DNA of 64,000 bases from Mucilaginibacter sp. UR6-11 (GTDB taxonomy: Bacteria > Bacteroidota > Bacteroidia > Sphingobacteriales > Sphingobacteriaceae). The notes below the pieces were generated by a model, which saw only the letters and a program-made list of their open reading frames with translations, searched no databases and was not told the DNA's origin. The stretch lies in the NCBI RefSeq assembly GCF_020880695.1, contig NZ_JAJIWO010000001.1, positions 1,054,001-1,118,000 of the forward strand, written 5' to 3'. Shown in pieces: positions 1-64,000 of this stretch. Both the position numbers and the translations under genes were made by a program. Each line of letters begins with the position of its first letter. Position 1 is the first letter of the stretch.

Positions 1-5
1 CAATC

Positions 6-1478
6 ATGAAAAAGATATATACACTCATCTTCTTGTTCAGTTGCATGTCAATTTCCTGCACCAAGAATTTCGAACAGATTAATACTGACCCCAATCGCCC
101 TAAAGAAGTAAACCCTGGTGTGGTGTTAGGCCAAATGCAATATCGCATCGTAAGCAGCAGTATTAGCGCTGCCCGCGGCTTCACGCACGAACTGATGCAG
201 GTTGACGCGCCGCGAAGCAGTAGCGGTGGCGGGGTACACCGTTACGTTATTACCCCCGGAACCGGCGTATGGACCAGCTTTTATACCTACCTGGCCGATA
301 TAGATGTAATCATAAAAGGTGCGGAGCGGCTAAAGGAACCCAATTACAAGGCGATAGGTTTGGTGTACAAATGCTGGGCCTACTCTATTTTAACAGATTT
401 GTATGGTGATATTCCATATTCGGAGGCAATGAAAGCTTCTGAAGGTAATTTTCAGCCTAAGTTCGATGCGCAAAAAGATATTTATACGCAGATACTTAAA
501 GACCTGATAACGGCCAATGACTTGTTTGATGATACAAAGGCACTTACTTATGCCGGCGACGGGGTTTATCCTTCAAATGTTTTAACCGGCGGTAAAAACA
601 TTGGTATACAGCGTTGGAAAAAATTCTGTAATACCCTGCGTTTGCGTTTGCTGTTGCGTTTGTTAAAGCACAATGCAGAATTAAATGTGTCCGACCAAAT
701 TACTGCTATCTTAGCTAACCCAACCAAGTACCCGGTGTTCACATCTAATGTCGATGAAGGGATTTATAAATTCCCTAACGTAACCCCTTACTTTAATCCA
801 TACTATACTGCGAGGCAATTAGATTGGAGAGACGGCACCTATTACACAAAGTTTTTTATCGACCGCCTGAATACCTGGAATGATCCGCGCCGCGCAGTAT
901 GGGCTTTGACCGTGCCGGTTAACGGGCAAAATGTTTATCAAGGTATTGAAAGCGGCTACCCAACGACTACTGAATATGTGGTTGGCAAAAACTCAAGCTA
1001 TACCGATGCACTTAAAACATCAGCTATAACCGGCGTAATGATTACCTATGCCGAAGAGGAGTTTATTAAAGCCGAATTAGCATTAAAAGGGTTCACTACG
1101 GGCAATACAGCTAAAGCTCATTATGAAAATGGAATAACCGCATCCATGGTACAATGGGGCGTAAGTTTACCCGCCGGGTATTTACAACAAGTGGGTGTTT
1201 TTTATGATAATGCTGCCAGCGAAGATATCCGCCTGCAACAAATTATGTTGCAAAAGTATTATGCCTATTTCTTTAACGACTACCAGGCCTGGTTTGAAAA
1301 AAGACGTACCGGCTACCCGATACTACCGCGGGGCACAGGTATCCCGGCTGAAAATCAGTTTCCTAACCGTATCCCTTACCCGACTTATCTGCAATCGTTA
1401 AATCCGACAAACCTGGCAGCGGCAGCTGCTGCTATGGGTGGCGATAACAGTATGACCAAAGTTTGGTGGGATAAATAA
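6..1478 (+). CDS. SusD/RagB-like outer membrane lipoprotein (SusD-like_2 type)
   Basis: Surface lipoprotein that would bind substrate on top of a SusC-type TonB-dependent porin. The N-terminus is a lipoprotein signal with a hydrophobic stretch and a Ser-Ile-Ser-Cys lipobox (Cys about residue 18). It is followed by the NTDPNRP motif common in the SusD-like_2 branch. The body looks all-helical, as expected of the TPR-based SusD fold, and the C-terminal part has the family-typical YQAWFEKRRTGYP and NRIPYP segments. Its 490 aa is normal length. The start is the first ATG in the window; the partner SusC gene should lie just left of the edge. A phosphodiesterase gene follows after 29 bases and is probably cotranscribed. 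The family call is firm; the substrate is unknown. Confidence 0.9.
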   Translation: MKKIYTLIFLFSCMSISCTKNFEQINTDPNRPKEVNPGVVLGQMQYRIVSSSISAARGFTHELMQVDAPRSSSGGGVHRYVITPGTGVWTSFYTYLADIDVIIKGAERLKEPNYKAIGLVYKCWAYSILTDLYGDIPYSEAMKASEGNFQPKFDAQKDIYTQILKDLITANDLFDDTKALTYAGDGVYPSNVLTGGKNIGIQRWKKFCNTLRLRLLLRLLKHNAELNVSDQITAILANPTKYPVFTSNVDEGIYKFPNVTPYFNPYYTARQLDWRDGTYYTKFFIDRLNTWNDPRRAVWALTVPVNGQNVYQGIESGYPTTTEYVVGKNSSYTDALKTSAITGVMITYAEEEFIKAELALKGFTTGNTAKAHYENGITASMVQWGVSLPAGYLQQVGVFYDNAASEDIRLQQIMLQKYYAYFFNDYQAWFEKRRTGYPILPRGTGIPAENQFPNRIPYPTYLQSLNPTNLAAAAAAMGGDNSMTKVWWDK

Positions 1479-1507
1479 TCAATTGTAAACATCTAAAACA
1501 GAGTATT

Positions 1508-3034
1508 ATGTTAAAAAAATCAATAGCTATAGTAAGTGTATTCATTATGCTGGTAGCTAATATCTATGCACAATCATCGTCAAATCAAAACAAAACACTG
1601 ATCGTTTTTTTTGACGGTTTACGTCCCGATTATATCACACCCGAAACCATGCCTAATTTGTATGCGTTCAGGAAACAGGGTGTATATGGCAAACAGCATC
1701 ACAGTATTTATCCTACCGTTACCCGGGTCAATTCATCGGGGTACTCAACCGGCAGCTATCCGGCAAAAACAGGTTTAATGGGTAACACCGTATATTTCCC
1801 GGAAGTGGATAAGCTAAAAGGGTTAAATACGGGTGAGGCGGAAGATCTAAACCGCATTACGAAAGCCACTAATGGCAAACTGCTTACGGCAGTATCTTTA
1901 GGCGAGTTATTACAAGCTGCCGGTAAACGGATGATGGTATTTAGTTCGGGATCAACTGGTCAGGCCTTGTTACAAAACCATACGGTGAGCGGCGGTGCTA
2001 TTGTTAACCCAACCATGATATTACCCGAATCATTTAAAGACGAAGTGGTAAAAGCGGTTGGCCCTACCCCCCCTCATGCTAAACCCAACACTGCACAGCA
2101 TAAATGGGTGACTGACGCGTTGATCAAATTCGGGCTATCTGCAAATGGACTTGCGGTGAGCGCCATCTGGTTTTCTGACCCTGACGGTACAGCTCATGCG
2201 GATGGCATTGGCGCAGAAACATCTATGGCTGCCATCAAATCAGTAGATCATGAGTTCGGAAGAATATTGGATTATCTTAAAAATAATCAGCTTGATAAAA
2301 CCTATAACATCATCATCTCTGCCGATCACGGTTTTGTAAGTCATGCGGGTAAACAAAATATGGGAGCTTTGCTGCTGGAAAAAGGCTTAAAGAAAGATAA
2401 GCTATCTGACGATGTTATTATAGCCGAAGGTGCTATTTATGTAAAGGATCATAACCCTGAAGTTATTAAAAAGATAGTGGCTACCTTACAGGAGCAGGAC
2501 TTTATAGGGCCTGTATTTACCAAAGGTGCTAAGCATGGTGATGTTAAAGGATGGGTTGACGGTACACTGTCGTTTGAAGCCATCCATTGGAACCACCCAA
2601 CACGGGTAGCAGATATTTTGGTTGATGAGAATTGGAATGATGATAAGAACCAATTTGGCTACGCTGGTACAAGCTTTTCGGGCGGTGTTGCCGGCCATGG
2701 TGGATTCAGTCCGTATGAGGTGCATATTGCATTGATAGCATCCGGACCAGATTTTAAAAAATCGTATGAAAGCGAGTTGCCCACATCTAATGTGGATATC
2801 GCCCCGACCGTGTTGCACCTGCAAAATGTTCCGGTACCTGCAACGATGGACGGTAGGGTGCTTTATGAACTATTTAACACCAAACCTACAGGCCCCATTG
2901 CGGAAGCAAAAATAGATTCCATACAAACAGAGGTAAAACTATCTACCGGGACTTATAAACTTTTATTGCACCGCACGATTCTTGGTAAGCACACTTATAT
3001 TGATTATGCAAAAACTACACGTGTGAGCAAGTAG
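1508..3034 (+). CDS. Secreted type I phosphodiesterase/nucleotide pyrophosphatase (alkaline phosphatase superfamily)
   Basis: Exported hydrolase of the NPP branch of the alkaline phosphatase superfamily, which cleaves phosphodiester or pyrophosphate bonds with two zinc ions. A signal peptide covers about residues 1-21. The metal-site pattern is visible in order: Asp36 in FFDGLRPD, a nucleophile position in YPTVTRVNSSGY (Thr72 by alignment to the KTFPNH segment of NPPs), an Asp/His pair in SDPDGTAHADG, Asp-His in SADHGF and a late His in AGHGGFSPYE. Length (508 aa) fits secreted bacterial members. It lies 29 bases after the susD-like gene in the same direction, which suggests that the locus imports or releases a phosphodiester-containing compound. 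That substrate is an inference. Confidence 0.88.
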   Translation: MLKKSIAIVSVFIMLVANIYAQSSSNQNKTLIVFFDGLRPDYITPETMPNLYAFRKQGVYGKQHHSIYPTVTRVNSSGYSTGSYPAKTGLMGNTVYFPEVDKLKGLNTGEAEDLNRITKATNGKLLTAVSLGELLQAAGKRMMVFSSGSTGQALLQNHTVSGGAIVNPTMILPESFKDEVVKAVGPTPPHAKPNTAQHKWVTDALIKFGLSANGLAVSAIWFSDPDGTAHADGIGAETSMAAIKSVDHEFGRILDYLKNNQLDKTYNIIISADHGFVSHAGKQNMGALLLEKGLKKDKLSDDVIIAEGAIYVKDHNPEVIKKIVATLQEQDFIGPVFTKGAKHGDVKGWVDGTLSFEAIHWNHPTRVADILVDENWNDDKNQFGYAGTSFSGGVAGHGGFSPYEVHIALIASGPDFKKSYESELPTSNVDIAPTVLHLQNVPVPATMDGRVLYELFNTKPTGPIAEAKIDSIQTEVKLSTGTYKLLLHRTILGKHTYIDYAKTTRVSK

Positions 3035-3083
3035 AAATAAGACTAAAAACTGGGAGACCCGCTAGCTGACAATTAAGACACTA

Positions 3084-3491
3084 TTAATTGGGGGCAACCA
3101 GAAAGCTTGACATGCGGTAATTTCCCAACAGAAAGTCCTGTAAGCCAGATCTTAGAGGACTTTCTGTTGTAAATGTTGTACCTGAGATAATCGCTAACAC
3201 GCAACATTTAAGCTGGCGAAATAATCTTATAAAGGGCATGGATGTTAACGCCGGAAATGAATAACGAGCACACCTGTTTTTAAGGCTTGGCTTACTTTTA
3301 CCGGCATCGGCATAACCCCAGGCTTTGTCGTAAATGACCTTTCCGTTTTGAGCAACGAGTAGAGTACCATTAAACACCCCGGCGATTAGCCGACTGCATC
3401 AGAGAGTCAATTCTTTCGACCGGGGACCGTTGCGCAAACCCGGAAGTTAAAAAGCATAAAAAAAGAAAAGACAAAAAAGAATACGTTTCAT
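3084..3491 (-). pseudogene. Decayed serine hydrolase (beta-lactamase-related) gene, 5' part only
   Basis: Remnant of the N-terminus of an exported class C beta-lactamase-like serine hydrolase. Reading from 3491 downward, a signal peptide starts in one frame (MKRILFCLFFFYAF). It continues in a second frame (FLTSGFAQRSPVERID) and then in a third from about 3377 with FNGTLLVAQNGKVIYDKAWG, a hallmark opening of this family. At least two frameshifts therefore separate pieces that would join as one protein. Recognisable similarity ends near 3275, before the catalytic SxxK motif, so the enzyme cannot be made. What fills 3084-3275 is unclear. A plus-strand open stretch in that part reads PDLRGLSVVNVVPEIIANTQ, but I cannot assign it. 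Confidence 0.65.
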
Positions 3492-3664
3492 AATTACAAG
3501 ACATCGGTTAAATAAATACGTTACAGCAAATGTGAATAAGCATAAACAACAGTTTCAGCGACTGATCAAAGCCGTCATGAATTTATTTGGGGTATGCATC
3601 TTTTTCCGCTAAAGTATTTCCACCGGAAACTGGCCGGAGCTTTATTAGATCAAGGGCATGATTT

Positions 3665-3691
3665 TTTCGACCAAACGAGGTTTGGTCGAAA
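3665..3691. promoter_or_regulatory. Perfect 12-bp inverted repeat upstream of sensor kinase gene
   Basis: The arms TTTCGACCAAAC and GTTTGGTCGAAA are exact reverse complements around a 3-base centre. No T-run follows on either strand, so it does not look like an intrinsic terminator. It lies 60-86 bases before the kinase ATG at 3751. An operator, or the end of a lost mobile element, are both possible. Confidence 0.5.
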
Positions 3692-3701
3692 TGCGGAGTG
3701 G

Positions 3702-3720
3702 TTTCGTCTAAATTATGGGC
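3702..3720 (+). promoter_or_regulatory. Shared upstream motif, copy 1 (TTTCGTCTAAATT..GGGC)
   Basis: The 13-base string TTTCGTCTAAATT followed by two variable bases and GGGC occurs here, 31 bases before the kinase start. It occurs again at 5679-5697, 31 bases before the TonB receptor start. It is probably a promoter element or regulator site shared by the two transcription units of this cassette. The motif runs over the ATG at 3715, which argues against that ATG as the kinase start. Confidence 0.45.
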
Positions 3721-3750
3721 CATCACTATCCTGATACTTATCTTAGTGCC

Positions 3751-4821
3751 ATGTATCACAGAAGGGACGATCAAAAAGAAGCCAGAAATCAGGACCCATT
3801 CCTGCATTACCTGGTCGATCGGCCCTACAGTATTTATCGCCGGGCAGCGTTTGTGATCATTTTATTGATCTTGTTGGAAGGCGGAAACGAACAGCACCAG
3901 TACGCGGAAGATATTTTTTTGTACTTAAAGCTGGGCGGCTTACTAATCATCTTGAGCCTGATAGCATTGAATATGTATGTGCTGATTCCCCGGTTTTTAT
4001 TTAAGGGATTGTACAAGACCTATTTTATATGGGTAATTGGCGGAATCATGATTTCTTTCCTGGTGTTTGTACGGATCCGGGCCTGGTTGCCATCCTTGCG
4101 CTTATCGGCGCTTCCTTCAAAAACGGTCAATAACACCGGCGATTTCCTGGCTTATGTGGTACTCCTTTGCATCCTCTGCGCAGCTACTGCAGGAGTGAAA
4201 CTTTTCCAGCGTTGGGTCAAAGATAGGTACCGCCTGACGCAGTTGGAAAACATGCGCATCCATACCGAACTGGACCTGCTGAAAAGCAATGTCAGCCCGC
4301 ATTTTTTGTTCAATATGCTGAACGGCAGTGAAGTGCTGATTCGTACCGAACCCGAAAAAGCCAGCCAGATGCTCATCAATTTATCCGACCTGCTGCGTTA
4401 CCAGCTCTATGACAGCAGCCGGGAGCAGGTTTTACTCAGTGCCGAGATTCGTTTCCTGCAGGATTTTCTGTCGCTGGAGAAGATCCGGCGGGATTTTTTT
4501 GAGTTCAGTATCGGAGAGACCGGTACGGACAGACCGCAAATGGTGCCGCCGCTGCTGTTCATCCCCTTTGTGGAAAATGCCGTCAAGCACAATATTCAAT
4601 CGGAGGCCGGTGCCTATGTCTGGCTTGACTTTGTCTTAACGGCTACCGAGTTGGTTTTTACCTGCACCAACTCTAAAGGGGTTCAGCAAGCTACGGAGCC
4701 GGGCGGCCTTGGCCTGCCCAATGTTCGGCGCCGCCTGGAACTGCTGTTTCCGGGCCGGCATAGCCTTGAAATCCACAATAACCCGGATAATTATACCATT
4801 AAACTGACCTTAAACTTATGA
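3751..4821 (+). CDS. LytS-type sensor histidine kinase (His_kinase family PF06580)
   Basis: Membrane histidine kinase of the LytS/YehU class, partner of the LytTR regulator encoded next. Four hydrophobic helices fill about residues 33-150 with no large extracytoplasmic domain. The phosphoacceptor box NVSPHFLFNMLN follows (His about residue 184). The ATP-binding part has PLLFIPFVENAVKHNI as N-box and GGLGLPNVRRRLELLF as G-box. I start it at ATG 3751 because the upstream in-frame ATG at 3715 lies inside a conserved promoter-like motif. That gives 356 aa, normal for the family. Its 3' end overlaps the regulator gene by four bases (ATGA), so the two are translationally coupled. The signal sensed is unknown. 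The GC content is clearly higher than in genes further right. Confidence 0.88.
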   Translation: MYHRRDDQKEARNQDPFLHYLVDRPYSIYRRAAFVIILLILLEGGNEQHQYAEDIFLYLKLGGLLIILSLIALNMYVLIPRFLFKGLYKTYFIWVIGGIMISFLVFVRIRAWLPSLRLSALPSKTVNNTGDFLAYVVLLCILCAATAGVKLFQRWVKDRYRLTQLENMRIHTELDLLKSNVSPHFLFNMLNGSEVLIRTEPEKASQMLINLSDLLRYQLYDSSREQVLLSAEIRFLQDFLSLEKIRRDFFEFSIGETGTDRPQMVPPLLFIPFVENAVKHNIQSEAGAYVWLDFVLTATELVFTCTNSKGVQQATEPGGLGLPNVRRRLELLFPGRHSLEIHNNPDNYTIKLTLNL

Positions 4822-5549
4822 AATGCCTGATCGTGGATGATGAGCCGCTGGCCCGTAAAGGCGTGCATTTGCATCTGAAAAAATATCCCGAGCTGGAACT
4901 GGCCGGTTGCTTTAATAATGCCACGGCTGCGGCAGCTTACCTGCAACTGAACCCGGTAGAACTTATTTTTCTGGATATCCGCATGCCCGGCGTTAACGGG
5001 CTGGATTTCGCCCGATCGCTGGGCAAACAAACGATGGTGATCTTTATTACCGCCTTCGCGGAATATGCGCTGGACAGTTACGAGGTGGATGCCATTGGTT
5101 ACCTGGTCAAACCCATTCACCCTGAACGCTTTGATAAAGCGGTGCTGAAGGCACTGGCCTATGAACAACTATTCCGGGAATCCGACAATACGGCTATCGA
5201 GTTTGTTCCGGATCACCTGCTCGTCCGCTCTGACCGGCAATATATCCGTATCGCGCTGAACGAGTTGCAGTTTATCGAAGGGCTAAAAGACTACGTGATC
5301 CTGCATATGAAAGAGCAAAAGGTTATCACGGCGATGAATCTTAAACAGATCCATCAGAAACTGCCACAGGAGCGCTTCCTGCGCGTCAGCAAATCCTATA
5401 TCGTCAATACTTCCTTTGTCAAAACCTTTGATAATAACGCGATTTATATCGGGGAGAACGAAGTGCCGATTGGGAACGCTTTCCGTGACACCTTTTTTGA
5501 AACTTTTGTCAGGCAGAAAATGATCCCACCAGGAAAAGCCGAAGAATAA
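4818..5549 (+). CDS. LytTR-family response regulator
   Basis: Two-domain response regulator. The receiver domain covers about residues 1-115, with the acidic pocket IVDDEP, phosphoacceptor Asp53 in FLDIRMPG, Thr78 and Lys98 in YLVKPI. The LytTR DNA-binding domain covers about residues 135-240 and includes RQYIRIALNELQFIEGLKDY and FLRVSKSYIVN. It overlaps the kinase gene by four bases. The TonB receptor and DUF4249 genes that follow are the obvious targets, and a motif shared upstream of the kinase and the receptor could be its site. It is GC-rich like its neighbours. The class is sure; the regulon is inferred. Confidence 0.93.
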   Translation: MKCLIVDDEPLARKGVHLHLKKYPELELAGCFNNATAAAAYLQLNPVELIFLDIRMPGVNGLDFARSLGKQTMVIFITAFAEYALDSYEVDAIGYLVKPIHPERFDKAVLKALAYEQLFRESDNTAIEFVPDHLLVRSDRQYIRIALNELQFIEGLKDYVILHMKEQKVITAMNLKQIHQKLPQERFLRVSKSYIVNTSFVKTFDNNAIYIGENEVPIGNAFRDTFFETFVRQKMIPPGKAEE

Positions 5550-5678
5550 TACGCGCTGCTGGTTTATGACACGGTTACTAAGGCTTTTATCGCGCTGGCC
5601 ATTAATCAGTATGTTTCGGCAGGGTCAGTGGCCAAGAAACTACTTTCCGGCCTGCGTTAATCTAATAAACCGGCACTT

Positions 5679-5697
5679 TCGTCTAAATTCCGGGCGC
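5679..5697 (+). promoter_or_regulatory. Shared upstream motif, copy 2, at TonB receptor promoter
   Basis: Second copy of TTTCGTCTAAATT..GGGC, at the same 31-base distance from the start codon as copy 1 at 3702. Downstream, TACTTTCG at 5715-5722 resembles the Bacteroidota -7 box TAnnTTTG and sits just before the ATG at 5728. The motif probably forms part of a regulated promoter. Confidence 0.45.
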
Positions 5698-5727
5698 TTG
5701 TCTTATTCACGGTTTACTTTCGCCGTC

Positions 5728-7983
5728 ATGAAAAAACGGCATCTACCGGCCTTCCTGTTACTACTAGCGGGACAAGCGGCCCTGGCACAAAATAAATACA
5801 CGCTCAGCGGTACCATCACCAATAAGTCTAACGGCGAGACGCTCATCGGCGCCACCATCCGGAGCGGCGCCACCGGCACTGCCACCAACGCCTACGGCTT
5901 TTATTCACTGACGCTGACCAAAGGCAGCCACGAGCTTAACGTCAGTGCCGTGGGGCAAAAGCCCAAAACGATCACCATAGACCTGGCTGCCGATCAAAAG
6001 CTGGATATAGCCCTGGAAGACAACACCCAGGAACTCCAGACGGTGATCATCTCCGCGCCTTCCCGCGGCGGGCGTGACCTGCGCGGCACCCAAATGGGCG
6101 TGGAAAAGCTCAGCATCAAAGAGATCAAGGATATCCCGGTGCTGCTGGGGGAGCGCGATGTGGTCAAGACCCTGCAGTTATTACCCGGTATCCAGTCTGC
6201 CGGTGAAGGCAGCGGCGGGTTTTACGTGCGCGGCGGCGCGGTCGATCAGAACTTGTTGCTGCTCGACGAGGCGACGGTCTATAACGCCTCACACCTGCTT
6301 GGATTCTTTTCCACCTTTAATTCAGATGCCATCAAGAATGTCAGCCTTTATAAAGGCGACATGCCGGCGCGCTACGGCGGACGCTTATCCTCAGTCATGG
6401 ATGTGCAGATGAATGACGGGAATAACCAGGGCACCCATGTCAGCGGTGGTGTAGGGCTGATCGCCGCCCGGCTCAACGTGGAAGGCCCGATCCAAAAGGA
6501 TAAATCTTCTTTCCTGATCTCCGCCCGCAGGACCTATGCCGATGTGTTCCTGAAGCTATCCAAAGATACCGATGTAAACCGCAGCCAGCTGTATTTTTAC
6601 GACCTGAACGCCAAAGCCAATTATGTTCTGGGCAGCAAGGACCGGATCTACCTGTCCGGCTATTTCGGCAAGGATGTACTGGCCGCGGACAAAGTAAACG
6701 GTATCAACTGGGGCAATACCACCGGTACCCTGCGCTGGAACCATATTTTTAACAACCAGCTCTTTTCCAACACCTCGCTCATCTACAGCAATTACAACTA
6801 TACCATCAGCCTGCGCCAGGATGTGAACGATTACACCATTTATTCCCGCATCCGCGACTGGAACCTGAAAGAGGACATGCAATGGTTTCCCGGCGACGCG
6901 CATAGGGTCAATTTTGGCTTTAACGGTGTTTACCACAGCATCAAACCGGGCCAGATCACCGCCAGCGGCAATGCCGGGATCAGTTCCCAGGAACTGCCCA
7001 ACCGCTTCAGCCTGGACCAGGCTGCTTATGCCGGCGATAACTGGAAAGTGAGCGATAGGTTCAGCCTGAGCTACGGCCTGCGGCTTTCGGCTTTTTCCAT
7101 CCTGAAAGAAGACAGCCGGAAAACCTATCTGAACGCCGAACCGAGGTTGGGCGCTGCCTATCAGTTGGACGCGCAAAGCGCACTGAAAGCGGCTTACTCC
7201 CGCAACGCGCAGAACCTGCACCTGATCTCCAATTCCAGCTCCGGCTCCCCGGTGGATAAATGGGTGGCCAGCACCCAGCTCATCCGTCCCGAACTGGCCG
7301 ACCAGGTTTCACTCGGCTACTACCGTGACCTGAGCGAACACAAATATGAACTGACCCTGGAAACCTATTACAAAAAACTACAGAACCAGATCGACTACCG
7401 CAACGGTGCGAACATCTTTACCAACCAGCCCATCGAAACGCAATTGCTCTATGGCCGGGGCCGCGCTTACGGACTGGAGCTGCTGCTCAAAAAGAAGACG
7501 GGCCGCCTCACCGGCTGGCTGAGCTATACGCTGTCCAAAACACAGCGCCAGATCGACGGCATCAACCAGGATGACTGGTACAATGCCAGGCAGGACCGCA
7601 CCCACGATATTTCCCTGGTTGGAATCTATAAGCTGAGCGAGCGCTGGGTGTTGTCGGCCAACTTCGTTTATTACACCGGCGATGCGGTAACTTTCCCGGC
7701 CGGGAAATACCAAATAGATGGCAGCACCTATTACAACTACACCAGCCGCAACGCCTCGCGCATGCCTGCTTATCACCGGCTGGACTTGGGCGCAACCAAA
7801 CAGCTGAAGCAAACCAAAAAGTTCTCCTCTGAGCTAAGCTTCAGCCTGTATAACGCCTATGGCAACCCGAATGCTTACCGGATCTATTTCCGCGACAACA
7901 AGACCGATCCCAACCGGACGGAGGCTGTCCGGACGACCCTGTTCACTTTTGTACCCGCCATCTCTTACAACTTTAAATTCTAA
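5728..7983 (+). CDS. TonB-dependent receptor with N-terminal carboxypeptidase-regulatory-like domain
   Basis: Outer membrane receptor that would import a ligand using TonB energy. The order is signal peptide (MKKRHLPAFLLLLAGQAALAQ), a carboxypeptidase-D regulatory-like beta-sandwich (about residues 25-100, from YTLSGTITN), a plug domain with DVVKTLQLLPGIQS, GGFYVRGG and ARYGGRLSSVMDV, then a 22-strand barrel ending in an aromatic terminal strand (ISYNFKF). I start it at 5728. An upstream extension of 54 residues to 5566 is not conserved-looking and crosses the promoter motif. At 751 aa it matches the receptor type found with DUF4249 lipoproteins, whose gene follows three bases later. The substrate is unknown, and the DNA is markedly GC-rich. 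Confidence 0.92.
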   Translation: MKKRHLPAFLLLLAGQAALAQNKYTLSGTITNKSNGETLIGATIRSGATGTATNAYGFYSLTLTKGSHELNVSAVGQKPKTITIDLAADQKLDIALEDNTQELQTVIISAPSRGGRDLRGTQMGVEKLSIKEIKDIPVLLGERDVVKTLQLLPGIQSAGEGSGGFYVRGGAVDQNLLLLDEATVYNASHLLGFFSTFNSDAIKNVSLYKGDMPARYGGRLSSVMDVQMNDGNNQGTHVSGGVGLIAARLNVEGPIQKDKSSFLISARRTYADVFLKLSKDTDVNRSQLYFYDLNAKANYVLGSKDRIYLSGYFGKDVLAADKVNGINWGNTTGTLRWNHIFNNQLFSNTSLIYSNYNYTISLRQDVNDYTIYSRIRDWNLKEDMQWFPGDAHRVNFGFNGVYHSIKPGQITASGNAGISSQELPNRFSLDQAAYAGDNWKVSDRFSLSYGLRLSAFSILKEDSRKTYLNAEPRLGAAYQLDAQSALKAAYSRNAQNLHLISNSSSGSPVDKWVASTQLIRPELADQVSLGYYRDLSEHKYELTLETYYKKLQNQIDYRNGANIFTNQPIETQLLYGRGRAYGLELLLKKKTGRLTGWLSYTLSKTQRQIDGINQDDWYNARQDRTHDISLVGIYKLSERWVLSANFVYYTGDAVTFPAGKYQIDGSTYYNYTSRNASRMPAYHRLDLGATKQLKQTKKFSSELSFSLYNAYGNPNAYRIYFRDNKTDPNRTEAVRTTLFTFVPAISYNFKF

Positions 7984-7986
7984 GCC

Positions 7987-8793
7987 ATGAAAAACATTAA
8001 CTATATCGCTTTACTGCTGCTGCTGTTGAACTCCTGCGAAAAGGCCATCGACCTGAAGCTGCCCGACAATACACCTAAATACGTGATCGAGGCGGTACTG
8101 ACCAATGAAGCCGGTGGCTGCCGCGTGGCCATCTCGCAAACCAAAGCCTTCACCGGCGACAATACTTTTACGGGCGTCAGCGGCGCTACTGTCACCATCA
8201 GCAGCAACGGAAGCGCTCAAACACTTACCCCCACCGGCACGGGCATTTACCAGCACAGCACGTTTAAGGGCGCTCCGGGAAATACCTACCAGCTGACCGT
8301 ACAGGTTGACGGCAAGACTTTTACCGCCAGCAGTGCCATGCCGCAGCCGGTAGCCTTCGACAGCCTTTATGTAAAAAAAGGTGAGGGCAATAACAAAGAC
8401 GGCAGCCCGCTTCAGTATGCTTTTGCCGGATATAATGATCCCGGGTCAGTTAAAAACTTCTATCGCTTTGTGCAATACGTCAATAACAAAAAGGAAAAGA
8501 CCGTTTTTATTGCCGACGACGAATTCACCAACGGCAATAGCGTGAACAACCGCCTGAGCTTCAGCAATGACAACGATGACCCCGCCCGCAATATTAAAAG
8601 CGGCGAACAACTGACCGTGGAAATGCTTTGCCTGGACCCGGTGGTCTACCAGTACTGGTACAGCCTCAAAAACGGCGCGGGCGGCGACGGTAACAATGCC
8701 GCCCCGTCCAACCCGGATACCAACCTTTCCGGCGGCGCGCTGGGCTATTTCAGTGCACATTTCATTCAGCGAAAAACCATCCTCGTCCTGTAA
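7987..8793 (+). CDS. DUF4249-family lipoprotein
   Basis: Periplasmic-side or surface lipoprotein of unknown function. The signal runs to a lipobox near LLLLNSCEKAIDL (Cys about residue 17), followed by the family-typical PKYVIEAVLTNEAGG opening, an Ig-like part (GVSGATVTISS) and the FYRFVQYVNNKK segment. Length (268 aa) fits DUF4249. It lies three bases after the TonB receptor gene. This pair, with a LytTR kinase/regulator, is a recurring Bacteroidota arrangement, so the lipoprotein probably helps the receptor capture its ligand. It has the same high GC as the receptor. No enzyme motif is visible. Confidence 0.85.
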   Translation: MKNINYIALLLLLLNSCEKAIDLKLPDNTPKYVIEAVLTNEAGGCRVAISQTKAFTGDNTFTGVSGATVTISSNGSAQTLTPTGTGIYQHSTFKGAPGNTYQLTVQVDGKTFTASSAMPQPVAFDSLYVKKGEGNNKDGSPLQYAFAGYNDPGSVKNFYRFVQYVNNKKEKTVFIADDEFTNGNSVNNRLSFSNDNDDPARNIKSGEQLTVEMLCLDPVVYQYWYSLKNGAGGDGNNAAPSNPDTNLSGGALGYFSAHFIQRKTILVL

Positions 8794-8802
8794 CAACTCA
8801 CG

Positions 8803-9012
8803 CTAAATATTAAGAGTGATGACTAACTTGTTCTCTTCAAGGTGTTTCAGTTCTTTTGACAAAACCCTCGTTGTAATTAACGGTAGGCTTCGCTGGATAT
8901 CACGAAAGCGATAATTCCCGCTGTGTATCGCCCGCAATACGGGGAGTTTCCATTTACCACCTACGACAAACAAGGTGTCCTGCAAATACCTCATGGCCTG
9001 TTCCTCTGTCAT
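8803..9012 (-). pseudogene. Truncated HxlR-family transcriptional regulator
   Basis: N-terminal two thirds of a winged-helix HxlR regulator: LFVVGGKWKLPVLRAIHSGN, FRDIQRSLPLITTRVLSKEL and the start of the wing, LEENKLV. The frame then ends abruptly after 69 aa, where family members run to about 100-120 aa. The lost part would contain the wing and dimer helix. The stop lies ten bases from the end of the convergent DUF4249 gene, so the GC-rich cassette probably replaced its 3' end. A functional short form cannot be excluded. Confidence 0.6.
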
Positions 9013-9096
9013 TCCTTTGATAATTAAACGCTTTGGTATCCTTCAGGGTATTGATATCAAAATTACACTGGATTTAGAAATACATTTGCCTAAAAC

Positions 9097-9640
9097 ATGA
9101 TAATAATGGAAACAATAAAAGATATTGACGGCAATGTTTATCACACCATAGCCATCGGTACCCAGGTATGGCTGATAGAAAATTTAAAAACCACCAAATA
9201 TAACGATGGCACTGAAATTCCATTGATATCAGCTCCTGCTGAAGTCTGGTATGCGCTAAATTCACCAGGTTATTGCTGGTACGATGATAAGAAAACTAAT
9301 ACCGGCGCTTTGTATAATTAGCATGCCGTAAATACCGGTAAACTTTGCCCGAAAGGCTGGCACGTACCAACTGATAAAGAATGGTCAATATTGGCAGCAT
9401 TTCTTGGCGGCGAAACGGTAGCAGGTGGAAAAATGAAAACAACCGGTACCGAATCCTGGTCAAGCCCAAACACAGGTGCTACAAATTCAAGTGAATTTAC
9501 AGCTTTATACAGCAGTTTCCGGGGCAAAGGCGGATTTATTCCTTCAAGCAACGGCCTTTATTATTTTGGAGCAGCACAGCGTATGACGATGTGGATGCCT
9601 GGGCGTGGTATTTGCGATTCGACAGGTACAATAGGATGAA
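9097..9640 (+). pseudogene. FISUMP-domain protein gene with stop codon and frameshift
   Basis: Remnant of a Fibrobacter succinogenes major paralogous (FISUMP, TIGR02145-like) domain protein. The first part has the classic DIDGNVYHTIAIGTQVWLIE and YNDGTEIPL segments. At 9319 a TAG interrupts GALYN/HAVNTGKLCPKGWHVP, where the family has Trp, so this is a likely TGG-to-TAG change. The second part runs through GGKMKTTGTESWSSPNTGAT. Near 9568 the frame is lost: the expected WSSTAYDDVDAWAWYLRFD continues in the next frame (one base missing or two extra). No signal peptide is seen, so the 5' end may also be missing. The decayed tail meets the convergent GH106-like gene. Confidence 0.75.
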
Positions 9641-9665
9641 AAGATTAGTAACAAGTTCCATAATG

Positions 9666-12600
9666 TTATTGGTGCTTATAAAAAACTTGAATATTGACAG
9701 GCCCGAGCAGGCCTGACGACTCCAAGCCTTTCTTTGGATCGGGGCCAACCAAAGGACGCGTTTTTCTTTGATCGGCAGGTAAAAGTGCATCGCCCAGCAA
9801 GCGGTTGACCCATGTATTCACAACGTTAATTTGCAATTGATTATCACCCGGTTTAATCGCTTTGGTGATATCGAGCTGATATGGCGGTGTCCAGCAGCTG
9901 CCTACTTCTTTGCCGTTTACGGTTATTTTGGCAATGTCTTTGACAAGGCCCAGGTCAATAATATACCTGGCCGCTGTATCTGCTTTTTTTATTTTAAAAG
10001 TATTATGATAGTACGCCGTTCCGGAATAATATTTTATGCTGTCGTTCATATTAACCGACCAATCGGTTAATGTGTTGAATATAAGCGGGTTTGCCGGCCC
10101 ACGCATTTCCCTGTCAAAATTCACTATCCAGGGATTTTTTATATCAATGCTTTTTTCGGGGAGCTGATAATTTGATTTTGTGGTGTCGCCCGCTGAACCA
10201 TCTTTCCTAAAAATTATAAATGCGCTACCATTGGCGGCGAGCTGAATGGGAACCGAGGTAGTGTTGCCGGCTTGAATGTAAGATGGCAAATCACGCACAT
10301 CTCCGGTTACTGCATCCCACAATTCAGGTTTCTTGCTTATTACCCGAAAGTTTGCTTTCATTTTTAACGGTCTGCTTTTTTGGTTAGAGATGAAATAGAT
10401 TGAGGCATCCCGCAATTGGCGGTGAATGAAAAGAACATTATCGCTTTCAGTTGTCGTAAAATCGGGAATTACTTTGATCATGTCCAGTGCCTGTTGCATA
10501 TCCACGCCACTGATGACCAGTCCTTTTCCATAATGATTTACTTTATTTTTCTTGCCATCGATGTTGCCCCATAATTCATCAGCCATTGACTTAACCTTTA
10601 GGTCGGCTCGGGGATAGTCCTGCAAGCTCGGGGATCTTTCGGGTTTTGGCCCCAATATCACCGCGCCGTTTTGCACCAACTCCTTTATTTTGGACAACAA
10701 TTCCGGGCGAATCGTTTTAAGTTTAGGCAATACCAGTATACTATAGGTTATGCCGTTGGGTAAAGCAAGCTTGCCATCTTTTACGGAAAGCCTGCCTTTG
10801 ATCACGTCCCCATTTATATAGTCAAATGAATATCCTTGTGGTAACTTAGGATCGGTAACGCCCATCAATTTAGGGGCATCTTCCCCGATAAAATATGCTG
10901 CATCGGCGACATATTGGCCCTGTTGCAGCATCAGGTTACACCTTTTGAGGTATTTCATAAATGGATCCATATCAAAGAACCAAGTATTTGCCCTGTTAAA
11001 CTCCGTCCCGAACCATGCACTCAGCCCCGGCTTAGCTGTAGTGTCAGCCTGGCTAATAAAAACATGTAACAAAGTATTATTTATACCGTCAGTAAAAAAC
11101 CGGTCCCCGCGTAATTTCAACATGCCCGGATACGCCCGCCATGGATTGTCGGCTGAAGTAAATGATTCTGCCGACACCTTGATTTTATCATAAATATGAG
11201 CCACAGAGGCTGCTGCCCTGTTTTCAAACATACCTAACCGCCCTTCACCCCAGAATTCACCACCGACTTCGTCGGATTGGCCCCCATATTGTAAAAATTC
11301 GGCAGGAAATCCAAAATAGCCATAAGGTTCCAGCCAGGTAGTTAATCCATGCTTATGACTTACCTCCCGCAGCCCGCCGACATAATTAAAAGCCGCATCA
11401 TCTGCAATCAATCGCCGCAAATCCCAGAGAAACCGGTCTGAACGGTCTGAACTGCCCACAACCTTTCCCTGCAAAATAGGAATGAAGGGTGTCGGGTCAT
11501 ATTTAAATTTTTGCTTGAATTCAGGTATTAGCAGATCGGTCCAGTTTTGGCTGCCTGTTTCGTAGCTGTCTGCTACCACGACGGTAAGGGTTTTACGATC
11601 CTCCGGGGGAATACGCTTCAATACTTGCCCCACATAAGCATCAAAATGTTCGGCGATATGTTCCTTGCTCATTTTGTCTGTCTCCAGACCAGTTTCCTCC
11701 GGCGTTGCAGGGGCGTTATGCATGTTGGTAGGCGTCATGCCCGAACGCTCTATGATCCAATTTCCGGCGGGAACATTCCATTTAAGCGTGCCGTCGGCAG
11801 CCATATACTTTGAAATGTCGATTACCTTTTCGGGATCAATAATGTATTTTGAAGGCTCATTTGGCTGCGGCCCCCAGAGGTAGGCGTCCCAGGTCAAATC
11901 TTCGGTCTGCCATGCTTTGGCCAACGTTTTTTCCCTGTAACTATCCACCACCGGCGTTCCGGAGAATTTCAATTCGGTTATTCCTGAATTAGCAGAGATC
12001 TTGGTCAGCACCAATTTGAAACTGTTAGAAGTCGTGGCCGGTATGGAAATTGCTGATTTGGCCCACGGCAGAAAGCCGAAATTTAAAGCAGGGCTCCGTC
12101 TATCGATTGTGAAATGTTTTACTGTAACATAGGTGTTATTTATTTTTGCCTGGATCTCCCCTTCTAAAAACACCGCCTGGTGTAAAATTGATACCGTTAG
12201 GCTGCGCACTGTATGGGCCTGCTGAGTGTTGATAGCTAATGAAAACTGCTGGTCGCGGTTTAAATGGATACCGGTCGCCTCGTTGTTATCCATCAGGTTG
12301 TCAAGCGAATCAATTGCCGGTATTGATGACAGCTTGTGAGACAGCATACTGATGTCCATACCGTAGTCAGCCGGAACGGGATAAGCGAGGACTTTTACAT
12401 CCTGAAAATTTACCTGCGGCCTGACCAATTGTTTATTAAATAATAACGGACCTTTTACCATGATCTGTGATGAAGTCAGGTAACGCATGGTCTGTTCGGG
12501 CTTTACCCAGGGGCCGCCGGACTGGCTCCAGCCCGGTCCGTTAAACAGGCCGATTGTAATGTTTAAACGGGTAGCTGTTTTAAGAGCAGTATGCAAAATG

Positions 12601-12902
12601 TCCCACCATTCATCAGAAAGGAACTTAATTTTTCCATACGGGACATCCCCCAAGCCGATATTTCCTATGAAAGCCCGAGTGATGCCTACCTTTTTCATGC
12701 TTTCCAGGTCTTTGACCACCCCATCTTTTGAAATATTGTCGGACAGCCAATACCAGTAAACACTGGTTTGAATAGAATCCGGAGCAGTTATAAAACCTGT
12801 TTCAATAGTTTTGAAATCAGCAGAAGTGTTTTGAGCTTTTGTTCCGGGTACAATGAAACTAAGTGAGATCAAAAACAGGAAGATTTTTTTTAACGGCATC
12901 AT
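9666..12902 (-). CDS. Exported GH106-like glycoside hydrolase (putative alpha-L-rhamnosidase)
   Basis: Large secreted glycosidase. A signal peptide (IFLFLISLSFIVPGTKAQ) is followed by the opening typical of GH106: a YWYWLSDN segment, DLESMKKVGITRAFIGN and IGLFNGPGWSQSGGPWVKP. The central part has TWLEPYGYFGFPAEFLQYGG and the catalytic-region-like VGGEFWGEGRLGM. The C-terminal 150 residues form a galactose-binding-like jelly roll with GKEVGSCWTPPYQLDIT. At 1078 aa it is full length for the family. GH106 enzymes remove rhamnose from plant and microbial polysaccharides. There is no SusCD next to it on the same strand, so it stands alone between two pseudogenes. Family membership is likely, but the exact sugar specificity is not shown. 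Confidence 0.82.
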   Translation of the reverse strand: MMPLKKIFLFLISLSFIVPGTKAQNTSADFKTIETGFITAPDSIQTSVYWYWLSDNISKDGVVKDLESMKKVGITRAFIGNIGLGDVPYGKIKFLSDEWWDILHTALKTATRLNITIGLFNGPGWSQSGGPWVKPEQTMRYLTSSQIMVKGPLLFNKQLVRPQVNFQDVKVLAYPVPADYGMDISMLSHKLSSIPAIDSLDNLMDNNEATGIHLNRDQQFSLAINTQQAHTVRSLTVSILHQAVFLEGEIQAKINNTYVTVKHFTIDRRSPALNFGFLPWAKSAISIPATTSNSFKLVLTKISANSGITELKFSGTPVVDSYREKTLAKAWQTEDLTWDAYLWGPQPNEPSKYIIDPEKVIDISKYMAADGTLKWNVPAGNWIIERSGMTPTNMHNAPATPEETGLETDKMSKEHIAEHFDAYVGQVLKRIPPEDRKTLTVVVADSYETGSQNWTDLLIPEFKQKFKYDPTPFIPILQGKVVGSSDRSDRFLWDLRRLIADDAAFNYVGGLREVSHKHGLTTWLEPYGYFGFPAEFLQYGGQSDEVGGEFWGEGRLGMFENRAAASVAHIYDKIKVSAESFTSADNPWRAYPGMLKLRGDRFFTDGINNTLLHVFISQADTTAKPGLSAWFGTEFNRANTWFFDMDPFMKYLKRCNLMLQQGQYVADAAYFIGEDAPKLMGVTDPKLPQGYSFDYINGDVIKGRLSVKDGKLALPNGITYSILVLPKLKTIRPELLSKIKELVQNGAVILGPKPERSPSLQDYPRADLKVKSMADELWGNIDGKKNKVNHYGKGLVISGVDMQQALDMIKVIPDFTTTESDNVLFIHRQLRDASIYFISNQKSRPLKMKANFRVISKKPELWDAVTGDVRDLPSYIQAGNTTSVPIQLAANGSAFIIFRKDGSAGDTTKSNYQLPEKSIDIKNPWIVNFDREMRGPANPLIFNTLTDWSVNMNDSIKYYSGTAYYHNTFKIKKADTAARYIIDLGLVKDIAKITVNGKEVGSCWTPPYQLDITKAIKPGDNQLQINVVNTWVNRLLGDALLPADQRKTRPLVGPDPKKGLESSGLLGPVNIQVFYKHQ

Positions 12903-13047
12903 AAGGGTCTAAATTTAACAAACCTTTTCAGTAGTTTGCCAAAGATCAATTAGCTGGTCAAATAATTTCTGAAAAATCTTCATCTTTGTTAATATCGGCA
13001 TTTTCTCCAAACAAGGCCCCTTCAGGGAAATAGGTTAAGAGGTTTAC

Positions 13048-13077
13048 GTTAATATTTTATTGTCATTAAATATTAAC
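13048..13077. promoter_or_regulatory. 10-bp perfect inverted repeat upstream of the glycosidase gene
   Basis: GTTAATATTT and AAATATTAAC are exact reverse complements with a 10-base spacer, about 150 bases upstream of the GH106-like start at 12902. The 12903-13189 gap is AT-rich and holds no gene. The repeat could be a regulator operator or a weak hairpin. Confidence 0.35.
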
Positions 13078-13189
13078 GGCTTCATTTTAAAAACTTTTTA
13101 TGACCAAATATTTGATTCCATAAACGTTTTTGATTTGTTGCCACCCGGCGATTAATTGTTTTTAATTAAATATTTGTAATGCCTGGTTA

Positions 13190-13712
13190 TTATACTTTAT
13201 CTATTTTCGACAGTGAATCAAGCGGGACCGGTTTATCTTGCGCGCGCGACTGTTTTTGATTTATTTCCCCTAACAGGCTCCATTTGCGCGTCAATTCCGC
13301 AGGTTCCTTTGTCGGAATATCATACCGGGTAAAATCAATTACTTTTTCGGGCGTGTTGGTTTTCCAGTCTTTCAGTAATGCCAGGCGAAAATCTTTATTC
13401 ATAAACCAGCTGATTTCATTGTTGGCATCAGAGCCGCCAACACCCGATCCGCGTTCTACAAAACGGTAGTTAAAGTTATTGCTTTTATAATGTGCCCGCC
13501 AAAGCAAACCAAATTCGCCCTGCGTAATTAATTTAGTATCCGGCCAGCGTTTCCGGATGGCAGTTAACCAGCTTTTCAATGTAGAAGGATCATACGGTAA
13601 AGACAGTTTCTGTAAGTGCAATTTTCAAAGTGACGTACACAACTTGGGGCTATATAGTGCACGTAATAGCCTGGTTTAGTCTCCTGGAATATCCACCAGT
13701 GTCCCCCAAAAT
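13190..13712 (-). pseudogene. C-terminal remnant of a DUF3863/DUF3864-like protein
   Basis: Broken gene. From 13621 to 13190 one frame reads KRWPDTKLITQGEFGLLWRA, WFMNKDFRLALLKDW and LTRKWSLLGEINQKQSR, which I associate with the DUF3863/DUF3864 proteins of Bacteroidota (moderate recall only). Upstream, from about 13712, another frame reads GGHWWIFQETKPGYYVHYIA and then HFENCTYRN before it must shift frame at about 13625. There is no start codon in a sensible place and no signal peptide, so the 5' part of the gene is missing. It is on the same strand as the GH106-like gene and may once have belonged to its operon. Confidence 0.5.
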
Positions 13713-13867
13713 TTCAAATGACAAAATAAAAAGCCTCCTCATCTAAATTCACAGGCATATGGTTCAGTCTCACAGTTCCATTATTTTTAATATGTAACTC
13801 ACCATAATTTTGGCCACAACGGTTAATCAAACTGACAGCAAACCGTTCCATAAATAAAAAGTTAAAA

Positions 13868-15145
13868 ATGAAAACTATCAAAACATTATTATTAGTAATT
13901 ATGATCTTTTGCATCTCATGGACTGCGAGCGCACAAAACAAAGAAACCATGGTAAGCCGGCTTCAAGCCATGCATAAAGAAACAGATCCGGAAAAAAACG
14001 TTATTGCCATGAAGAGAATCATCAAGGATTTTAAACTTGACGGTATAAAAAATGCCGAAGATATTGATGTCCTAAAGGGTGAGGTAGCCTTATCATACCT
14101 CAACGTAAATGCGTTTCAAAAATTTGAAGCATATATCAGCCTGGTAAAAAATAAGTTTAATCAAACTTCGTATTTGAATATCGCTGCAATCAACCTGATG
14201 AAAAAAACTGGCAACACGGATTATGCGGAAAAGATTGCAAAAAAAACGGTTGAGTTATATGACTCTTTCAAAAATGAACCATCAGCCAGGCCATCGGGCT
14301 TTGACCGGGATGATTGGAATCGCTTTATGACAATGTCCGCATACCCTTATTATGAAACCTACGCCGCTGCTCTTCATGTAAATGGCAAGGATAAGGAAGC
14401 GCTTTTGTACGAGGAGAAGGCAATTAAAGGCCAGGATTTGAATGATTTGCTCCAGTCATCTGTTGAACTTTATACTGCCTTGTTACAATCGCAGGGGCAA
14501 GAGGATAAAGTTTACGATGTTTTATTAAAAATGGCCAAATTTGGCAAATCAAGCTTAAAAATGAATGATCAGCTTAAAGCACTTTCTGTTAAAAAAACTG
14601 GTAGCGAGGCTAATGCTTCGTTGTTGTTAGATTCCATTCAAAGAAATATAAGCAAGACGTACAGGACGGAAACAGAAAAAAAAATGATGGCGAATGCCGA
14701 TGCCCATGACTTCAACCTAAAAGATATTAACGGCAAGAATATATCGCTCTTTGATTTGAAAGGGAAGGTTGTGGTATTGGATTTTTGGGCCACCTGGTGC
14801 GCTCCATGCATAGCTTCAATGCCGGCAATGGAGAAAATCACAAAAGAGCACCCTGAAGTTGTATTCTTGTTCATTGCAACACAAGAGACCGGCACAGACG
14901 CAGAAACGCGTGTCAGGTCCTACGTAAAAACGCATAACTTTCCGGAAAATGCGCTAATGGATTTCCCCTCACCTACCAATCCGAAAATTTTCTCTTTAGC
15001 CGCTTCTTATAAAATAACGGGAATTCCTGCCAAGGTGATAATTGACCCACATGGCAGGGAAAGATTTTTGACCCAAGGTTATACCTCAGATACAGAATTA
15101 ATAAATGAACTGGAAGCGATGATTGCTATTGCCAAAGAGCAATAG
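13868..15145 (+). CDS. Exported thioredoxin-fold (TlpA/redoxin-like) protein with helical N-domain
   Basis: Periplasmic or membrane-associated thiol protein. The signal peptide ends near SWTASAQ. About residues 30-270 form a helical region of unknown type, rich in TPR-like patterns such as YLNVNAFQKFEAYISLVKN. The C-terminal 140 residues are a TlpA-like redoxin domain with FWATWCAPCIASMP (CxxC) and the cis-Pro segment KITGIPAKVII. A closely similar paralogue lies at 21327-22601 on the other strand. The N-domains of the two share long identical stretches (ETDPEKN, NAEDIDVLKGEVALSYLNVN, PSGFDRDDWNRFM). A LytS/LytTR pair follows. A role in thiol exchange is inferred from the motif; the partner protein is unknown. 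Confidence 0.85.
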   Translation: MKTIKTLLLVIMIFCISWTASAQNKETMVSRLQAMHKETDPEKNVIAMKRIIKDFKLDGIKNAEDIDVLKGEVALSYLNVNAFQKFEAYISLVKNKFNQTSYLNIAAINLMKKTGNTDYAEKIAKKTVELYDSFKNEPSARPSGFDRDDWNRFMTMSAYPYYETYAAALHVNGKDKEALLYEEKAIKGQDLNDLLQSSVELYTALLQSQGQEDKVYDVLLKMAKFGKSSLKMNDQLKALSVKKTGSEANASLLLDSIQRNISKTYRTETEKKMMANADAHDFNLKDINGKNISLFDLKGKVVVLDFWATWCAPCIASMPAMEKITKEHPEVVFLFIATQETGTDAETRVRSYVKTHNFPENALMDFPSPTNPKIFSLAASYKITGIPAKVIIDPHGRERFLTQGYTSDTELINELEAMIAIAKEQ

Positions 15146-15212
15146 CAACTAAATATTATAATTAACAATAATTGGCGATTTAACATACAGTGTGTACCTT
15201 ATTAGGCTTGAA

Positions 15213-16673
15213 ATGATATTAACTAAAAAATTTAATACACTTATTTTATTTCTGTTTGCTTTTGTAAACGGTGTTCATGCTTGGCAGTCTAATTTGCCAA
15301 GCATAACATATATGAGATTTGATGGCCCTGGATTGCTTGTCGGTCAAATGAAAGAAACGCAAAATGGTTTGCTAGTGACTGTGGTTACAGCAGGGGGATT
15401 TATAGGTATCCATCCAACCAGTGTGTTAAATAATTTATCTGATAAGATTTACTACCGGGCATATTTTAATGGGGGGGGGCTTCACAATGATTCGAACCAA
15501 ACTAAGAAAAAGCAAACTGGTCTACCAGCGCAAGGCGGTCAGATTTATTTAAAGGTAAATGACGAAGTTTTCGTAGATATTCTGGACAAACAAACAAATA
15601 CACTTGTAAAAAGATATGAAATCAAGAGAATTAGAATAATTCCGAAGATAACGCTAAGTCATAAGCACGACGAACACAAGACTCTGGTACTCCCATCACA
15701 TGCAGGCGGTTCTTCAAGTGAGGTCATGGTAGCACCGGGAGATGAAGTCCAATTTAATATAACATCAGGAGAAAATTTTAAAGGATTAGAAGTCGAATAT
15801 ACCTTAGTGAATTTAAAAACAAAAAGATCGGAATATAGAATTATCGACACAGGGTTCGCACCCTTTAGGTTGCTCGCAAACACGGAGTATGAGTTAAGGT
15901 ATAACTATGTTGATCAACAGGAAAGCGTACAGACCGTTTACATCCGCGTAAAGCCTTATTGGTATCAATCCATTATCACATATGCAATTCTGATCACTGT
16001 GGTCGTCGCTATCGGTTTTTTGTTGGTAACTTTATTTTTAAGAAATAAGATCAGATCTTCAGAAAAAAAACAAAAGAAGTTGGAGACAGCAGCCATCAGG
16101 TTGCAATCATTATTGAATCCACACTTTACGTTCAATGCACTTAGTTCAATACAGGGGCTTATGAATACAGATCGCATTGATGAAGCCAATAATTATTTGC
16201 AGGAGTTCAGTTCTTTATTGAGGCAAACACTGGCCAATAATCAGCATGTTTTTAATAGCCTTGATCGGGAGTTGGAGATGATGCGGATGTATGTTAAGTT
16301 AGAAGCTTTACGATTTAATTTCAGCTGGAACTTTGATATCTCTCCTGAACTGAATATTTCCAATATAGAGATACCAACCTTATTATTACAACCGCTAATC
16401 GAGAATTCTGTCAAACATGGTCTTTCGAAACTAGGTGATAAAGGTGAACTGTCAGTCATTTGTAAGATGAGTTCAAAAAAGGATACTTTTGTAATAGTGG
16501 TTGAAGATAATGGGACGTGGGTAAGTAACAACTCTGGATATGGACTTTCTTTAACATTCGAAAGGATCCTTACGATCAATAAAATGACAAAAGACCGGAA
16601 AATTGAGCTTGACTTTGATAAAAAATCAGGCACGAAGGCCATATTAACATTTCATAACTGGTTAAATAATTAG
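15213..16673 (+). CDS. LytS-type sensor histidine kinase with periplasmic beta-rich domain
   Basis: Sensor kinase of the PF06580 class. I start it at ATG 15213, directly before a signal-anchor-like stretch (NTLILFLFAFVNGVHA), rather than at the GTG at 15192. A periplasmic region of about 230 residues, predicted beta-rich, is followed by one membrane helix (about 254-276), a short coiled linker, the phosphoacceptor box LLNPHFTFNAL (His about 304), LLLQPLIENSVKHGL as N-box and a GYGLSLTFERI G-box. The periplasmic part contains three glycines encoded by a run of nine G (15471-15479), which could slip. The regulator gene starts on the base after its stop codon. It is AT-rich, unlike the cassette at 3.7-8.8 kb. 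Confidence 0.88.
   Translation: MILTKKFNTLILFLFAFVNGVHAWQSNLPSITYMRFDGPGLLVGQMKETQNGLLVTVVTAGGFIGIHPTSVLNNLSDKIYYRAYFNGGGLHNDSNQTKKKQTGLPAQGGQIYLKVNDEVFVDILDKQTNTLVKRYEIKRIRIIPKITLSHKHDEHKTLVLPSHAGGSSSEVMVAPGDEVQFNITSGENFKGLEVEYTLVNLKTKRSEYRIIDTGFAPFRLLANTEYELRYNYVDQQESVQTVYIRVKPYWYQSIITYAILITVVVAIGFLLVTLFLRNKIRSSEKKQKKLETAAIRLQSLLNPHFTFNALSSIQGLMNTDRIDEANNYLQEFSSLLRQTLANNQHVFNSLDRELEMMRMYVKLEALRFNFSWNFDISPELNISNIEIPTLLLQPLIENSVKHGLSKLGDKGELSVICKMSSKKDTFVIVVEDNGTWVSNNSGYGLSLTFERILTINKMTKDRKIELDFDKKSGTKAILTFHNWLNN
15471..15479 (+). repeat. Poly-G tract (G9) inside sensor kinase coding region
   Basis: Nine consecutive G residues encode Gly-Gly-Gly at about residues 87-89 of the kinase. The tract sits in otherwise AT-rich DNA. 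Loss or gain of one G would shift the frame before the membrane helix and kinase domain. Confidence 0.9.
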
Positions 16674-17426
16674 ATGATAACCGCAATAATAGTCGACGAT
16701 GAACCTATCAATATAAGCAACTTGCAAGCGTTGCTTGCCAAGCATTGCAAAGAGATTGAGGTTGTAGCCACAGCATTAAATGCGGATGAAGCGACCGAAC
16801 ATATCCTTAAGTTAAAACCTGATGTTGTATTTCTTGATATCGAAATGCCTGGGAAGAACGGGTTTGACCTTTTACGATCGTTGAAAGACCCCGATTTTGC
16901 TGTAGTTTTTATTACAGCATACGATACTTACGGAATAATGGCCATCAAGTTTTCGGCCCTTGATTATCTGTTGAAGCCAATCAATATTGTCGAACTTAAA
17001 AATACCGTTGACAGGATCGAACAATCGGTAAATGCTAAAAAGGAAAACTCAAGGCTTAACAACCTGCTTTACCTTTTAGACAGAAAAATTCCTGATGAGA
17101 ACCAAAAGATAGCTCTGCCCACAATGAAAGAAACTTTTCTGGTACCAGTTAAGGACATTGTCAGATGCGAGTCTTCAAACAATTATACCACGTTCTATTT
17201 GACAAATGGATCAGAATATCTTATTTCAAGACCATTATATGAATATGATGAATTATTAACCCCCTATGGCTTCATACGATGCCACCAGTCACATTTGGTT
17301 AATAAAATGCATATCGTCAGTATTCTGAACGAGGATTCCGGATACTTCGTGATGAAATACTCTTCCCCAAAAATTCCGATTTCAAAACAAAGAAAAAGTT
17401 TAATTAAATCTTCTTTAAAAATCTAA
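16674..17426 (+). CDS. LytTR-family response regulator
   Basis: Cognate regulator of the kinase upstream. Its ATG is the first codon after the kinase stop. The receiver domain has IVDDEP, phosphoacceptor Asp55 in FLDIEMPG, a Thr in VVFITAYD and Lys in YLLKPI. The LytTR domain covers about residues 140-245, with IVRCESSNNYTTFYLTNG and FIRCHQSHLVNKMHIV. Length (250 aa) is standard. Candidate targets are the thioredoxin-fold genes on either side (13868 and 17656), by position only. Confidence 0.93.
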   Translation: MITAIIVDDEPINISNLQALLAKHCKEIEVVATALNADEATEHILKLKPDVVFLDIEMPGKNGFDLLRSLKDPDFAVVFITAYDTYGIMAIKFSALDYLLKPINIVELKNTVDRIEQSVNAKKENSRLNNLLYLLDRKIPDENQKIALPTMKETFLVPVKDIVRCESSNNYTTFYLTNGSEYLISRPLYEYDELLTPYGFIRCHQSHLVNKMHIVSILNEDSGYFVMKYSSPKIPISKQRKSLIKSSLKI

Positions 17427-17438
17427 TGCCATTTTAAA

Positions 17439-17472
17439 GAGCGGACTCCGATTAACGGTCGTTTTTTTTATT
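17439..17472 (+). terminator. Probable intrinsic terminator after LytTR gene
   Basis: A short imperfect GC-containing hairpin (GAGCGGACTCCG with CGGTCG) runs directly into eight T residues at 17462-17469, 13 bases after the regulator stop. The T-run is convincing; the stem is bulged. Confidence 0.5.
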
Positions 17473-17655
17473 AAAAGCCATTTGTGTCTGCCGAAAAAAC
17501 GCCCAATAATTCTTAGGTAAATGCCTTCCAGACAGGAGAATTGTTAATCAAATTAGGCTCTTTACCAGAAAATTTATGTATTTCGCCAGAGTCTTTGATT
17601 CTATTAACTGATATGCTGAGCTTTATAAACTAAAAACATCATTCAGATATAACAA

Positions 17656-18798
17656 ATGAGCAAAATTAAATTTCTTTTAATGGCGGTAATAAGTGTAGTT
17701 ATGTCATCTGTATCAATCGCGCAAACGGTTGCTTACACCTTAAGCGGTAAAATAGCCCATTTACCACCCCAGGCAAAAGCTTACCTGATGTATAGCGACG
17801 AGGCAGGCAGACATATTGATTCGACAATTATAAATGACGGAACATTTAATTTTGCCGGCAGTTTAAGCGAACCGGCACACGCATTCCTGATGGTGAATAA
17901 AAAAGGGACAGGCCTGTACTCAAAAGATATAGAATATCTTGAATTTTATTTAGAGTCGGGAAGAATAACTGTTTTTAGCACGGATTCTGTCGGTAACGCT
18001 AAAATTGCCGGTGGCCCGATAAATACAGATAACATCGGTCTGCGAGCTGCATTGGCGCCTTCGAATGCCGAAATGCAAGCGGTTGAAAGGGACTTACAGG
18101 CAGCCTCCTCTGAAAAACAGAAATCGAAGGAATTTAGCGAAGAGATTGCGAAAAGGGAGAAATCAATAATAAAAAAGCAAAAAGATATTTACCTCGGGTT
18201 TATAAAAGCTAATCCTAATTCGGTTTTAAGCCTTTTCGCCCTAAGAAATGCTGCCGGCGCAGTACCTGACGTTAATGAAATTGAACCCTTTTATCAGTTG
18301 CTATCAGCACGTGTGCGCTCCACGAAAATAGGGGTGAATTATGCATCAGAAATTGAAAGAATGAAGAAAACAGCAATGGGTTCTATTGCGCCTGATTTTA
18401 CACAGGCTGATACTGCTGGAACAGCCGTTTCATTGCATGACTTTAAAGGCAAATATGTTTTGCTAGATTTTTGGGCAAGTTGGTGCGGACCGTGCAGGAA
18501 AGAAAACCCAAATGTGGTTGCGGCTTTTAATACTTATAAAAGCAAAGGCTTAGCTATAATTGGCGTTTCTCTTGATGACCCTGGTGCAAAAGATCTATGG
18601 TTAAAAGCCATTCACGCCGACAATTTAACCTGGACACAGTTATCAGATTTGAAATCATGGAAAAATGAAGTGGCCCAGTTATATTCTATCCAGTCTATTC
18701 CCCAAAATTTTCTAATAGGACCTGATGGAAAAATTATTGGCAAAAACCTGCGCGGAGATGAACTTAACAAGAAGTTGAAAGAAATATTCAGCAATTAA
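17656..18798 (+). CDS. Exported DUF4369/TlpA-like thioredoxin-fold protein
   Basis: Periplasmic thiol-disulfide protein of a type abundant in Bacteroidota. The signal peptide ends near SVSIAQ. A DUF4369 beta-domain covers about residues 25-125 (YTLSGKIAHLPPQAKAYLMY), a charged helical linker follows (residues 140-180, EEIAKREKSIIKKQK), and the C-terminal AhpC/TlpA domain has FWASWCGPCRKENP and the cis-Pro segment IQSIPQNFLI. Length (380 aa) is normal. Unlike its two neighbours at 13868 and 22601 it has a classical CGPC site. It lies 229 bases after the LytTR gene, beyond a probable terminator, so it likely has its own promoter. Confidence 0.88.
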   Translation: MSKIKFLLMAVISVVMSSVSIAQTVAYTLSGKIAHLPPQAKAYLMYSDEAGRHIDSTIINDGTFNFAGSLSEPAHAFLMVNKKGTGLYSKDIEYLEFYLESGRITVFSTDSVGNAKIAGGPINTDNIGLRAALAPSNAEMQAVERDLQAASSEKQKSKEFSEEIAKREKSIIKKQKDIYLGFIKANPNSVLSLFALRNAAGAVPDVNEIEPFYQLLSARVRSTKIGVNYASEIERMKKTAMGSIAPDFTQADTAGTAVSLHDFKGKYVLLDFWASWCGPCRKENPNVVAAFNTYKSKGLAIIGVSLDDPGAKDLWLKAIHADNLTWTQLSDLKSWKNEVAQLYSIQSIPQNFLIGPDGKIIGKNLRGDELNKKLKEIFSN

Positions 18799-18930
18799 AC
18801 TTAAATAACCCCTGTCACGTTTTAGGTTCTGATTCAATAAAGAGACCTGAAATTAAGTCATCGTCCGGGACCGGCAAGCGTGAATTACGATATTAACTTA
18901 GCTGTTCTGGAACTCGTCCAAGACGTTACA

Positions 18931-20362
18931 TTAACATTCAGAGAGATTTATTGAAATTCGGATAGCCAAGCCACCATCGGACGTTTCTTTATATTTTGAA
19001 CTCATATCGAGCGCCGTTGTCCACATCGTGTCAACTACCGCGTCCAAGCTTACTTTGGCTTTAGAAGAATCACTTTTTAACGCGAGATGTGAGGCGGTTA
19101 TCGCTTTAATAGCCCCCATTGCGTTACGCTCAATGCATGGAATCTGAACCAAGCCGCCAAGGGGATCACAAGTGAGACCCAAATGATGCTCCATCGCTAT
19201 CTCTGCGGCCATCAAAGTCTGTTCTGGTGAACCGCCTAGGCATTCTGTCAACCCGGCAGCGGCCATCGCGGAAGAAACCCCAATCCCTGCCTGGCATCCT
19301 CCCATAGCGGCCGAAATTGTCGCGCCTTTTTTAAATATACTACCAACCTCAACCGCTGTAAACATGAACTTCAGAAGATTTTGCTTTTTATTATTTGAGC
19401 AAAATAAAACGTCATACATTAATACAGCAGGAATCACTCCCGCAGCACCGTTAGTTGGAGCAGTCACTATTCTTCCCATAAGATGCGTTTTCCTCATTGA
19501 CCGCCAAAGCAAAACAACTTACCCAATCCAAGCTATTACTGAAACTTCTTTCGCTATTTTTAATAGCTTCATACCACTACGCGGGAGTTTTATAAGACGC
19601 CCCATTCATAAGATGCACATTGAAGTCTGTTGCCCTCCTTTTTACGTGCAAGCCTCCGGGCAGAACTCCCGTTGTGTGACAGCCTCGATAAATGCTTTCT
19701 TTGATAACCTTAATTATTTCATGAAGGTCCTCGGTTATTTTACCAGGTGATCTCCAAAACAACTCATTGGCAAATACGATATCGGTTGTCCTGTTTGCTG
19801 GCAATAGGTTAAAAGGTCGTTTGCGTTGCCAATTGGATACTGCAGTGAGTTATCCGAAGCAGCCAGCGACACCTGTTTTCCTTGGGTGACAAATCAACCA
19901 CCAACAGAATAATAGGTTTCAGATAAAGCTGATCCATTTTTAAAAAATGCCTGAAAGGTTAATGCATTGGGATGATATTCCAAACTTTCGTGATATGAAT
20001 ATAACAGGTCTTCCTCTACGGAAAAATTGATCTGATGTTCGCCGCTCAATAACAATGATACCATAGTAGTGATATCCAATACTTTTTCGGCGATCCGGTC
20101 GACATCGATAGTCACAGGGTCCTCACCAAGTAGTCCAAGCAAATTTGCAACATCAGTTGCGTGGCCTTTACACGTTTTTGCCAATCCGTAAAGTAGGATT
20201 TTAAGCCCGGTAACCTGGTTGAAAATAGCGTTGGTTTTTAAAACTTTAAGAAATAGTTCAGCAGCCTTCCATGGACCCCAATGTATGGGAACTAGATGGA
20301 CCAATCCCAATTTTAAAAATATCAAATAACGATATCTGTTCGCTAACTTTTTCGTATTTCAT
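18931..20362 (-). pseudogene. sdaA: L-serine dehydratase (L-serine ammonia-lyase) gene broken by several frameshifts
   Basis: Remains of a single-chain iron-sulfur L-serine dehydratase, which deaminates serine to pyruvate. Reading down from ATG 20362, the beta-domain starts with SLFDIFKIGIGPSSSHT, shifts frame near 20300 to GPWKAAELFL and runs to GSALSETYYSVGG at 19897. A further piece (PANRTTDIVFANELFWRSPG to KRRATDFNVHLM) is in another frame at 19610-19800. From 19512 the alpha-domain reads [37 protein letters not shown] and [17 protein letters not shown], with its cluster cysteines intact. At least three breaks prevent a full protein. Much of the sequence is still well preserved, so the loss looks recent. 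An Lrp-type regulator gene lies 69 bases upstream. Confidence 0.85.
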
Positions 20363-20431
20363 TATCCTAAAATTCTGAAAAACTGTTGGTAATGGCTGAT
20401 TATTTTTATTGGCTGGCATGCCTTAAAACCA

Positions 20432-20896
20432 TTATAAAGAATAAGCCGTATCACTTTTAATTTCTGACATTACAAAAAAACTTTGAACGGAGAAAATACG
20501 CGGTAATGTGCCAAGTCTTCTATAAAAATCATGATATTCCTCCATATCCCGGGTGCATACCCTTAGGATAAAATCAAAAGAACCGCTCATTTGAAAGCAT
20601 TCCATAACCTCCGGGAATTCGAGTATATCTCGTTCAAAACTCGTCAAGGTTTCCGCGGTATGATCATCTAACACTACCTGGCTAAAAGCGGTCAACATTT
20701 TATTGATCTTTTTTTTGTTAAGAATGGCTACCGTACGCAGGATATATCCCTGTGTTTTTAGTCGCCGAATCCTTTCATGAATAGTAGCTAATGATTTATG
20801 TACCCTATAAGAGATATCCTTATTTGTCAACGTAGCATTTTTTTGCAAAAGCTTTAATATTTCAATATCCGTAGGATCTAATTCTGATGCACTCAT
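20432..20896 (-). CDS. Lrp/AsnC-family transcriptional regulator
   Basis: Complete feast/famine regulator of 154 aa. The N-terminal helix-turn-helix covers about residues 8-60 (ILKLLQKNATLTNKDISYRV, SLATIHERIRRLKTQGYI). The C-terminal RAM ligand-binding domain covers about 70-145 (FPEVMECFQMSGSFDFILRV). Members usually sense amino acids. It is encoded just upstream of, and in the same direction as, the broken serine dehydratase gene, so it probably once regulated serine catabolism. It is intact while its target is not, which suggests either other targets or very recent decay. Confidence 0.92.
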   Translation of the reverse strand: MSASELDPTDIEILKLLQKNATLTNKDISYRVHKSLATIHERIRRLKTQGYILRTVAILNKKKINKMLTAFSQVVLDDHTAETLTSFERDILEFPEVMECFQMSGSFDFILRVCTRDMEEYHDFYRRLGTLPRIFSVQSFFVMSEIKSDTAYSL

Positions 20897-21326
20897 TTAG
20901 TAACGGTTAAAATAATCTGAAGATAATCGTTAACGCCTAGTTTAAATTGTCATTTCCGGCATTTATCCACTCATGAATTTTGACAACAAATAAAACAAAT
21001 CCAGTATTATAACGGCATTCTTTCAAAAGAACTCGGTTTTGGCAACATTGTAGGTTTGAATAGATTCTCTTACATCAAATCTTGCATTTTAGTTACTGGC
21101 CGATGTTTCGGAATAAACTCATTTAACGGTATCAACCTTAACGCTAATACTATAGCATTGAAAACCAATATAATGGCTTTACAATTTGAACCCGCACACA
21201 GCGCCTTTTTTGACATAGCGTGACGAATGCCTGCAAATAATGAGCTAAAAAAAACGAGGTTAGCGCTCATATTTGACCAGAATAAAAATCAGGCTGGCAG
21301 TTAATATTGTTAAATCGTTATTATTA
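20897..21326. other. 430-base gap with an unassigned open stretch and no clear gene
   Basis: No gene is supported here. On the plus strand 20984-21223 is open for 79 codons without an early start codon and contains segments that look protein-like (YYNGILSKELGFGNIVGL, NGINLNANTIALKTNIMALQ). It could be the remnant of a lost gene, but I do not recognise the family. The minus-strand frame at 21070-21270 looks like its shadow. Confidence 0.35.
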
Positions 21327-22601
21327 TTATTGCTGTTTTGCAATCTTAATCATAGCCTCCATTTCGTTCGTCAATTCTTCATCCGATGAATATCCTGCCG
21401 TCAAAAACAACTGTTTCCCGTATTTGTCGATAACCACTTTCGCTGGAATGCCGTTTAGCTTATACGCGGCGGCTACGGGAAATATTTTGGGGTTATTTGC
21501 TGCCGGAAGATCCAGAAGAACGTGAAAATCATAACCATGACTTTTAATAAAGGACCGTACTTTTGTCGGAATATCTGTGCCTTGTTCCTCAGTGTCGATA
21601 AAAAGAAAAACTACATCAGGATGTTTTTTGGTTAGCTTTTCCATAGCGGGCATGGAAGCTATGCACGGGAAACACCAGGTAGCCCAAAAATCGAGCACAA
21701 CAACTTTTCCTTTTAAGTCTGAAAGCGATATGCGGTTTCCCTGCAGATCCTTCAATGTAAAAGGGATGGCCGTCAAGTTGTTGAACATCTTTTTTTCGAT
21801 TTGTTTTAAATAAGCCTGATTTACATTTGTCTGAAGAGAGTCTAATAAACTGTCCGCCCCGGTTTGGAGGCCACCTTTTTTAATATAAAGCTTTTTGAGC
21901 AATTCCTTCATAGCAGGGGTTGATTTTCCTGTACCAACCATTTTTAAGAGCAGGTTGTATGCTTTGTCGTCTTGGCCGCTATTGGCCAACAAAATCGCAT
22001 AAAGCTCTGCTGAGGGGATATCTAATTGATCGATATCCTGGCCTTTCAAGGCCAATTCCTGATAGTTGAGTGCAGCGTCATCTTTCCCATTAGCATGCAG
22101 TATCTGGGCGTAGGTTTCGTAGTAAGGAAAGGCGGCCATTTTCATAAACCGATTCCAATCATCCCGGTCAAAGCCCGATGGCCTGGCTAATGGATCATTT
22201 TTGAAAGAATCATATAGATCAATAGTTCTTTTTGCGATAGTTTCCGCGTAGGCCAGGTTCTTTTTATCCCTAAACAGGTTGTACGCGCCCATATTCATGT
22301 ACGAGGTTTGATTGAACTTATTTTTGATCAGTCTGATATAGGCCTCAAATTTTTGAAACGCATTTACGTTGAGGTATGACAATGCCACCTCACCCTTCAG
22401 GACATCAATATCTTCAGCATTTTTTACTGAGTCAAGTCCATAATCTTTTATGATCGCGATCATATTCGCTGCATTTTTCTCGGGATCGGTTTCTTTGGAC
22501 ATTGCCTTAATGCGGTTCGCAATTGGCTCTGTGTTTTGAGCGTATAACCTTTCTGTATTTAAATAAATAACCGCCAATAATAGCGTTGCAAATATTTTCA
22601 T
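21327..22601 (-). CDS. Exported thioredoxin-fold (TlpA/redoxin-like) protein, paralogue of the 13868 gene
   Basis: Second copy of the helical-plus-redoxin protein. I start it at ATG 22601 (MKIFATLLLAVIYLNTERLY), which gives a proper signal peptide. The ATG nine codons upstream adds a polar leader. The N-domain keeps the paralogue's strings ETDPEKN, NAEDIDVLKGEVALSYLNVN and PSGFDRDDWNRFM. The redoxin domain has FWATWCFPCIASMP, and KLNGIPAKVVI around the cis-Pro. The two CxxC dipeptides differ (Phe-Pro here, Ala-Pro in the other), which can shift redox potential. It faces the other copy across 6 kb of partly decayed DNA. Function is inferred as periplasmic thiol exchange. Confidence 0.85.
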   Translation of the reverse strand: MKIFATLLLAVIYLNTERLYAQNTEPIANRIKAMSKETDPEKNAANMIAIIKDYGLDSVKNAEDIDVLKGEVALSYLNVNAFQKFEAYIRLIKNKFNQTSYMNMGAYNLFRDKKNLAYAETIAKRTIDLYDSFKNDPLARPSGFDRDDWNRFMKMAAFPYYETYAQILHANGKDDAALNYQELALKGQDIDQLDIPSAELYAILLANSGQDDKAYNLLLKMVGTGKSTPAMKELLKKLYIKKGGLQTGADSLLDSLQTNVNQAYLKQIEKKMFNNLTAIPFTLKDLQGNRISLSDLKGKVVVLDFWATWCFPCIASMPAMEKLTKKHPDVVFLFIDTEEQGTDIPTKVRSFIKSHGYDFHVLLDLPAANNPKIFPVAAAYKLNGIPAKVVIDKYGKQLFLTAGYSSDEELTNEMEAMIKIAKQQ

Positions 22602-22628
22602 AATTTTTTGGTGTTGTTTAAAATTCAT

Positions 22629-23006
22629 ATCAATAATAATTCATTTCTAATCGTATTATGCTCAAAATTACGGGCTATGTACATTAGGCGTTAGCAGGAA
22701 TGTGCATATAGGCCAAACGACTGTGAATTTGGATAGGTCGGAGTAAGTGCGCGATTACTTACCCATGATTTACTGTCGTTAGCAGCAATTTGAGCTGTTA
22801 AGGGTAATTCAAATTCATGGAAAAAACCGGAACTTCTCAGCTGTTTTATTTTTTATCTGACATTTGTCAGGGGTCTTTTTTAAATATTGTCCGCCGGTTT
22901 TTTTTAAACAACCAACAAATGAGCAGAATACTCACTTGTTGGTTGCGGCTTCCGTCCGGTAAATCCCACTACTTGAGGTCGAATCTTACTGAACTGTCCT
23001 TAACAC
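22629..23006. other. 378-base intergenic gap
   Basis: This gap lies between the thioredoxin-fold gene and the end of the SusD gene, both on the minus strand. Apart from the hairpin at 22909-22945 I see only AT-rich sequence, with a plus-strand frame (22817-23035) that resembles no protein I know and overlaps the SusD gene end. The promoter of the 22601 gene should lie in the part near 22629-22700. Confidence 0.4.
22909..22945 (-). terminator. Hairpin downstream of the SusCD operon
   Basis: Two 15-base arms (CAACCAACAAATGAG and CTCACTTGTTGGTTG) pair at 14 of 15 positions around a 7-base loop, 62 bases after the SusD stop on the minus strand. Only a short TTT follows in the transcript direction, so it may stabilise the 3' end rather than terminate efficiently. 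Confidence 0.5.
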
Positions 23007-24527
23007 CTAATAGCCCGGGTTCTGCACAAGATTAGGATCAGCGTTTAGATCAGTTGCTGGAACCGGGTAGAGCCCATCATTCGCATTCCAAATGCCGCCT
23101 TTCGTGGGCGTCACAGTACCCATTATGCTGTTGACGACTCCTAAACGCTTCAAATCCATCCAACGATGCCCCATTTCCGAAAAAAACTCGACCTGACGTT
23201 CATGTAGGATCGAGGTTATAAGCGCAGCCTGTGTGGTAGCTGTCGTATTAGGCAGTCCTGCGCGGTTGCGGATCGCATTGAGATCGGCTTGTGCTTTGGC
23301 GATGTCATTTAGCTTCGTTTCTGCTTCGGCACGGATTAGGTATTGCTCACCCAGTCGAAAAATGTTGGTATACTCGTTAATAGCAGAATTTAGAACATTG
23401 TTCTTGTATTTGTAGGCGAAATAGTAGGTTGTACCACCAGTTGTAACACTATTCACCCATTGAGTCCTCCTTTGATCTCCGGGTTCAAATTTACTCATCA
23501 AGCTGTCACTTAACCATACGGGGTGACTGACACTTGGTCCGGTAGCAGGTAACACAAACTCTCGGGCTTCGGTAGTTGGAAATCCGGCTGCTGTAGGCTC
23601 CAGTTGCCATATCGCTTCATTATTACCGAGACTAGCTTTTAAAAAGACTTGATCAAGGCTACTCAGCCCGAATAGCGCACGATTGTTGATAAGGATCGAC
23701 GATTCGGATGCGGCCTTCGAAAAATTACTATTGTCACCAGTCACATAGCCATTACACAGGTAAACACGAGCCAGCAACGCAGTAGCTGCCCAATAACTAG
23801 GGCGCGATCGGTCTGCGCTGGGGTTCAGAATGGTTCCGTCCAGAAACTGGGTGCTCAACTTAGACTGCGCAGAGGTTAAGTCGCTGATGATTTGCTGGTA
23901 AACCTGGCTAATAGGCGCCCGAGAAAGTGTTGCATTAGTCTGAGGGGTTGTCGTTAGCGCCAAAGGCACCGGTCCATATAAATTAACCAAGTAAAAGTAC
24001 AGAAATGCACGTACAAACTGAGCCTCACCCAATAACTGCTCTTTTATCTTTGTTGGCAGCGAGTTGCTGTTACTAATACCCGCTATAGCACTGTTGGCAT
24101 TAAAGATAATAGGATACGCCAGGTTCCATATATCGCCATTTTGGTTTGTGAGCCCATTTGTGTGATAATGTATTAAATCAGCACCGGCTGTGCTGATCAA
24201 TGAAAATTCATCCGCTGACAGTCCACAAAGCAGAGAGGTTTTTAATGAAAAAGAATTTCCTGAACCGATAGTCGCGCTCGGATTGAGTGATATATATATT
24301 CCATCTAAAACAGCAGCTGCCGTGGAAACTGAAGTATAAGTGTTCTCGGAGCTGAGAGTCGTAACCGGCGGAGGGGTTTGCACAAATTTCTGACAGCTGC
24401 TTAATATGCCTGATAGGATAAGTACTCGAACCCATCGAGCCATTTTTTGTCGCGAAATACCCGGGGCAAAATTATTTTTATACTTTATGTTGCTTACTTG
24501 AGCGTATTTTATGTTGCTAATCTTCAT
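23007..24527 (-). CDS. SusD/RagB-family outer membrane lipoprotein
   Basis: Substrate-binding partner of the SusC protein encoded just upstream. I start it at ATG 24527, 11 bases after the SusC stop. ATG 24443 (MARWVRVLILSGILSSC) is a serious alternative, because it gives a compact lipoprotein signal directly. The lipobox is LSSC. The body has the SusD pattern: helical TPR core, LGEAQFVRAFLYFYLVNLYG, RAEAETKLNDIAKAQADLNA, and the C-terminal RQVEFFSEMGHRWMDLKRLG and LYPVPATDLNADPNLVQNPGY. With the 24527 start the protein carries about 30 residues before the hydrophobic segment, including a duplicated SNIKY unit. Ligand unknown. Confidence 0.92.
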   Translation of the reverse strand: MKISNIKYAQVSNIKYKNNFAPGISRQKMARWVRVLILSGILSSCQKFVQTPPPVTTLSSENTYTSVSTAAAVLDGIYISLNPSATIGSGNSFSLKTSLLCGLSADEFSLISTAGADLIHYHTNGLTNQNGDIWNLAYPIIFNANSAIAGISNSNSLPTKIKEQLLGEAQFVRAFLYFYLVNLYGPVPLALTTTPQTNATLSRAPISQVYQQIISDLTSAQSKLSTQFLDGTILNPSADRSRPSYWAATALLARVYLCNGYVTGDNSNFSKAASESSILINNRALFGLSSLDQVFLKASLGNNEAIWQLEPTAAGFPTTEAREFVLPATGPSVSHPVWLSDSLMSKFEPGDQRRTQWVNSVTTGGTTYYFAYKYKNNVLNSAINEYTNIFRLGEQYLIRAEAETKLNDIAKAQADLNAIRNRAGLPNTTATTQAALITSILHERQVEFFSEMGHRWMDLKRLGVVNSIMGTVTPTKGGIWNANDGLYPVPATDLNADPNLVQNPGY

Positions 24528-24538
24528 GATTTTAAGAA

Positions 24539-27500
24539 TTAAAAAGTTGCTTGTATACCTAAAGTGATCACGCGCAATGGAGGAAGAAACTGGAACCCAA
24601 ACGAACCTGGAGTTTCCGGATCCATTCCTTTGTATTTGGTGATGGTTAGCAAGTTCTGGCCCTGCAGATAAAGACGCGCGTTTGAAATGGACAGCGTCTT
24701 GCAAACATTTTCTGGCAATTTCCATGACAACGACGCATTTTTTAACCGGATATAAGACGCATCCGAATAACCCGCATTGCTATTTACTGCATAAAAATAT
24801 TGCCCGAAGTTGGACCCACTTGCACTAAACTTTTGAATGGTTGCCTGATCGTTTGGATGTGTCCATACGTTATTTAATATTGAAACCGGCTGATTACCAC
24901 TGTAATAACCACCGGGATCGCTACTACCAAAAACATCGTTAGCGCCAATTTGCTTAGTAAAACTAAACAGGAATTGTAGAGAAAGGGATTTATAGCTAAA
25001 ACTGTTTTGCAGGCCGCCATAAAACTTTGGAGATGTATTTATTACTTCCGTTGCGTCGGCAAGCGTACCAAAATAATTGGGGTTTTCAGTGAGCTGGCCA
25101 TTTCTGTCAATAAATTGGTAATTGCCGTCTCCTGGATTTACTCCAGCAAATTTCAAGACTCTTTGAATGGTTATAGGCCGGCCTATAATATATGTATTTG
25201 CGAAGCTGGATGTGGCGAGTCCCGGGTAAGCAACAAGTTTATTAGTTGGTATGGTAAGGTTAAAATTGGTAGTCCAGTTGAAATCTTTCGTCTTAATATT
25301 TATTGATGTTGCTGTGAACTCAAGCGAAGTATTCTGAACAGTTGCCGGCAAATTCTGCGATATGGAATTATACCCTGTAATAATCGGAAGCGGATATGGG
25401 AGCAATTCATTAGAAGACCGGTTGATCGCGTAATTTGCGGATAGCAACAAGCGATCCTTAAAAAAACCCAGGTCAAAACCGAAGTTCGCCTTTTTGGTCA
25501 ATTCCCATTGTAAATAGGGGTTGGGAAGGCCTTGTGTTTTTAGGCCGAGATTTCCTTGATAGGCGTACCCTGGCACATAAGAATATTGTGTGAGAAAACG
25601 GTAGTCGCCGATCTGATCATTGCCGGTAGTGCCGAAACTAGCTTTGAGCTTGCCAAAGCTTAAAAATGGCAGCGTATTTTGCACCAGGCTTTCTTTGGAA
25701 AATATCCACGCCACCGCTGCCGAACCAAAATTATGAAACTCGTTTTCAGCACCGAAACGGCTGCTACCATCCCGGCGTATGGCGAACTCTGCAAGATATT
25801 CATCGTTAAGATTATAGTTAATCCTTCCAAAAATGGCGGAATAATTATATTGTGATATTGTGGCTGACGAAAATGTTTGCTGTGCAGCAGCGGGGTCGGT
25901 TAGTTGAAGATCTGTGTAGTAATTCACACCTTTATAGGTATCGCTGGACATATTTTGACGCTGCAATGTCATCCCTGCAAGCACATCGAGTTTTCCTTTC
26001 GCTAATGTCTTGACATAGTTGAGTTGTGGTTCGATGATCCAGGAATGAACATTTGCATATAGATAGTTCGCGCTGTTTTCTGATTGTGCCCGTACCTCCG
26101 GATCCAGCGCTGATAAAGGGTTGGTAGTGGTTTGGTCGATTTGGATGTTCGTATATCCAAAGCTGCTTTTAAGCTGTAAACCAGGCACCAGTTGGTAACT
26201 AATTAATGCATGGCTTTCCAGGTTATTGGTATTACTGGCGAAAGAATTCAATAAATTAGCAACAGGATTCCCAAAAGGCCAAGTTGAACTTCCCTGTGAA
26301 TTCGGCGCCCAATTGAAAGTGCCGTCTGGATTATATAAGGGTGGGGAATTCGGCGCAGAAAATGAAGCGAGAAAAGTCGGATCAGTCTGCGGTAATTTGT
26401 TGTCGTCATTTAGAAAGCTGCCTGACATCTGAAACTTGAATTTTTTATTGTCCGATGAGGTATTTAGGTTAAAGTGTACCGAGGCCTTTTGGTCCGCAAA
26501 ATCGCCAGGAAATACGGTGGTTTCCCGATGATAGCCCGCACCAACCAGGAACTGCGTGTTTTCAGTACCGCCTGAAACGGACCCTTGACCGTCCAGGTAA
26601 TGAGAATTATTGCCCAATAGCACTTTTTGCCAATCAGTAAAACTGTTGCTATTCCATATTTTCAGGTCAGGTGCATAGCCCGGATCAGCAGGATCTGCAC
26701 TCGGTGTAACACCATCGTTAGCCATAGCTTGATTGCGCATAGCTAAGTATTGCTGTGTATTCAGTTCAGGCACTTCTCTTGTAATATGCCCGAAACCATT
26801 CTGCACATTCACGCTGATTGTTGTTTTCCCAACTTTGCCTTTCTTGGTGGTAATAAGTATCGCACCGTTAGCTGCCCTTGAACCATAAACGGACGTCGCT
26901 TCAGCATCCTTTAGGATTTCAATGCTTTCGATGTCTGCAGGATTGATATAGGCTAAAGGGCTACCTGCCACCGGGCCGTTTAAATTAACAGCGCCTCCTG
27001 GCCAAATATTACTTCCCAGATTTGGTGGTAATTCTGAGATATAGGGTACGCCGTCTATGACATACAATGGGTCATTGCCACTGAGGAAGCTGTTTTGGCC
27101 CTGTATCCGTACGGTCACTGTGGAACCCGGTACACCGTTACCCTGCGTGATGAATATGCCAGGAACGCGTCCTTCAAGCGACAACAAAGGATCGGCCACC
27201 GGCTGGTTTTCTATTTCTTTAGCAGAAACAGAGGTGATATTACCCGTCGTAAGGCGCCGTGAGGTTTCCCCATAGGCAATTACCTGCACGGCATCCAAGG
27301 GGGTGGTAGCCACTACTAGCTTGATGATACCCATATCTGCTTGCGCGGGCAGTTCTTGCTTCTGATACCCGATAAAGGAAATGACGATGGTAGCGTTATC
27401 TGCTACATTTTTAAGATGGAATGCCCCCTTTGAATCGGTTACGTCGGCGTTGCCAGTGCCTTTAACGGTTACTGTCGCGCCGGAAATTGGGCGATGTTGC

Positions 27501-27934
27501 TCGTCTACGACAATACCGATAACGCCTGTTTGATTAAGACTGAGGGCATTTTTAAGTTTGTCGAGAAGGCTTGGCTGTTTAATTAGAACTACAACTGATT
27601 TATCTTCAATAGAATAGTCGAGAGATTGTCCCTCGAAGATCTTATTTAGCACTTCCATTAATTCGCCGTTTTTTACAGTGATAGTCACGGTTTTGGCTTG
27701 GTCAATTACTTTGCCAGCGATCGCGAAGTCGTAACCGGTTTGCCTTTTGATTTGGGTAAGGACGCTGGTGAGCGGTTCATTTGTAACGGAGAGAGTAACC
27801 TTTTGCGCAAGGGAACTTGCGCTTACCTGCATAAATGCGATAAATAGCATAAGCGTGGTTAACTTCATGACCCGAAATAGCTTTTTAGTATAGCCAGGCG
27901 GCAATACAAAGTGTTCTGAATAAATTTTGTACAT
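24539..27934 (-). CDS. SusC/RagA-type TonB-linked outer membrane protein with STN domain
   Basis: Large TonB-dependent porin of 1131 aa. In order: signal region (FRVMKLTTLMLFIAFMQVSA), a secretin/TonB short N-terminal (STN) signalling domain at about residues 45-120, a carboxypeptidase-regulatory-like domain from GVIGIVVDEQHRPISGATVT, the plug with SVYGSRAANGAILITTKKGK and DPLYVIDGVPY, and the barrel ending in VITLGIQATF. The STN domain marks receptors that pass ligand information to a FecR anti-sigma factor. Exactly such a gene, and an ECF sigma gene, lie upstream on the same strand. The start at 27934 gives the MYKIYS...LPPGYTKKL leader commonly seen in this family. Confidence 0.95.
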   Translation of the reverse strand: MYKIYSEHFVLPPGYTKKLFRVMKLTTLMLFIAFMQVSASSLAQKVTLSVTNEPLTSVLTQIKRQTGYDFAIAGKVIDQAKTVTITVKNGELMEVLNKIFEGQSLDYSIEDKSVVVLIKQPSLLDKLKNALSLNQTGVIGIVVDEQHRPISGATVTVKGTGNADVTDSKGAFHLKNVADNATIVISFIGYQKQELPAQADMGIIKLVVATTPLDAVQVIAYGETSRRLTTGNITSVSAKEIENQPVADPLLSLEGRVPGIFITQGNGVPGSTVTVRIQGQNSFLSGNDPLYVIDGVPYISELPPNLGSNIWPGGAVNLNGPVAGSPLAYINPADIESIEILKDAEATSVYGSRAANGAILITTKKGKVGKTTISVNVQNGFGHITREVPELNTQQYLAMRNQAMANDGVTPSADPADPGYAPDLKIWNSNSFTDWQKVLLGNNSHYLDGQGSVSGGTENTQFLVGAGYHRETTVFPGDFADQKASVHFNLNTSSDNKKFKFQMSGSFLNDDNKLPQTDPTFLASFSAPNSPPLYNPDGTFNWAPNSQGSSTWPFGNPVANLLNSFASNTNNLESHALISYQLVPGLQLKSSFGYTNIQIDQTTTNPLSALDPEVRAQSENSANYLYANVHSWIIEPQLNYVKTLAKGKLDVLAGMTLQRQNMSSDTYKGVNYYTDLQLTDPAAAQQTFSSATISQYNYSAIFGRINYNLNDEYLAEFAIRRDGSSRFGAENEFHNFGSAAVAWIFSKESLVQNTLPFLSFGKLKASFGTTGNDQIGDYRFLTQYSYVPGYAYQGNLGLKTQGLPNPYLQWELTKKANFGFDLGFFKDRLLLSANYAINRSSNELLPYPLPIITGYNSISQNLPATVQNTSLEFTATSINIKTKDFNWTTNFNLTIPTNKLVAYPGLATSSFANTYIIGRPITIQRVLKFAGVNPGDGNYQFIDRNGQLTENPNYFGTLADATEVINTSPKFYGGLQNSFSYKSLSLQFLFSFTKQIGANDVFGSSDPGGYYSGNQPVSILNNVWTHPNDQATIQKFSASGSNFGQYFYAVNSNAGYSDASYIRLKNASLSWKLPENVCKTLSISNARLYLQGQNLLTITKYKGMDPETPGSFGFQFLPPLRVITLGIQATF

Positions 27935-28087
27935 TTGCTTAGTGAGGGTTGTGCGTTTGCCTTTCGTTTTCCAGACTGCAGGGCGGACGCGGTTCTTAAA
28001 TAGTTTTAATTAATGGTTTGGGCAATCCTTTCATAAGTCATCCGGTTACCGCCAGGTGACTTTTTTACTGATAGCCGTGAGGAAAGT

Positions 28088-29170
28088 TTATTCGATAATG
28101 ATTACCCTCCTCCCTTCGATCTTAAAGTGTACGTCTTTGGTGTTTTGGAGTATTTTCAATGCGGCACTGATGTTCCGGTCCCGGCTGATATCGGCGAAGA
28201 AAACTTCATTGGTCACCGGACCTTGGTAAATCACGTCGATGTTGTACCAGCGGCTTAATTGCCGCATTACCGATTGAATGTTGTCGCCTTCAAAATGAAA
28301 GTTGCCGTTCTTCCAGGCAGTAACGATCTCGGTATTGACCGTTTTAATATTTTTGCCGTCGGTTTGCTGACCAGGAATCAAAGTCAGGTTATTTACTTTA
28401 ACTCTCCCTTCTACCAGCGTGGTGCGGGTCGCGGATTCGTCAGAATAGGCATTCACGTCGAATATGGTGCCGATGTCTTCGATGGTTTGTTTGACGGTTT
28501 GTACTTTAAATGGCTGGCGGGCGTTATGCTTCACCTCGAACAAAGCCTCCCCGGTAATTTTGACTATCCGTGCATTGCCCTTAAAGGCGGTCGGGAAAGT
28601 GATACTCGATGCGGTATTGAGCCAAACTTTGGTACCATCGGATAAAACCAGCGGGCAGGGCAATTGCTCGCCCCGCGCGGTGGTCAAAGTATTATAACTA
28701 AACTGATTTTCTGACTTATTTGCATCATAAATAATAGCGTTTTGTTTTGCACTAATGATTGTGCTATTCTGCACCGCCAGTTTGCCTTCCAGCCCCTTGG
28801 TCAAAACAATCTTTTGGCCATTGGCTAAGGTTAATGTGGCTTGGTTACGGCCTGGTGCGATGTCATTTTTGACAACTTGCTGCGTCGGTTGCTGTTGCCT
28901 ATGAAAGACAAAATACCCAGCAGTTGAACAAGCGATCAGGATGGACGCTGCTGCCGCGGCCCTTAGCCAAAACGTCACCAATTTTTTATCGGGCGCTTTT
29001 TTCACGATCTTGCCCCACATCTCATCTTTTAGCTGGATGAGGTCGTCTTCCGAAAAATCGGCCTGATGATTTGTTTCTAAATGATGAAACCAATTTTCAA
29101 GTAGAATCCGTTCTTCTTCAGAACATAAACCCGCCTTATATTTTTCCCATAATGCCCTGGCGTTTTCCAT
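28088..29170 (-). CDS. FecR-family anti-sigma factor
   Basis: Inner membrane regulator that holds the ECF sigma factor until the SusC STN domain signals. I start it at ATG 29170 (MENARALWEKYKAG), because the 27-residue extension to 29251 is not family-like. The N-terminal cytoplasmic helices include CSEEERILLENWF. A single membrane helix is at about residues 68-86 (AAAASILIACSTAGYFVF). The periplasmic FecR domain has VLSDGTKVWLNTASSITFP and ITGEALFEVKHNARQPF. The C-terminal DUF4974 part has VMRQLSRWYNIDVIYQG. At 360 aa it is normal. It lies between the sigma gene and the SusC gene. Confidence 0.93.
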   Translation of the reverse strand: MENARALWEKYKAGLCSEEERILLENWFHHLETNHQADFSEDDLIQLKDEMWGKIVKKAPDKKLVTFWLRAAAAASILIACSTAGYFVFHRQQQPTQQVVKNDIAPGRNQATLTLANGQKIVLTKGLEGKLAVQNSTIISAKQNAIIYDANKSENQFSYNTLTTARGEQLPCPLVLSDGTKVWLNTASSITFPTAFKGNARIVKITGEALFEVKHNARQPFKVQTVKQTIEDIGTIFDVNAYSDESATRTTLVEGRVKVNNLTLIPGQQTDGKNIKTVNTEIVTAWKNGNFHFEGDNIQSVMRQLSRWYNIDVIYQGPVTNEVFFADISRDRNISAALKILQNTKDVHFKIEGRRVIIIE

Positions 29171-29356
29171 GTTTATCTCGTGATATTTAATGTCAGCTAT
29201 TTCACTGAACAACACTGTATAATATCCACGACAAACTTTACATGAGGGCAAGGTACAAGTGTGTGAAATAAATTTTAAGAAATCGTTAAGTTATGTTTTG
29301 ATAAAGGAAAATTCAGGCGAATAGGACTTAAATACAGTTTTTATATTTTTGTTCAA

Positions 29357-29923
29357 CTATACAAAACATGCAAGAATAAGCATTCCCAATTTAACTCGCA
29401 AAACTTTTAGGGCTCTCTTGACTTGTGTGGAGACAGTATGTTCTGAAATGTCCAGACTTTGCGCTATCTCTTTATAGGTTAGGTGTTCCTTACGGCTAAG
29501 TTCAAAAATTTCCCGCATTTTGCATGGCAGGTCGGCTATCCCCTTTTCGATCGTTAGAGCAATATCCTTCTCCCGGATTTGATAATCAGCTCCTGCCTCA
29601 TACTGGCTCAGAAAGCCTTGCAGCGATTGGAGGTATTTGTCTTCCATTTTTTTTCGGGAAAAAACATTCATTGACCGGTTACGTACGGCACTATATAAAT
29701 AAGCGGATAATGAAGTTGTCAAGGAAAAATGTTCATGGCAGGTCCACAACGCAATGAAAACTTCCTGTATAACATCCTTTGTTTCTTCCCGGCAATTCAA
29801 TTTTTTATAAGCGAAGATATAAAGCAGACTATAATAACGGACGTAAATCTCCAGAAAAGCGTCGTGATTACCCTCTTTTAAAAGGACAGCCAATTCTTGA
29901 TCTGTGAAATTATTATATACCAT
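29357..29923 (-). CDS. ECF RNA polymerase sigma factor (sigma-70 family, Bacteroidetes type)
   Basis: Extracytoplasmic-function sigma factor of 188 aa. Region 2 lies at about residues 25-95 (YSLLYIFAYKKLNCREETKD, IQEVFIALWTCHEHF, SAVRNRSMNVFSRKKMEDKY). Region 4 lies at about 125-180, with the helix-turn-helix YKEIAQSLDISEHTVSTQVK. It is the first gene of the minus-strand sigma-FecR-SusC-SusD set, 186 bases upstream of the FecR start. It should direct transcription of that set once FecR releases it. The signal is presumably the ligand of the SusCD pair, which the sequence does not reveal. Confidence 0.95.
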   Translation of the reverse strand: MVYNNFTDQELAVLLKEGNHDAFLEIYVRYYSLLYIFAYKKLNCREETKDVIQEVFIALWTCHEHFSLTTSLSAYLYSAVRNRSMNVFSRKKMEDKYLQSLQGFLSQYEAGADYQIREKDIALTIEKGIADLPCKMREIFELSRKEHLTYKEIAQSLDISEHTVSTQVKRALKVLRVKLGMLILACFV

Positions 29924-30207
29924 AATGCCTAAAATCCTATTTTAAATCTACGAGTTTTCAGGTCAATAATAGTTATTTTTTTATAAGCTACCAGCATAGC
30001 CTTTTGGATGCCAGTTTTACTATCGCTACAGTTCTATATTTCCCTGCTGTAACAGTGAAGGATTTACATCATTGGAAAACAAGGGAGGCTAAGAGTTACA
30101 AAGGTAGATTGGCTGGGAAAACAATACGAAAAGTTCCGGACTAATTTTTTGCAATATCCCAAAGAAATGCGTTCGCCGCTATTTTAAAGTTTAAATTTTC
30201 GAATCGT

Positions 30208-30235
30208 AAGGCTTTACGAAGTTTCGTAAAGCCTT
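30208..30235 (-). terminator. 13-bp perfect hairpin downstream of tRNA-Ala
   Basis: AAGGCTTTACGAA and TTCGTAAAGCCTT are exact reverse complements around a 2-base centre, directly 3' of the tRNA on its strand. No clear U-run follows, so it is either a terminator of unusual form or an RNA-processing hairpin. The stretch from here up to the sigma gene start (29924-30207) shows nothing else. Confidence 0.5.
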
Positions 30236-30245
30236 GATTATCAGG

Positions 30246-30319
<74 letters not shown>

Positions 30320-30482
30320 GTTTATGTGTTGGGATGGCAAAAGTAATAAAAAGTTGGGCAATTGAAAATTTATGTGTTGAAAAATGCTATTTAATAGCTT
30401 CGCTTTTTTTAAAACGGCAATATGATCTACCGTGCTTGCAAGTTTAAAAACCGAAAATTATATTTGTTTCTTTAAATCTCTT

Positions 30483-30556
30483 CGGGATGTAGCGTAGCCC
30501 GGTATCGCGCCAGCATGGGGTGCTGGAGGTCGTGGGTTCGAATCCCGCCATCCCGA
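30483..30556 (+). tRNA. tRNA-Pro (anticodon GGG)
   Basis: Cloverleaf on the plus strand. The acceptor stem CGGGATG pairs with CATCCCG, the anticodon stem CCAGC/GCTGG encloses ATGGGGT with anticodon GGG, and the T-arm has GGGTTCGAATCCC. The discriminator is A and no CCA is encoded. A small 7-bp hairpin (TCGTAAG/CTTACGA) follows at 30612-30629. It could be the tRNA terminator, but it lacks a T-run. Confidence 0.95.
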
Positions 30557-30704
30557 CTAAAGAAACTTTGTAAGTAAGCAAAGCCCGGAATATACCACCT
30601 GTAAAAAACATTCGTAAGCCGTCTTACGATATTTAAACCCACCCACATAATTTTAATGGGATAATTATTTTTCGTATCATTGTTTAGAATTAGACTAAAT
30701 AACA

Positions 30705-31331
30705 TTGATAGAAATATTAATAGCTGATAACCAAACTTTAACCCGCGAAGGCGTGAAAGCCCTGTTGGCTACTATGGTAGATATTAATATTGCAGCCAGT
30801 GCCGCCTATCCTATCGAGCTGGAAAAACTCATCAATACCTATGAACCCGCAGTTGTTTTACTTGATCCTTATTATAGCCGGCGATTTACGGTTGATGACG
30901 TCAGGCACATTATGGCCAGGTATCCGCATGTCCGCATTTTGATATTATCAAACCGCCAAAACCGCGAGCAGATACAGGAAATACTTGACCTTGGCATTAA
31001 AAATTATGTTTTTAAAGAGTGCAGCCGTGAAGAACTGGTTTATGCTGTGTACTCGACCGCAAAAGGTGAACAATTTTTCTGCAAAAACATTTTCGAAACC
31101 CTTTTTGGTAACAAACTTATTCCCGAAAAAGCTGATACGCTTCCACAGCTGTCTTCACGCGAAACAGAACTTATCTACCTGATAGCGGATGGATTGACCA
31201 ACAACGAAATAGCTGAAAAGCTATTTTTAAGCGTGCATACCATTAAAACGCACCGGAAAAACATCATCAGGAAATTAGGTTTTACATTTAAAAACACTGC
31301 CGAGCTGGCAGCCCTGCTCCAAAAACGTTAG
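30705..31331 (+). CDS. NarL/LuxR-family response regulator
   Basis: DNA-binding response regulator of 208 aa. The receiver domain covers about residues 1-120, with ILIADNQTLTREGV, a phosphoacceptor Asp in VVLLDPYYS and a Lys in NYVFKECS. The C-terminal LuxR helix-turn-helix has LSSRETELIYLIADGLTNNE and AEKLFLSVHTIKTHRKNI. The start is a TTG at 30705. I see no ATG giving a complete receiver domain. No kinase gene is adjacent. It lies 95 bases upstream of, and in the same direction as, the DUF4856/imelysin/HTTM/TonB receptor operon, and is the most likely regulator of it. Confidence 0.9.
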   Translation: MIEILIADNQTLTREGVKALLATMVDINIAASAAYPIELEKLINTYEPAVVLLDPYYSRRFTVDDVRHIMARYPHVRILILSNRQNREQIQEILDLGIKNYVFKECSREELVYAVYSTAKGEQFFCKNIFETLFGNKLIPEKADTLPQLSSRETELIYLIADGLTNNEIAEKLFLSVHTIKTHRKNIIRKLGFTFKNTAELAALLQKR

Positions 31332-31354
31332 TTTTATTTAGACTTATTATAAAT

Positions 31355-31401
31355 TACCTCCTTGGGGGTATTGCTCGGCGCAGAGGGGGGTACTACTTTT
31401 G
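31355..31401 (+). promoter_or_regulatory. Promoter of the imelysin operon with paired GGGGGTA repeats
   Basis: TACTTTTG at 31394-31401 fits the Bacteroidota -7 box TAnnTTTG, 25 bases before the DUF4856 ATG. Upstream, GGGGGTA occurs twice (31364-31370 and 31386-31392), spaced 22 bases, or two helical turns. The first copy is half of an imperfect palindrome TACCTCCTTGGGGGTA (31355-31370). This suggests a dimeric activator site, plausibly for the LuxR-type regulator upstream. Confidence 0.5.
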
Positions 31402-31426
31402 TCAGGAAATAAAACTACAACATCAA

Positions 31427-32518
31427 ATGAAAAAATATCTATCAATACTTAGTGCTTTAACTATAGCCTTCATGCTTATTACCGGCTGTAAAAAAAATGA
31501 CCCGACTACCGAGCCTGTACCTGTTTATACAGTGCCGACCACTTACAATTTTACCAACGCCAATTTTGCTGATGCGACTACCCGCTTGGGTATGTACACC
31601 GAAATTTCAAATCTGATGAAAAATGCGCTTACTGGCACATTTGATGCTGCGAAAGCCAAGGCCATGCTTACCAACACCGGCGCCCCGTTTACAACAGCGG
31701 CCTACAATACATCGGGCTTACAACTTAATGACCAGTTTGCCCCTGTATTTAAAACAGATGCAATAAGTTTTATTGACAGCTTAGCTAAGGCAAGTGCCGC
31801 CGCTTCAACTCCGGCAAGCCGGGGTAAAGCAGGTGTTGGGGCAAGCTCTGCAAATGCTGCATCTAAATATGCTTTAACCAGTTTAGGTGTTAACTATGCC
31901 CAGGTATTTAATAAAGGGCTAATGGGTGGTTTGGTTACTTACCAAATTGTTACAACAATGGATGCTGTTGCTAACCAAGCTATTGATAATACAGCAATAG
32001 TTAATGGCGCCACAGCGATGGAGCATGCCTGGGATCTGGCTTTTGGTTACTGGGGCGTTCCTGTTGATTTCCCTACCAACAAAACAGGCGCTAAACTTTG
32101 GGGTAGCTATAGCACACAGGTCGACTCGGGTTATAAAGCCAATACTATATTAATGACCGCCTTTTTAAAAGGCAGGGCAGCCATCAGCGCTAAAGACAAA
32201 GCAACTTTTGTTGCGCAGGCTAAGATCATTATCACTACGATGGAAAGATTAACCGGCGCCGCTGCCCTACAGGAAGTTAAAGAAGCCAAAGCCGCTATCA
32301 GCGATAATATATTAAGAAACAGCCGTGTATCTGAAATGTATGGCTTTGTTTACTCACTAAAATATAATCCAAAAAGGGTTATTACAGATACACAGTATAA
32401 CGCGCTGCTGGCATTGTTCCCGAAGAGTTATTACGACTTAACATTAACTGATGTTAACGCAATAAGGGATGCCGTTGCCAATCAATATGACTTTAACAGT
32501 GTAAAGGACATACTATAA
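31427..32518 (+). CDS. DUF4856-family lipoprotein
   Basis: Exported lipoprotein of 363 aa and unknown function. The lipobox lies in MLITGCKKND (Cys about residue 21). The protein then has the TYNFTNANFADATTRLGMYT opening of DUF4856 and a largely helical body, with AMEHAWDLAFGYWGVPVDFP in the middle and FVYSLKYNPKRVIT near the end. It is the first gene of a four-gene operon with an imelysin-family lipoprotein, an HTTM membrane protein and a FecA-like receptor, suggesting a role in metal (probably iron) handling at the cell surface. A strong hairpin directly after this gene may limit read-through to the next. Confidence 0.83.
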   Translation: MKKYLSILSALTIAFMLITGCKKNDPTTEPVPVYTVPTTYNFTNANFADATTRLGMYTEISNLMKNALTGTFDAAKAKAMLTNTGAPFTTAAYNTSGLQLNDQFAPVFKTDAISFIDSLAKASAAASTPASRGKAGVGASSANAASKYALTSLGVNYAQVFNKGLMGGLVTYQIVTTMDAVANQAIDNTAIVNGATAMEHAWDLAFGYWGVPVDFPTNKTGAKLWGSYSTQVDSGYKANTILMTAFLKGRAAISAKDKATFVAQAKIIITTMERLTGAAALQEVKEAKAAISDNILRNSRVSEMYGFVYSLKYNPKRVITDTQYNALLALFPKSYYDLTLTDVNAIRDAVANQYDFNSVKDIL

Positions 32519-32553
32519 TTAAAAATCAGTAATAGTTAATATATACAAAAAGT

Positions 32554-32587
32554 AACCATCCGCACCTTAAACCGTGCGGATGGTTTT
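32554..32587 (+). terminator. Strong hairpin with T-run between DUF4856 and imelysin genes
   Basis: AACCATCCGCAC pairs perfectly with GTGCGGATGGTT around an 8-base loop, followed by TTTT. It sits 36 bases after the DUF4856 stop and 18 bases before the imelysin ATG. It should act as a partial terminator or as a stabiliser of the first-gene message, setting different levels for the first gene and the rest of the operon. Confidence 0.75.
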
Positions 32588-32604
32588 ACTATAAATAACA
32601 AACA

Positions 32605-33714
32605 ATGAAAAAAATTATATGCCTGGCTTTAACAGCCGCCGTTTCACTAATACTCATACAATCCTGCTCAAAATCAGGCGCAGGAGATAATAACAATAAC
32701 ACAGGTTCATCCTTTGATCGTAAGGCCATGTTGACCAATATAAGCACCAATATAATTATACCCGCTTATACATCGTACCAGGCCGCAGCTGTCAGCCTGG
32801 ATGCAGCCGTAGTTACCTTCAATACCACACCCACCCTTGCTAATTTAACCGCTTTACAAAACGCCTTTACCGCAACCTATAAACAATGGCAATCAACCTC
32901 AGTTTATGATTTTGGGCCGGCGGCCGATGTAAATTTGCGGGTAAACACCAACACCTATCCGGTTGACGTTAACCAGATCAATGCAAATGTATCTTTGGGC
33001 ACTTACAATCCACAGTTATTATCTAACCTGGCTGCAAAAGGCTTACCGGCACTTGATTATCTGTTATTCAATCTGGGCGGCGATAACGCTGCAGTTTTAG
33101 CGCTGTTTACTACTGACAGCAAGGCTGCAAACCGCAAAACTTATCTTGCCGCGTTATCCGCCGAATTAAAAACAAACGCGACAACTGTTTTAAACGCCTG
33201 GAGCGGATCTTATAAAACCACCTTTTTAAATGCTACCGGGACTGATGCCAGCAGCTCGACCGGCTACCTGGTTAACCAGTTGGTTTATGATTATGAAGTA
33301 CTTAAAAATTTCGAGGTTGGTATCCCTGCTGGTTCACAATCAATGGGCGTTACCTATCCAACCAAGGTGCAGGCCTATTATTCAAAAATATCATTACAAC
33401 TAACCCTGTTGCATTTGCAGGCTATACAAAATTTATATCTGGGCGCAAATGGTTCGGGCTTTGATGACTACCTGGTGGCTGCCAACGCCAAATACAATGG
33501 CGGCTCGCTTAATGATGCTATTAAAGCACAGTTTACAACCGCCGCCGCTAAACTGCAAACCTTAACCGACCCTTTATCAGCAAACATAACCAATAACCCG
33601 ACAGCGGTTATGGCAGCGTATACCGAGTTACAAAAACTAACGGTTTTGCTAAAAACTGATATGACCTCATCATTAGGTATCGCAATTACATTTGGGGATA
33701 ACGACGGAGACTAA
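32605..33714 (+). CDS. Imelysin-family lipoprotein (peptidase M75-like)
   Basis: Exported lipoprotein of 369 aa, lipobox in LILIQSCSKSG (Cys about residue 21). The helical imelysin fold is indicated by TNISTNIIIPAYTSYQAAAV at the start of the mature domain, YKQWQSTSVYDFGPAADVNL, the typical GLPALDYLLFNLGGDN, and a second repeat with NQLVYDYEVLKNFEVGIPAG. Imelysins are linked to iron uptake in several bacteria, although most are not proven peptidases. The classical GxHxxE motif is not evident here. The HTTM gene follows after two bases. A periplasmic or surface iron-binding role is an inference from family and operon. Confidence 0.87.
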   Translation: MKKIICLALTAAVSLILIQSCSKSGAGDNNNNTGSSFDRKAMLTNISTNIIIPAYTSYQAAAVSLDAAVVTFNTTPTLANLTALQNAFTATYKQWQSTSVYDFGPAADVNLRVNTNTYPVDVNQINANVSLGTYNPQLLSNLAAKGLPALDYLLFNLGGDNAAVLALFTTDSKAANRKTYLAALSAELKTNATTVLNAWSGSYKTTFLNATGTDASSSTGYLVNQLVYDYEVLKNFEVGIPAGSQSMGVTYPTKVQAYYSKISLQLTLLHLQAIQNLYLGANGSGFDDYLVAANAKYNGGSLNDAIKAQFTTAAAKLQTLTDPLSANITNNPTAVMAAYTELQKLTVLLKTDMTSSLGIAITFGDNDGD

Positions 33715-33716
33715 AA

Positions 33717-35087
33717 ATGCCTGATACCTTAACGGCCCGTATTAATACGCTTATAAAAGCACCGGTACATATTGCTCCCCTTGCCGTCCTCAGGATAGCA
33801 TTTGGGAGCATTATGCTTGTCAGCACATTACGTTTTATTTTAAAAGGATGGATCTATGCCTTTTACCTAAAACCGCCGTTCCATTTCACTTTTTATGGAT
33901 TTGACTGGATGAAAGTGCCGCCGGGCAACACTCTTTACGTTTTATTTGGCTTATTGGTAATTACAGCTATTATGGTAACTGTCGGCCTGTTTTACAGGGC
34001 CGCTATTATAACTTTTTTTGTATGCTTTACTTATGTGGAGTTGCTTGACAAAACCACCTACCTTAACCATTATTACTTTATAAGTGTAATGGCCTTTTTA
34101 ATGATATGGGTACCGGCACACCGCTATTTTTCTGTTGATGTATGGCGTAAGCCTAAATTGGCGGTAACCAGTATCCCCGGCTGGACTATCAATATATTTA
34201 AGCTGCAACTGGTACTGGTTTATTTTTTTGCGGGATTATCCAAATTAAATTACGATTGGCTGATAGCGGCTATGCCGCTTAAAATATGGTTGCCGGCTAA
34301 CAGCAACATGCCCGTAATTGGCGGGTTGCTTACCCAGGTTTGGGTAGCGTATATCTTTAGCTGGTTCGGGGCGATATTCGATCTGTTTATTGGATTTTTG
34401 TTACTTAGCAACCGGTATCGCAGATGGGCATATGTGTTGGTTTTAATCTTCCATTTGTCAACAGGCTTGTTTTTTAAGATCGGCATGTTCCCCTATATCA
34501 TGATACTGGTAACCCTTATTTTCTTTTCAGAGAAAACCCATATCAGGATCATCAATTTTTTAAAGCTGTTATTGCCCCGTGCCAATAGCACTATCCCCAA
34601 TAAAGCGTACCACCTGCCCGTATTTAAAACGCAGTTTATTTATGGGATATTGATTTTGCATTTTATTATACAACTAATCATGCCTTTCAGATTTTTAATG
34701 TACCCTGGTAAGCTCTATTGGACAGAAGAAGGTTACCGTTTTTCGTGGCGCGTTATGCTGATGGAAAAAGGCGGCACTATTTTTTTCCATGTAAAAGACC
34801 CCGCATCAGGCACTAAAACAGAGGTTATCAACTCACAATACCTCAATACTTTCCAGGAAAACCAAATGGCTACCCAGCCGGATATGATATTGCAATACGC
34901 ACATTTCCTGGCTGCCGAGTATCAAAAAAAAGGGATTAAAAATCCGATAGTAACTACGGATAGCTATGTTACCTTAAATGGAAGCGGCAGCAGGTTATAT
35001 ATTGACAGCACTGTAAACCTGGCTACCCAGCAAGAGGGTTTCGGCCATAAAAAATGGATCCGTCCATTTAGCACAACCAGCAAATGA
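33717..35087 (+). CDS. HTTM-domain membrane protein related to vitamin K-dependent gamma-carboxylase
   Basis: Integral membrane protein of 456 aa with about eight hydrophobic helices in the first 320 residues and an extracytoplasmic C-terminal domain. The family signature is clear: KTTYLNHYYFISVMAFL (His118), VYFFAGLSKLNYDW (Lys176) and a C-terminal YVTLNGSGSRLYID segment. In the animal gamma-glutamyl carboxylase, the His of the NNH segment and the second Lys of GVKKLDADW are catalytic (His160 and Lys218 in human numbering, from memory). Both positions appear kept here. It lies two bases after the imelysin gene and overlaps the receptor gene by four. The activity of bacterial relatives is largely unknown, so modification of a neighbouring lipoprotein is only a hypothesis. 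Confidence 0.85.
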   Translation: MPDTLTARINTLIKAPVHIAPLAVLRIAFGSIMLVSTLRFILKGWIYAFYLKPPFHFTFYGFDWMKVPPGNTLYVLFGLLVITAIMVTVGLFYRAAIITFFVCFTYVELLDKTTYLNHYYFISVMAFLMIWVPAHRYFSVDVWRKPKLAVTSIPGWTINIFKLQLVLVYFFAGLSKLNYDWLIAAMPLKIWLPANSNMPVIGGLLTQVWVAYIFSWFGAIFDLFIGFLLLSNRYRRWAYVLVLIFHLSTGLFFKIGMFPYIMILVTLIFFSEKTHIRIINFLKLLLPRANSTIPNKAYHLPVFKTQFIYGILILHFIIQLIMPFRFLMYPGKLYWTEEGYRFSWRVMLMEKGGTIFFHVKDPASGTKTEVINSQYLNTFQENQMATQPDMILQYAHFLAAEYQKKGIKNPIVTTDSYVTLNGSGSRLYIDSTVNLATQQEGFGHKKWIRPFSTTSK

Positions 35088-37510
35088 AATACTTATATAT
35101 ATTATTATTCTTATTTAGCGGGCTGACGTTGTCGGCACAAACTTTTTCAATAACCGGTACGGTTAAAGACATTTCGGGTAACGCCGTTTCCAATGCCGGT
35201 GTTTCATTAAAAAATACCGGTTACTCAACCCGATGCGATAGCACCGGAAATTTCATATTAACGGTTACGGCGGGTAATTACGATCTGGTAACAACCGCTG
35301 TGGGTTATAAAACCGCCAGCCGTACTTTTAAAGTAGCGCATGATTTAACTGTCAACATAATTTTGGCCGAAGATATGCAACAGCTAAAAACGGTTGATGT
35401 AAATTCTGTCAAACAAAAAACATTTGGTATCACCCATTTAAAGTCTGTTGAGGGTACAACTATCAACGCCGGTAAAAAAAGTGAGGTTATTGTGCTGGAT
35501 GATATCACGGCCAACAAATCAACCAACAACACCCGGCAGATCTATGCCAAGGTAGCCGGCTTAAACATTTGGGAGAGCGATGGCGCAGGCATACAACTAG
35601 GGATAGGTGGCCGCGGGCTAAACCCTAACCGGGTAACTAATTTTAATACCCGTCAAAATGGCTACGATATCAGCGCGGATGCGTTGGGTTACCCGGAAAG
35701 TTATTACACTCCGCCGGCCGAATTAACCAGCCGCATAGAGATTTTACGCGGTGCATCGTCATTGCAATATGGTACACAATTTGGCGGTATCATCAACTTC
35801 AAATTAAGAGAGGGCGCAGCCGGCAAGCCCATTGAAATAACGGCCAACGAAACTGCAGGTTCATGGAACTTTTTTAATACCAGCACCAGCATTGGAGGCA
35901 CGGTAAAAAAGCTGCGTTATTACGCCTATTATCAGCATAAACAAGGTGACGGCTGGCGGCCAAACGGGCACTTCAATGATAACACAGCCTATACAAGTAT
36001 TACCTATAGCCTCAATAATAAGTTAGATATAACCATCCAGTACACTTATATGCAGTACCTGGCCCATCAGCCGGGCGGCCTTACTGATGCCCAATTTGCA
36101 ACCGATCCAAGACAATCTATCCGGACGCGTAACTGGTTTAAAGTAAACTGGAACCTGGGTGCTATGCTATTAGATTATAAGATCAGCGATAACTTAAAAT
36201 TCAATTCCCGGTTTTTTGGCTTATATGCCGGGCGCGATGCAGTAGGCAGTATTGATTACAGTAATACTATTGACTATGGCGGCGACCGAAAATTATACCG
36301 GGATAAGTACAAAAATTATGGTAATGAAAGCCGGTTGTTATATACTTACAATATTGGCGGTAATTTGCAAAACCTGTTAGTTGGCGCAAGATATTATCAT
36401 GGCCATACAGATCGCCAGCAAGGTTTTGGCAATAATGGGTCAACCGGCACCAGCACGGATTTTGATTACGGTACGTCAACTGCCGATCTAAATGGATACT
36501 CGCATTATAACTTTCCTAACTATAACCTGGCTTTTTTTGCCGAAAACATCTTCCGGATTACTCCTAAGTTAAGCATCATACCGGGCGTAAGATTTGAAAA
36601 TATCGTTACCAAAGCTGCCGGTTCATTTAGTATTGTTAATACCGATCAATCAGGTAATGTTATTTACAGAAAAGACAGTGTTGACAATAAAAACAGCACC
36701 CGGCATTTTCTTATTGCCGGCTTGGGCTTAAGTTATTACCAAAGCCAGGCGTTACAGTTTTATGGCAATATATCGCAAAACTACCGGGCCATTAATTTTA
36801 ACGATCTAAACTCGAGTGTAAAAGGTTTGGTAGTTGATCCTAACCTGAAGGATGAAACAGGCTATTCGGCTGATTTAGGGGTCAGAGGAAATATAGCAGA
36901 CATCTTTGATTATGACCTAAGCCTGTTTGCGATCCATTATAATAACCGTATTGGCAGCAGCCAGGCAAATGACGCCAGTTTTAATACCTTCAGATACCGT
37001 ACCAATATCGGCGCATCAAGAAATGTAGGACTTGAGTCGTTTGCAGAGCTGGAACTGCTGCATTTTATAACGGATAATACGTCGGACACCAGGCTATCGT
37101 TATTTAGTAATTTGGCACTGATTAATGCAAAATACACGGTTACAAAAGGACATGCATTCGATGGTAAAAAGGTGGAGTTTGCACCCGACGTCGTATTTAA
37201 ATCTGGCTTAACGTATCGCCAGAAAAAATTTACAGCCAGTTACCAGGCAGCATACACCAGCCAACAATTTGGCGATGCTACCAACGCTTTAACCCCGGCA
37301 GCAAATGCTATCATCGGGCCGATCCCTGCTTACGCGGTGATGGATCTCTCAGCAAGCTACAAACTCAATAAAATATTTACCCTGCAAGGCTCATGCAACA
37401 ACCTAACAGACAAGCGTTATTTTACCCGCCGCGCAGAAAGCTATCCCGGCCCAGGCATTATTCCCTCAGATGCCAGGGGGTATTACTTAACCTTACAGGT
37501 AAAACTGTAA
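35084..37510 (+). CDS. FecA-like TonB-dependent receptor
   Basis: Outer membrane receptor of 808 aa. It has a signal peptide (YILLFLFSGLTLSAQ), a carboxypeptidase-regulatory-like domain (about residues 20-100, FSITGTVKDISGNAVSNAGV), a plug with ARQIYAKVAGLNIWE-like start, SRIEILRGASSLQYGTQFGG and INFKLREGA, and a barrel ending YYLTLQVKL. The barrel segment LVVDPNLKDETGYSADLGVR is typical of the Fe(3+)-dicitrate receptor branch. It has no N-terminal STN signalling domain, so control is not through a FecR system. It overlaps the HTTM gene by four bases and ends the operon. An iron-complex ligand is likely but not proven. Confidence 0.9.
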   Translation: MKYLYILLFLFSGLTLSAQTFSITGTVKDISGNAVSNAGVSLKNTGYSTRCDSTGNFILTVTAGNYDLVTTAVGYKTASRTFKVAHDLTVNIILAEDMQQLKTVDVNSVKQKTFGITHLKSVEGTTINAGKKSEVIVLDDITANKSTNNTRQIYAKVAGLNIWESDGAGIQLGIGGRGLNPNRVTNFNTRQNGYDISADALGYPESYYTPPAELTSRIEILRGASSLQYGTQFGGIINFKLREGAAGKPIEITANETAGSWNFFNTSTSIGGTVKKLRYYAYYQHKQGDGWRPNGHFNDNTAYTSITYSLNNKLDITIQYTYMQYLAHQPGGLTDAQFATDPRQSIRTRNWFKVNWNLGAMLLDYKISDNLKFNSRFFGLYAGRDAVGSIDYSNTIDYGGDRKLYRDKYKNYGNESRLLYTYNIGGNLQNLLVGARYYHGHTDRQQGFGNNGSTGTSTDFDYGTSTADLNGYSHYNFPNYNLAFFAENIFRITPKLSIIPGVRFENIVTKAAGSFSIVNTDQSGNVIYRKDSVDNKNSTRHFLIAGLGLSYYQSQALQFYGNISQNYRAINFNDLNSSVKGLVVDPNLKDETGYSADLGVRGNIADIFDYDLSLFAIHYNNRIGSSQANDASFNTFRYRTNIGASRNVGLESFAELELLHFITDNTSDTRLSLFSNLALINAKYTVTKGHAFDGKKVEFAPDVVFKSGLTYRQKKFTASYQAAYTSQQFGDATNALTPAANAIIGPIPAYAVMDLSASYKLNKIFTLQGSCNNLTDKRYFTRRAESYPGPGIIPSDARGYYLTLQVKL

Positions 37511-37632
37511 TAAAATATTTAAATATCGGATCAAACGCTGTAATGAGTAACAATAGGCGTGGATAACGAGAGCTGCGAAGGCAAAACTATGCTATAATTT
37601 AACAGGCTAAACAAAAAAGTATAGAAACAAGT

Positions 37633-37659
37633 AAGGCCCCTGATGGGCAGGGGCCTTTA
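37633..37659 (+). terminator. Intrinsic terminator after the imelysin operon
   Basis: AAGGCCCCTG pairs with CAGGGGCCTT around a 5-base loop, followed by a short T stretch (TTTACT). It lies 123 bases after the receptor stop, in the right place to end the operon transcript. Confidence 0.7.
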
Positions 37660-38196
37660 CTAAACCAATTATAAACCTAAATTATGAGAAGACTATTTTA
37701 ATATGCTCCGGAGATGTTATCCCGTTTGCATGGTGTAAAGGTAACACTAACTTTTTTACTGTGCAAATTTTTTTTTGTAATTTTTTTGTAAAATAGATAC
37801 GTCAGCCTATCAGATTAATAATTTAACGTATAAAATGTTAGCATTGTGTTAATTATAGTTAAAATATAATTTTTTCAGCAGATTAATGAGTGTTTTGACT
37901 TAAAAATTATTTTTTTAAACATATTATAACTAAAAAATCTACTATTATTATTAAAAACTATCAAAAAATACCAACAATGTTAAGTTAATATGAATTTTTA
38001 TTCCATTTTTAAGTAATTTCGATTAAAAATAACTCCTTAACAATAGAAAAAATATTTCATACCGTTTTTTCGACACATTTTAAGTGTTTGTATTTTATTT
38101 TGAATTTACTACCAAATTACAGCCAACAAAAATATTACCTTTTGTAAACATCAATGTTAAGATGCTTTTACATTTTTGTAAACATTTACGCCGCAT
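37660..38196. other. 537-base strongly AT-rich gap before the MFS gene
   Basis: No gene is seen. The stretch is dominated by runs of A and T, including two TTTTTTTGTAA strings near 37770-37790 and repeated TTTTGTAAACAT blocks at 38144 and 38174 just before the MFS start. Such DNA is often curved and may hold the MFS promoter region. No terminator for the opposite strand is evident. Confidence 0.5.
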
Positions 38197-39408
38197 ATGC
38201 CTGTCGCTACCGCAAAAAAAGAAATACCACACTTAAGCTCAACTACATTATGGGTAATGACTATTACAACAGGCCTGGTGGTGGCCAATTTGTATTATAA
38301 CCAACCGTTATTAGTTGAAATTAGCCATACATTTAACGTAACCAGCGCGAAAGCGGGCCAGGTATCGGTACTTACTCAAATTGGCTATGCTGCAGGCATG
38401 TTCTTTTTTATTCCGCTTGCCGATATGTTTAAGCGCAAAAAGCTGATGCTGATAGATTTTGCATTTGTGGTACTATCATTACTATTGGCGGCTATAGCCC
38501 CAAACATCCATATATTATTAATAGCAAGTTTATTTATAGGCGCGTCGTCCATGATTCCGCAGTTACTCATCCCGATGGCCGCGCATTTGGCCGACCCTGC
38601 TGAACGGGGCAAAAAAATCGGCTTTGTAATGAGCGGATTATTGATTGGGATATTATTGTCGCGCACCTTTAGCGGCCTGGTAGCGGCACATTTTGGCTGG
38701 AGAAGCATGTTTTATATAGCCGCGGCACTAATGGTAACCATGTGGACACTGGTATATTTTTTATTGCCTGAGATTGAGCCCGATTATAAAGGCAGCTATA
38801 AAAACCTGATGCTATCTATGGTACATTTAATTAGGGATGAACCTAAATTGCGGCTTGCTGCGTTGCGTGGCGCGTTATGCTTTGCGTGTTTCAGCGCGTT
38901 TTGGAGCACGCTTACCTTTTTATTGAAGCAAAACTTCAATCTTGGCAGTGACATAGCAGGTTTGTTTGGCTTGGTTGGGGCATTTGGCGCTTTAGCCGTA
39001 GGCGCGATGGGGCGTTTAAGTGATAAAATGGACCCGTATCATTTGTCAACCTTTACTTTGGCATTAGTAATTATCTCATTTGTTGTATTTGCATTTTCAG
39101 GTCACAGCGTAGCGGGCCTTATTATAGGAGTTATTTTAATGGATATGGGTGTACAGGCTACCCATATATCAAACCAGGCCATCATTTTTGCTACAAACCC
39201 GGGCGCACGCAACAGGGTTAATACAATATATATGGTCACCTATTTTATTGGCGGTGCGCTTGGAACGTTTGCGGCTACCCAACTTTGGTACGTTTACCAA
39301 TGGAGCGGTGTCTGCATATTAGGTATAGCAGTATCAGCAATCGCCTTTGCCGCGCACCTGTTTAACCGCAAAAAAATACAGAATAAGGCTACAGTTGTAC
39401 AGTCCTGA
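38197..39408 (+). CDS. MFS transporter
   Basis: Twelve-helix major facilitator of 403 aa, probably a drug or small-metabolite exporter of the inner membrane. The N-terminal half has GLVVANLYYNQPLLVEIS and the conserved inter-helix 2-3 motif PLADMFKRKKLMLIDF. The second half has GAMGRLSDKMDPYHLS as its counterpart. The first helix motif ANLYYNQPLL is typical of the YgaY/NepI-like branch. No regulator or partner gene is adjacent. The transported substrate cannot be deduced. Confidence 0.88.
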   Translation: MPVATAKKEIPHLSSTTLWVMTITTGLVVANLYYNQPLLVEISHTFNVTSAKAGQVSVLTQIGYAAGMFFFIPLADMFKRKKLMLIDFAFVVLSLLLAAIAPNIHILLIASLFIGASSMIPQLLIPMAAHLADPAERGKKIGFVMSGLLIGILLSRTFSGLVAAHFGWRSMFYIAAALMVTMWTLVYFLLPEIEPDYKGSYKNLMLSMVHLIRDEPKLRLAALRGALCFACFSAFWSTLTFLLKQNFNLGSDIAGLFGLVGAFGALAVGAMGRLSDKMDPYHLSTFTLALVIISFVVFAFSGHSVAGLIIGVILMDMGVQATHISNQAIIFATNPGARNRVNTIYMVTYFIGGALGTFAATQLWYVYQWSGVCILGIAVSAIAFAAHLFNRKKIQNKATVVQS

Positions 39409-39611
39409 GTACTCCAATAAAAATTATTGTTCTGTTTTTCTATACACTTTTTTAATAAAATACTTTTTTGTTACAACCAACCAAATAGCTTGTTTTCAGT
39501 ATTTTGTATAGATTTTTCAAATAAACCGGGCCTGGTCTCGCCTTTTTTCACTGCTATTTAAAATTTTGGCATTTAATTGGAATAGTACTTATCAACTATC
39601 AGTTATTAATT

Positions 39612-39794
39612 ATGGTTGTTGACAACAAAAAACCGGAAGGGACAAAAGAAAAAGAATGGGAAAACCCCATTGATCCTACAAAGTCTACCGACGAGCGCGA
39701 TAAGGAACAATTGTTAAGACAATACAAGGAAGCCAAACGCCGCCACGATAACTTAAATGAAACTGAAGATAAAGACACTAAAACAGAACATTAA
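39612..39794 (+). CDS. Small charged hypothetical protein (60 aa)
   Basis: Short protein of very polar composition (KPEGTKEKEWENPIDPTKST, then YKEAKRRHDNLNETEDKD), with no membrane segment or cysteine. It probably is largely disordered with one helix. It starts 203 bases after the MFS gene and lies 18 bases before the first of two tandem small-protein genes. I do not recognise the family. Coding status is plausible, given a clean ATG and close packing with the next gene. Confidence 0.55.
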   Translation: MVVDNKKPEGTKEKEWENPIDPTKSTDERDKEQLLRQYKEAKRRHDNLNETEDKDTKTEH

Positions 39795-39812
39795 ATTATT
39801 AAAACATACATT

Positions 39813-39968
39813 ATGAAAACTATTAACCAAAAACCGGCCATAAGCAAACTGGTAGCCAGCTTTGACAATGAATTAAGAGAGATCATAATGAATGATCTGA
39901 AAATGCTAAGAGGAGCAAAAAGTAATTTTTTAAAAGCAATTAAAAACGAGCAGCTTTCAGTTGCCTAA
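39813..39968 (+). CDS. Small tandem-paralogue protein A (51 aa), unknown family
   Basis: Begins MKTINQKPAISKLVASFDNE and continues LREIIMNDLKMLRGAK, ending KNEQLSVA. It is a basic, helical-looking protein without signal or membrane segment. The first 36 residues align almost gap-free with the next gene at 40004: shared are QKPA.SKL, a DNEL block, a DLK block and Arg at matching places. Two adjacent copies that diverge at DNA level but keep the protein pattern are good evidence that both are real genes. It follows the 60-aa gene by 18 bases, so one small-protein operon is likely. The function is unknown to me. Confidence 0.7.
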   Translation: MKTINQKPAISKLVASFDNELREIIMNDLKMLRGAKSNFLKAIKNEQLSVA

Positions 39969-40003
39969 CTAATTAAAATATTCGACTTTAAAGACATCTA
40001 CCT

Positions 40004-40153
40004 ATGAAATCTTTACAAAAACCAGCAACCAGCAAATTACTTATCCGTTACGACAACGAATTGAAAAATCTGTTAATGGCAGACCTAAAAGCTTTCAGAG
40101 AAAGAGGTCAGTTTACCAGCAACAACCAGTCAGCCGCACAACAAGCTGCCTGA
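40004..40153 (+). CDS. Small tandem-paralogue protein B (49 aa), unknown family
   Basis: Begins MKSLQKPATSKLLIRYDNEL and continues KNLLMADLKAFRERG, ending in a Gln/Ala-rich tail. It is the paralogue of the protein encoded 35 bases upstream, with conserved core and diverged tail. The start codon lies in CATCTACCTATGAAA, and an almost identical string without a start (CATCTACCTATAAAA) occurs after the gene at 40165, perhaps a trace of a third unit. A good hairpin terminator follows at 40205. Function unknown; a small regulatory or peptide-type role is possible. Confidence 0.7.
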   Translation: MKSLQKPATSKLLIRYDNELKNLLMADLKAFRERGQFTSNNQSAAQQAA

Positions 40154-40204
40154 TCAATATATACATCTACCTATAAAAATCTACTACTACCTACGAAAAC
40201 GATA

Positions 40205-40235
40205 GAGCCTGGCAATTTTGCCGGGCTTTATTTTT
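40205..40235 (+). terminator. Intrinsic terminator after the small-protein genes
   Basis: AGCCTGGCAA pairs with TTGCCGGGCT around a short T loop, followed by a T-rich tract. The T-rich tract overlaps the last codon of the convergent lpxB gene, and A-rich sequence upstream is too weak to call it bidirectional. Confidence 0.75.
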
Positions 40236-41340
40236 AAGTAGCATATTTTATAATGAGGGCGGCTGTTTTTGCGGATGCTCCTGGCGAACCCATTTTCTCG
40301 TCTAAGAGATCATAATCAGCCAGTATGTTTTGACGATAGTCGTTGTTATTGAGTATCAGATCTAATTCTGTACCGATACGTGCGGGCGTACAGTCCTGTT
40401 GGATGAGTTCTTTTACAATACCTCTGTTCACTATAAGATTGACAAGCGAAATATATTTTATTTTTACTACCCAACGTGCAATTGTTATAGATATTGGATT
40501 GCCTTTATAAACAACAATCTGTGGTACGTTAAATAACGCGGCCTCTAAAGTTGCCGTGCCCGATGCCACTACGGCAGCATAAGCATTACTTAAAATATCG
40601 TAAGTAGCATTAAACAACACAGGGATTGACCGACCGTTTAAATACTGGCTGTAATAATCGGTATTAAATGAAGGTGCCCCGGCAATGATAAAATGATATT
40701 CCGGGTATTGATCTGCAACGGCTATCATGTCGGGCAGCAGGTAATTAATTTCCTGTTGGCGGCTACCCGGAAGTAAGGCCACAATTTTTTTACCGCCCAG
40801 CTTATTTTTCGCTATAAAACCTGCATCAGGGGTAAAAGCAGCTACAGCGTCAAGTAACGGATTGCCTACATAGTCAACTTTCATGTCCCACTCCCGGTAA
40901 AACTCAACCTCAAAGGGCAGGATGCAGAACAAATGATCAACCACCTTTTTAATTTTAAGTACCCGTTTTTGGTTCCAGGCCCAAACTTTTGGGGATATAT
41001 AGTAGTTAACCGGCAGGTTATTTTCCTTAGCGAAGGCTGCTATCTTTAAATTAAAACCCGGGAAATCAATCAGTATCAAAACATCGGGATGATAGTTGGC
41101 AATGTCCAGCTTACAAAAAGCCAGGTTCTGTAATATGGTGCGCAGATTTATCGCGACTTCAAAAAAACCCATGAAAGCCATCCCGGCATAATGCTTAACT
41201 AAAGTGCCGCCCTCCGCTTGCATCAGGTCGCCGCCAAAGTAACGGAACTCCGCCTGCGGGTCAAGATTTTTTAGCTCTTTCATTAAATTGGCTCCGTGCA
41301 TATCGCCCGAAGCCTCGCCGGCTACCAGGTAGTATTTCAT
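40234..41340 (-). CDS. lpxB: Lipid-A-disaccharide synthase
   Basis: GT-B glycosyltransferase (368 aa) that joins UDP-diacylglucosamine and lipid X to make lipid A disaccharide at the inner membrane. It opens with YYLVAGEASGDMHGANLMKE. It also contains FRYFGGDLMQAEGG, VLIDFPGFNLKIA, YYISPKVWAWNQKR and LLPGSRQQEI, with ASGTATLEAALFNVPQIVVY near the C-terminus, all diagnostic. Length is normal. It is 51 bases downstream of surE on the same strand, an arrangement common in Bacteroidota. Confidence 0.96.
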   Translation of the reverse strand: MKYYLVAGEASGDMHGANLMKELKNLDPQAEFRYFGGDLMQAEGGTLVKHYAGMAFMGFFEVAINLRTILQNLAFCKLDIANYHPDVLILIDFPGFNLKIAAFAKENNLPVNYYISPKVWAWNQKRVLKIKKVVDHLFCILPFEVEFYREWDMKVDYVGNPLLDAVAAFTPDAGFIAKNKLGGKKIVALLPGSRQQEINYLLPDMIAVADQYPEYHFIIAGAPSFNTDYYSQYLNGRSIPVLFNATYDILSNAYAAVVASGTATLEAALFNVPQIVVYKGNPISITIARWVVKIKYISLVNLIVNRGIVKELIQQDCTPARIGTELDLILNNNDYRQNILADYDLLDEKMGSPGASAKTAALIIKYAT

Positions 41341-41391
41341 TGCACAGGTTTAATTACTATCAGCATAGCGCCAAAAATACAATTAAAGATT

Positions 41392-42165
41392 TTAAGCGTT
41401 AAACTTCCAGCTATTTAAAACGGGGATGGCATGATGCGCCGTCATATCAAACTGGATAGGTACCACCGATACATATTGATTATCCAAGGCCCATGAATCC
41501 GTATCCTCACCTTTATCATTTACCTGGAAAACGCCGCTTATCCAATAGTAAGGTCGCTTGTAAGGGTCCGTGCGTTCATCAAAATCTTCGGCCCATTTAG
41601 CATTTGCCTGGCGGCAGATCCTGATACCTTTTATATGTGCAGTATTGGGGAAGTTAACATTTAATAAAGTAGCCGTAGGCATCCCGTTAGCTAAAACCTG
41701 CAGGGCGATCGCCTTTATATATTTTTCGGCATGGCTAAAATTTGCCTGCCAGGTATAGTCATCTAACGAAAACCCTATGGATGGTATCCCTTCTATGGCC
41801 CCTTCAACTGCAGCCGACATAGTACCTGAGTATAATACGTTGATGCCATTGTTTAATCCGTGATTAATACCTGATACACAAAGATCAGGCTTTTTACCTT
41901 TAAAGATCTTGGTAACGGCCAGCTTCACACAATCAACCGGGGTGCCCGAGCAACTGTACATTTCAACATCTTCGTAAATATCAACCTTATCTAACCGCAG
42001 GGGCTTGCCTATAGTAATAGCGTGGCCCATGCCTGATTGCGGGCTATCCGGCGCCACAACCACCACGCGGCCAATCTCTTTCATGATATGAATGAGCACT
42101 TTTATGCCGGGCGCGGTAATACCGTCATCATTTACTACAAGTATATTGGGTTTGAAATTTGTCAT
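41392..42165 (-). CDS. surE: 5'/3'-nucleotidase SurE
   Basis: Metal-dependent nucleoside monophosphate phosphatase of 257 aa. The N-terminal metal motif is ILVVNDDGITAPGI, followed by VVVAPDSPQSGMGHAIT, CSGTPVDCVKLAV and the CVSGINHGLNNGINVLYSGT loop. It precedes lpxB on the same strand and is probably cotranscribed with it. It is cytoplasmic. The 166-base gap upstream contains a cluster of small palindromes shared with the end of acs. Confidence 0.96.
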   Translation of the reverse strand: MTNFKPNILVVNDDGITAPGIKVLIHIMKEIGRVVVVAPDSPQSGMGHAITIGKPLRLDKVDIYEDVEMYSCSGTPVDCVKLAVTKIFKGKKPDLCVSGINHGLNNGINVLYSGTMSAAVEGAIEGIPSIGFSLDDYTWQANFSHAEKYIKAIALQVLANGMPTATLLNVNFPNTAHIKGIRICRQANAKWAEDFDERTDPYKRPYYWISGVFQVNDKGEDTDSWALDNQYVSVVPIQFDMTAHHAIPVLNSWKFNA

Positions 42166-42237
42166 CCCGCGAAATTACGACATAACGGCAAGAGTTAAGA
42201 ATAACAGGCCGGATAATTACCGTTTTAGGCGGTGTAC

Positions 42238-42320
42238 TGTCCCAGCTACAGGTGAAACACCTGGGACACTTGTTCCTGTTACGGAAACAGGTGCCACATC
42301 TATAACGCTTGTAACACCTG
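42238..42320. repeat. Cluster of nested palindromes between acs and surE
   Basis: The outer arms TGTCCCAG/CTGGGACA enclose the palindrome CAGGTGAAACACCTG. A second hairpin, CCTGTT/AACAGG, follows, and CAGGTG/CACCTG recur at 42289 and 42314. The segment lies just after the acs stop on the minus strand. It may terminate acs or represent a dispersed repeat unit. Confidence 0.55.
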
Positions 42321-42331
42321 AAACAGCAGAA

Positions 42332-44233
42332 TTACAATGCTCCCGCCTTTATATCCTCAACCACAGCCGGATCAAGCAGTGTTGAAGTATCGCCTAAATT
42401 ACTGGTATCGCCTTCGGCTATCTTCCTCAATATCCTGCGCATAATTTTACCCGAACGCGTTTTTGGCAGGCCGGTTACAAACTGGATCTTATCCGGTTTT
42501 GCAATAGCACCAATAATGCGGGCAACCGTCATCATGATATCTTTGCGGGTAAGCTCGTCGTCGCTATGTTTGTTGGGGCATACCACAAATGCATACACGC
42601 CCTGCCCTTTTATATCGTGCGGGTAACCAACTACAGCCGATTCGACCACGCTGCTGTGCATATTAATGGCGTTCTCTACCTCGGCAGTGCCAATGCGGTG
42701 ACCCGATACATTTAATACATCATCAACCCGGCCGGTGATACGGTAATAACCATCCTCATCGCGCAAACAGCCGTCGCCTGTAAAATACATATCAGGGTAG
42801 GTAGCGAAATAAGTGGTGCGGCAACGTTCATGGTCGCCATAGGTTGTACGCAGCATACCCGGCCATGGGAATTTAATACACAAGTTACCGCTTACACCAT
42901 TACCTTCAATTACTTTTCCATTCTCGTCAACCAATACCGGTTGCACGCCGGGCAGGGGCAAACCTGCATACCCCGGTTTTAAAGGCGTAACACCGGCTAT
43001 GGCGCTTATCATGTGGCCGCCGTTTTCGGTTTGCCACCAGGTATCAACCAGGGGGCAATGGCCGTGGCCAATCTTCTCGTCGAACCAATGCCAGGCTTCC
43101 TCGTTAATAGGTTCGCCTACCGACCCAAGTTTGGTTAACGAACTCAGATCTTTTGCTTTTAGCGGATCATCACCAAAACTCATCAACGAGCGTATAGCTG
43201 TTGGCGCTGTATATATAATATTGACTTTAAATTTATCAACAATGTCCCATAGCCTGCCGGGGGACGGATAAGTCGGGATCCCTTCAAACATCAAAGATGT
43301 GGCCCCTTGCGACAACGGGCCGTAAACAATATAAGAATGCCCGGTTATCCAGCCGATATCGGCGGTACAGAAATAAACCTCTTCCGGCTGATATTGAAAC
43401 GTAGTATCAAAAGTAAAACCGGTATAAACCATATAACCGCCGCAGGTATGCACAACACCTTTAGGTTTACCTGTCGAGCCTGAAGTATATAGTATAAACA
43501 GCATATCTTCGGCATCCATTTCTTCGGCAGGGTAATCGGTTGCTCCCTGGGTTTCAACTTTCTTAATTTCATCCTCCCACCAAACATCACGGCCTTTTAT
43601 CATTGACACCGGTGTGCGGGTGCGTGTTAATACAATTACTTTTTTTACTGACGGGCAGGTTACCAGCGCATCGTCTATAATACTTTTTAACTGAATGTCT
43701 TTGGCTCCTCTGAAACCACCATCAGCCGTTATCACAATATTACACTGCGCATCCTGTATACGGTCGGCTATTGATTGTGCTGAGAACCCGCCAAAAACAA
43801 CTGAGTGGATTGCCCCTATCCTGGCACAGGCCAATAAAGCGATGGCCAGCTCGGGCACCATGGGCATATAGATACAAATGCGGTCGCCTTTCTGGGCACC
43901 GTTGTTTTTTAATACGTTAGCAAACTGGCAAACCTTTTCGTACAACTGACGATAAGTTATAATGCGATGATGTTCGCCGGGATCATTAGGTTCCCAGATA
44001 ATGGCCGCTTTATCGCCTATGGTATCCAGGTGACGGTCAAGGCAGTTCTCGGTAATATTAAGTTTCCCTCCCTGGAACCATTTAATATTGGGCTCTTTAA
44101 AGTTCCATTCTAAAACTTTGTCCCACTTTTTTCTCCATAAGAAAGTATCGGCTACGCCGGCCCAAAACTCTTCGGGTTGGTTAACGCTATCTTTATAAAC
44201 TTCTTTGTAATGCTCGAACGAGGCAATTTTCAT
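42332..44233 (-). CDS. acs: Acetyl-CoA synthetase (acetate-CoA ligase)
   Basis: AMP-forming enzyme of 633 aa that activates acetate to acetyl-CoA. It contains the acyl-adenylate P-loop YTSGSTGKPKGVVHTCGGY, VDTWWQTENGG, YFTGDGCLRDEDGYYRITGR, and the C-terminal lysine motif GLPKTRSGKIMRRIL, whose Lys is the usual acetylation site. The first residues (ASFEHYKEVYKDSVNQPEEF) match the family start. It is a single gene; the 245 bases upstream lie between it and the divergent rpmB and hold both promoters. Confidence 0.97.
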   Translation of the reverse strand: MKIASFEHYKEVYKDSVNQPEEFWAGVADTFLWRKKWDKVLEWNFKEPNIKWFQGGKLNITENCLDRHLDTIGDKAAIIWEPNDPGEHHRIITYRQLYEKVCQFANVLKNNGAQKGDRICIYMPMVPELAIALLACARIGAIHSVVFGGFSAQSIADRIQDAQCNIVITADGGFRGAKDIQLKSIIDDALVTCPSVKKVIVLTRTRTPVSMIKGRDVWWEDEIKKVETQGATDYPAEEMDAEDMLFILYTSGSTGKPKGVVHTCGGYMVYTGFTFDTTFQYQPEEVYFCTADIGWITGHSYIVYGPLSQGATSLMFEGIPTYPSPGRLWDIVDKFKVNIIYTAPTAIRSLMSFGDDPLKAKDLSSLTKLGSVGEPINEEAWHWFDEKIGHGHCPLVDTWWQTENGGHMISAIAGVTPLKPGYAGLPLPGVQPVLVDENGKVIEGNGVSGNLCIKFPWPGMLRTTYGDHERCRTTYFATYPDMYFTGDGCLRDEDGYYRITGRVDDVLNVSGHRIGTAEVENAINMHSSVVESAVVGYPHDIKGQGVYAFVVCPNKHSDDELTRKDIMMTVARIIGAIAKPDKIQFVTGLPKTRSGKIMRRILRKIAEGDTSNLGDTSTLLDPAVVEDIKAGAL

Positions 44234-44478
44234 TGTTATTAAGTATAAAATGGTTTTACTGGTGGTTTTTCTTAGCGGAGACGCAAAATAGTGAATTATT
44301 AAATAGGTGTAAATGAAAAATTACACTTTATCTTAATTGCATTATATTTTAAGTAATGAAAGGCCTTTTTATTAAGGTATGATATTTTTTCAAATATTTT
44401 AAAAACACTGTTGTCTATTCCACATTAAATCTCGATATTTGCAAACTCTTTAATAAAAGGGGTTTAAAAATAATTGTC

Positions 44479-44712
44479 ATGTCAAGAATTTGTGATCTAA
44501 CAGGAAAGGCGTCAATAGTTGGTAACAACGTTTCTAACTCAAACCGCAAAACTAAACGCAGGTTTCATCCAAACCTTAAGCTTAAAAAGTTTTATATCCC
44601 TGAAGAAGATAAATGGATTACCTTAAAGGTATCTACATCAGCTGTTAAAACTATCAGCAAAAACGGGATAACAGCTTGTATCAACAAGTTTGTAAAAAAA
44701 GGATATATATAA
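44479..44712 (+). CDS. rpmB: 50S ribosomal protein L28
   Basis: Large-subunit ribosomal protein of 77 aa. [20 protein letters not shown] and [18 protein letters not shown] are diagnostic, and length is standard. An ATATTTGC -7-like box lies about 45 bases upstream of the ATG. It heads the rpmB-rpmG-DUF4295 set, a conserved Bacteroidota order that leads into ftsY and rimO. The 83-base spacer to rpmG consists of imperfect inverted GTTGTA/TACAAC units. Confidence 0.97.
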
Positions 44713-44795
44713 CATGTTGTATGTTGTATGTTATAAGTTGCATGATTTAAAAGCGACTTACAACTTACAACCCGCAACTTTCAACACATAAGAAG

Positions 44796-44978
44796 ATGGC
44801 TAAGAAAGGTAATAGAGTTCAGGTAATATTAGAGTGCACAGAGCACAAGGCAACCGGTATGCCGGGTATGTCTCGTTACATTACCACCAAGAACAAAAAG
44901 AACACAACCGAAAGACTGGAAATGAAAAAATTTAACCCGGTTTTACGTAAAGTAACAGTTCATAAAGAAATTAAGTAA
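44796..44978 (+). CDS. rpmG: 50S ribosomal protein L33
   Basis: Ribosomal protein of 60 aa with [40 protein letters not shown] and a typical basic C-terminus ([10 protein letters not shown]). It lacks the four zinc-ligand cysteines, so it is the zinc-free type. It follows rpmB and precedes the DUF4295 gene. The spacer on each side carries a hairpin. Confidence 0.96.
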
Positions 44979-44988
44979 TAAGTACTCA

Positions 44989-45024
44989 GTTTTGAGTGAT
45001 GAGTAATGAGTATTAACTCAAAAC
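44989..45024 (+). repeat. Inverted repeat in the spacer between rpmG and the DUF4295 gene
   Basis: GTTTTGAGT at 44989-44997 pairs with ACTCAAAAC at 45016-45024. The whole 78-base spacer is built from variants of GAGTA, ACTCAAAA and TACTCA, so it is low in complexity as well as palindromic. Confidence 0.6.
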
Positions 45025-45056
45025 TCAAAACCCAATACTCATAACACTAAAAGACA

Positions 45057-45218
45057 ATGGCAAAGAAAGTAGTTGCAACCCTGAAAGTTGCCGGTAAAGG
45101 CAAGGATTATTCAAAAGTTATTACCATGACTAAGTCTCCTAAAACAGGTGCTTATTCATTTAAAGAGCAAACAGTAGCTAACGAGTTTGTTAAAGACGCT
45201 ATTGCCGGTAAATTATAA
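45057..45218 (+). CDS. DUF4295 small basic protein (ribosomal-operon associated)
   Basis: 53-aa lysine-rich protein (MAKKVVATLKVAGKGKDYSK, TKSPKTGAYSFKEQTVANEF). The family DUF4295 is found almost only in Bacteroidota, directly after rpmG, as here. A role at the ribosome is likely from the context and composition but I know of no proof. A terminator follows at 45243. Confidence 0.9.
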   Translation: MAKKVVATLKVAGKGKDYSKVITMTKSPKTGAYSFKEQTVANEFVKDAIAGKL

Positions 45219-45242
45219 TCGGGAATAACCTTCTATAATATT

Positions 45243-45277
45243 AAAGCCATCTTGTTAACTCGAGAGGGCTTTTTTTG
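45243..45277 (+). terminator. Intrinsic terminator of the rpmB-rpmG-DUF4295 operon
   Basis: AAAGCC pairs with GGCTTT at the base of a hairpin of about 30 bases, followed by seven T, 24 bases after the DUF4295 stop. Confidence 0.75.
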
Positions 45278-45338
45278 TTAGGCAGATATTTAATAGGTTA
45301 TAAATCTGCACCTTTGCATACATCTGCATATAAGACAC

Positions 45339-46304
45339 ATGGGACTATTTGATTTTTTCAAGAAAAAGGAAAACACGCCGCAGGAACAGGAGGCGCTTGA
45401 TGTTGGTTTAGAAAAAACCAAGGATAACCTTTTTTCAAAGATCACCAAAGTAATAGCCGGCAAATCAACCGTTGATGATGATGTGCTGGATGAACTGGAA
45501 GAAGTACTGGTAACATCAGACGTTGGCGTAAAAACCACGCTAAAAATCATTGACCGCATACAGGCCCGTGTAGCCCGTGACAAGTATGTTAGTACTGCCG
45601 ATTTAAACGGCTTGCTGCGCGAAGAAATAAAAAACCTGCTGGCCGAAAATAACAGCAACGATTTTTCAAGTTTTGAATACGGCAGTCACAAACCATATGT
45701 CATTATGGTAGTAGGCGTTAACGGCGTAGGTAAAACTACAACCATTGGCAAACTGGCGCATAAGCTTAAACAGGCGGGCAACCAGGTAGTATTAGGCGCA
45801 GCCGATACCTTCCGCGCGGCGGCGGTTGACCAGATCAAGCTTTGGGGCGAACGTGTCGGGGTAAAGGTAGTAGCGCAAGCAATGGGGTCAGATCCCGCTT
45901 CGGTAGCTTTTGATACCCTGAAATCGGCAGTTGCTGCCGGTGATGATGTGGTTATTATTGATACTGCGGGCCGCCTGCATAATAAAGTTGGCTTAATGAA
46001 CGAGCTAACCAAGATCAAGAATGTAATGCAAAAGGTAGTACCGGGCGCACCGCACGAGATCCTGCTGGTGTTGGATGCTTCAACCGGGCAAAACGCCATT
46101 GAGCAATGCAAACAGTTTACCGAGGCAACCGCGGTTAATGCCCTGGCGTTAACAAAATTAGACGGCACGGCCAAAGGCGGTGTTGTTATAGGCATATCAG
46201 ACCAGTTTAAAATACCGGTAAAATATATAGGCGTTGGCGAAGGCATGGATCATTTACAGTTGTTTGATCGAAAAGCTTTTGTGGACAGCCTGTTTAAAGA
46301 CTAA
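45339..46304 (+). CDS. ftsY: Signal recognition particle receptor FtsY
   Basis: SRP receptor GTPase of 321 aa that docks ribosome-SRP complexes at the membrane. The N-terminal helical domain (residues 1-100) is short, without the long acidic A-domain of Escherichia coli. The G-domain has GVNGVGKTTTIGKLAHKL, GAADTFRAAAVDQIKLWGER, VIIDTAGRLHNK, TKLDGTAKGG and the closing IGVGEGMDHLQLFD. It lies after the ribosomal-protein terminator, with its own CCTTTGC-type promoter element upstream at about 45310. Confidence 0.97.
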   Translation: MGLFDFFKKKENTPQEQEALDVGLEKTKDNLFSKITKVIAGKSTVDDDVLDELEEVLVTSDVGVKTTLKIIDRIQARVARDKYVSTADLNGLLREEIKNLLAENNSNDFSSFEYGSHKPYVIMVVGVNGVGKTTTIGKLAHKLKQAGNQVVLGAADTFRAAAVDQIKLWGERVGVKVVAQAMGSDPASVAFDTLKSAVAAGDDVVIIDTAGRLHNKVGLMNELTKIKNVMQKVVPGAPHEILLVLDASTGQNAIEQCKQFTEATAVNALALTKLDGTAKGGVVIGISDQFKIPVKYIGVGEGMDHLQLFDRKAFVDSLFKD

Positions 46305-46310
46305 ATTAGT

Positions 46311-46399
46311 TTGTCATCCTGAGCGATAGCGAAGGATCTTATACACCATACTTTCGCTCGTATAAGATTTCTCACTCGTTTCTCGTTTCGAAATGACAA
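46311..46399. repeat. REP-like dispersed palindromic element between ftsY and rimO
   Basis: An 89-base element bounded by TTGTCAT and ATGACAA. Inside is TCCTGAGCGATAGCGAAGGA, then inverted TCTTATAC/GTATAAGA arms, then a CTCACTCGTTTCTCGTTTCG stretch. I associate the GTCATCCTGAGCG...GAAATGACA layout with short repeats scattered in many Bacteroidota genomes. It lies seven bases after the ftsY stop. Confidence 0.7.
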
Positions 46400-46415
46400 T
46401 AAGTGAAAAAGATAC

Positions 46416-47750
46416 ATGAGGACGAAAGAAATAAGCAAGCCGATACTAATCAAAAAACCACGCGTAAACGTGGTAACCTTAGGTTGTTCAAAAAACACTT
46501 ACGATTCAGAGATCCTGATGGGTCAGTTGAAGGGCAATCTATTTGATGTTGTGCACGAGTCGGACAAAGTGGGCAAGGACGATATTATTGTTATTAACAC
46601 CTGCGGCTTTATTGACAATGCCAAACAGGAATCTATTGATACCATTTTACAATATAGCGAGCTTAAAGATCAGGGTAAAGTTGGGAAGGTAATTGTTACC
46701 GGTTGCCTGAGCGAACGCTACAAGCCTGAACTGGAAGCCGAGATCACTAATGTTGATGCTTACTTTGGCACTAACGATCTGCAAAACCTGCTAACCTCGA
46801 TAGGTGCTAATTATAAGCACGAATTAATTGGCGAGCGCCTGCTAACTACCCCATCGCACTTTGCCTATTTTAAGATTGCCGAGGGTTGCAACCGCCCCTG
46901 CTCGTTTTGCGCGATACCTTTAATGCGTGGCAAACACTTGAGTACCCCTATGGAGGACTTGGTTAAAGCAGCAGAAAAATTAGCCAAAAGTGGAACAAAA
47001 GAACTGATACTTATTGCCCAGGATTTGACCTATTACGGCCTCGACCTTTATGGCAAACGTAATTTAGATGAGTTGCTCCGCCGTATCTCTGACGTCAACG
47101 GAATTGAATGGATCAGGTTGCAATATGCCTATCCTTCGGGCTTCCCGATGGAGGTTTTGGATGTGATGAATGAGCGCGATAATATCTGTAAATACATGGA
47201 TATGCCACTGCAGCACATCAGCGATAATATGTTAAGATCAATGCGTCGTGGTATCACCAAACAAAAAACTATTGACGTGGTAAACCAGATCCGTGATAAA
47301 GTACCGGGCATCGCTATGCGCACCACGCTGATTACAGGCTATCCCGGCGAAACCGAACAGGATTTTGAAGAAATGCAACGCTGGGTTGAAGATACCAAAT
47401 TTGACCGCCTGGGCTGCTTCACTTACTCTCACGAAGAAAAAACAGCTGCTCACGCTTTGGTGGACGATGTGCCTGAAGAGGTAAAGCAAGCGCGTGCCGA
47501 TGCGATCATGGAAATCCAACAGGAAATTTCTTTTGAGAAGAACCAGGAAAGGATTGGCAATACCTATAAAGTGCTGATCGATAAAAAAGACGGGGACTTT
47601 TTTGTTGGCCGTACTGAATACGATTCGCCCGAGGTTGATAACGAGGTGTTAATTGATGCCACCGTTGACTATGCCACCGTTGGAAGCTTTGTAAACGTAA
47701 AGATCGACACTGCTGAAGATTTTGACCTTTATGGACATATTGTAAAATAA
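46416..47750 (+). CDS. rimO: Ribosomal protein S12 methylthiotransferase RimO
   Basis: Radical-SAM methylthiotransferase of 444 aa that modifies an aspartate of ribosomal protein S12. The UPF0004 domain holds VVTLGCSKNTYDSEILMGQL, NTCGFIDNAKQES and VTGCLSERY (the three cluster cysteines). The radical-SAM motif is GCNRPCSFCAIPLMRG. A C-terminal TRAM domain covers about residues 375-440. The first 14 residues (MRTKEISKPILIKK) are a lineage-specific leader. It follows ftsY, separated by a REP-like element. Confidence 0.96.
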   Translation: MRTKEISKPILIKKPRVNVVTLGCSKNTYDSEILMGQLKGNLFDVVHESDKVGKDDIIVINTCGFIDNAKQESIDTILQYSELKDQGKVGKVIVTGCLSERYKPELEAEITNVDAYFGTNDLQNLLTSIGANYKHELIGERLLTTPSHFAYFKIAEGCNRPCSFCAIPLMRGKHLSTPMEDLVKAAEKLAKSGTKELILIAQDLTYYGLDLYGKRNLDELLRRISDVNGIEWIRLQYAYPSGFPMEVLDVMNERDNICKYMDMPLQHISDNMLRSMRRGITKQKTIDVVNQIRDKVPGIAMRTTLITGYPGETEQDFEEMQRWVEDTKFDRLGCFTYSHEEKTAAHALVDDVPEEVKQARADAIMEIQQEISFEKNQERIGNTYKVLIDKKDGDFFVGRTEYDSPEVDNEVLIDATVDYATVGSFVNVKIDTAEDFDLYGHIVK

Positions 47751-47797
47751 GCGCCTTTTAACAGGTAGATTGTTATTTTATAATATTAAAGTCTAAA

Positions 47798-47856
47798 TTC
47801 GATTTCAGTTTTAAAAAAGATCTGAGTATTGATCCCGAACTTTATTCGAAATCGAA
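47798..47856 (+). repeat. Inverted repeat in the leader upstream of bshC
   Basis: TTCGATTTC at 47798-47806 is the exact reverse complement of GAAATCGAA at 47848-47856. It is followed by degenerate copies CGAAATCCGAAATCAAA up to the ATG. The spacer is low in complexity. Confidence 0.6.
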
Positions 47857-47878
47857 CATCCGAAATCCGAAATCAAAC

Positions 47879-49501
47879 ATGGACGTTGCCTGTATAAGCT
47901 ATAAAGAAACGGGGTTCTTCTCCCCAACAGTAATTGATTACCTGGAAGATAAGCCGGAATTAAGAGAGTTTTACAGCCACCGCCCCACCCTTAACGGCTT
48001 TGCCGATCTGCTTAAAAACAAAAAAGTAACTGCCGACCGGGAACTATTGGCAACTACCTTAACTGACCAATACCAGCTTATTGAACAATATGCCCGCATC
48101 TGGGATCCCGGGTTTTCGATTCCCCAACCTGTACAGCAAAATATTAACAGCTTAAAAGAAGCAAATACTTATACCATTACCACCGGGCATCAGTTGAACA
48201 TATTTGCCGGCCCGTTATATTTTATCTACAAAATAGCTACCGCCATAAAGCTTACGCAACAGCTAAAAGCGCAGTTCCCGGATAAAAATTTTGTGCCGGT
48301 TTACTGGATGGCGTCAGAGGATCACGACTTTGCTGAGATAAGCTATACCACTATTGGCGGTAAAAAAGTGCACTGGTGGCTGGAGTCATCTGGGGCAACC
48401 GGGCGCATACACCCGGAAACCATACGCCAGGCACTTAACCAATACAAAGGTGTGCTGGGTATGGCAGATCACGCGCCAGAATTGGCCGCGATAGTTGAAA
48501 CTGCATACACACGGTTTGACAGGCTGGCCGATGCTACCCGTTACATGGTAAATGCCTTGTTTGGCCGATATGGCCTGGTTATCATTGATGCTGATAATCA
48601 GCGTTTGAAACAGCAGTTCGCTCCTATTATCGAACAGGATATTATTGAACAAAACAGCTTTAAAAACATCACGGCTACTAACGAAAAGCTACACAACTTA
48701 GGTGTACATATCCAGGTTAACCCGCGCGAGATCAATTTCTTTTACATGAAAGGCAGCCTGCGCGAACGTTTGGTTTTTGAGGAAGGCCGCTATAAAGTAT
48801 TGAATACCGACATCTCCTTTACCGAAGAGCAACTAAGGCAGGAAATAAAAAAACATCCCCAAAAGTTTAGCCCTAACGTAGTTATGCGCCCCTTATACCA
48901 GGAATGCATTCTGCCGAACATTGCTTATATAGGCGGCGGTGCCGAGATCGTTTACTGGCTGGAGCTGAAATCAAACTTTGATCATTATAAAGTCGACTTC
49001 CCGATACTGATCCTGCGTAACTCGGGCCTGGTGGTGCGCAAAGAATCCGCTGTAAAAATCAAGCGGATGGAGCTTTCGCCGGCAGATTTGTTTAAGCCTG
49101 CCGATAGCCTGAAAAACTACTGGATGAAAAAGCACAGTGAGCATAACCTCTCGCTGCAAACCGAGTGGGCGGCACTAACCGGCATTTTTGAGACTATAAA
49201 ACAACGTGCAACCAGGATTGACCCAACCCTTGGCCCATCAACTGAAGCCGTGCAGGCGCGCCTTAAAAAGGCTATAGATAACCTGGAAAAGAAACTGGTT
49301 AAAGCCGAAAAACACAACTACCATACCCGTCTTGAACAAATTGATCAGATCAAAGCCGAGCTCTTTCCTAAAGACAGCCTGCAGGAGCGTAATGAAAATT
49401 TCGGCCTGCTTTATGTAAAGTGGGGACAAAGTTTTATTGACGAGCTGATCCGAAATTTTGAGCCGCTGGATTTTGAGTTTGCGGTATTGACGGAAAATTA
49501 A
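47879..49501 (+). CDS. bshC: Putative cysteine ligase BshC (bacillithiol biosynthesis)
   Basis: Protein of 540 aa matching BshC, thought to add cysteine to glucosaminyl-malate in the last step of bacillithiol synthesis. Recognisable segments are TYTITTGHQLNIFAGPLYFI, PVYWMASEDHDFAEI, the central FGRYGLVIIDADNQRLKQ, and PNIAYIGGGAEIVYWLELK; a C-terminal coiled coil (about residues 425-490) follows. The window contains no bshA or bshB, as is normal since these genes are often unlinked. It stands alone, with an inverted-repeat leader before it. Confidence 0.94.
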   Translation: MDVACISYKETGFFSPTVIDYLEDKPELREFYSHRPTLNGFADLLKNKKVTADRELLATTLTDQYQLIEQYARIWDPGFSIPQPVQQNINSLKEANTYTITTGHQLNIFAGPLYFIYKIATAIKLTQQLKAQFPDKNFVPVYWMASEDHDFAEISYTTIGGKKVHWWLESSGATGRIHPETIRQALNQYKGVLGMADHAPELAAIVETAYTRFDRLADATRYMVNALFGRYGLVIIDADNQRLKQQFAPIIEQDIIEQNSFKNITATNEKLHNLGVHIQVNPREINFFYMKGSLRERLVFEEGRYKVLNTDISFTEEQLRQEIKKHPQKFSPNVVMRPLYQECILPNIAYIGGGAEIVYWLELKSNFDHYKVDFPILILRNSGLVVRKESAVKIKRMELSPADLFKPADSLKNYWMKKHSEHNLSLQTEWAALTGIFETIKQRATRIDPTLGPSTEAVQARLKKAIDNLEKKLVKAEKHNYHTRLEQIDQIKAELFPKDSLQERNENFGLLYVKWGQSFIDELIRNFEPLDFEFAVLTEN

Positions 49502-49509
49502 CCAAAATC

Positions 49510-49531
49510 TAGAGACGCAATTTGTTGCGCC
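49510..49531. repeat. Short palindrome before the Ldh-type dehydrogenase gene
   Basis: AGACGCAA and TTGCGCCT pair imperfectly around a TTTG centre directly after the bshC stop. It resembles a short intergenic repeat of this group and may serve as a weak terminator. Confidence 0.35.
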
Positions 49532-49553
49532 TTCACGTCATTTTCTCTTTTTA

Positions 49554-49561
49554 TATCTTTG
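49554..49561 (+). promoter_or_regulatory. Bacteroidota -7 box (TATCTTTG) adjoining a start codon
   Basis: TATCTTTG matches TAnnTTTG and ends three bases before the ATG at 49565. The transcript would begin at or next to the start codon, so translation is probably leaderless. Confidence 0.5.
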
Positions 49562-49564
49562 CAC

Positions 49565-50653
49565 ATGCTCGTTACCGAATCTACCTTAAGAACGTTCACC
49601 CAAAATATTTTCCTGGCAATGGGTTGCAGCAATGAACACGCCGTTTTGGCGGCTGATGTTTTGTTACTGTCTGATCTGCGCGGCATTGACTCGCATGGTG
49701 TAGCGCGCTTAACGGGCTATATCCGTTTATGGGAGAAGCAGCGCATCAATCCCACACCCAACATACAGATAGTGCACGAAACCCCCACCACGGCCACTAT
49801 TGATGGCGACGCAGGTCTGGGTTTAGTGGTCGCCCCGTTTGCGATGCAGGTAGCCATTAAAAAAGCAGAACTATACGGCTCAGGCTGGGTTGCTGTCCGC
49901 AACTCCAATCATTTTGGCATTGCGGGATACCACGCGCTAATGGCGGTGCAAAAAGATATGATCGGCTTTGCCATGACCAATGCGAGCCCATTGGTTGCCC
50001 CAACTTTCTCAAACGAACGTATGCTGGGCACCAATCCCATGTGCTATGCTTTCCCGGCAGGTAAATATCCGCCTGTTATTGTTGATATGGCTACGTCAGC
50101 AGCGGCAAATGGTAAACTGGAAATAGCCCAGCGCTCAGGCAAACAAGTGCCTGAAGGCTGGATCCAGGACCAACAGGGAAATTATACTACAGATCCGCAC
50201 GCTTTAAAAAGCGGCGGCTCGTTATTACCGCTGGGCAGCGACCGCGATCACGGCAGCCATAAAGGTTTTGGATTGGGTGCTACGGTCGATATTTTATCGG
50301 CTGTATTATCGGGCGCCAATTATGGCCCGTGGGTGCCGCCGTTTGTATCTTTTTTAGAGCCGCCTGCTGATCCGGTTGGCTCGGGTATTGGTCACTTTTT
50401 AGGCGCCATGCGCGTGGATGGGTTTCGCCCGGTTAATGAGTTTAAGGACCACCTGGACAATTGGGTATCCCGCTTTAAATCGGCATCGGCCATTAATCCT
50501 GATGAAAAAGTAATTATCCCCGGGGAACCTGAATATCAGGCCGAGCTTGATCGCCGCAAAAACGGCATCCCGGTAGTTGACGCGGTGGTTAAGGATTTGA
50601 ATGAACTGGCAGAGAAGATGAAAGTCGCTCCGCTAACCCCCTCCGCCCCCTAA
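49565..50653 (+). CDS. Ldh-family oxidoreductase (malate/L-lactate/sulfolactate dehydrogenase type)
   Basis: NAD(P)-dependent dehydrogenase of the Ldh_2 fold, 362 aa. It contains LLLSDLRGIDSHGVARLTGY, ATIDGDAGLGLVVAPFAM, GWVAVRNSNHFGIAGYHALM, MLGTNPMCYAFPAG and the GSDRDHGSHKGFGLGATVDI segment. I start it at ATG 49565 rather than TTG 49559, because a -7 promoter box overlaps that TTG. The last codons (LTPSAP) are encoded within one arm of a long inverted repeat. The family has several 2-hydroxy-acid substrates and the sequence does not decide among them. Confidence 0.9.
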   Translation: MLVTESTLRTFTQNIFLAMGCSNEHAVLAADVLLLSDLRGIDSHGVARLTGYIRLWEKQRINPTPNIQIVHETPTTATIDGDAGLGLVVAPFAMQVAIKKAELYGSGWVAVRNSNHFGIAGYHALMAVQKDMIGFAMTNASPLVAPTFSNERMLGTNPMCYAFPAGKYPPVIVDMATSAAANGKLEIAQRSGKQVPEGWIQDQQGNYTTDPHALKSGGSLLPLGSDRDHGSHKGFGLGATVDILSAVLSGANYGPWVPPFVSFLEPPADPVGSGIGHFLGAMRVDGFRPVNEFKDHLDNWVSRFKSASAINPDEKVIIPGEPEYQAELDRRKNGIPVVDAVVKDLNELAEKMKVAPLTPSAP

Positions 50654-50772
50654 AGGGGTACTTTTGAACAATAAATTAAACGTTGATATAAACAAAAAGC
50701 GCCTTGATGAATGATCAAGGCGCTTTTTATTTATGCTTTTAAGTTCCCCCTTTAGGGGGCGAAGGGGGTTTA
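50634..50772. repeat. Long inverted repeat flanking the convergent ends of the dehydrogenase and lepB genes
   Basis: The left arm ACCCCCTCCGCCCCCTAAAG (50635 on) matches the reverse complement of the right arm ending at 50771 (AACCCCCTTCGCCCCCTAAA). A perfect terminator hairpin sits in between. Each arm covers the end of one gene: the left encodes the dehydrogenase C-terminus and the right overlaps the lepB stop codon. Confidence 0.7.
50694..50728. terminator. Strong bidirectional intrinsic terminator
   Basis: AAAAAGCGCCTTGAT pairs perfectly with ATCAAGGCGCTTTTT around a 5-base loop. A-run and T-run flank it on both sides, so it can end both the dehydrogenase and the convergent lepB transcripts. 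Confidence 0.9.
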
Positions 50773-51912
50773 ATGAATAATCTTAAATAACCTGCTCCAT
50801 CTTATTTTACTAAAGAAAGAAGCGTCATCATCAATACTCATCCATACAAACAACGCCTTACCAACAATATGGTCTTCGGGCACAAATCCCCAGTAGCGTG
50901 AATCGTCAGAGTCATGGCGGTTATCGCCCATCATCCAGTAATAATTCATTTTAAAGGTATAACTGTCGGTTTTCTTACCGTTTATTAAAATATCATTTCC
51001 AACAACTTGTAATTTGTTGTTTTCATATACGCTGATACAACGTTCATATATAGGATAAGTAACGCTATCCAATTTTACGGTCCATCCTTTTTTAGGGATG
51101 ATGATAGGCCCGTAGTTATCAACGTTCCATTTATAGTCGTGCTGTTTACCGGCCAACATCAGGTTGGGCGGGCCCACCGGATGATTGGGGTTAGTTGGGT
51201 AAACCTGTTCAGTCTCACCTGCCGGCCTGATATTTGGCGTAATAGATTTAATATTTGAATATCCTTTTAATGTATGGTAGGCACTAGTCGTCATTGTAGG
51301 ATAGGCGGCCCCATCATACATAGAAACATGCAAATCCTGCATAATTTGCGGATTAAGATCCATGCCATTGGTTAAAACTCTGTAATCTATTTGTCCTTCG
51401 GGTGGATTGTTTGCTGCTTTCCCATTGATAAAAACCTGCGCATTTACAACTTTCAGCGTATCGCCCGGAGTGCCCTGGCAACGTTTAATATAGTTTTCGC
51501 GCTTATCAACCGGGCGGTAATACGGCGAATCTGCATCCATCGGGTAGTTAAATACAACAACGTCACCTTTTTTAACTTCGCTGAAACCGGGCAAGCGGTG
51601 GTAACTCAACTCTAACCCGTCCCAATAAGCTTTGGTATTAATAAGCGGCATGGTGTGGTGCGCAAACGGAAAAGAGATCGGTGTCATCGGCGTACGCGGG
51701 CCATAGTTTAATTTACTTACAAATAAGAAATCGCCAACCAGCAATGATCTCTCCATTGATGGCGTAGGTATGGTATAAGCCTCAATAAAAAAGGTCCTTA
51801 TCAGCGTAGCCGCTATTACAGCAAATACGATAGCGTCAACCCACTCGCGGGTTTTGGTTTTCTTTTTTGCTTTAGTCTTTGTTTTGTTCTTATTCCAGAA
51901 TTTCCAGTTCAT
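50770..51912 (-). CDS. lepB: Signal peptidase I
   Basis: Membrane-bound leader peptidase of 380 aa that removes signal peptides. It has a lysine-rich N-terminus and one membrane helix (DAIVFAVIAATLIRTFFIEA). The catalytic Ser lies in TIPTPSMERSLLVGDFLFVS, the general-base Lys in YIKRCQGTPGDTL, and the C-terminal box is YWMMGDNRHDSDDSRYWG. About 150 extra residues between boxes C and D make it longer than the E. coli enzyme; this is usual in Bacteroidota. It lies downstream of dapB with a 34-base gap and closes the parA-to-lepB run. Confidence 0.95.
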   Translation of the reverse strand: MNWKFWNKNKTKTKAKKKTKTREWVDAIVFAVIAATLIRTFFIEAYTIPTPSMERSLLVGDFLFVSKLNYGPRTPMTPISFPFAHHTMPLINTKAYWDGLELSYHRLPGFSEVKKGDVVVFNYPMDADSPYYRPVDKRENYIKRCQGTPGDTLKVVNAQVFINGKAANNPPEGQIDYRVLTNGMDLNPQIMQDLHVSMYDGAAYPTMTTSAYHTLKGYSNIKSITPNIRPAGETEQVYPTNPNHPVGPPNLMLAGKQHDYKWNVDNYGPIIIPKKGWTVKLDSVTYPIYERCISVYENNKLQVVGNDILINGKKTDSYTFKMNYYWMMGDNRHDSDDSRYWGFVPEDHIVGKALFVWMSIDDDASFFSKIRWSRLFKIIH

Positions 51913-51946
51913 TATCTTTTTAATATGGAGGTAAAGTATCTATTAT

Positions 51947-52693
51947 TTAAGATAAATCAAACATATCCGATACCGAAAAAAATCCTTTTTTGTCGGGTAT
52001 CCATTCAGCAGCCAATACAGCGCCAAGTGCGAAGCCGTTACGATTATGCGCGGTATGTTTAATCTCAATCGTGTCAACTTCCGAGTCATAAATAACGGTA
52101 TGCGTACCGGGTACGCTGTCTATGCGATAAGATTCTATCAGCACATCTCCGGCTTTGGCATTGTCATCAACCGGGTTGTTTATATCGGTTAAAACATTTA
52201 CCCATTCCCTTTTGGTATCCAGGTTTTCAATGATGCCTTCGGCGATGGTAATAGCGGTACCACTGGGCGAATCCAATTTTTGTGTATGATGTATCTCTTC
52301 AACCTGCACCTCATAATAAGGATGCTTGTTCATCATGCGGGCCAATACCTTATTAATATGGAAAAATATATTTACGCCCACACTAAAATTAGTGCCATAG
52401 ATAAATGCGTTATCACTTGCCTGGTAACGCTCTTTTATTTCATTTAATTGCTCATACCAGCCGGTGGTGCCTACCACAATGGGTACACCTGCTTTAAAAC
52501 ACTGGTTGATATTACCCAATACTGTTGCCGGGGTACTAAACTCAATCGCTACATCGGCCTTTTGCAGATTTTCGGCGGTAAGCTCATGCTGGTTATCGTA
52601 GTCGATTTTTAATACAATTTCATGTTTACGGTCAATGGCTATCTTTTCAATGATCTTGCCCATTTTACCGTAACCTAATAATGCGATCTTCAT
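51947..52693 (-). CDS. dapB: 4-hydroxy-tetrahydrodipicolinate reductase
   Basis: Enzyme of lysine and diaminopimelate synthesis, 248 aa. The Rossmann start is KIALLGYGKMGKIIEKIA, a shortened GxGxxG form as in other Bacteroidota. The catalytic region is VEEIHHTQKLDSPSGTAITI, and FSVGVNIFFHINKVLARMM follows the nucleotide domain. It is encoded between the DUF5683 gene and lepB on the same strand, close enough to share transcription. Confidence 0.95.
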   Translation of the reverse strand: MKIALLGYGKMGKIIEKIAIDRKHEIVLKIDYDNQHELTAENLQKADVAIEFSTPATVLGNINQCFKAGVPIVVGTTGWYEQLNEIKERYQASDNAFIYGTNFSVGVNIFFHINKVLARMMNKHPYYEVQVEEIHHTQKLDSPSGTAITIAEGIIENLDTKREWVNVLTDINNPVDDNAKAGDVLIESYRIDSVPGTHTVIYDSEVDTIEIKHTAHNRNGFALGAVLAAEWIPDKKGFFSVSDMFDLS

Positions 52694-52731
52694 GCTTTAA
52701 TTTTTATTGGCGGACACAAATATAACCCGCT

Positions 52732-53400
52732 TTATCGAAGTGTAAAGGTAACTTTTAAACCCGGAATAAATGCACTGGCAAAACTCTGGGCAGGCTGATT
52801 GATCACGGTGGGTACCACCTTTACGCTGAAGTTATTATCCATGGAGTATGAATGCATAAACTTAGCATCAACGTAGGCGTCAATAGTTTGTATGCCCCAG
52901 GCCGCAGCAAAAAGCAGCACGCTTAAATCGCGGTAACGCGCATAGCCTCTAACAGCATCATTGATAGCGTTGTCGGGGTAACCGGTGTAGTTTACATACA
53001 ATTGATAATACTTATCACCGGGACTCGGCTGTGTCCCCTTAGCACGGTACCTGGCTATAGCCAAATCCTCTGTATAAGCCTGTTCATTAAACCGGTACAT
53101 AACAACCAGCAAAGTCAACCCGGTATAGATAATCGGCACCTTCCAGTACTTACGATTATATACCTGCCCCAGGCCCGGTACAAATACAGACCGGTGCCAG
53201 GCTGTTGAAGGGCTGTGGGTACTATCCGGATGGTAAACTTTTTCTGTACTTGCTTTGGGGGCAAATGGCTTAGATTTAAGTGAATCGCGTTTTTCCTGTA
53301 TGCTATCCGCTTTGGTTTTAACACGCAATACGGGTGCCTGCGCCATAGCCGAAAAAACGAACCCGGTTAATAAACCAATTATTAATATATATCTCTGCAT
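52732..53400 (-). CDS. DUF5683-family membrane-associated protein
   Basis: Protein of 222 aa with a signal peptide (YILIIGLLTGFVFSAMAQ) and the DUF5683 core STAWHRSVFVPGLGQVYNRK, which also resembles TM2-like segments. A second hydrophobic stretch lies at VPIIYTGLTLLVVMYRF, and ARYRDLSVLLFAAAWGIQTI near the end. Function unknown. The gene starts three bases after parB ends and always seems to accompany parAB and lepB in this phylum, so it may belong to cell-envelope or chromosome organisation. That is inference from neighbourhood. Confidence 0.85.
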   Translation of the reverse strand: MQRYILIIGLLTGFVFSAMAQAPVLRVKTKADSIQEKRDSLKSKPFAPKASTEKVYHPDSTHSPSTAWHRSVFVPGLGQVYNRKYWKVPIIYTGLTLLVVMYRFNEQAYTEDLAIARYRAKGTQPSPGDKYYQLYVNYTGYPDNAINDAVRGYARYRDLSVLLFAAAWGIQTIDAYVDAKFMHSYSMDNNFSVKVVPTVINQPAQSFASAFIPGLKVTFTLR

Positions 53401-53403
53401 TTT

Positions 53404-54324
53404 TTACCAATCCAACATTTCAAGGATGCGGGCAAGATCATCTTCTGATAAAAAAGGAATTTCAATTATACCCTTACCCTGGCTGCCTACCTTAAGTTTA
53501 ACCTGTGTGCTAAACTTTGATGCCAGGTCGTCCTGTATCTTTTGCAACTGAAACGATACCGGCTCGGGCTGCTTGCCTTCCTTTTTGGGCCGCGATTTTT
53601 GAAGGTCGCGAACCATCTCTTCCACCTTACGAACGGATAAACCTTGTTGAATAATATGTTTGTGCAGATATAATTGTTGTGCGGGGTCCTCAACCGTTAC
53701 TAAAGCACGTGCATGGCCCATACTCATCTCGCCATCACGTATGGATGCCTGAATAGTTGGCGGCAGTTTTAGCAACCTTAAATAATTAGTTACAGTTGAT
53801 CGGTTCTTGCTTACGCGCTCGCCCAGTTCTTCCTGTTTAAGGTTGCACTCATCCAGCATCCGTTGAAAGCTTAAGGCTACCTCGATAGCATTTAAATTTT
53901 CGCGCTGGATATTTTCAATCAGCGCCATTTCCAGCATCTGCTGGTCGTTGGCGGTGCGTACGTAAGCCGGTATATGTGTTAAGCCTGCTATTTTTGAGGC
54001 CCGCAGGCGGCGCTCGCCGGATATCAACTGAAACTGGTGCGCACTGACGCGGCGTACGGTTATCGGCTGTATCAGTCCCTGTAACTTGATGGAGGCTGCT
54101 AAATCTGCCAGAGCCTGCTCATCAAAATCAGTACGGGGCTGAAACGGGTTTACCTCAATTTCCGATAGCCTTATATCGTTTACCGAACCCAGGTTACTAA
54201 CCTCGCCGTTTGAACCCGTGCTGTTATTAGCAGTACTTGATTTTTTATAGGGAAGTACATCTTCAGAATCATTCAACAGTGCGCTTAATCCCTTGCCTAA
54301 AGCATTCCTTTTCTCTGCGCTCAT
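53404..54324 (-). CDS. parB: Chromosome-partitioning protein ParB
   Basis: CTP-dependent DNA clamp that loads at parS, 306 aa. The N-terminal part has LGKGLSALLND, then the ParB/Srx nuclease-like domain with VNPFQPRTDFDEQALADLA, ISGERRLRASKIAGL and ENIQRENLNAIEVALSFQRM. The helix-turn-helix is LGERVSKNRSTVTNYLRLL. A dimerisation region closes the protein. It overlaps nothing but lies one base from parA. No parS-like palindrome was obvious in this window. Confidence 0.96.
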   Translation of the reverse strand: MSAEKRNALGKGLSALLNDSEDVLPYKKSSTANNSTGSNGEVSNLGSVNDIRLSEIEVNPFQPRTDFDEQALADLAASIKLQGLIQPITVRRVSAHQFQLISGERRLRASKIAGLTHIPAYVRTANDQQMLEMALIENIQRENLNAIEVALSFQRMLDECNLKQEELGERVSKNRSTVTNYLRLLKLPPTIQASIRDGEMSMGHARALVTVEDPAQQLYLHKHIIQQGLSVRKVEEMVRDLQKSRPKKEGKQPEPVSFQLQKIQDDLASKFSTQVKLKVGSQGKGIIEIPFLSEDDLARILEMLDW

Positions 54325-54325
54325 T

Positions 54326-55129
54326 TTATACTGTTTCTGTTGTTGCTTTTAATTCATCTTTTAACAAGCCATTTTTGCGGATCACTTCACGGGCCAGGTT
54401 AAGGTAATTTATAGCCCCTTTACAAGTGGCGTCATGCATAATTACGGATACGCCAAAGCTTGGCGCTTCGCTTAAACGTGTATTACGCTGTATAATGGTA
54501 TCAAATACCATATCTTCAAAATGATTTCTAACTTCTTCAACCACCTGGTTTGAAAGGCGCAACCTTACATCATACATGGTTAACAATATACCCTCGATCT
54601 CTAATTGCGGGTTTAAACGGTTTTGTACAATTTTAACTGTGTTTAACAGTTTACCCAGCCCTTCCAACGCAAAATACTCGCATTGTACGGGAATGATCAC
54701 AGAGTCGGCAGCAGTTAAAGCGTTAATGGTAATTAAGCCCAGTGACGGAGAACAATCAATTATTATAAAATCATATTCATCACGGATCTTGTTAAAAACC
54801 TCCTGCATTTTATACTCGCGGTTCTCGAGGTTTATCATCTCAATTTCGGCACCCACCAGGTCTATGTGAGCCGGCAGCAGGTCCAGGTTTGGCGTGTCGG
54901 TTTTAATAATAGCATCATGCGGATCAACTTCGTTGATGATACACTCATAAATACTGTTTTTTACATTGCGCGGATCAAAACCAATGCCTGAGGTGGCGTT
55001 AGCCTGCGGATCTGCGTCAACTAATAATGTTCTATACTCTAATACGGCTAAACTTGCAGCCAGATTGATGGATGATGTGGTTTTGCCCACACCGCCCTTT
55101 TGATTGGCTAAAGCAATAATTTTACTCAT
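54326..55129 (-). CDS. parA: Chromosome-partitioning ATPase ParA (Soj)
   Basis: ATPase of 267 aa. It has the deviant Walker A NQKGGVGKTTSSINLAASLA, LLVDADPQANATSGIG, the Walker B IIIDCSPSLGLITINAL and CEYFALEGLGKLL, all typical of chromosomal Soj. It is the first gene of the parA-parB-DUF5683-dapB-lepB run on the minus strand. A 230-base gap separates it from the divergent reductase gene. Confidence 0.97.
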   Translation of the reverse strand: MSKIIALANQKGGVGKTTSSINLAASLAVLEYRTLLVDADPQANATSGIGFDPRNVKNSIYECIINEVDPHDAIIKTDTPNLDLLPAHIDLVGAEIEMINLENREYKMQEVFNKIRDEYDFIIIDCSPSLGLITINALTAADSVIIPVQCEYFALEGLGKLLNTVKIVQNRLNPQLEIEGILLTMYDVRLRLSNQVVEEVRNHFEDMVFDTIIQRNTRLSEAPSFGVSVIMHDATCKGAINYLNLAREVIRKNGLLKDELKATTETV

Positions 55130-55359
55130 TCTATATCTCCAAAATTTTAAAACAGTGTTTATAACAACGAAAAATAGAAATTTAAATTTCTACCTTCGGG
55201 AAACTTTTTACCAACCGCTAAGATATATATTTAAATAACGGAGAAATCCACAGTTTTAGCCAATTTACAAACAATTTAAGGAGTGGTGATTGAATTAATG
55301 ATTATTGATTGATGACGATTAACCAGCTAATTCCATAACTCAGTAATTCAACAACTACT

Positions 55360-55881
55360 ATGATTACTATTATATCAGCTACCAACCGGCCAGGGAGCTC
55401 AACACTTAAAGTGGCCCGTTATTATCAAAAAAAACTGCTTGAAAAGGGTGTGGAAGCAGGTATATTATCGTTGGCGCAACTGCCGCCGAACATATTAGAA
55501 ACCGATCTTTATGGCAAACGCAGCGCTGCGTTTCAGGTAATCCAGGACATTGTTACCGCTACCGATAAGTTTATATTTATCATCCCCGAGTATAATGGCA
55601 GCTTCCCGGGCGCACTAAAAGTTTTTATCGACGCCTGCTCCTTCCCTGACAGTTTTTATGAGAAAAAGGCCGCACTTGTGGGAATATCATCGGGCAAATA
55701 CGGCAACATACGCGGCATCGACCATTTTACCGGCGTTTGCCATTATGTACATTTAAACACAATGCCGCTAAAATTACATATCGCCAATATCAAAACAGAA
55801 TTTAACGAGTACGGTGATCTGTATAAAGAAGACACACTGCAGTTTACTAATGAGCAGATTGAAAAGTTTATTAAGTTTTAA
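55360..55881 (+). CDS. NADPH-dependent FMN reductase family protein
   Basis: Flavodoxin-fold reductase of 173 aa. The phosphate-binding start is IISATNRPGSSTLKVARYYQ, and the second flavin loop is FIIPEYNGSFPGALKVFIDA, with GISSGKYGNIRGIDHFTG next. It probably reduces FMN, quinones or azo compounds with NAD(P)H; the real substrate is open. The upstream spacer has the TTGAATT/AATTCAA inverted repeat (55285-55350 region) common to several leaders in this window. Confidence 0.88.
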   Translation: MITIISATNRPGSSTLKVARYYQKKLLEKGVEAGILSLAQLPPNILETDLYGKRSAAFQVIQDIVTATDKFIFIIPEYNGSFPGALKVFIDACSFPDSFYEKKAALVGISSGKYGNIRGIDHFTGVCHYVHLNTMPLKLHIANIKTEFNEYGDLYKEDTLQFTNEQIEKFIKF

Positions 55882-55923
55882 TTGCTATAATTGTCTTTGA
55901 TTTAATTTTCTAAACCATCACAA

Positions 55924-57198
55924 ATGAAGAATATCTACATAATGACCTTAGCGGCCATTTTATGCCCTGTATTTTTAAAAGCACAAAGCAATTTTAAACC
56001 CGGATATATAGTTACCTTAAAAGGTGATACTTTGCAAGGGGCCATTGATTACAGAGAATGGTCAAGAACACCAAAAGCAATTAACTTCAGAAGCACCAAT
56101 TTAAACCATATAGCGTTATACACCCCGGCCAATACACTTGCATTTGGTATTAAAGGATTTGAATATTATACTCGCTCTATTTTACCGATAAGTCAGGACA
56201 ACATCCTTCTTTCTTTATTATCCACAGGTGTTGACACCACGCGTATTACGGATACTGTATTCTTGAAAACAATTCATATCGGCGGAAATATATCTTTATA
56301 TTCTTACCACGACGATATCAAAGAACGGTTTTTTATCGCCGAAAAAAACAATCAGCCCACTGAACTTATCCGCCACATTTATCTTGATCCGCAACAGTCG
56401 TCTCAGGTAGTTAATGTTGATAGTTATAAACGTCAACTGCAAAGGCTGGCTGCAATATACCAACCCGGAAATACAACAATATTAGAAGACATAAATGGCG
56501 CAAACTACACTTCAAAAGAATTAGAAAAGATTGTCTCTAAAATAAATGGCTCTGACGGCAAATCATATCCTTCAACTACAGATAAGGAAGGGGTACAATT
56601 TTTTGGTGGCATAGGTATAGTTAGCTCAACAATTAATTATAACGGCGTTAGCGATAACTCAACTGGCCCCCAGACCAGTTCGTCCAAAGCCATTTCTCCT
56701 AAAATAAATCTGGGTGTGGATCTATATTTAAATAAAAATATCGGGCGGTGGATCTTACGAACCGAGTTATTTTTCACTACGGACAAAGTAAGTTTAAGCT
56801 ATGACGGAAAAGCAACTACCCCGTTTACAAAGACAGTAAAGTTTAATCATTATATAGCCACGCTAAATCCGCAAATAGTGTGCAATATATATAATACCGA
56901 TAGGACCAGGCTCTATTTAGATGCCGGCGTAGCTATTAACCTGAGCTTATATCAAAACAAAGAGGCCAATGTCACCTATTTTCAACCAGGCAATACTACA
57001 GTCACCTATCCTGATACTTTTCCAAGTGTCAAATCAGCATTTTATACGGTGACCACAAAAATTGGGTGTATTATAAACAGTAAATTTGACATTTATGCCG
57101 GTTATTCTCCGTCGACTGTATTAAATACTGAAGTAAACTCTTCCATAACTTTAACAACTTATCAAGTTGGAATAAATTACAGATTTGGTAAAATGTAG
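55924..57198 (+). CDS. Exported protein with predicted C-terminal outer-membrane beta-barrel
   Basis: Protein of 424 aa with a signal peptide (MTLAAILCPVFLKAQ). The N-terminal half opens with NFKPGYIVTLKGDTLQGAID, a pattern I have seen in uncharacterised Bacteroidota exported proteins. The second half alternates hydrophobic and polar residues (RWILRTELFFTTDKVSLSYD, TYQVGINYRFGKM), fitting an eight-strand barrel of the PorT/OmpA-like kind with a terminal aromatic-rich strand. It follows the reductase by 42 bases and ends two bases from the convergent VIT1-type gene. No functional name is justified. Confidence 0.75.
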   Translation: MKNIYIMTLAAILCPVFLKAQSNFKPGYIVTLKGDTLQGAIDYREWSRTPKAINFRSTNLNHIALYTPANTLAFGIKGFEYYTRSILPISQDNILLSLLSTGVDTTRITDTVFLKTIHIGGNISLYSYHDDIKERFFIAEKNNQPTELIRHIYLDPQQSSQVVNVDSYKRQLQRLAAIYQPGNTTILEDINGANYTSKELEKIVSKINGSDGKSYPSTTDKEGVQFFGGIGIVSSTINYNGVSDNSTGPQTSSSKAISPKINLGVDLYLNKNIGRWILRTELFFTTDKVSLSYDGKATTPFTKTVKFNHYIATLNPQIVCNIYNTDRTRLYLDAGVAINLSLYQNKEANVTYFQPGNTTVTYPDTFPSVKSAFYTVTTKIGCIINSKFDIYAGYSPSTVLNTEVNSSITLTTYQVGINYRFGKM

Positions 57199-57200
57199 TA

Positions 57201-57890
57201 TTATCCCGTTATTAATTTCGCCATGCCGAACGCCGCGGCTGCAGCCAAAGCCCCGATAATTAAAACCTTAAAGGCTCCCGATGTAGGAGGTTGCCCGGTT
57301 ACTTTACTTTTAAAATAGCCAAAAACAAACAGGCAAACCATGGTTATACCGCACGAGTAAATTAAAGCAGTTTGCGAATTTGACTCAAAAAAATAAGGAG
57401 ATAAAGGGATGATACCCCCAACGATATAAGATAAACCAATAGTGATTGCACTTTGCGTGGCACGATTTGCCAAAGGTTTTTCAAGGCCCAGTTCATAGCG
57501 CATCATAAAATCAACCCATTTGTCCTTATCCTTTGCCATTTCATCAGCAACCTGTGTTTGCAATTCGTCCGACAGTCCAAAACTTGCAAACACTTCTTTT
57601 ACCTCGGCTTTCTCCTGTTCGGGAACGCGCTCCACTTCATCGTACTCACGTTGCAGTTCGGCAGCATAATGCTCGGCTTCTGTTCTGCCGGCCAGGAAAC
57701 CACCCAGGCCCATCGCGATAGAGCCGGCAACAATCTCTGCAATACCCGCGGTAATAACAATACCCGACGAATTTACGGCCCCGCTAAGCCCCGCTGCCAA
57801 AGCAAACGGAACAGTTAAACCGTCAGACATCCCGATAACGATATCGCGGATGGTGTCAGAGCTTTTCAGGTGGTGTTCATGATGATCCAT
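57201..57890 (-). CDS. VIT1/CCC1-family iron/manganese transporter
   Basis: Membrane protein of 229 aa related to plant VIT1 and yeast CCC1 vacuolar iron transporters. Diagnostic is the start SDTIRDIVIGMSDGLTVPFA and the ITAGIAEIVAGSIAMGLGGF segment. A cytoplasmic Glu-rich metal-binding loop (AEHYAAELQREYDEVERVPE) follows, then three more helices. Family members move Fe(2+) or Mn(2+) out of the cytoplasm and thereby detoxify it. It stands alone, convergent with the putative barrel protein. Confidence 0.9.
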   Translation of the reverse strand: MDHHEHHLKSSDTIRDIVIGMSDGLTVPFALAAGLSGAVNSSGIVITAGIAEIVAGSIAMGLGGFLAGRTEAEHYAAELQREYDEVERVPEQEKAEVKEVFASFGLSDELQTQVADEMAKDKDKWVDFMMRYELGLEKPLANRATQSAITIGLSYIVGGIIPLSPYFFESNSQTALIYSCGITMVCLFVFGYFKSKVTGQPPTSGAFKVLIIGALAAAAAFGMAKLITG

Positions 57891-58045
57891 GACTAAATGT
57901 ACCTGCTATAAATGTAATATGCCCGCAAAAAATGCAATTTATCATTGGTCTGAATAATAACCCCTGTTTAAGTGAGGGAGAATTATTTGCCACAGCGGCC
58001 GGCATTATATGGTTTACGTAGCCAATATCTTACAATCAAAAGCAG

Positions 58046-58075
58046 CCCTTTTATCTAACCAAAGGGTTATTTTTG
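58046..58075 (+). promoter_or_regulatory. Promoter region of TonB receptor gene with 6-bp inverted repeat
   Basis: TATTTTTG at 58068-58075 fits the -7 box TAnnTTTG, 22 bases before the GTG start. Just upstream CCCTTT and AAAGGG (58046-58066) form a small inverted repeat that could be an operator. Confidence 0.45.
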
Positions 58076-58097
58076 CCTTAACCTAATAACAGATACC

Positions 58098-60179
58098 GTG
58101 TTTAAAACTACCCTTGCTGCACTATCGATCCTGGCGGCCGGCACAACTGCCGGTGCACAAAACCATCCTAATAAATTAAAAACTGATACTACCGGTTTAC
58201 ATACGGTAACCGTAAAGGGCTATCTTTCAGATCAGCCGATGCTAAGCGTACCGGCGTCTGTTAGCCTGATAACACCGGCGCAGTTAAAACTACAGCCCGA
58301 TAATTCGCTGGTATCAGCGGCAAATACAGTACCCGGCGTACGTATGGAAGAACGGTCGCCGGGCAGTTATCGCTTGTCGATAAGAGGCAGCCTGTTGCGG
58401 TCGCCCTTCGGGATCCGTGACGTTAAAATTTATTATGACGAATTACCGCTTACCGATGCCGGCGGCAATACCTATTTAAACAGTTTAGATTTTAACAGCG
58501 TACAGGGCCTCGAGGTTTTAAAGGGGCCGGATGGCAGTTTATTCGGTGCAAACTCAGGCGGCGTGGTTTTAATAAGCCCGGTTAACCGGTATGATAATAC
58601 CAGCTTTGTGACAGCTGGTTTATCCGGCGGATCATACGGGTCAGTACATGAAAACGTGGGCCTGCAAAATGTCAGTAAAAACAACCAGTTTAATTTTAAT
58701 CAGTCTTACCAAACCTATCATGGGTACCGGGTACATAGCGACATGTACCGCCATTATTTTCAAGCCAGTGATAAGCTAACGTATGGCGGCTATAATTCTT
58801 TAAAGATACTGGGCTTTTATTCTGACCTGAACTATGAAACACCCGGCGGTTTAACTTTGGCACAGGTTGCTGCCGACCCCACGGCGGCAAGGCCGTCAAC
58901 CCCGGCTTTCCCCGGCTCAATTGCGCAACATGCCGGCATCACCAATAAAATGACCTATGGCGGGGCAGTGAACGAATGGCATATCACCAGCAACATCCGC
59001 AATATATTTGCGGTGTATGGCGCTTATGTAAATTTCACCAATCCGTTTATTACTAATTACGAGCAGCGTTATGAACGCACTTACGGCATGCGCACTTATT
59101 TTGAATTTACCGGCACACAAAAACCCGACTTTAACTGGAAAGCCAACGTTGGCATGGAATGGGCACAAACCAATGCCGACAACAACGACTACGGCAATCG
59201 TTCGGGCGTGCGTGATACCGCCCAAAGCCTTGATAAGGTTAATACCGGCCAGCACTTCTTTTTTGCACGCTACAAAGAAACAATAAGCAACCGCCTGCAT
59301 GTAGAGGCTGCTGCCAGCTTAAACTTTTATGGTTATGATTTTAAGAACGTGTACCCGCGCGCGCAAACTGCATTTACCAAACAAACATTCGCGCCGCAGG
59401 TGATGCCGAGGCTGGCGCTGTCTTATCAGCTTACCAATAACTTTGTTTGGCGCGCATCAGCCAGCCGGGGCTATTCCACTCCAACCTCGGCCGAGATCCG
59501 TCCGTCAAACAATATTATTAATACCTCATTAAGCGCGCAATACGGCTGGAATTACGAAACGGGTTTTCGCCTGCGTAACAGTGATGAAACCCTGTTGCTG
59601 GACGTATCTGCTTTCTACTATCATTTAAACAATGCCATAGTACGCAGGCTTACACCAGCGTCGACCGAATACTATACCAACTCGGGCGATATTAAACAAC
59701 CCGGCCTGGAGCTTTACTTTACCGATTGGCTGATTAAACCAACGGAAAACGGCTTTATAAGGGGACTACAATTTAGCGAATCATTAACGATCAGTAAGTT
59801 TACTTTTGGCGACTATCACGACGCCACCAAAGGCTATGCGGGTAATGAGTTAACGGGCGTCCCGCGTAATGTGAGCGTTGCCAGTGTGCAGGTTAAGTTC
59901 CCGCAATCTTTATACGTGTATGTGCAGTATAATTCAACGGCGCGCATCCCGCTTAATGAGGCCAATACTTTTTACGCGCCTAAATATAACTTAATACAGG
60001 CAAAGGCAGGCTGGCAGCACCCGTTAAGCAATAAATCGCGCGTGGAAGTATTTGCCGGCGTTGATAACCTGCTAAATGAATACTATAATCTGGGTGCTGA
60101 CCTGGATGCGGTTGGTAATCGCTTTTATAACCCATCGCCGCTGCGTAATTACTACGCCGGTTTTAACTTAAGGTTTTGA
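58098..60179 (+). CDS. TonB-dependent receptor (siderophore/vitamin type)
   Basis: Outer membrane receptor of 693 aa starting at GTG 58098. A signal peptide (AALSILAAGTTAGAQ) is followed directly by the plug, without a carboxypeptidase-like or STN domain. The plug has VTVKGYLSDQPMLSVPASVS (near the TonB box), SAANTVPGVRMEERSPGSYR, LSIRGSLLRSPFGIRDVKIY, GLEVLKGPDGSLFGANSGGV, and the barrel ends YAGFNLRF. The compact form resembles siderophore or cobalamin receptors. A BtuF-like gene sits 163 bases beyond on the other strand. Ligand unknown. Confidence 0.9.
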   Translation: MFKTTLAALSILAAGTTAGAQNHPNKLKTDTTGLHTVTVKGYLSDQPMLSVPASVSLITPAQLKLQPDNSLVSAANTVPGVRMEERSPGSYRLSIRGSLLRSPFGIRDVKIYYDELPLTDAGGNTYLNSLDFNSVQGLEVLKGPDGSLFGANSGGVVLISPVNRYDNTSFVTAGLSGGSYGSVHENVGLQNVSKNNQFNFNQSYQTYHGYRVHSDMYRHYFQASDKLTYGGYNSLKILGFYSDLNYETPGGLTLAQVAADPTAARPSTPAFPGSIAQHAGITNKMTYGGAVNEWHITSNIRNIFAVYGAYVNFTNPFITNYEQRYERTYGMRTYFEFTGTQKPDFNWKANVGMEWAQTNADNNDYGNRSGVRDTAQSLDKVNTGQHFFFARYKETISNRLHVEAAASLNFYGYDFKNVYPRAQTAFTKQTFAPQVMPRLALSYQLTNNFVWRASASRGYSTPTSAEIRPSNNIINTSLSAQYGWNYETGFRLRNSDETLLLDVSAFYYHLNNAIVRRLTPASTEYYTNSGDIKQPGLELYFTDWLIKPTENGFIRGLQFSESLTISKFTFGDYHDATKGYAGNELTGVPRNVSVASVQVKFPQSLYVYVQYNSTARIPLNEANTFYAPKYNLIQAKAGWQHPLSNKSRVEVFAGVDNLLNEYYNLGADLDAVGNRFYNPSPLRNYYAGFNLRF

Positions 60180-60184
60180 TGGTT

Positions 60185-60223
60185 AGCAATAAGAGCGCTC
60201 TTAGGCAGAACGCTCTTATTGCT
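60185..60223 (+). terminator. Hairpin after the TonB receptor gene
   Basis: AGCAATAAGAGCG pairs perfectly with CGCTCTTATTGCT around a 13-base loop, five bases after the receptor stop. There is no T-run after it, so it is terminator-like or a message-stabilising stem. Confidence 0.55.
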
Positions 60224-60342
60224 GGGTTGAATACTGAAAAGCAAACGCAGGATATATACTGTTATTGTGACTGTGGAAAACTATTATTTATCATCAGGTT
60301 ATCGGAGTAAACCGCCGAAATCCAAGTTGTTTTCGTCGCCTT

Positions 60343-60807
60343 TTACAGACTAAACTTTATCCAGCCGTTACCTTCATATCCAAAAATAAATTGTTTTGGG
60401 TTGATGATCTCGGCGAAGAGTTCAACAGCATCTACAAGGCTTTCAGGCGACGCGTTGGGCGACAGTGTACCATCGGCAATGTAGAAACGATTGCTTTTAA
60501 CTGCGCTGAGCTCTGCAAACCCGGGTAGTTGCAATACCTTATCAATATCCTTCATCGTTTGCTCAACGGTATTTCCCTGCGGCATAAGTATAATGATCCC
60601 GGGGTTTTGCAGTTGCAACTCTTCAACTTTGCCAGTAACCAGGGTAGCGCCTGCCAGGCCTGTCAATTCGGCTAAGCCCGTGTCTGCAAGCAGTAAGGGG
60701 CCCAAGCCAACAATACAGGCCACTGTAGGTTTTTGTTCCACAAACTTTAGTTTATGGACAATGATAGCTAGTCGTTCCTCCAGTTCTTCCGTTAATGCTT
60801 TCATCAT
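60343..60807 (-). CDS. BtuF-like periplasmic-binding-fold protein without signal peptide
   Basis: Protein of 154 aa resembling part of the class III substrate-binding proteins (BtuF/FhuD). It has PTVACIVGLGPLLLADTGLA, NPGIIILMPQGNTVEQTMKD, VKSNRFYIADGTLSPNASPE and LVDAVELFAEIINPKQFIFG. These match the C-terminal lobe order, whereas the family usually has two lobes and 250-300 aa. No signal peptide or lipobox is visible, so it should stay in the cytoplasm. Whether it is a truncated gene or a dedicated short family is open. It lies convergent with the TonB receptor. Confidence 0.7.
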   Translation of the reverse strand: MMKALTEELEERLAIIVHKLKFVEQKPTVACIVGLGPLLLADTGLAELTGLAGATLVTGKVEELQLQNPGIIILMPQGNTVEQTMKDIDKVLQLPGFAELSAVKSNRFYIADGTLSPNASPESLVDAVELFAEIINPKQFIFGYEGNGWIKFSL

Positions 60808-60893
60808 GATGTTGCAAAGGTGCGGATTTGATTTAATAATTTAATAATACTATCTGCACATCCGCATACTTGCATATTTGCACCGCTAAAACT

Positions 60894-60901
60894 TATCTTT
60901 G
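60894..60901 (+). promoter_or_regulatory. -7 box TATCTTTG before the LysE-family gene
   Basis: TATCTTTG ends six bases before the ATG at 60908, so the transcript start would fall at about the start codon. The TTG at 60899 is part of this box and is not a likely start. Confidence 0.5.
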
Positions 60902-60907
60902 GAGCCA

Positions 60908-61552
60908 ATGATATTTCTAACATTCTTTTTGGGGCTCATAGCTAATTTTATAGGATACATCCCCCCCGGAAACATCAATCTTACCCTGATACGGATCACC
61001 ATTAATCGTGGCTTTAAACAGGCCATGCAATTTATCATAGCTTTTTCTTGCGTCGAGTTTTTCTTTACCTTCCTGATCATGCACGCTGCCAAATGGCTGT
61101 CTGAACAGGTGCATTTAGATGTGGTGATCGATTGGGTAATGGCTATCCTGTTCCTGGTACTGGGTGTAGCAACCTGGCTTCACCGCAAAAAGCCGCCCGA
61201 AACCAAATACAGCGAACACGCCAGTATAAAATACGGTATCATCCTGGGATTTGTAAACCCTATGCAACTGCCTTTTTGGATGATCTGCGGCACTTACCTG
61301 ATCACCCATGAATGGATCCTTGACGGCAATGCGGCCCTGGTGATCTTTAGCATCGGCTCGGCTGGCGGAGCGTTCTTATGCTTGTTTTTATATGCCCGGT
61401 TTGCGCAGTATATCCAAAGTAAATTTGCGCTAAGTACCAAGGTTATCAATACATCAATTGCTATTTTATTTTTCGGCTTCGCCGGATACCATGTGGTGAA
61501 AAGGATCTATTTAGCGGTGAGGCCTAAGCAAGCTACAGAAGTAAAAACTTAA
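60908..61552 (+). CDS. LysE-family translocator
   Basis: Inner membrane exporter of about 214 aa with six hydrophobic helices. The first is FLGLIANFIGYIPPGNINLT, whose PPGN(I)N segment corresponds to the PGP/PGN motif of LysE/RhtB proteins. IIAFSCVEFFFTFLIMHAAK and GIILGFVNPMQLPFWMICGT follow. Relatives export amino acids or other small metabolites. I begin it at ATG 60908. It starts directly at a -7 box. The next gene is convergent. Confidence 0.83.
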   Translation: MIFLTFFLGLIANFIGYIPPGNINLTLIRITINRGFKQAMQFIIAFSCVEFFFTFLIMHAAKWLSEQVHLDVVIDWVMAILFLVLGVATWLHRKKPPETKYSEHASIKYGIILGFVNPMQLPFWMICGTYLITHEWILDGNAALVIFSIGSAGGAFLCLFLYARFAQYIQSKFALSTKVINTSIAILFFGFAGYHVVKRIYLAVRPKQATEVKT

Positions 61553-61582
61553 TGATTGTTTTGACAACCGGGTTTAGTTTAC

Positions 61583-62662
61583 TCAACTTTGGGTCTGGCA
61601 AGTTTCATCTAATGCCTGATGTTTTTTACTCTTTAAATTCCAGATCATTTCGGCCTTACGCCCTATCAGCCAAAACGATGCGGCAAGGATGGCAAAGAAC
61701 ACCGTTTTATTGGTATGGTCCCAAAAATATTCAAAGTATTTGGTGTAGATGAAAATGATTAAAAAGGTGATGCCAAACTCGCGCGAGATGTCGTCCTTGT
61801 TTTTTAGGCCGAAAAGCAAGAAAGCGCCCGCCACTGCCATGGATATGATCCCCCAGTAAAACAAACTGATCTGTTTAATCTGGTACCACTTGTCCAGGTT
61901 GCCATAGTTACCAAATATGCTCAGCAACCATAACGACATAAACAGGTACAACAGGCCCACCACATAAGTATGCTCCCAAAAATACGCAAACCATTTACGG
62001 TTGCGCAACAACGCACAGGCGCTAACCAGTACCAGGCCAAACAGCACAAAGCGCAGTGGGTAATTCATCCCCAGGAAATAATCCGTCCAATGGGTTTGGA
62101 AACCAGTTTCGGTACCAAACCAGCTACCCAGCGATATTAGTGCAAACAGCCAGATTAGCCGCGAGTTCATCCGCCAGCCTAAAAATCCGTAAACAAAAAC
62201 TGATAGCAAAAAGAGTAATGAATAATGGCCGGAGCCCCTGTCAAGCGCCTTGCCTAAATAAGCTATGCAGCAGGCCGTAAACAGTATGCCGGTAAATACC
62301 ACGGCTTCGTTACTGAAGATCTTTTCGGGATAAAGACGCTCGCGGCGCCGGCCCCAGTAAAACAGGAATGCCGCCAGTACGGCCGAGACTATGCTGATGA
62401 TAATATCGGGTGTATAGTACAATTGCTTCAACCAGTTAACCACCACATCATTAACAATTAAAAACGCGAATGATGCCCCGCCGCAGATCAGCGCCACCCA
62501 AAACGAATACTTGGCCAGCCGCATCCAGTCGAAGCCCTTCACTTCGTAAGAGTCGCGTAGTTTTTCCGCTTGTTCTTTAGGTATCAGCCCCTCCTTTTCC
62601 CAATGGGTAATGGTGCTGCCCAGGAAGTCACTTTCGGATTTATCTATATTGAGTTTTGTCAT
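61583..62662 (-). CDS. DUF2157-family membrane protein
   Basis: Integral membrane protein of about 359 aa. The cytoplasmic N-terminus (HWEKEGLIPKEQAEKLRDSY) is the DUF2157 hallmark. Then come about ten hydrophobic helices, for example SFWVALICGGASFAFLIVN and SLLFLLSVFVYGFLGWRM. I choose ATG 62662 (MTKLNIDKSE); an ATG five codons upstream is possible. Function unknown. It lies in the same direction as ribF and truB, 103 bases after ribF. Confidence 0.85.
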   Translation of the reverse strand: MTKLNIDKSESDFLGSTITHWEKEGLIPKEQAEKLRDSYEVKGFDWMRLAKYSFWVALICGGASFAFLIVNDVVVNWLKQLYYTPDIIISIVSAVLAAFLFYWGRRRERLYPEKIFSNEAVVFTGILFTACCIAYLGKALDRGSGHYSLLFLLSVFVYGFLGWRMNSRLIWLFALISLGSWFGTETGFQTHWTDYFLGMNYPLRFVLFGLVLVSACALLRNRKWFAYFWEHTYVVGLLYLFMSLWLLSIFGNYGNLDKWYQIKQISLFYWGIISMAVAGAFLLFGLKNKDDISREFGITFLIIFIYTKYFEYFWDHTNKTVFFAILAASFWLIGRKAEMIWNLKSKKHQALDETCQTQS

Positions 62663-62765
62663 TGGCAGATGTGTCATTAGTCACTGGCAGGGGTTGCAAT
62701 GACAATGCCTTAATTTATAATTATAACAAAACTATCAATTAAAGTTTAAGAAATTAAGCTGATAA

Positions 62766-63695
62766 CTAATTACCAAGCAGCCGTAAAACGTCTTCCTTAT
62801 CTTTCGCTATCTGTATTTTCAACTCATCCAGTCCGTTAAACTTAACGTCGCCGCGTACAAAATGATAAAACTCCATGCGGATAGCTTCGTTATAGATCTC
62901 TTTGTCAAAATCAAACAGGTTAACCTCAATGTTGCGTGTCATGCCGTTTATGGTGGGGCGGCTGCCTATATAGGCCATACCTTGATATTCGCTGCCGTCA
63001 TGTTGTACTTTTACGGCGAAAATACCATCGGCGGGGATGAGCTTATATTTTTCCTCAACCTGGATATTGGCGGTTGGGTAACCAATCTGCCGGCCTATCT
63101 GGTCGCCGCGAATAACCTTTCCTGTAATAAAAAACGGATAACCTAAAAAGGTATTAGCCAGTTCAATATCGGCAGCCAGCAAAGCTTCCCGTATACGGGT
63201 GGAGCTTACTGCGACCTCATTAACATCCTGCTCTGGTATCTCAATTACCTCGTAACCATATACCGGCGACAGGTGTAACAGATCAGCAAGCCCGCCGCGA
63301 CGGTCCTTGCCAAAACGGTGGTCATACCCTATCACAATCTTTTTGGTGCCTATTTTGTTAACCAGCACATCGCGGATATAGTCCTCGGGGCTTTGGTTGG
63401 AAAAATCGCGGGAGAATGGCGTTATGATTAAATGATCAACACCCAATTGCTCTAATAAACCTGCTTTTTCACTAATAGTAGTTATTAATTTTATACTTTC
63501 ATCTTCAGGGTGCAGGATCATCCGCGGATGCGGAAAAAAAGTAAGGATAGCGGTTTCGCCGCCGGTCGCGTCGGACAGTTCCTTGATCCGCGATATGATT
63601 TTGCGGTGCCCCAGGTGTACACCATCAAAAGTACCAATAGTAACAACGGCGTTTTTTACCGGCTTAAATTCATCTATATGATGGTAGATCTTCAT
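62766..63695 (-). CDS. ribF: Bifunctional riboflavin kinase / FAD synthetase
   Basis: Makes FMN and FAD from riboflavin, 309 aa. The N-terminal nucleotidyltransferase has VVTIGTFDGVHLGHRKIISR and IVIGYDHRFGKDRRGG. The C-terminal kinase begins near FFITGKVIRGDQIGRQIGYP, followed by TANIQVEEKYKLIPADGIFA and MEFYHFVRGDVKFNGLDELK. It is directly downstream of truB on the same strand, a conserved pair. Confidence 0.97.
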   Translation of the reverse strand: MKIYHHIDEFKPVKNAVVTIGTFDGVHLGHRKIISRIKELSDATGGETAILTFFPHPRMILHPEDESIKLITTISEKAGLLEQLGVDHLIITPFSRDFSNQSPEDYIRDVLVNKIGTKKIVIGYDHRFGKDRRGGLADLLHLSPVYGYEVIEIPEQDVNEVAVSSTRIREALLAADIELANTFLGYPFFITGKVIRGDQIGRQIGYPTANIQVEEKYKLIPADGIFAVKVQHDGSEYQGMAYIGSRPTINGMTRNIEVNLFDFDKEIYNEAIRMEFYHFVRGDVKFNGLDELKIQIAKDKEDVLRLLGN

Positions 63696-63733
63696 TCTTT
63701 GTAAAGCTACAAGCTTTTTATATTTATGTTTAC

Positions 63734-64000
63734 TTACAGGCTTTCCACCTTTGGCTTCTGGCTTTCAGCTCTGATCACACTTACCAGGTCCGTAACCTCC
63801 CAGGCATCTTCCAATTTAAAATTGCCGCTGCGCGTACGGGTAAGTTTAGACAGATAGGCGCCGTTATGAACTGCCTTGCCAAAATCGTTAACTAACGAAC
63901 GAATATAGGTACCCTTACTGCAAACAACCTTGAAATCAACCTCGGGCAATTCAATACGGGTTAGCTCAAACCGGGAGATCGTTACATTACGCAGGCGCAA
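63734..64000 (-). CDS. truB: tRNA pseudouridine(55) synthase, C-terminal part (cut by the window edge)
   Basis: Only the last 88 residues are inside the window; the 5' end lies beyond 64000. VDFKVVCSKGTYIRSLVNDF is the conserved TruB motif downstream of the catalytic Asp, and AYLSKLTRTRSGNFKLEDAW is its usual continuation. The enzyme makes pseudouridine 55 in tRNA. The stop lies 38 bases upstream of ribF, which belongs to the same transcript by position. Confidence 0.92.
   Translation of the reverse strand: MRLRNVTISRFELTRIELPEVDFKVVCSKGTYIRSLVNDFGKAVHNGAYLSKLTRTRSGNFKLEDAWEVTDLVSVIRAESQKPKVESL

What the first reader, a model, noticed from the sequence alone, without database searches (positions are those of the whole stretch)
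31355..37510. HTTM/gamma-carboxylase-like protein in one operon with two lipoproteins and a FecA-like receptor
Seen: four tightly packed genes (gaps of 2 and -4 bases between the last three) encode DUF4856 lipoprotein, imelysin lipoprotein, an HTTM membrane protein and a TonB receptor. In the HTTM protein, His118 in KTTYLNHYYFIS and Lys176 in FAGLSKLNYDW sit where the human carboxylase has its catalytic His160 and Lys218 (recalled alignment). Known: imelysins are linked to iron. Inference: the membrane enzyme could modify glutamates of a partner lipoprotein at the membrane to create metal-binding groups that load the receptor. The neighbouring lipoproteins are not unusually Glu-rich, which weakens the idea.
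Basis: partly seen in the sequence, partly recalled or inferred. Interest (0 to 1): 0.68.

Follow-up and report, generated by a model that had tools for sequence, protein, structure and literature searches.

The report
Iron-uptake operon with bacterial vitamin-K carboxylase
A relative of the human vitamin K-dependent enzyme that matures blood-clotting factors, with its catalytic site intact, sits in a widely conserved bacterial gene cluster that looks like an iron-uptake system, which gives this mostly unexplained bacterial enzyme family a likely job that can be tested.

Summary
Window 31427-37510 encodes a DUF4856 lipoprotein, an imelysin lipoprotein, a VKGC/GGCX-family membrane enzyme and a FecA-like TonB receptor, the last three spaced by +2 and -4 bases. 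The enzyme aligns over nearly its whole length to human GGCX (E 3e-35; model Z 32 over 446 residues). His118 equals catalytic His160 and Lys176 equals Lys218. Both, and nearly all the vitamin K pocket, are invariant in 129 operon copies.
The operon is old and stable across Bacteroidota. In 296 genomes, 85 of 89 imelysin genes lie beside either this enzyme or a di-haem oxidoreductase (DHOR), the enzyme already known to accompany imelysins. The carboxylase-like enzyme therefore appears to fill the peroxidase slot of a known iron-uptake operon.
Iron control is well supported: a Fur-box-like site precedes the operon here and in 45 of 51 copies, and the same four genes are Fur/iron-regulated in Riemerella (PMC5609570).
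Gamma-carboxylation of a lipoprotein glutamate is plausible but unproven. The imelysin has no invariant Glu, DUF4856 has one (E303) but is sometimes absent, the GGCX propeptide-binding half is missing, and VKOR is neither present nor correlated.
Verdict: real, conserved, apparently unnamed iron operon; enzyme chemistry likely GGCX-like; substrate open.

The parts
30682..30700 (+). Fur-box-like palindrome GTTTAGAATTAGACTAAAT (3 mismatches to the published flavobacterial Fur box), just upstream of the response regulator
   Evidence: one of only two such sites in 64 kb, 0.03 hits expected
30705..31331 (+). LuxR-type response regulator (208 aa, start uncertain), associated with the operon only in the Mucilaginibacter/Pedobacter/Spirosoma clade
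   Evidence: same position in L105-L114 and L118
31336..31354 (+). Fur-box-like palindrome ATTTAGACTTATTATAAAT (2 mismatches), 72 bases before the DUF4856 start codon
   Evidence: conserved upstream of 45 of 51 operons
31427..32518 (+). DUF4856 (PF16148) lipoprotein, lipobox Cys21; family-invariant E303, K163, Y228
   Evidence: model pLDDT 93.5
32554..32585 (+). intercistronic hairpin, 12-bp stem, between DUF4856 and imelysin; a strong hairpin lies in this gap in most operons
   Evidence: MFE -22.4, z -5.7
32605..33714 (+). imelysin (PF09375) lipoprotein, lipobox Cys21, GxHxxE motif degenerate (GLPALD), C-terminal -DGD
33717..35087 (+). HTTM/VKGC enzyme of the GGCX family (456 aa): HTTM domain residues 16-272, VKGC lumenal (here periplasmic) domain 305-452
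34068..34070 (+). codon of His118 (= human GGCX H160)
   Evidence: invariant 129/129
34242..34244 (+). codon of Lys176 (= human GGCX K218, catalytic base)
   Evidence: invariant 129/129
35084..37510 (+). FecA-like TonB-dependent receptor with N-terminal carboxypeptidase-regulatory-like domain, plug and barrel
37633..37657 (+). terminator-like hairpin downstream of the receptor
   Evidence: listed on the - strand; the stem reads on both strands

Best explanation
This is a Fur-repressed iron-acquisition operon of the Bacteroidota. A FecA-like receptor takes an iron source through the outer membrane; an imelysin and a DUF4856 lipoprotein are its partners at the outer membrane. The third gene encodes a true member of the vitamin K-dependent gamma-carboxylase (GGCX) family that occupies the place which a di-haem oxidoreductase/peroxidase (DHOR) holds in the classical imelysin operons. 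Most likely it uses menaquinol from the inner membrane plus O2 to make the strong base of the GGCX reaction at its periplasmic face, and uses it to modify a partner envelope protein in transit, most likely gamma-carboxylating glutamate(s) of a lipoprotein so that it binds iron or calcium as the receptor system needs. Shown by computation: family membership, conserved catalytic site, linkage, Fur boxes, alternation with DHOR. Shown by others in a relative: Fur/iron regulation. Inferred: quinol/O2 chemistry (about 0.75), carboxylation of some protein (about 0.55), a co-encoded lipoprotein as the substrate (about 0.4).
For: Family and fold: Pfam HTTM + VKGC_lumenal_dom; phmmer to human GGCX 3e-35 with H118=H160, K176=K218; AF2 model (pLDDT 88) on GGCX Z 32.1, 3.2 A, 446 residues, while the best other entries in the list fall to Z 9 and below. 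Active site: N117/H118/K176/W181/F245/H246/F258 = human N159/H160/K218/W223/F286/H287/F299 are 129/129 and F253 (= F294) is 127/129; the human roles are from PMC12589487. Linkage: 47 of 71 loci in a phylum sample carry all four genes, 70 of 80 nearest relatives; operon enzymes form one 99%-supported group, with a few rearranged or isolated members inside it; DUF4856 and VKGC co-occur, 46 of 50, odds ratio 111; imelysin and VKGC, 62 of 71, odds ratio 215. Enzyme slot: 85 of 89 imelysin genes lie within 4.5 kb of VKGC (63) or DHOR (28); canonical high-scoring imelysins go with DHOR (20/21), low-scoring ones with VKGC (61/68); Xu 2011 states that imelysins are almost always associated with EfeB-like di-haem peroxidases (PMC3143127). 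Iron: Fur-box-like sites; other best sites in this genome precede hemA, ccmE/F, aconitase, a multihaem cytochrome, a NADH dehydrogenase subunit and a TonB receptor; Fur present; the Riemerella genes RAYM_09779-09794 (receptor, carboxylase, imelysin, hypothetical) are induced by iron restriction and raised in delta-fur (PMC5609570). Localisation: in T. maritimum a FecA homologue and four associated imelysin-like lipoproteins are abundant in outer-membrane vesicles (PMC10288586).
Against: No enzymatic data. The protein ends at GGCX residue ~510, so the rest of the propeptide-binding domain and the Arch domain that hold substrates in humans are missing. Substrate-side residues differ: N158->L, R436->Q/M, K217->A/S, M401->V. 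No invariant Glu in the imelysin (E231 is E or D) and only 4 Glu in the window's copy; DUF4856 E303 is 116/116, but DUF4856 is absent from some operons. VKOR is absent from this genome and does not track VKGC in the phylum (16/69 against 56/227). From memory, not checked here: the Leptospira homologue was reported to epoxidise vitamin K without carboxylating a Glu peptide.
Confidence: 0.5

Rival explanations
1. Same iron operon and same menaquinol/O2 chemistry, but the product is not gamma-carboxyglutamate in a lipoprotein. The enzyme modifies the receptor or another envelope protein, or acts as a quinol epoxidase or oxygen-consuming enzyme whose strong base serves another reaction, for example on the imported chelate.
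For: The quinol pocket and the base are conserved more strictly than the substrate-side residues; the GGCX propeptide exosite is missing; no lipoprotein offers a Glu that is both invariant and always present; the constant neighbour downstream is the receptor.
Against: N159 and H160, which in human GGCX contact the substrate Glu (PMC12589487), are also 129/129, which is not expected if only epoxidation mattered.
Confidence: 0.27
2. The enzyme stands in functionally for the di-haem peroxidase in a redox step on iron itself: a menaquinol-linked step that changes the oxidation state or releases iron from the imported complex, with no covalent modification of a protein.
For: Imelysin genes go with either DHOR or VKGC; both are envelope redox enzymes, so a common redox role in iron handling is economical.
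Against: VKGC has no known metal or haem site and the conserved residues are those of GGCX base and Glu chemistry. Six imelysin genes have both enzymes nearby, so the two are not strictly exclusive.
Confidence: 0.13
3. The cluster is an ordinary iron operon and the HTTM protein has become a non-catalytic scaffold or chaperone for the lipoproteins.
For: Many membrane proteins in receptor operons have structural roles; the substrate exosite is lost.
Against: Catalytic H and K and nearly the whole quinol pocket are invariant in 129 sequences whose mean column identity is about 51% in a 21-sequence alignment; a scaffold would be expected to lose them in some lineages.
Confidence: 0.07

Closest known systems
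Human GGCX, vitamin K-dependent gamma-glutamyl carboxylase (cryo-EM entries 9bvk, 9l6q, 9wfc; PMC12589487)
   Same: TM domain and first part of the lumenal domain over GGCX 42-509; catalytic K218, H160, N159 and nearly all vitamin K pocket residues
   Different: Lacks GGCX 510-758; N158, K217, R436 and M401 replaced; no propeptide substrates known; no VKOR in this genome
Imelysin / EfeB-like di-haem peroxidase operons (e.g. P. aeruginosa PA4370-PA4373; Leptospira lruB operon)
   Same: Fur/iron-regulated envelope imelysin with an enzyme gene and a TonB receptor gene in or near the cluster (PMC3143127, PMC13066512)
   Different: The enzyme is a GGCX-family protein instead of DHOR; DUF4856 lipoprotein instead of a canonical imelysin; the imelysin belongs to the degenerate-motif class
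Riemerella anatipestifer RAYM_09779-09794
   Same: Same annotated genes (receptor, VK-dependent gamma-carboxylase, imelysin, hypothetical) with consecutive locus tags, Fur- and iron-regulated (PMC5609570)
   Different: Its fourth gene is only called hypothetical and its sequence was not fetched here; the passages read list the genes without discussing the carboxylase
MbnP/MbnH copper-acquisition pair (from memory, not checked here)
   Same: Principle: an oxidative envelope enzyme creates a metal-binding group on a partner protein next to a TonB receptor
   Different: MbnH is a di-haem enzyme making kynurenine for copper; no sequence relation to VKGC
Stand-alone bacterial VKGC paralogues (between a riboflavin-kinase/FAD-synthetase gene and a seryl-tRNA synthetase gene in Flavobacteriaceae; a Paracoccus albus plasmid)
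   Same: Same enzyme family; the Bacteroidota paralogues share the catalytic His and Lys
   Different: Separate branches of the tree for the Flavobacteriaceae ones, no imelysin or receptor beside them

Membership tests
VKGC/GGCX enzyme family | HTTM transmembrane domain (PF05090) plus VKGC lumenal domain (PF22777) | tested here: met
   270 and 181 bits against cut-offs of 27.7 each
VKGC/GGCX enzyme family | GGCX fold | tested here: met
   VIA-align Z 32.1, rmsd 3.2, 446 residues aligned to 9wfc_A
VKGC/GGCX enzyme family | Catalytic base K218 and carbanion-stabilising H160 (and N159) | tested here: met
   K176, H118, N117 aligned and 129/129 conserved
VKGC/GGCX enzyme family | Vitamin K hydroquinone pocket | tested here: met
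   V210, A214, W223, G259, F286, F294, F299 equivalents conserved in 121-129 of 129; M401 is V throughout and N290 is T in 128 of 129
GGCX orthologue proper (propeptide-directed carboxylase) | Second part of the propeptide-binding domain and Arch domain (GGCX 510-758) | tested here: not met
   The protein ends at the GGCX 510 equivalent, so it is filed in the VKGC family, not as a GGCX orthologue
VKGC/GGCX enzyme family | Glu to Gla carboxylase activity coupled to quinol epoxidation | not testable with these tools
   Needs biochemistry or mass spectrometry
Vitamin K cycle | VKOR partner to recycle the epoxide | tested here: not met
   No PF07884 match in this genome and no co-occurrence in 296 genomes; the organism may make fresh menaquinone
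Imelysin superfamily (PF09375) | Peptidase_M75 domain | tested here: met
   131.7 bits against a cut-off of 23.5; best solved relatives 3n8u and 3pf0
Canonical imelysin (ICMP type) | GxHxxE motif | tested here: not met
   GLPALD in the window; P at the His position in 104 of 129 operon copies; resembles the IPPA class (GxxxxE), but D instead of E
Imelysin/DHOR iron operon | Di-haem oxidoreductase gene next to the imelysin | tested here: not met
   No PF06537 in this genome; VKGC holds the place
Fur regulon | Fur box upstream and Fur encoded | tested here: met
   31336-31354, 45 of 51 orthologous operons, Fur gene; Fur binding at this site itself is not tested
FecA | NCBI FecA equivalog cut-off | tested here: not met
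   98 bits against 1100; FecA-like only

The most novel reading that the evidence does not exclude
Bacteroidota build gamma-carboxyglutamate (Gla) into outer-membrane lipoproteins with a menaquinol-dependent, Fur-controlled carboxylase, creating malonate-type metal ligands for iron uptake. This would be bacterial Gla metalloproteins and a physiological role for bacterial GGCX homologues, parallel to the di-haem-enzyme branch of imelysin systems.
Probability: 0.35. Interest if true: 0.92.

Novelty: new variant of a known kind. Interest (0 to 1): 0.76.

Why it matters
What bacterial homologues of the vitamin K carboxylase do is, to my knowledge, an open question. Here one large, old clade is tied by gene order, co-occurrence and Fur control to iron acquisition, with a short list of candidate substrates. 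It also turns the known link between imelysins and di-haem peroxidases into a link with either of two unrelated oxidative enzymes, which is a strong hint at what imelysins need. If Gla is found, it would be a new way of making metal-binding proteins in bacteria.

Tried and rejected
Reaching other phyla: the single genome-contig scan returned Bacteroidota, Rhodothermota, Balneolota and a Chlorobi-like MAG among the best 80; a plasmid locus was not accepted as a search centre; Leptospira VKGC was not fetched. DUF4856 as an imelysin relative: hhalign matched only the signal peptides and the fold search gave no clear match (best Z 7.0; imelysin 3n8u Z 5.9), so unresolved. FEA1 (algal iron-assimilation protein) relation of DUF4856: weak NCBIfam hits of 22.7 and 25.8 bits against a cut-off of 250 in two of seven DUF4856 proteins scanned, kept only as a lead. 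Mirror-tree correlation to choose the enzyme's partner: all pairs 0.85-0.89, uninformative. VKOR as co-factor enzyme: rejected. Glu-rich lipoprotein as an obvious Gla domain: rejected. Genome-wide Fur motif at up to 2 mismatches is no more frequent than its reversed control (32 against 50), so only the best sites and the cross-species conservation count. One call failed on wrong coordinates. Literature searches exhausted at 10; no held paper has both HTTM and imelysin, and none has DUF4856.
Full report
What is there. The window carries four genes on the + strand: a DUF4856 lipoprotein (31427-32518), an imelysin lipoprotein (32605-33714), an HTTM membrane protein (33717-35087) and a TonB-dependent receptor (35084-37510), with gaps of 86, +2 and -4 bases. 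Pfam assigns all four well above cut-off; the membrane protein carries both the HTTM domain and the vitamin K gamma-carboxylase lumenal domain. The receptor's closest solved relative is FecA, but it is far below the FecA equivalog cut-off. The genome is a Mucilaginibacter-like Sphingobacteriaceae: the nearest operons (up to 80% enzyme identity) are from named Mucilaginibacter genomes. It has a single imelysin gene and a single HTTM protein.

The enzyme. phmmer aligns residues 8-451 with human GGCX 50-505 at E about 4e-35. According to the cryo-EM study PMC12589487, K218 is the base that deprotonates vitamin K hydroquinone, N159/H160/Y395 hold the substrate Glu, and V210, A214, W223, G259, F286, F294 and F299 line the quinol pocket. 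In 129 operon-linked homologues N117, H118, K176, A172, W181, F245, H246 and F258 are invariant, G218 is 128/129, F253 127/129, V168 is V, I or L, and Y340 is Y or F. An AlphaFold2 model made from 21 homologues (pLDDT 88) superposes on GGCX with Z 32 over 446 residues, GGCX 42-509; apart from the GGCX entries only one chain reaches Z 9. What is missing is GGCX 510-758, which includes part of the propeptide-binding groove and the Arch domain, and several substrate-side residues differ (N158 to L, R436 to Q/M, K217 to A/S, M401 to V). So the family is certain, the quinol/base chemistry very likely retained, and substrate recognition must differ from the human enzyme.

The linkage. In an even sample of 296 Bacteroidota genomes 69 have a VKGC lumenal domain. 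Of 71 loci read out in which an HTTM ORF was called, 47 have DUF4856-imelysin-HTTM-receptor and five more lack only DUF4856. Among the 80 nearest relatives 70 have all four genes, in the same order in all but one. The operon enzymes form one group with 99% support, spanning Bacteroidota, Rhodothermota and Balneolota, with a handful of rearranged or isolated members inside it; VKGCs of other contexts, for example between a riboflavin-kinase/FAD-synthetase gene and a seryl-tRNA synthetase gene in Flavobacteriaceae, fall outside. DUF4856 and VKGC co-occur in 46 of 50 DUF4856 genomes (odds ratio 111). Shared ancestry among genomes makes the p-values too small, but the physical linkage across divergent families does not depend on them.

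The enzyme slot. Xu et al. 2011 reported that imelysins are almost always associated with EfeB-like di-haem peroxidases and that the P. aeruginosa operon has two imelysins around such a peroxidase (PMC3143127); the same arrangement, induced by iron limitation, is reported for Leptospira lruB (PMC13066512). In the 296-genome sample, 85 of 89 imelysin genes lie within 4.5 kb of either VKGC (63) or DHOR (28), six near both; the four exceptions include two at contig ends. Canonical high-scoring imelysins go with DHOR (20 of 21), lower-scoring ones go with VKGC (61 of 68). In six loci a DHOR gene sits beside the VKGC operon, next to a further imelysin gene. The window genome has no DHOR. The best reading is that VKGC fills the enzyme slot of a known iron-uptake operon.

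Iron control. The published flavobacterial Fur box ATTTAGAATTATTCTAAAT (PMC5609570) has only two sites within three mismatches in the 64-kb window (0.03 matches expected): 72 bases before the DUF4856 start and just before the preceding response regulator gene. A site with at most four mismatches lies upstream of 45 of 51 operons, against about one expected from shuffles. The best sites elsewhere in the genome lie upstream of genes for ccmE/ccmF, glutamyl-tRNA reductase, aconitase, a multihaem cytochrome, an NADH dehydrogenase subunit and a TonB receptor, a coherent iron regulon, and Fur is encoded. At two mismatches the motif is not enriched genome-wide (32 against 50 in the reversed control). 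In Riemerella anatipestifer the receptor, the VK-dependent gamma-carboxylase, the imelysin and a hypothetical gene (RAYM_09779 to 09794, consecutive tags) all rise on iron restriction and in the fur mutant. In Tenacibaculum maritimum grown with an iron chelator, a FecA homologue and four associated imelysin-like lipoproteins are abundant in outer-membrane vesicles.

The substrate question. In 129 operon imelysins no Glu is invariant (E231 is E in 100 and D in 26); the C-terminal -DGD is conserved in 128. In 116 DUF4856 proteins E303 is invariant, usually in an H-x-x-S-E context, but some operons away from contig ends have no detectable DUF4856. The window's lipoproteins are exceptionally poor in Glu (4 in the imelysin, 7 in DUF4856), so the candidate list is short: imelysin E187, E231, E237, E341; DUF4856 E59, E199, E273, E283, E286 and above all E303. 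No lipoprotein offers a Glu that is both invariant and always present, which keeps the receptor and non-protein substrates alive as rivals. VKOR neither occurs here nor tracks VKGC; a menaquinone-making cell may not need to recycle the epoxide (inference).

An extra feature. The DUF4856-imelysin gap holds a strong hairpin in 69 of 77 operons with gaps of 40-130 bases, against 68 of 226 control gaps; the stems differ in sequence between operons. This fits production of DUF4856 in excess over the downstream genes, as expected for a binding protein or substrate rather than a catalyst (inference).

Mechanism and verdict. I commit to a Fur-controlled iron-uptake operon (about 0.93) whose GGCX-type enzyme performs menaquinol/O2-driven chemistry at the periplasmic face (about 0.75), most likely gamma-carboxylation of an envelope protein (about 0.55), with a co-encoded lipoprotein as substrate at about 0.4. 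In the papers I could search, no one discusses this operon: none holds HTTM with imelysin or DUF4856, and the one paper with imelysin and vitamin K carboxylase lists the genes in a table; subscription journals were not covered. The parts are known families; the combination is a new variant of the imelysin operon.

Noticed in passing
30705-31331: A LuxR-type response regulator with its own Fur-like box precedes the operon only in the Mucilaginibacter/Pedobacter clade; the same cassette in Spirosoma arboris (L109, a Cytophagaceae member, 68-69% enzyme identity) suggests horizontal transfer of the five genes.
   Followed up: partly
32554-32585: A strong hairpin between DUF4856 and imelysin is a conserved feature of the operon although its sequence varies; it may set stoichiometry.
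   Followed up: yes
31427-33714: The lipoproteins of the window's clade are very poor in Glu (about 1.1% in the imelysin, 1.9% in DUF4856, medians of the families about 5%), which shortens the list of possible Gla sites.
   Followed up: partly
L061:8000-9500, L076, L081: A second, separate VKGC clade in Flavobacteriaceae sits between a riboflavin-kinase/FAD-synthetase gene and a seryl-tRNA synthetase gene; its role is unknown.
   Followed up: partly
L040, L092, L123, L165, L173, L175: A di-haem oxidoreductase gene, next to a further imelysin gene, lies beside the VKGC operon.
   Followed up: partly
31427-32518: DUF4856 has a weak similarity to NCBI's FEA1-related lipoprotein family (22.7 bits, far below cut-off); FEA1 is an algal iron-assimilation protein.
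   Followed up: no
24539-29923: An unrelated cluster on the - strand next to the operon: a SusC/RagA-like receptor ORF, a probable FecR-type anti-sigma ORF and an ECF-type sigma ORF (read from the ORF list, no family search made).
   Followed up: no
phylum sample: The operon is patchy in its own genus: a VKGC lumenal domain is found in 17 of 121 genomes.
   Followed up: partly
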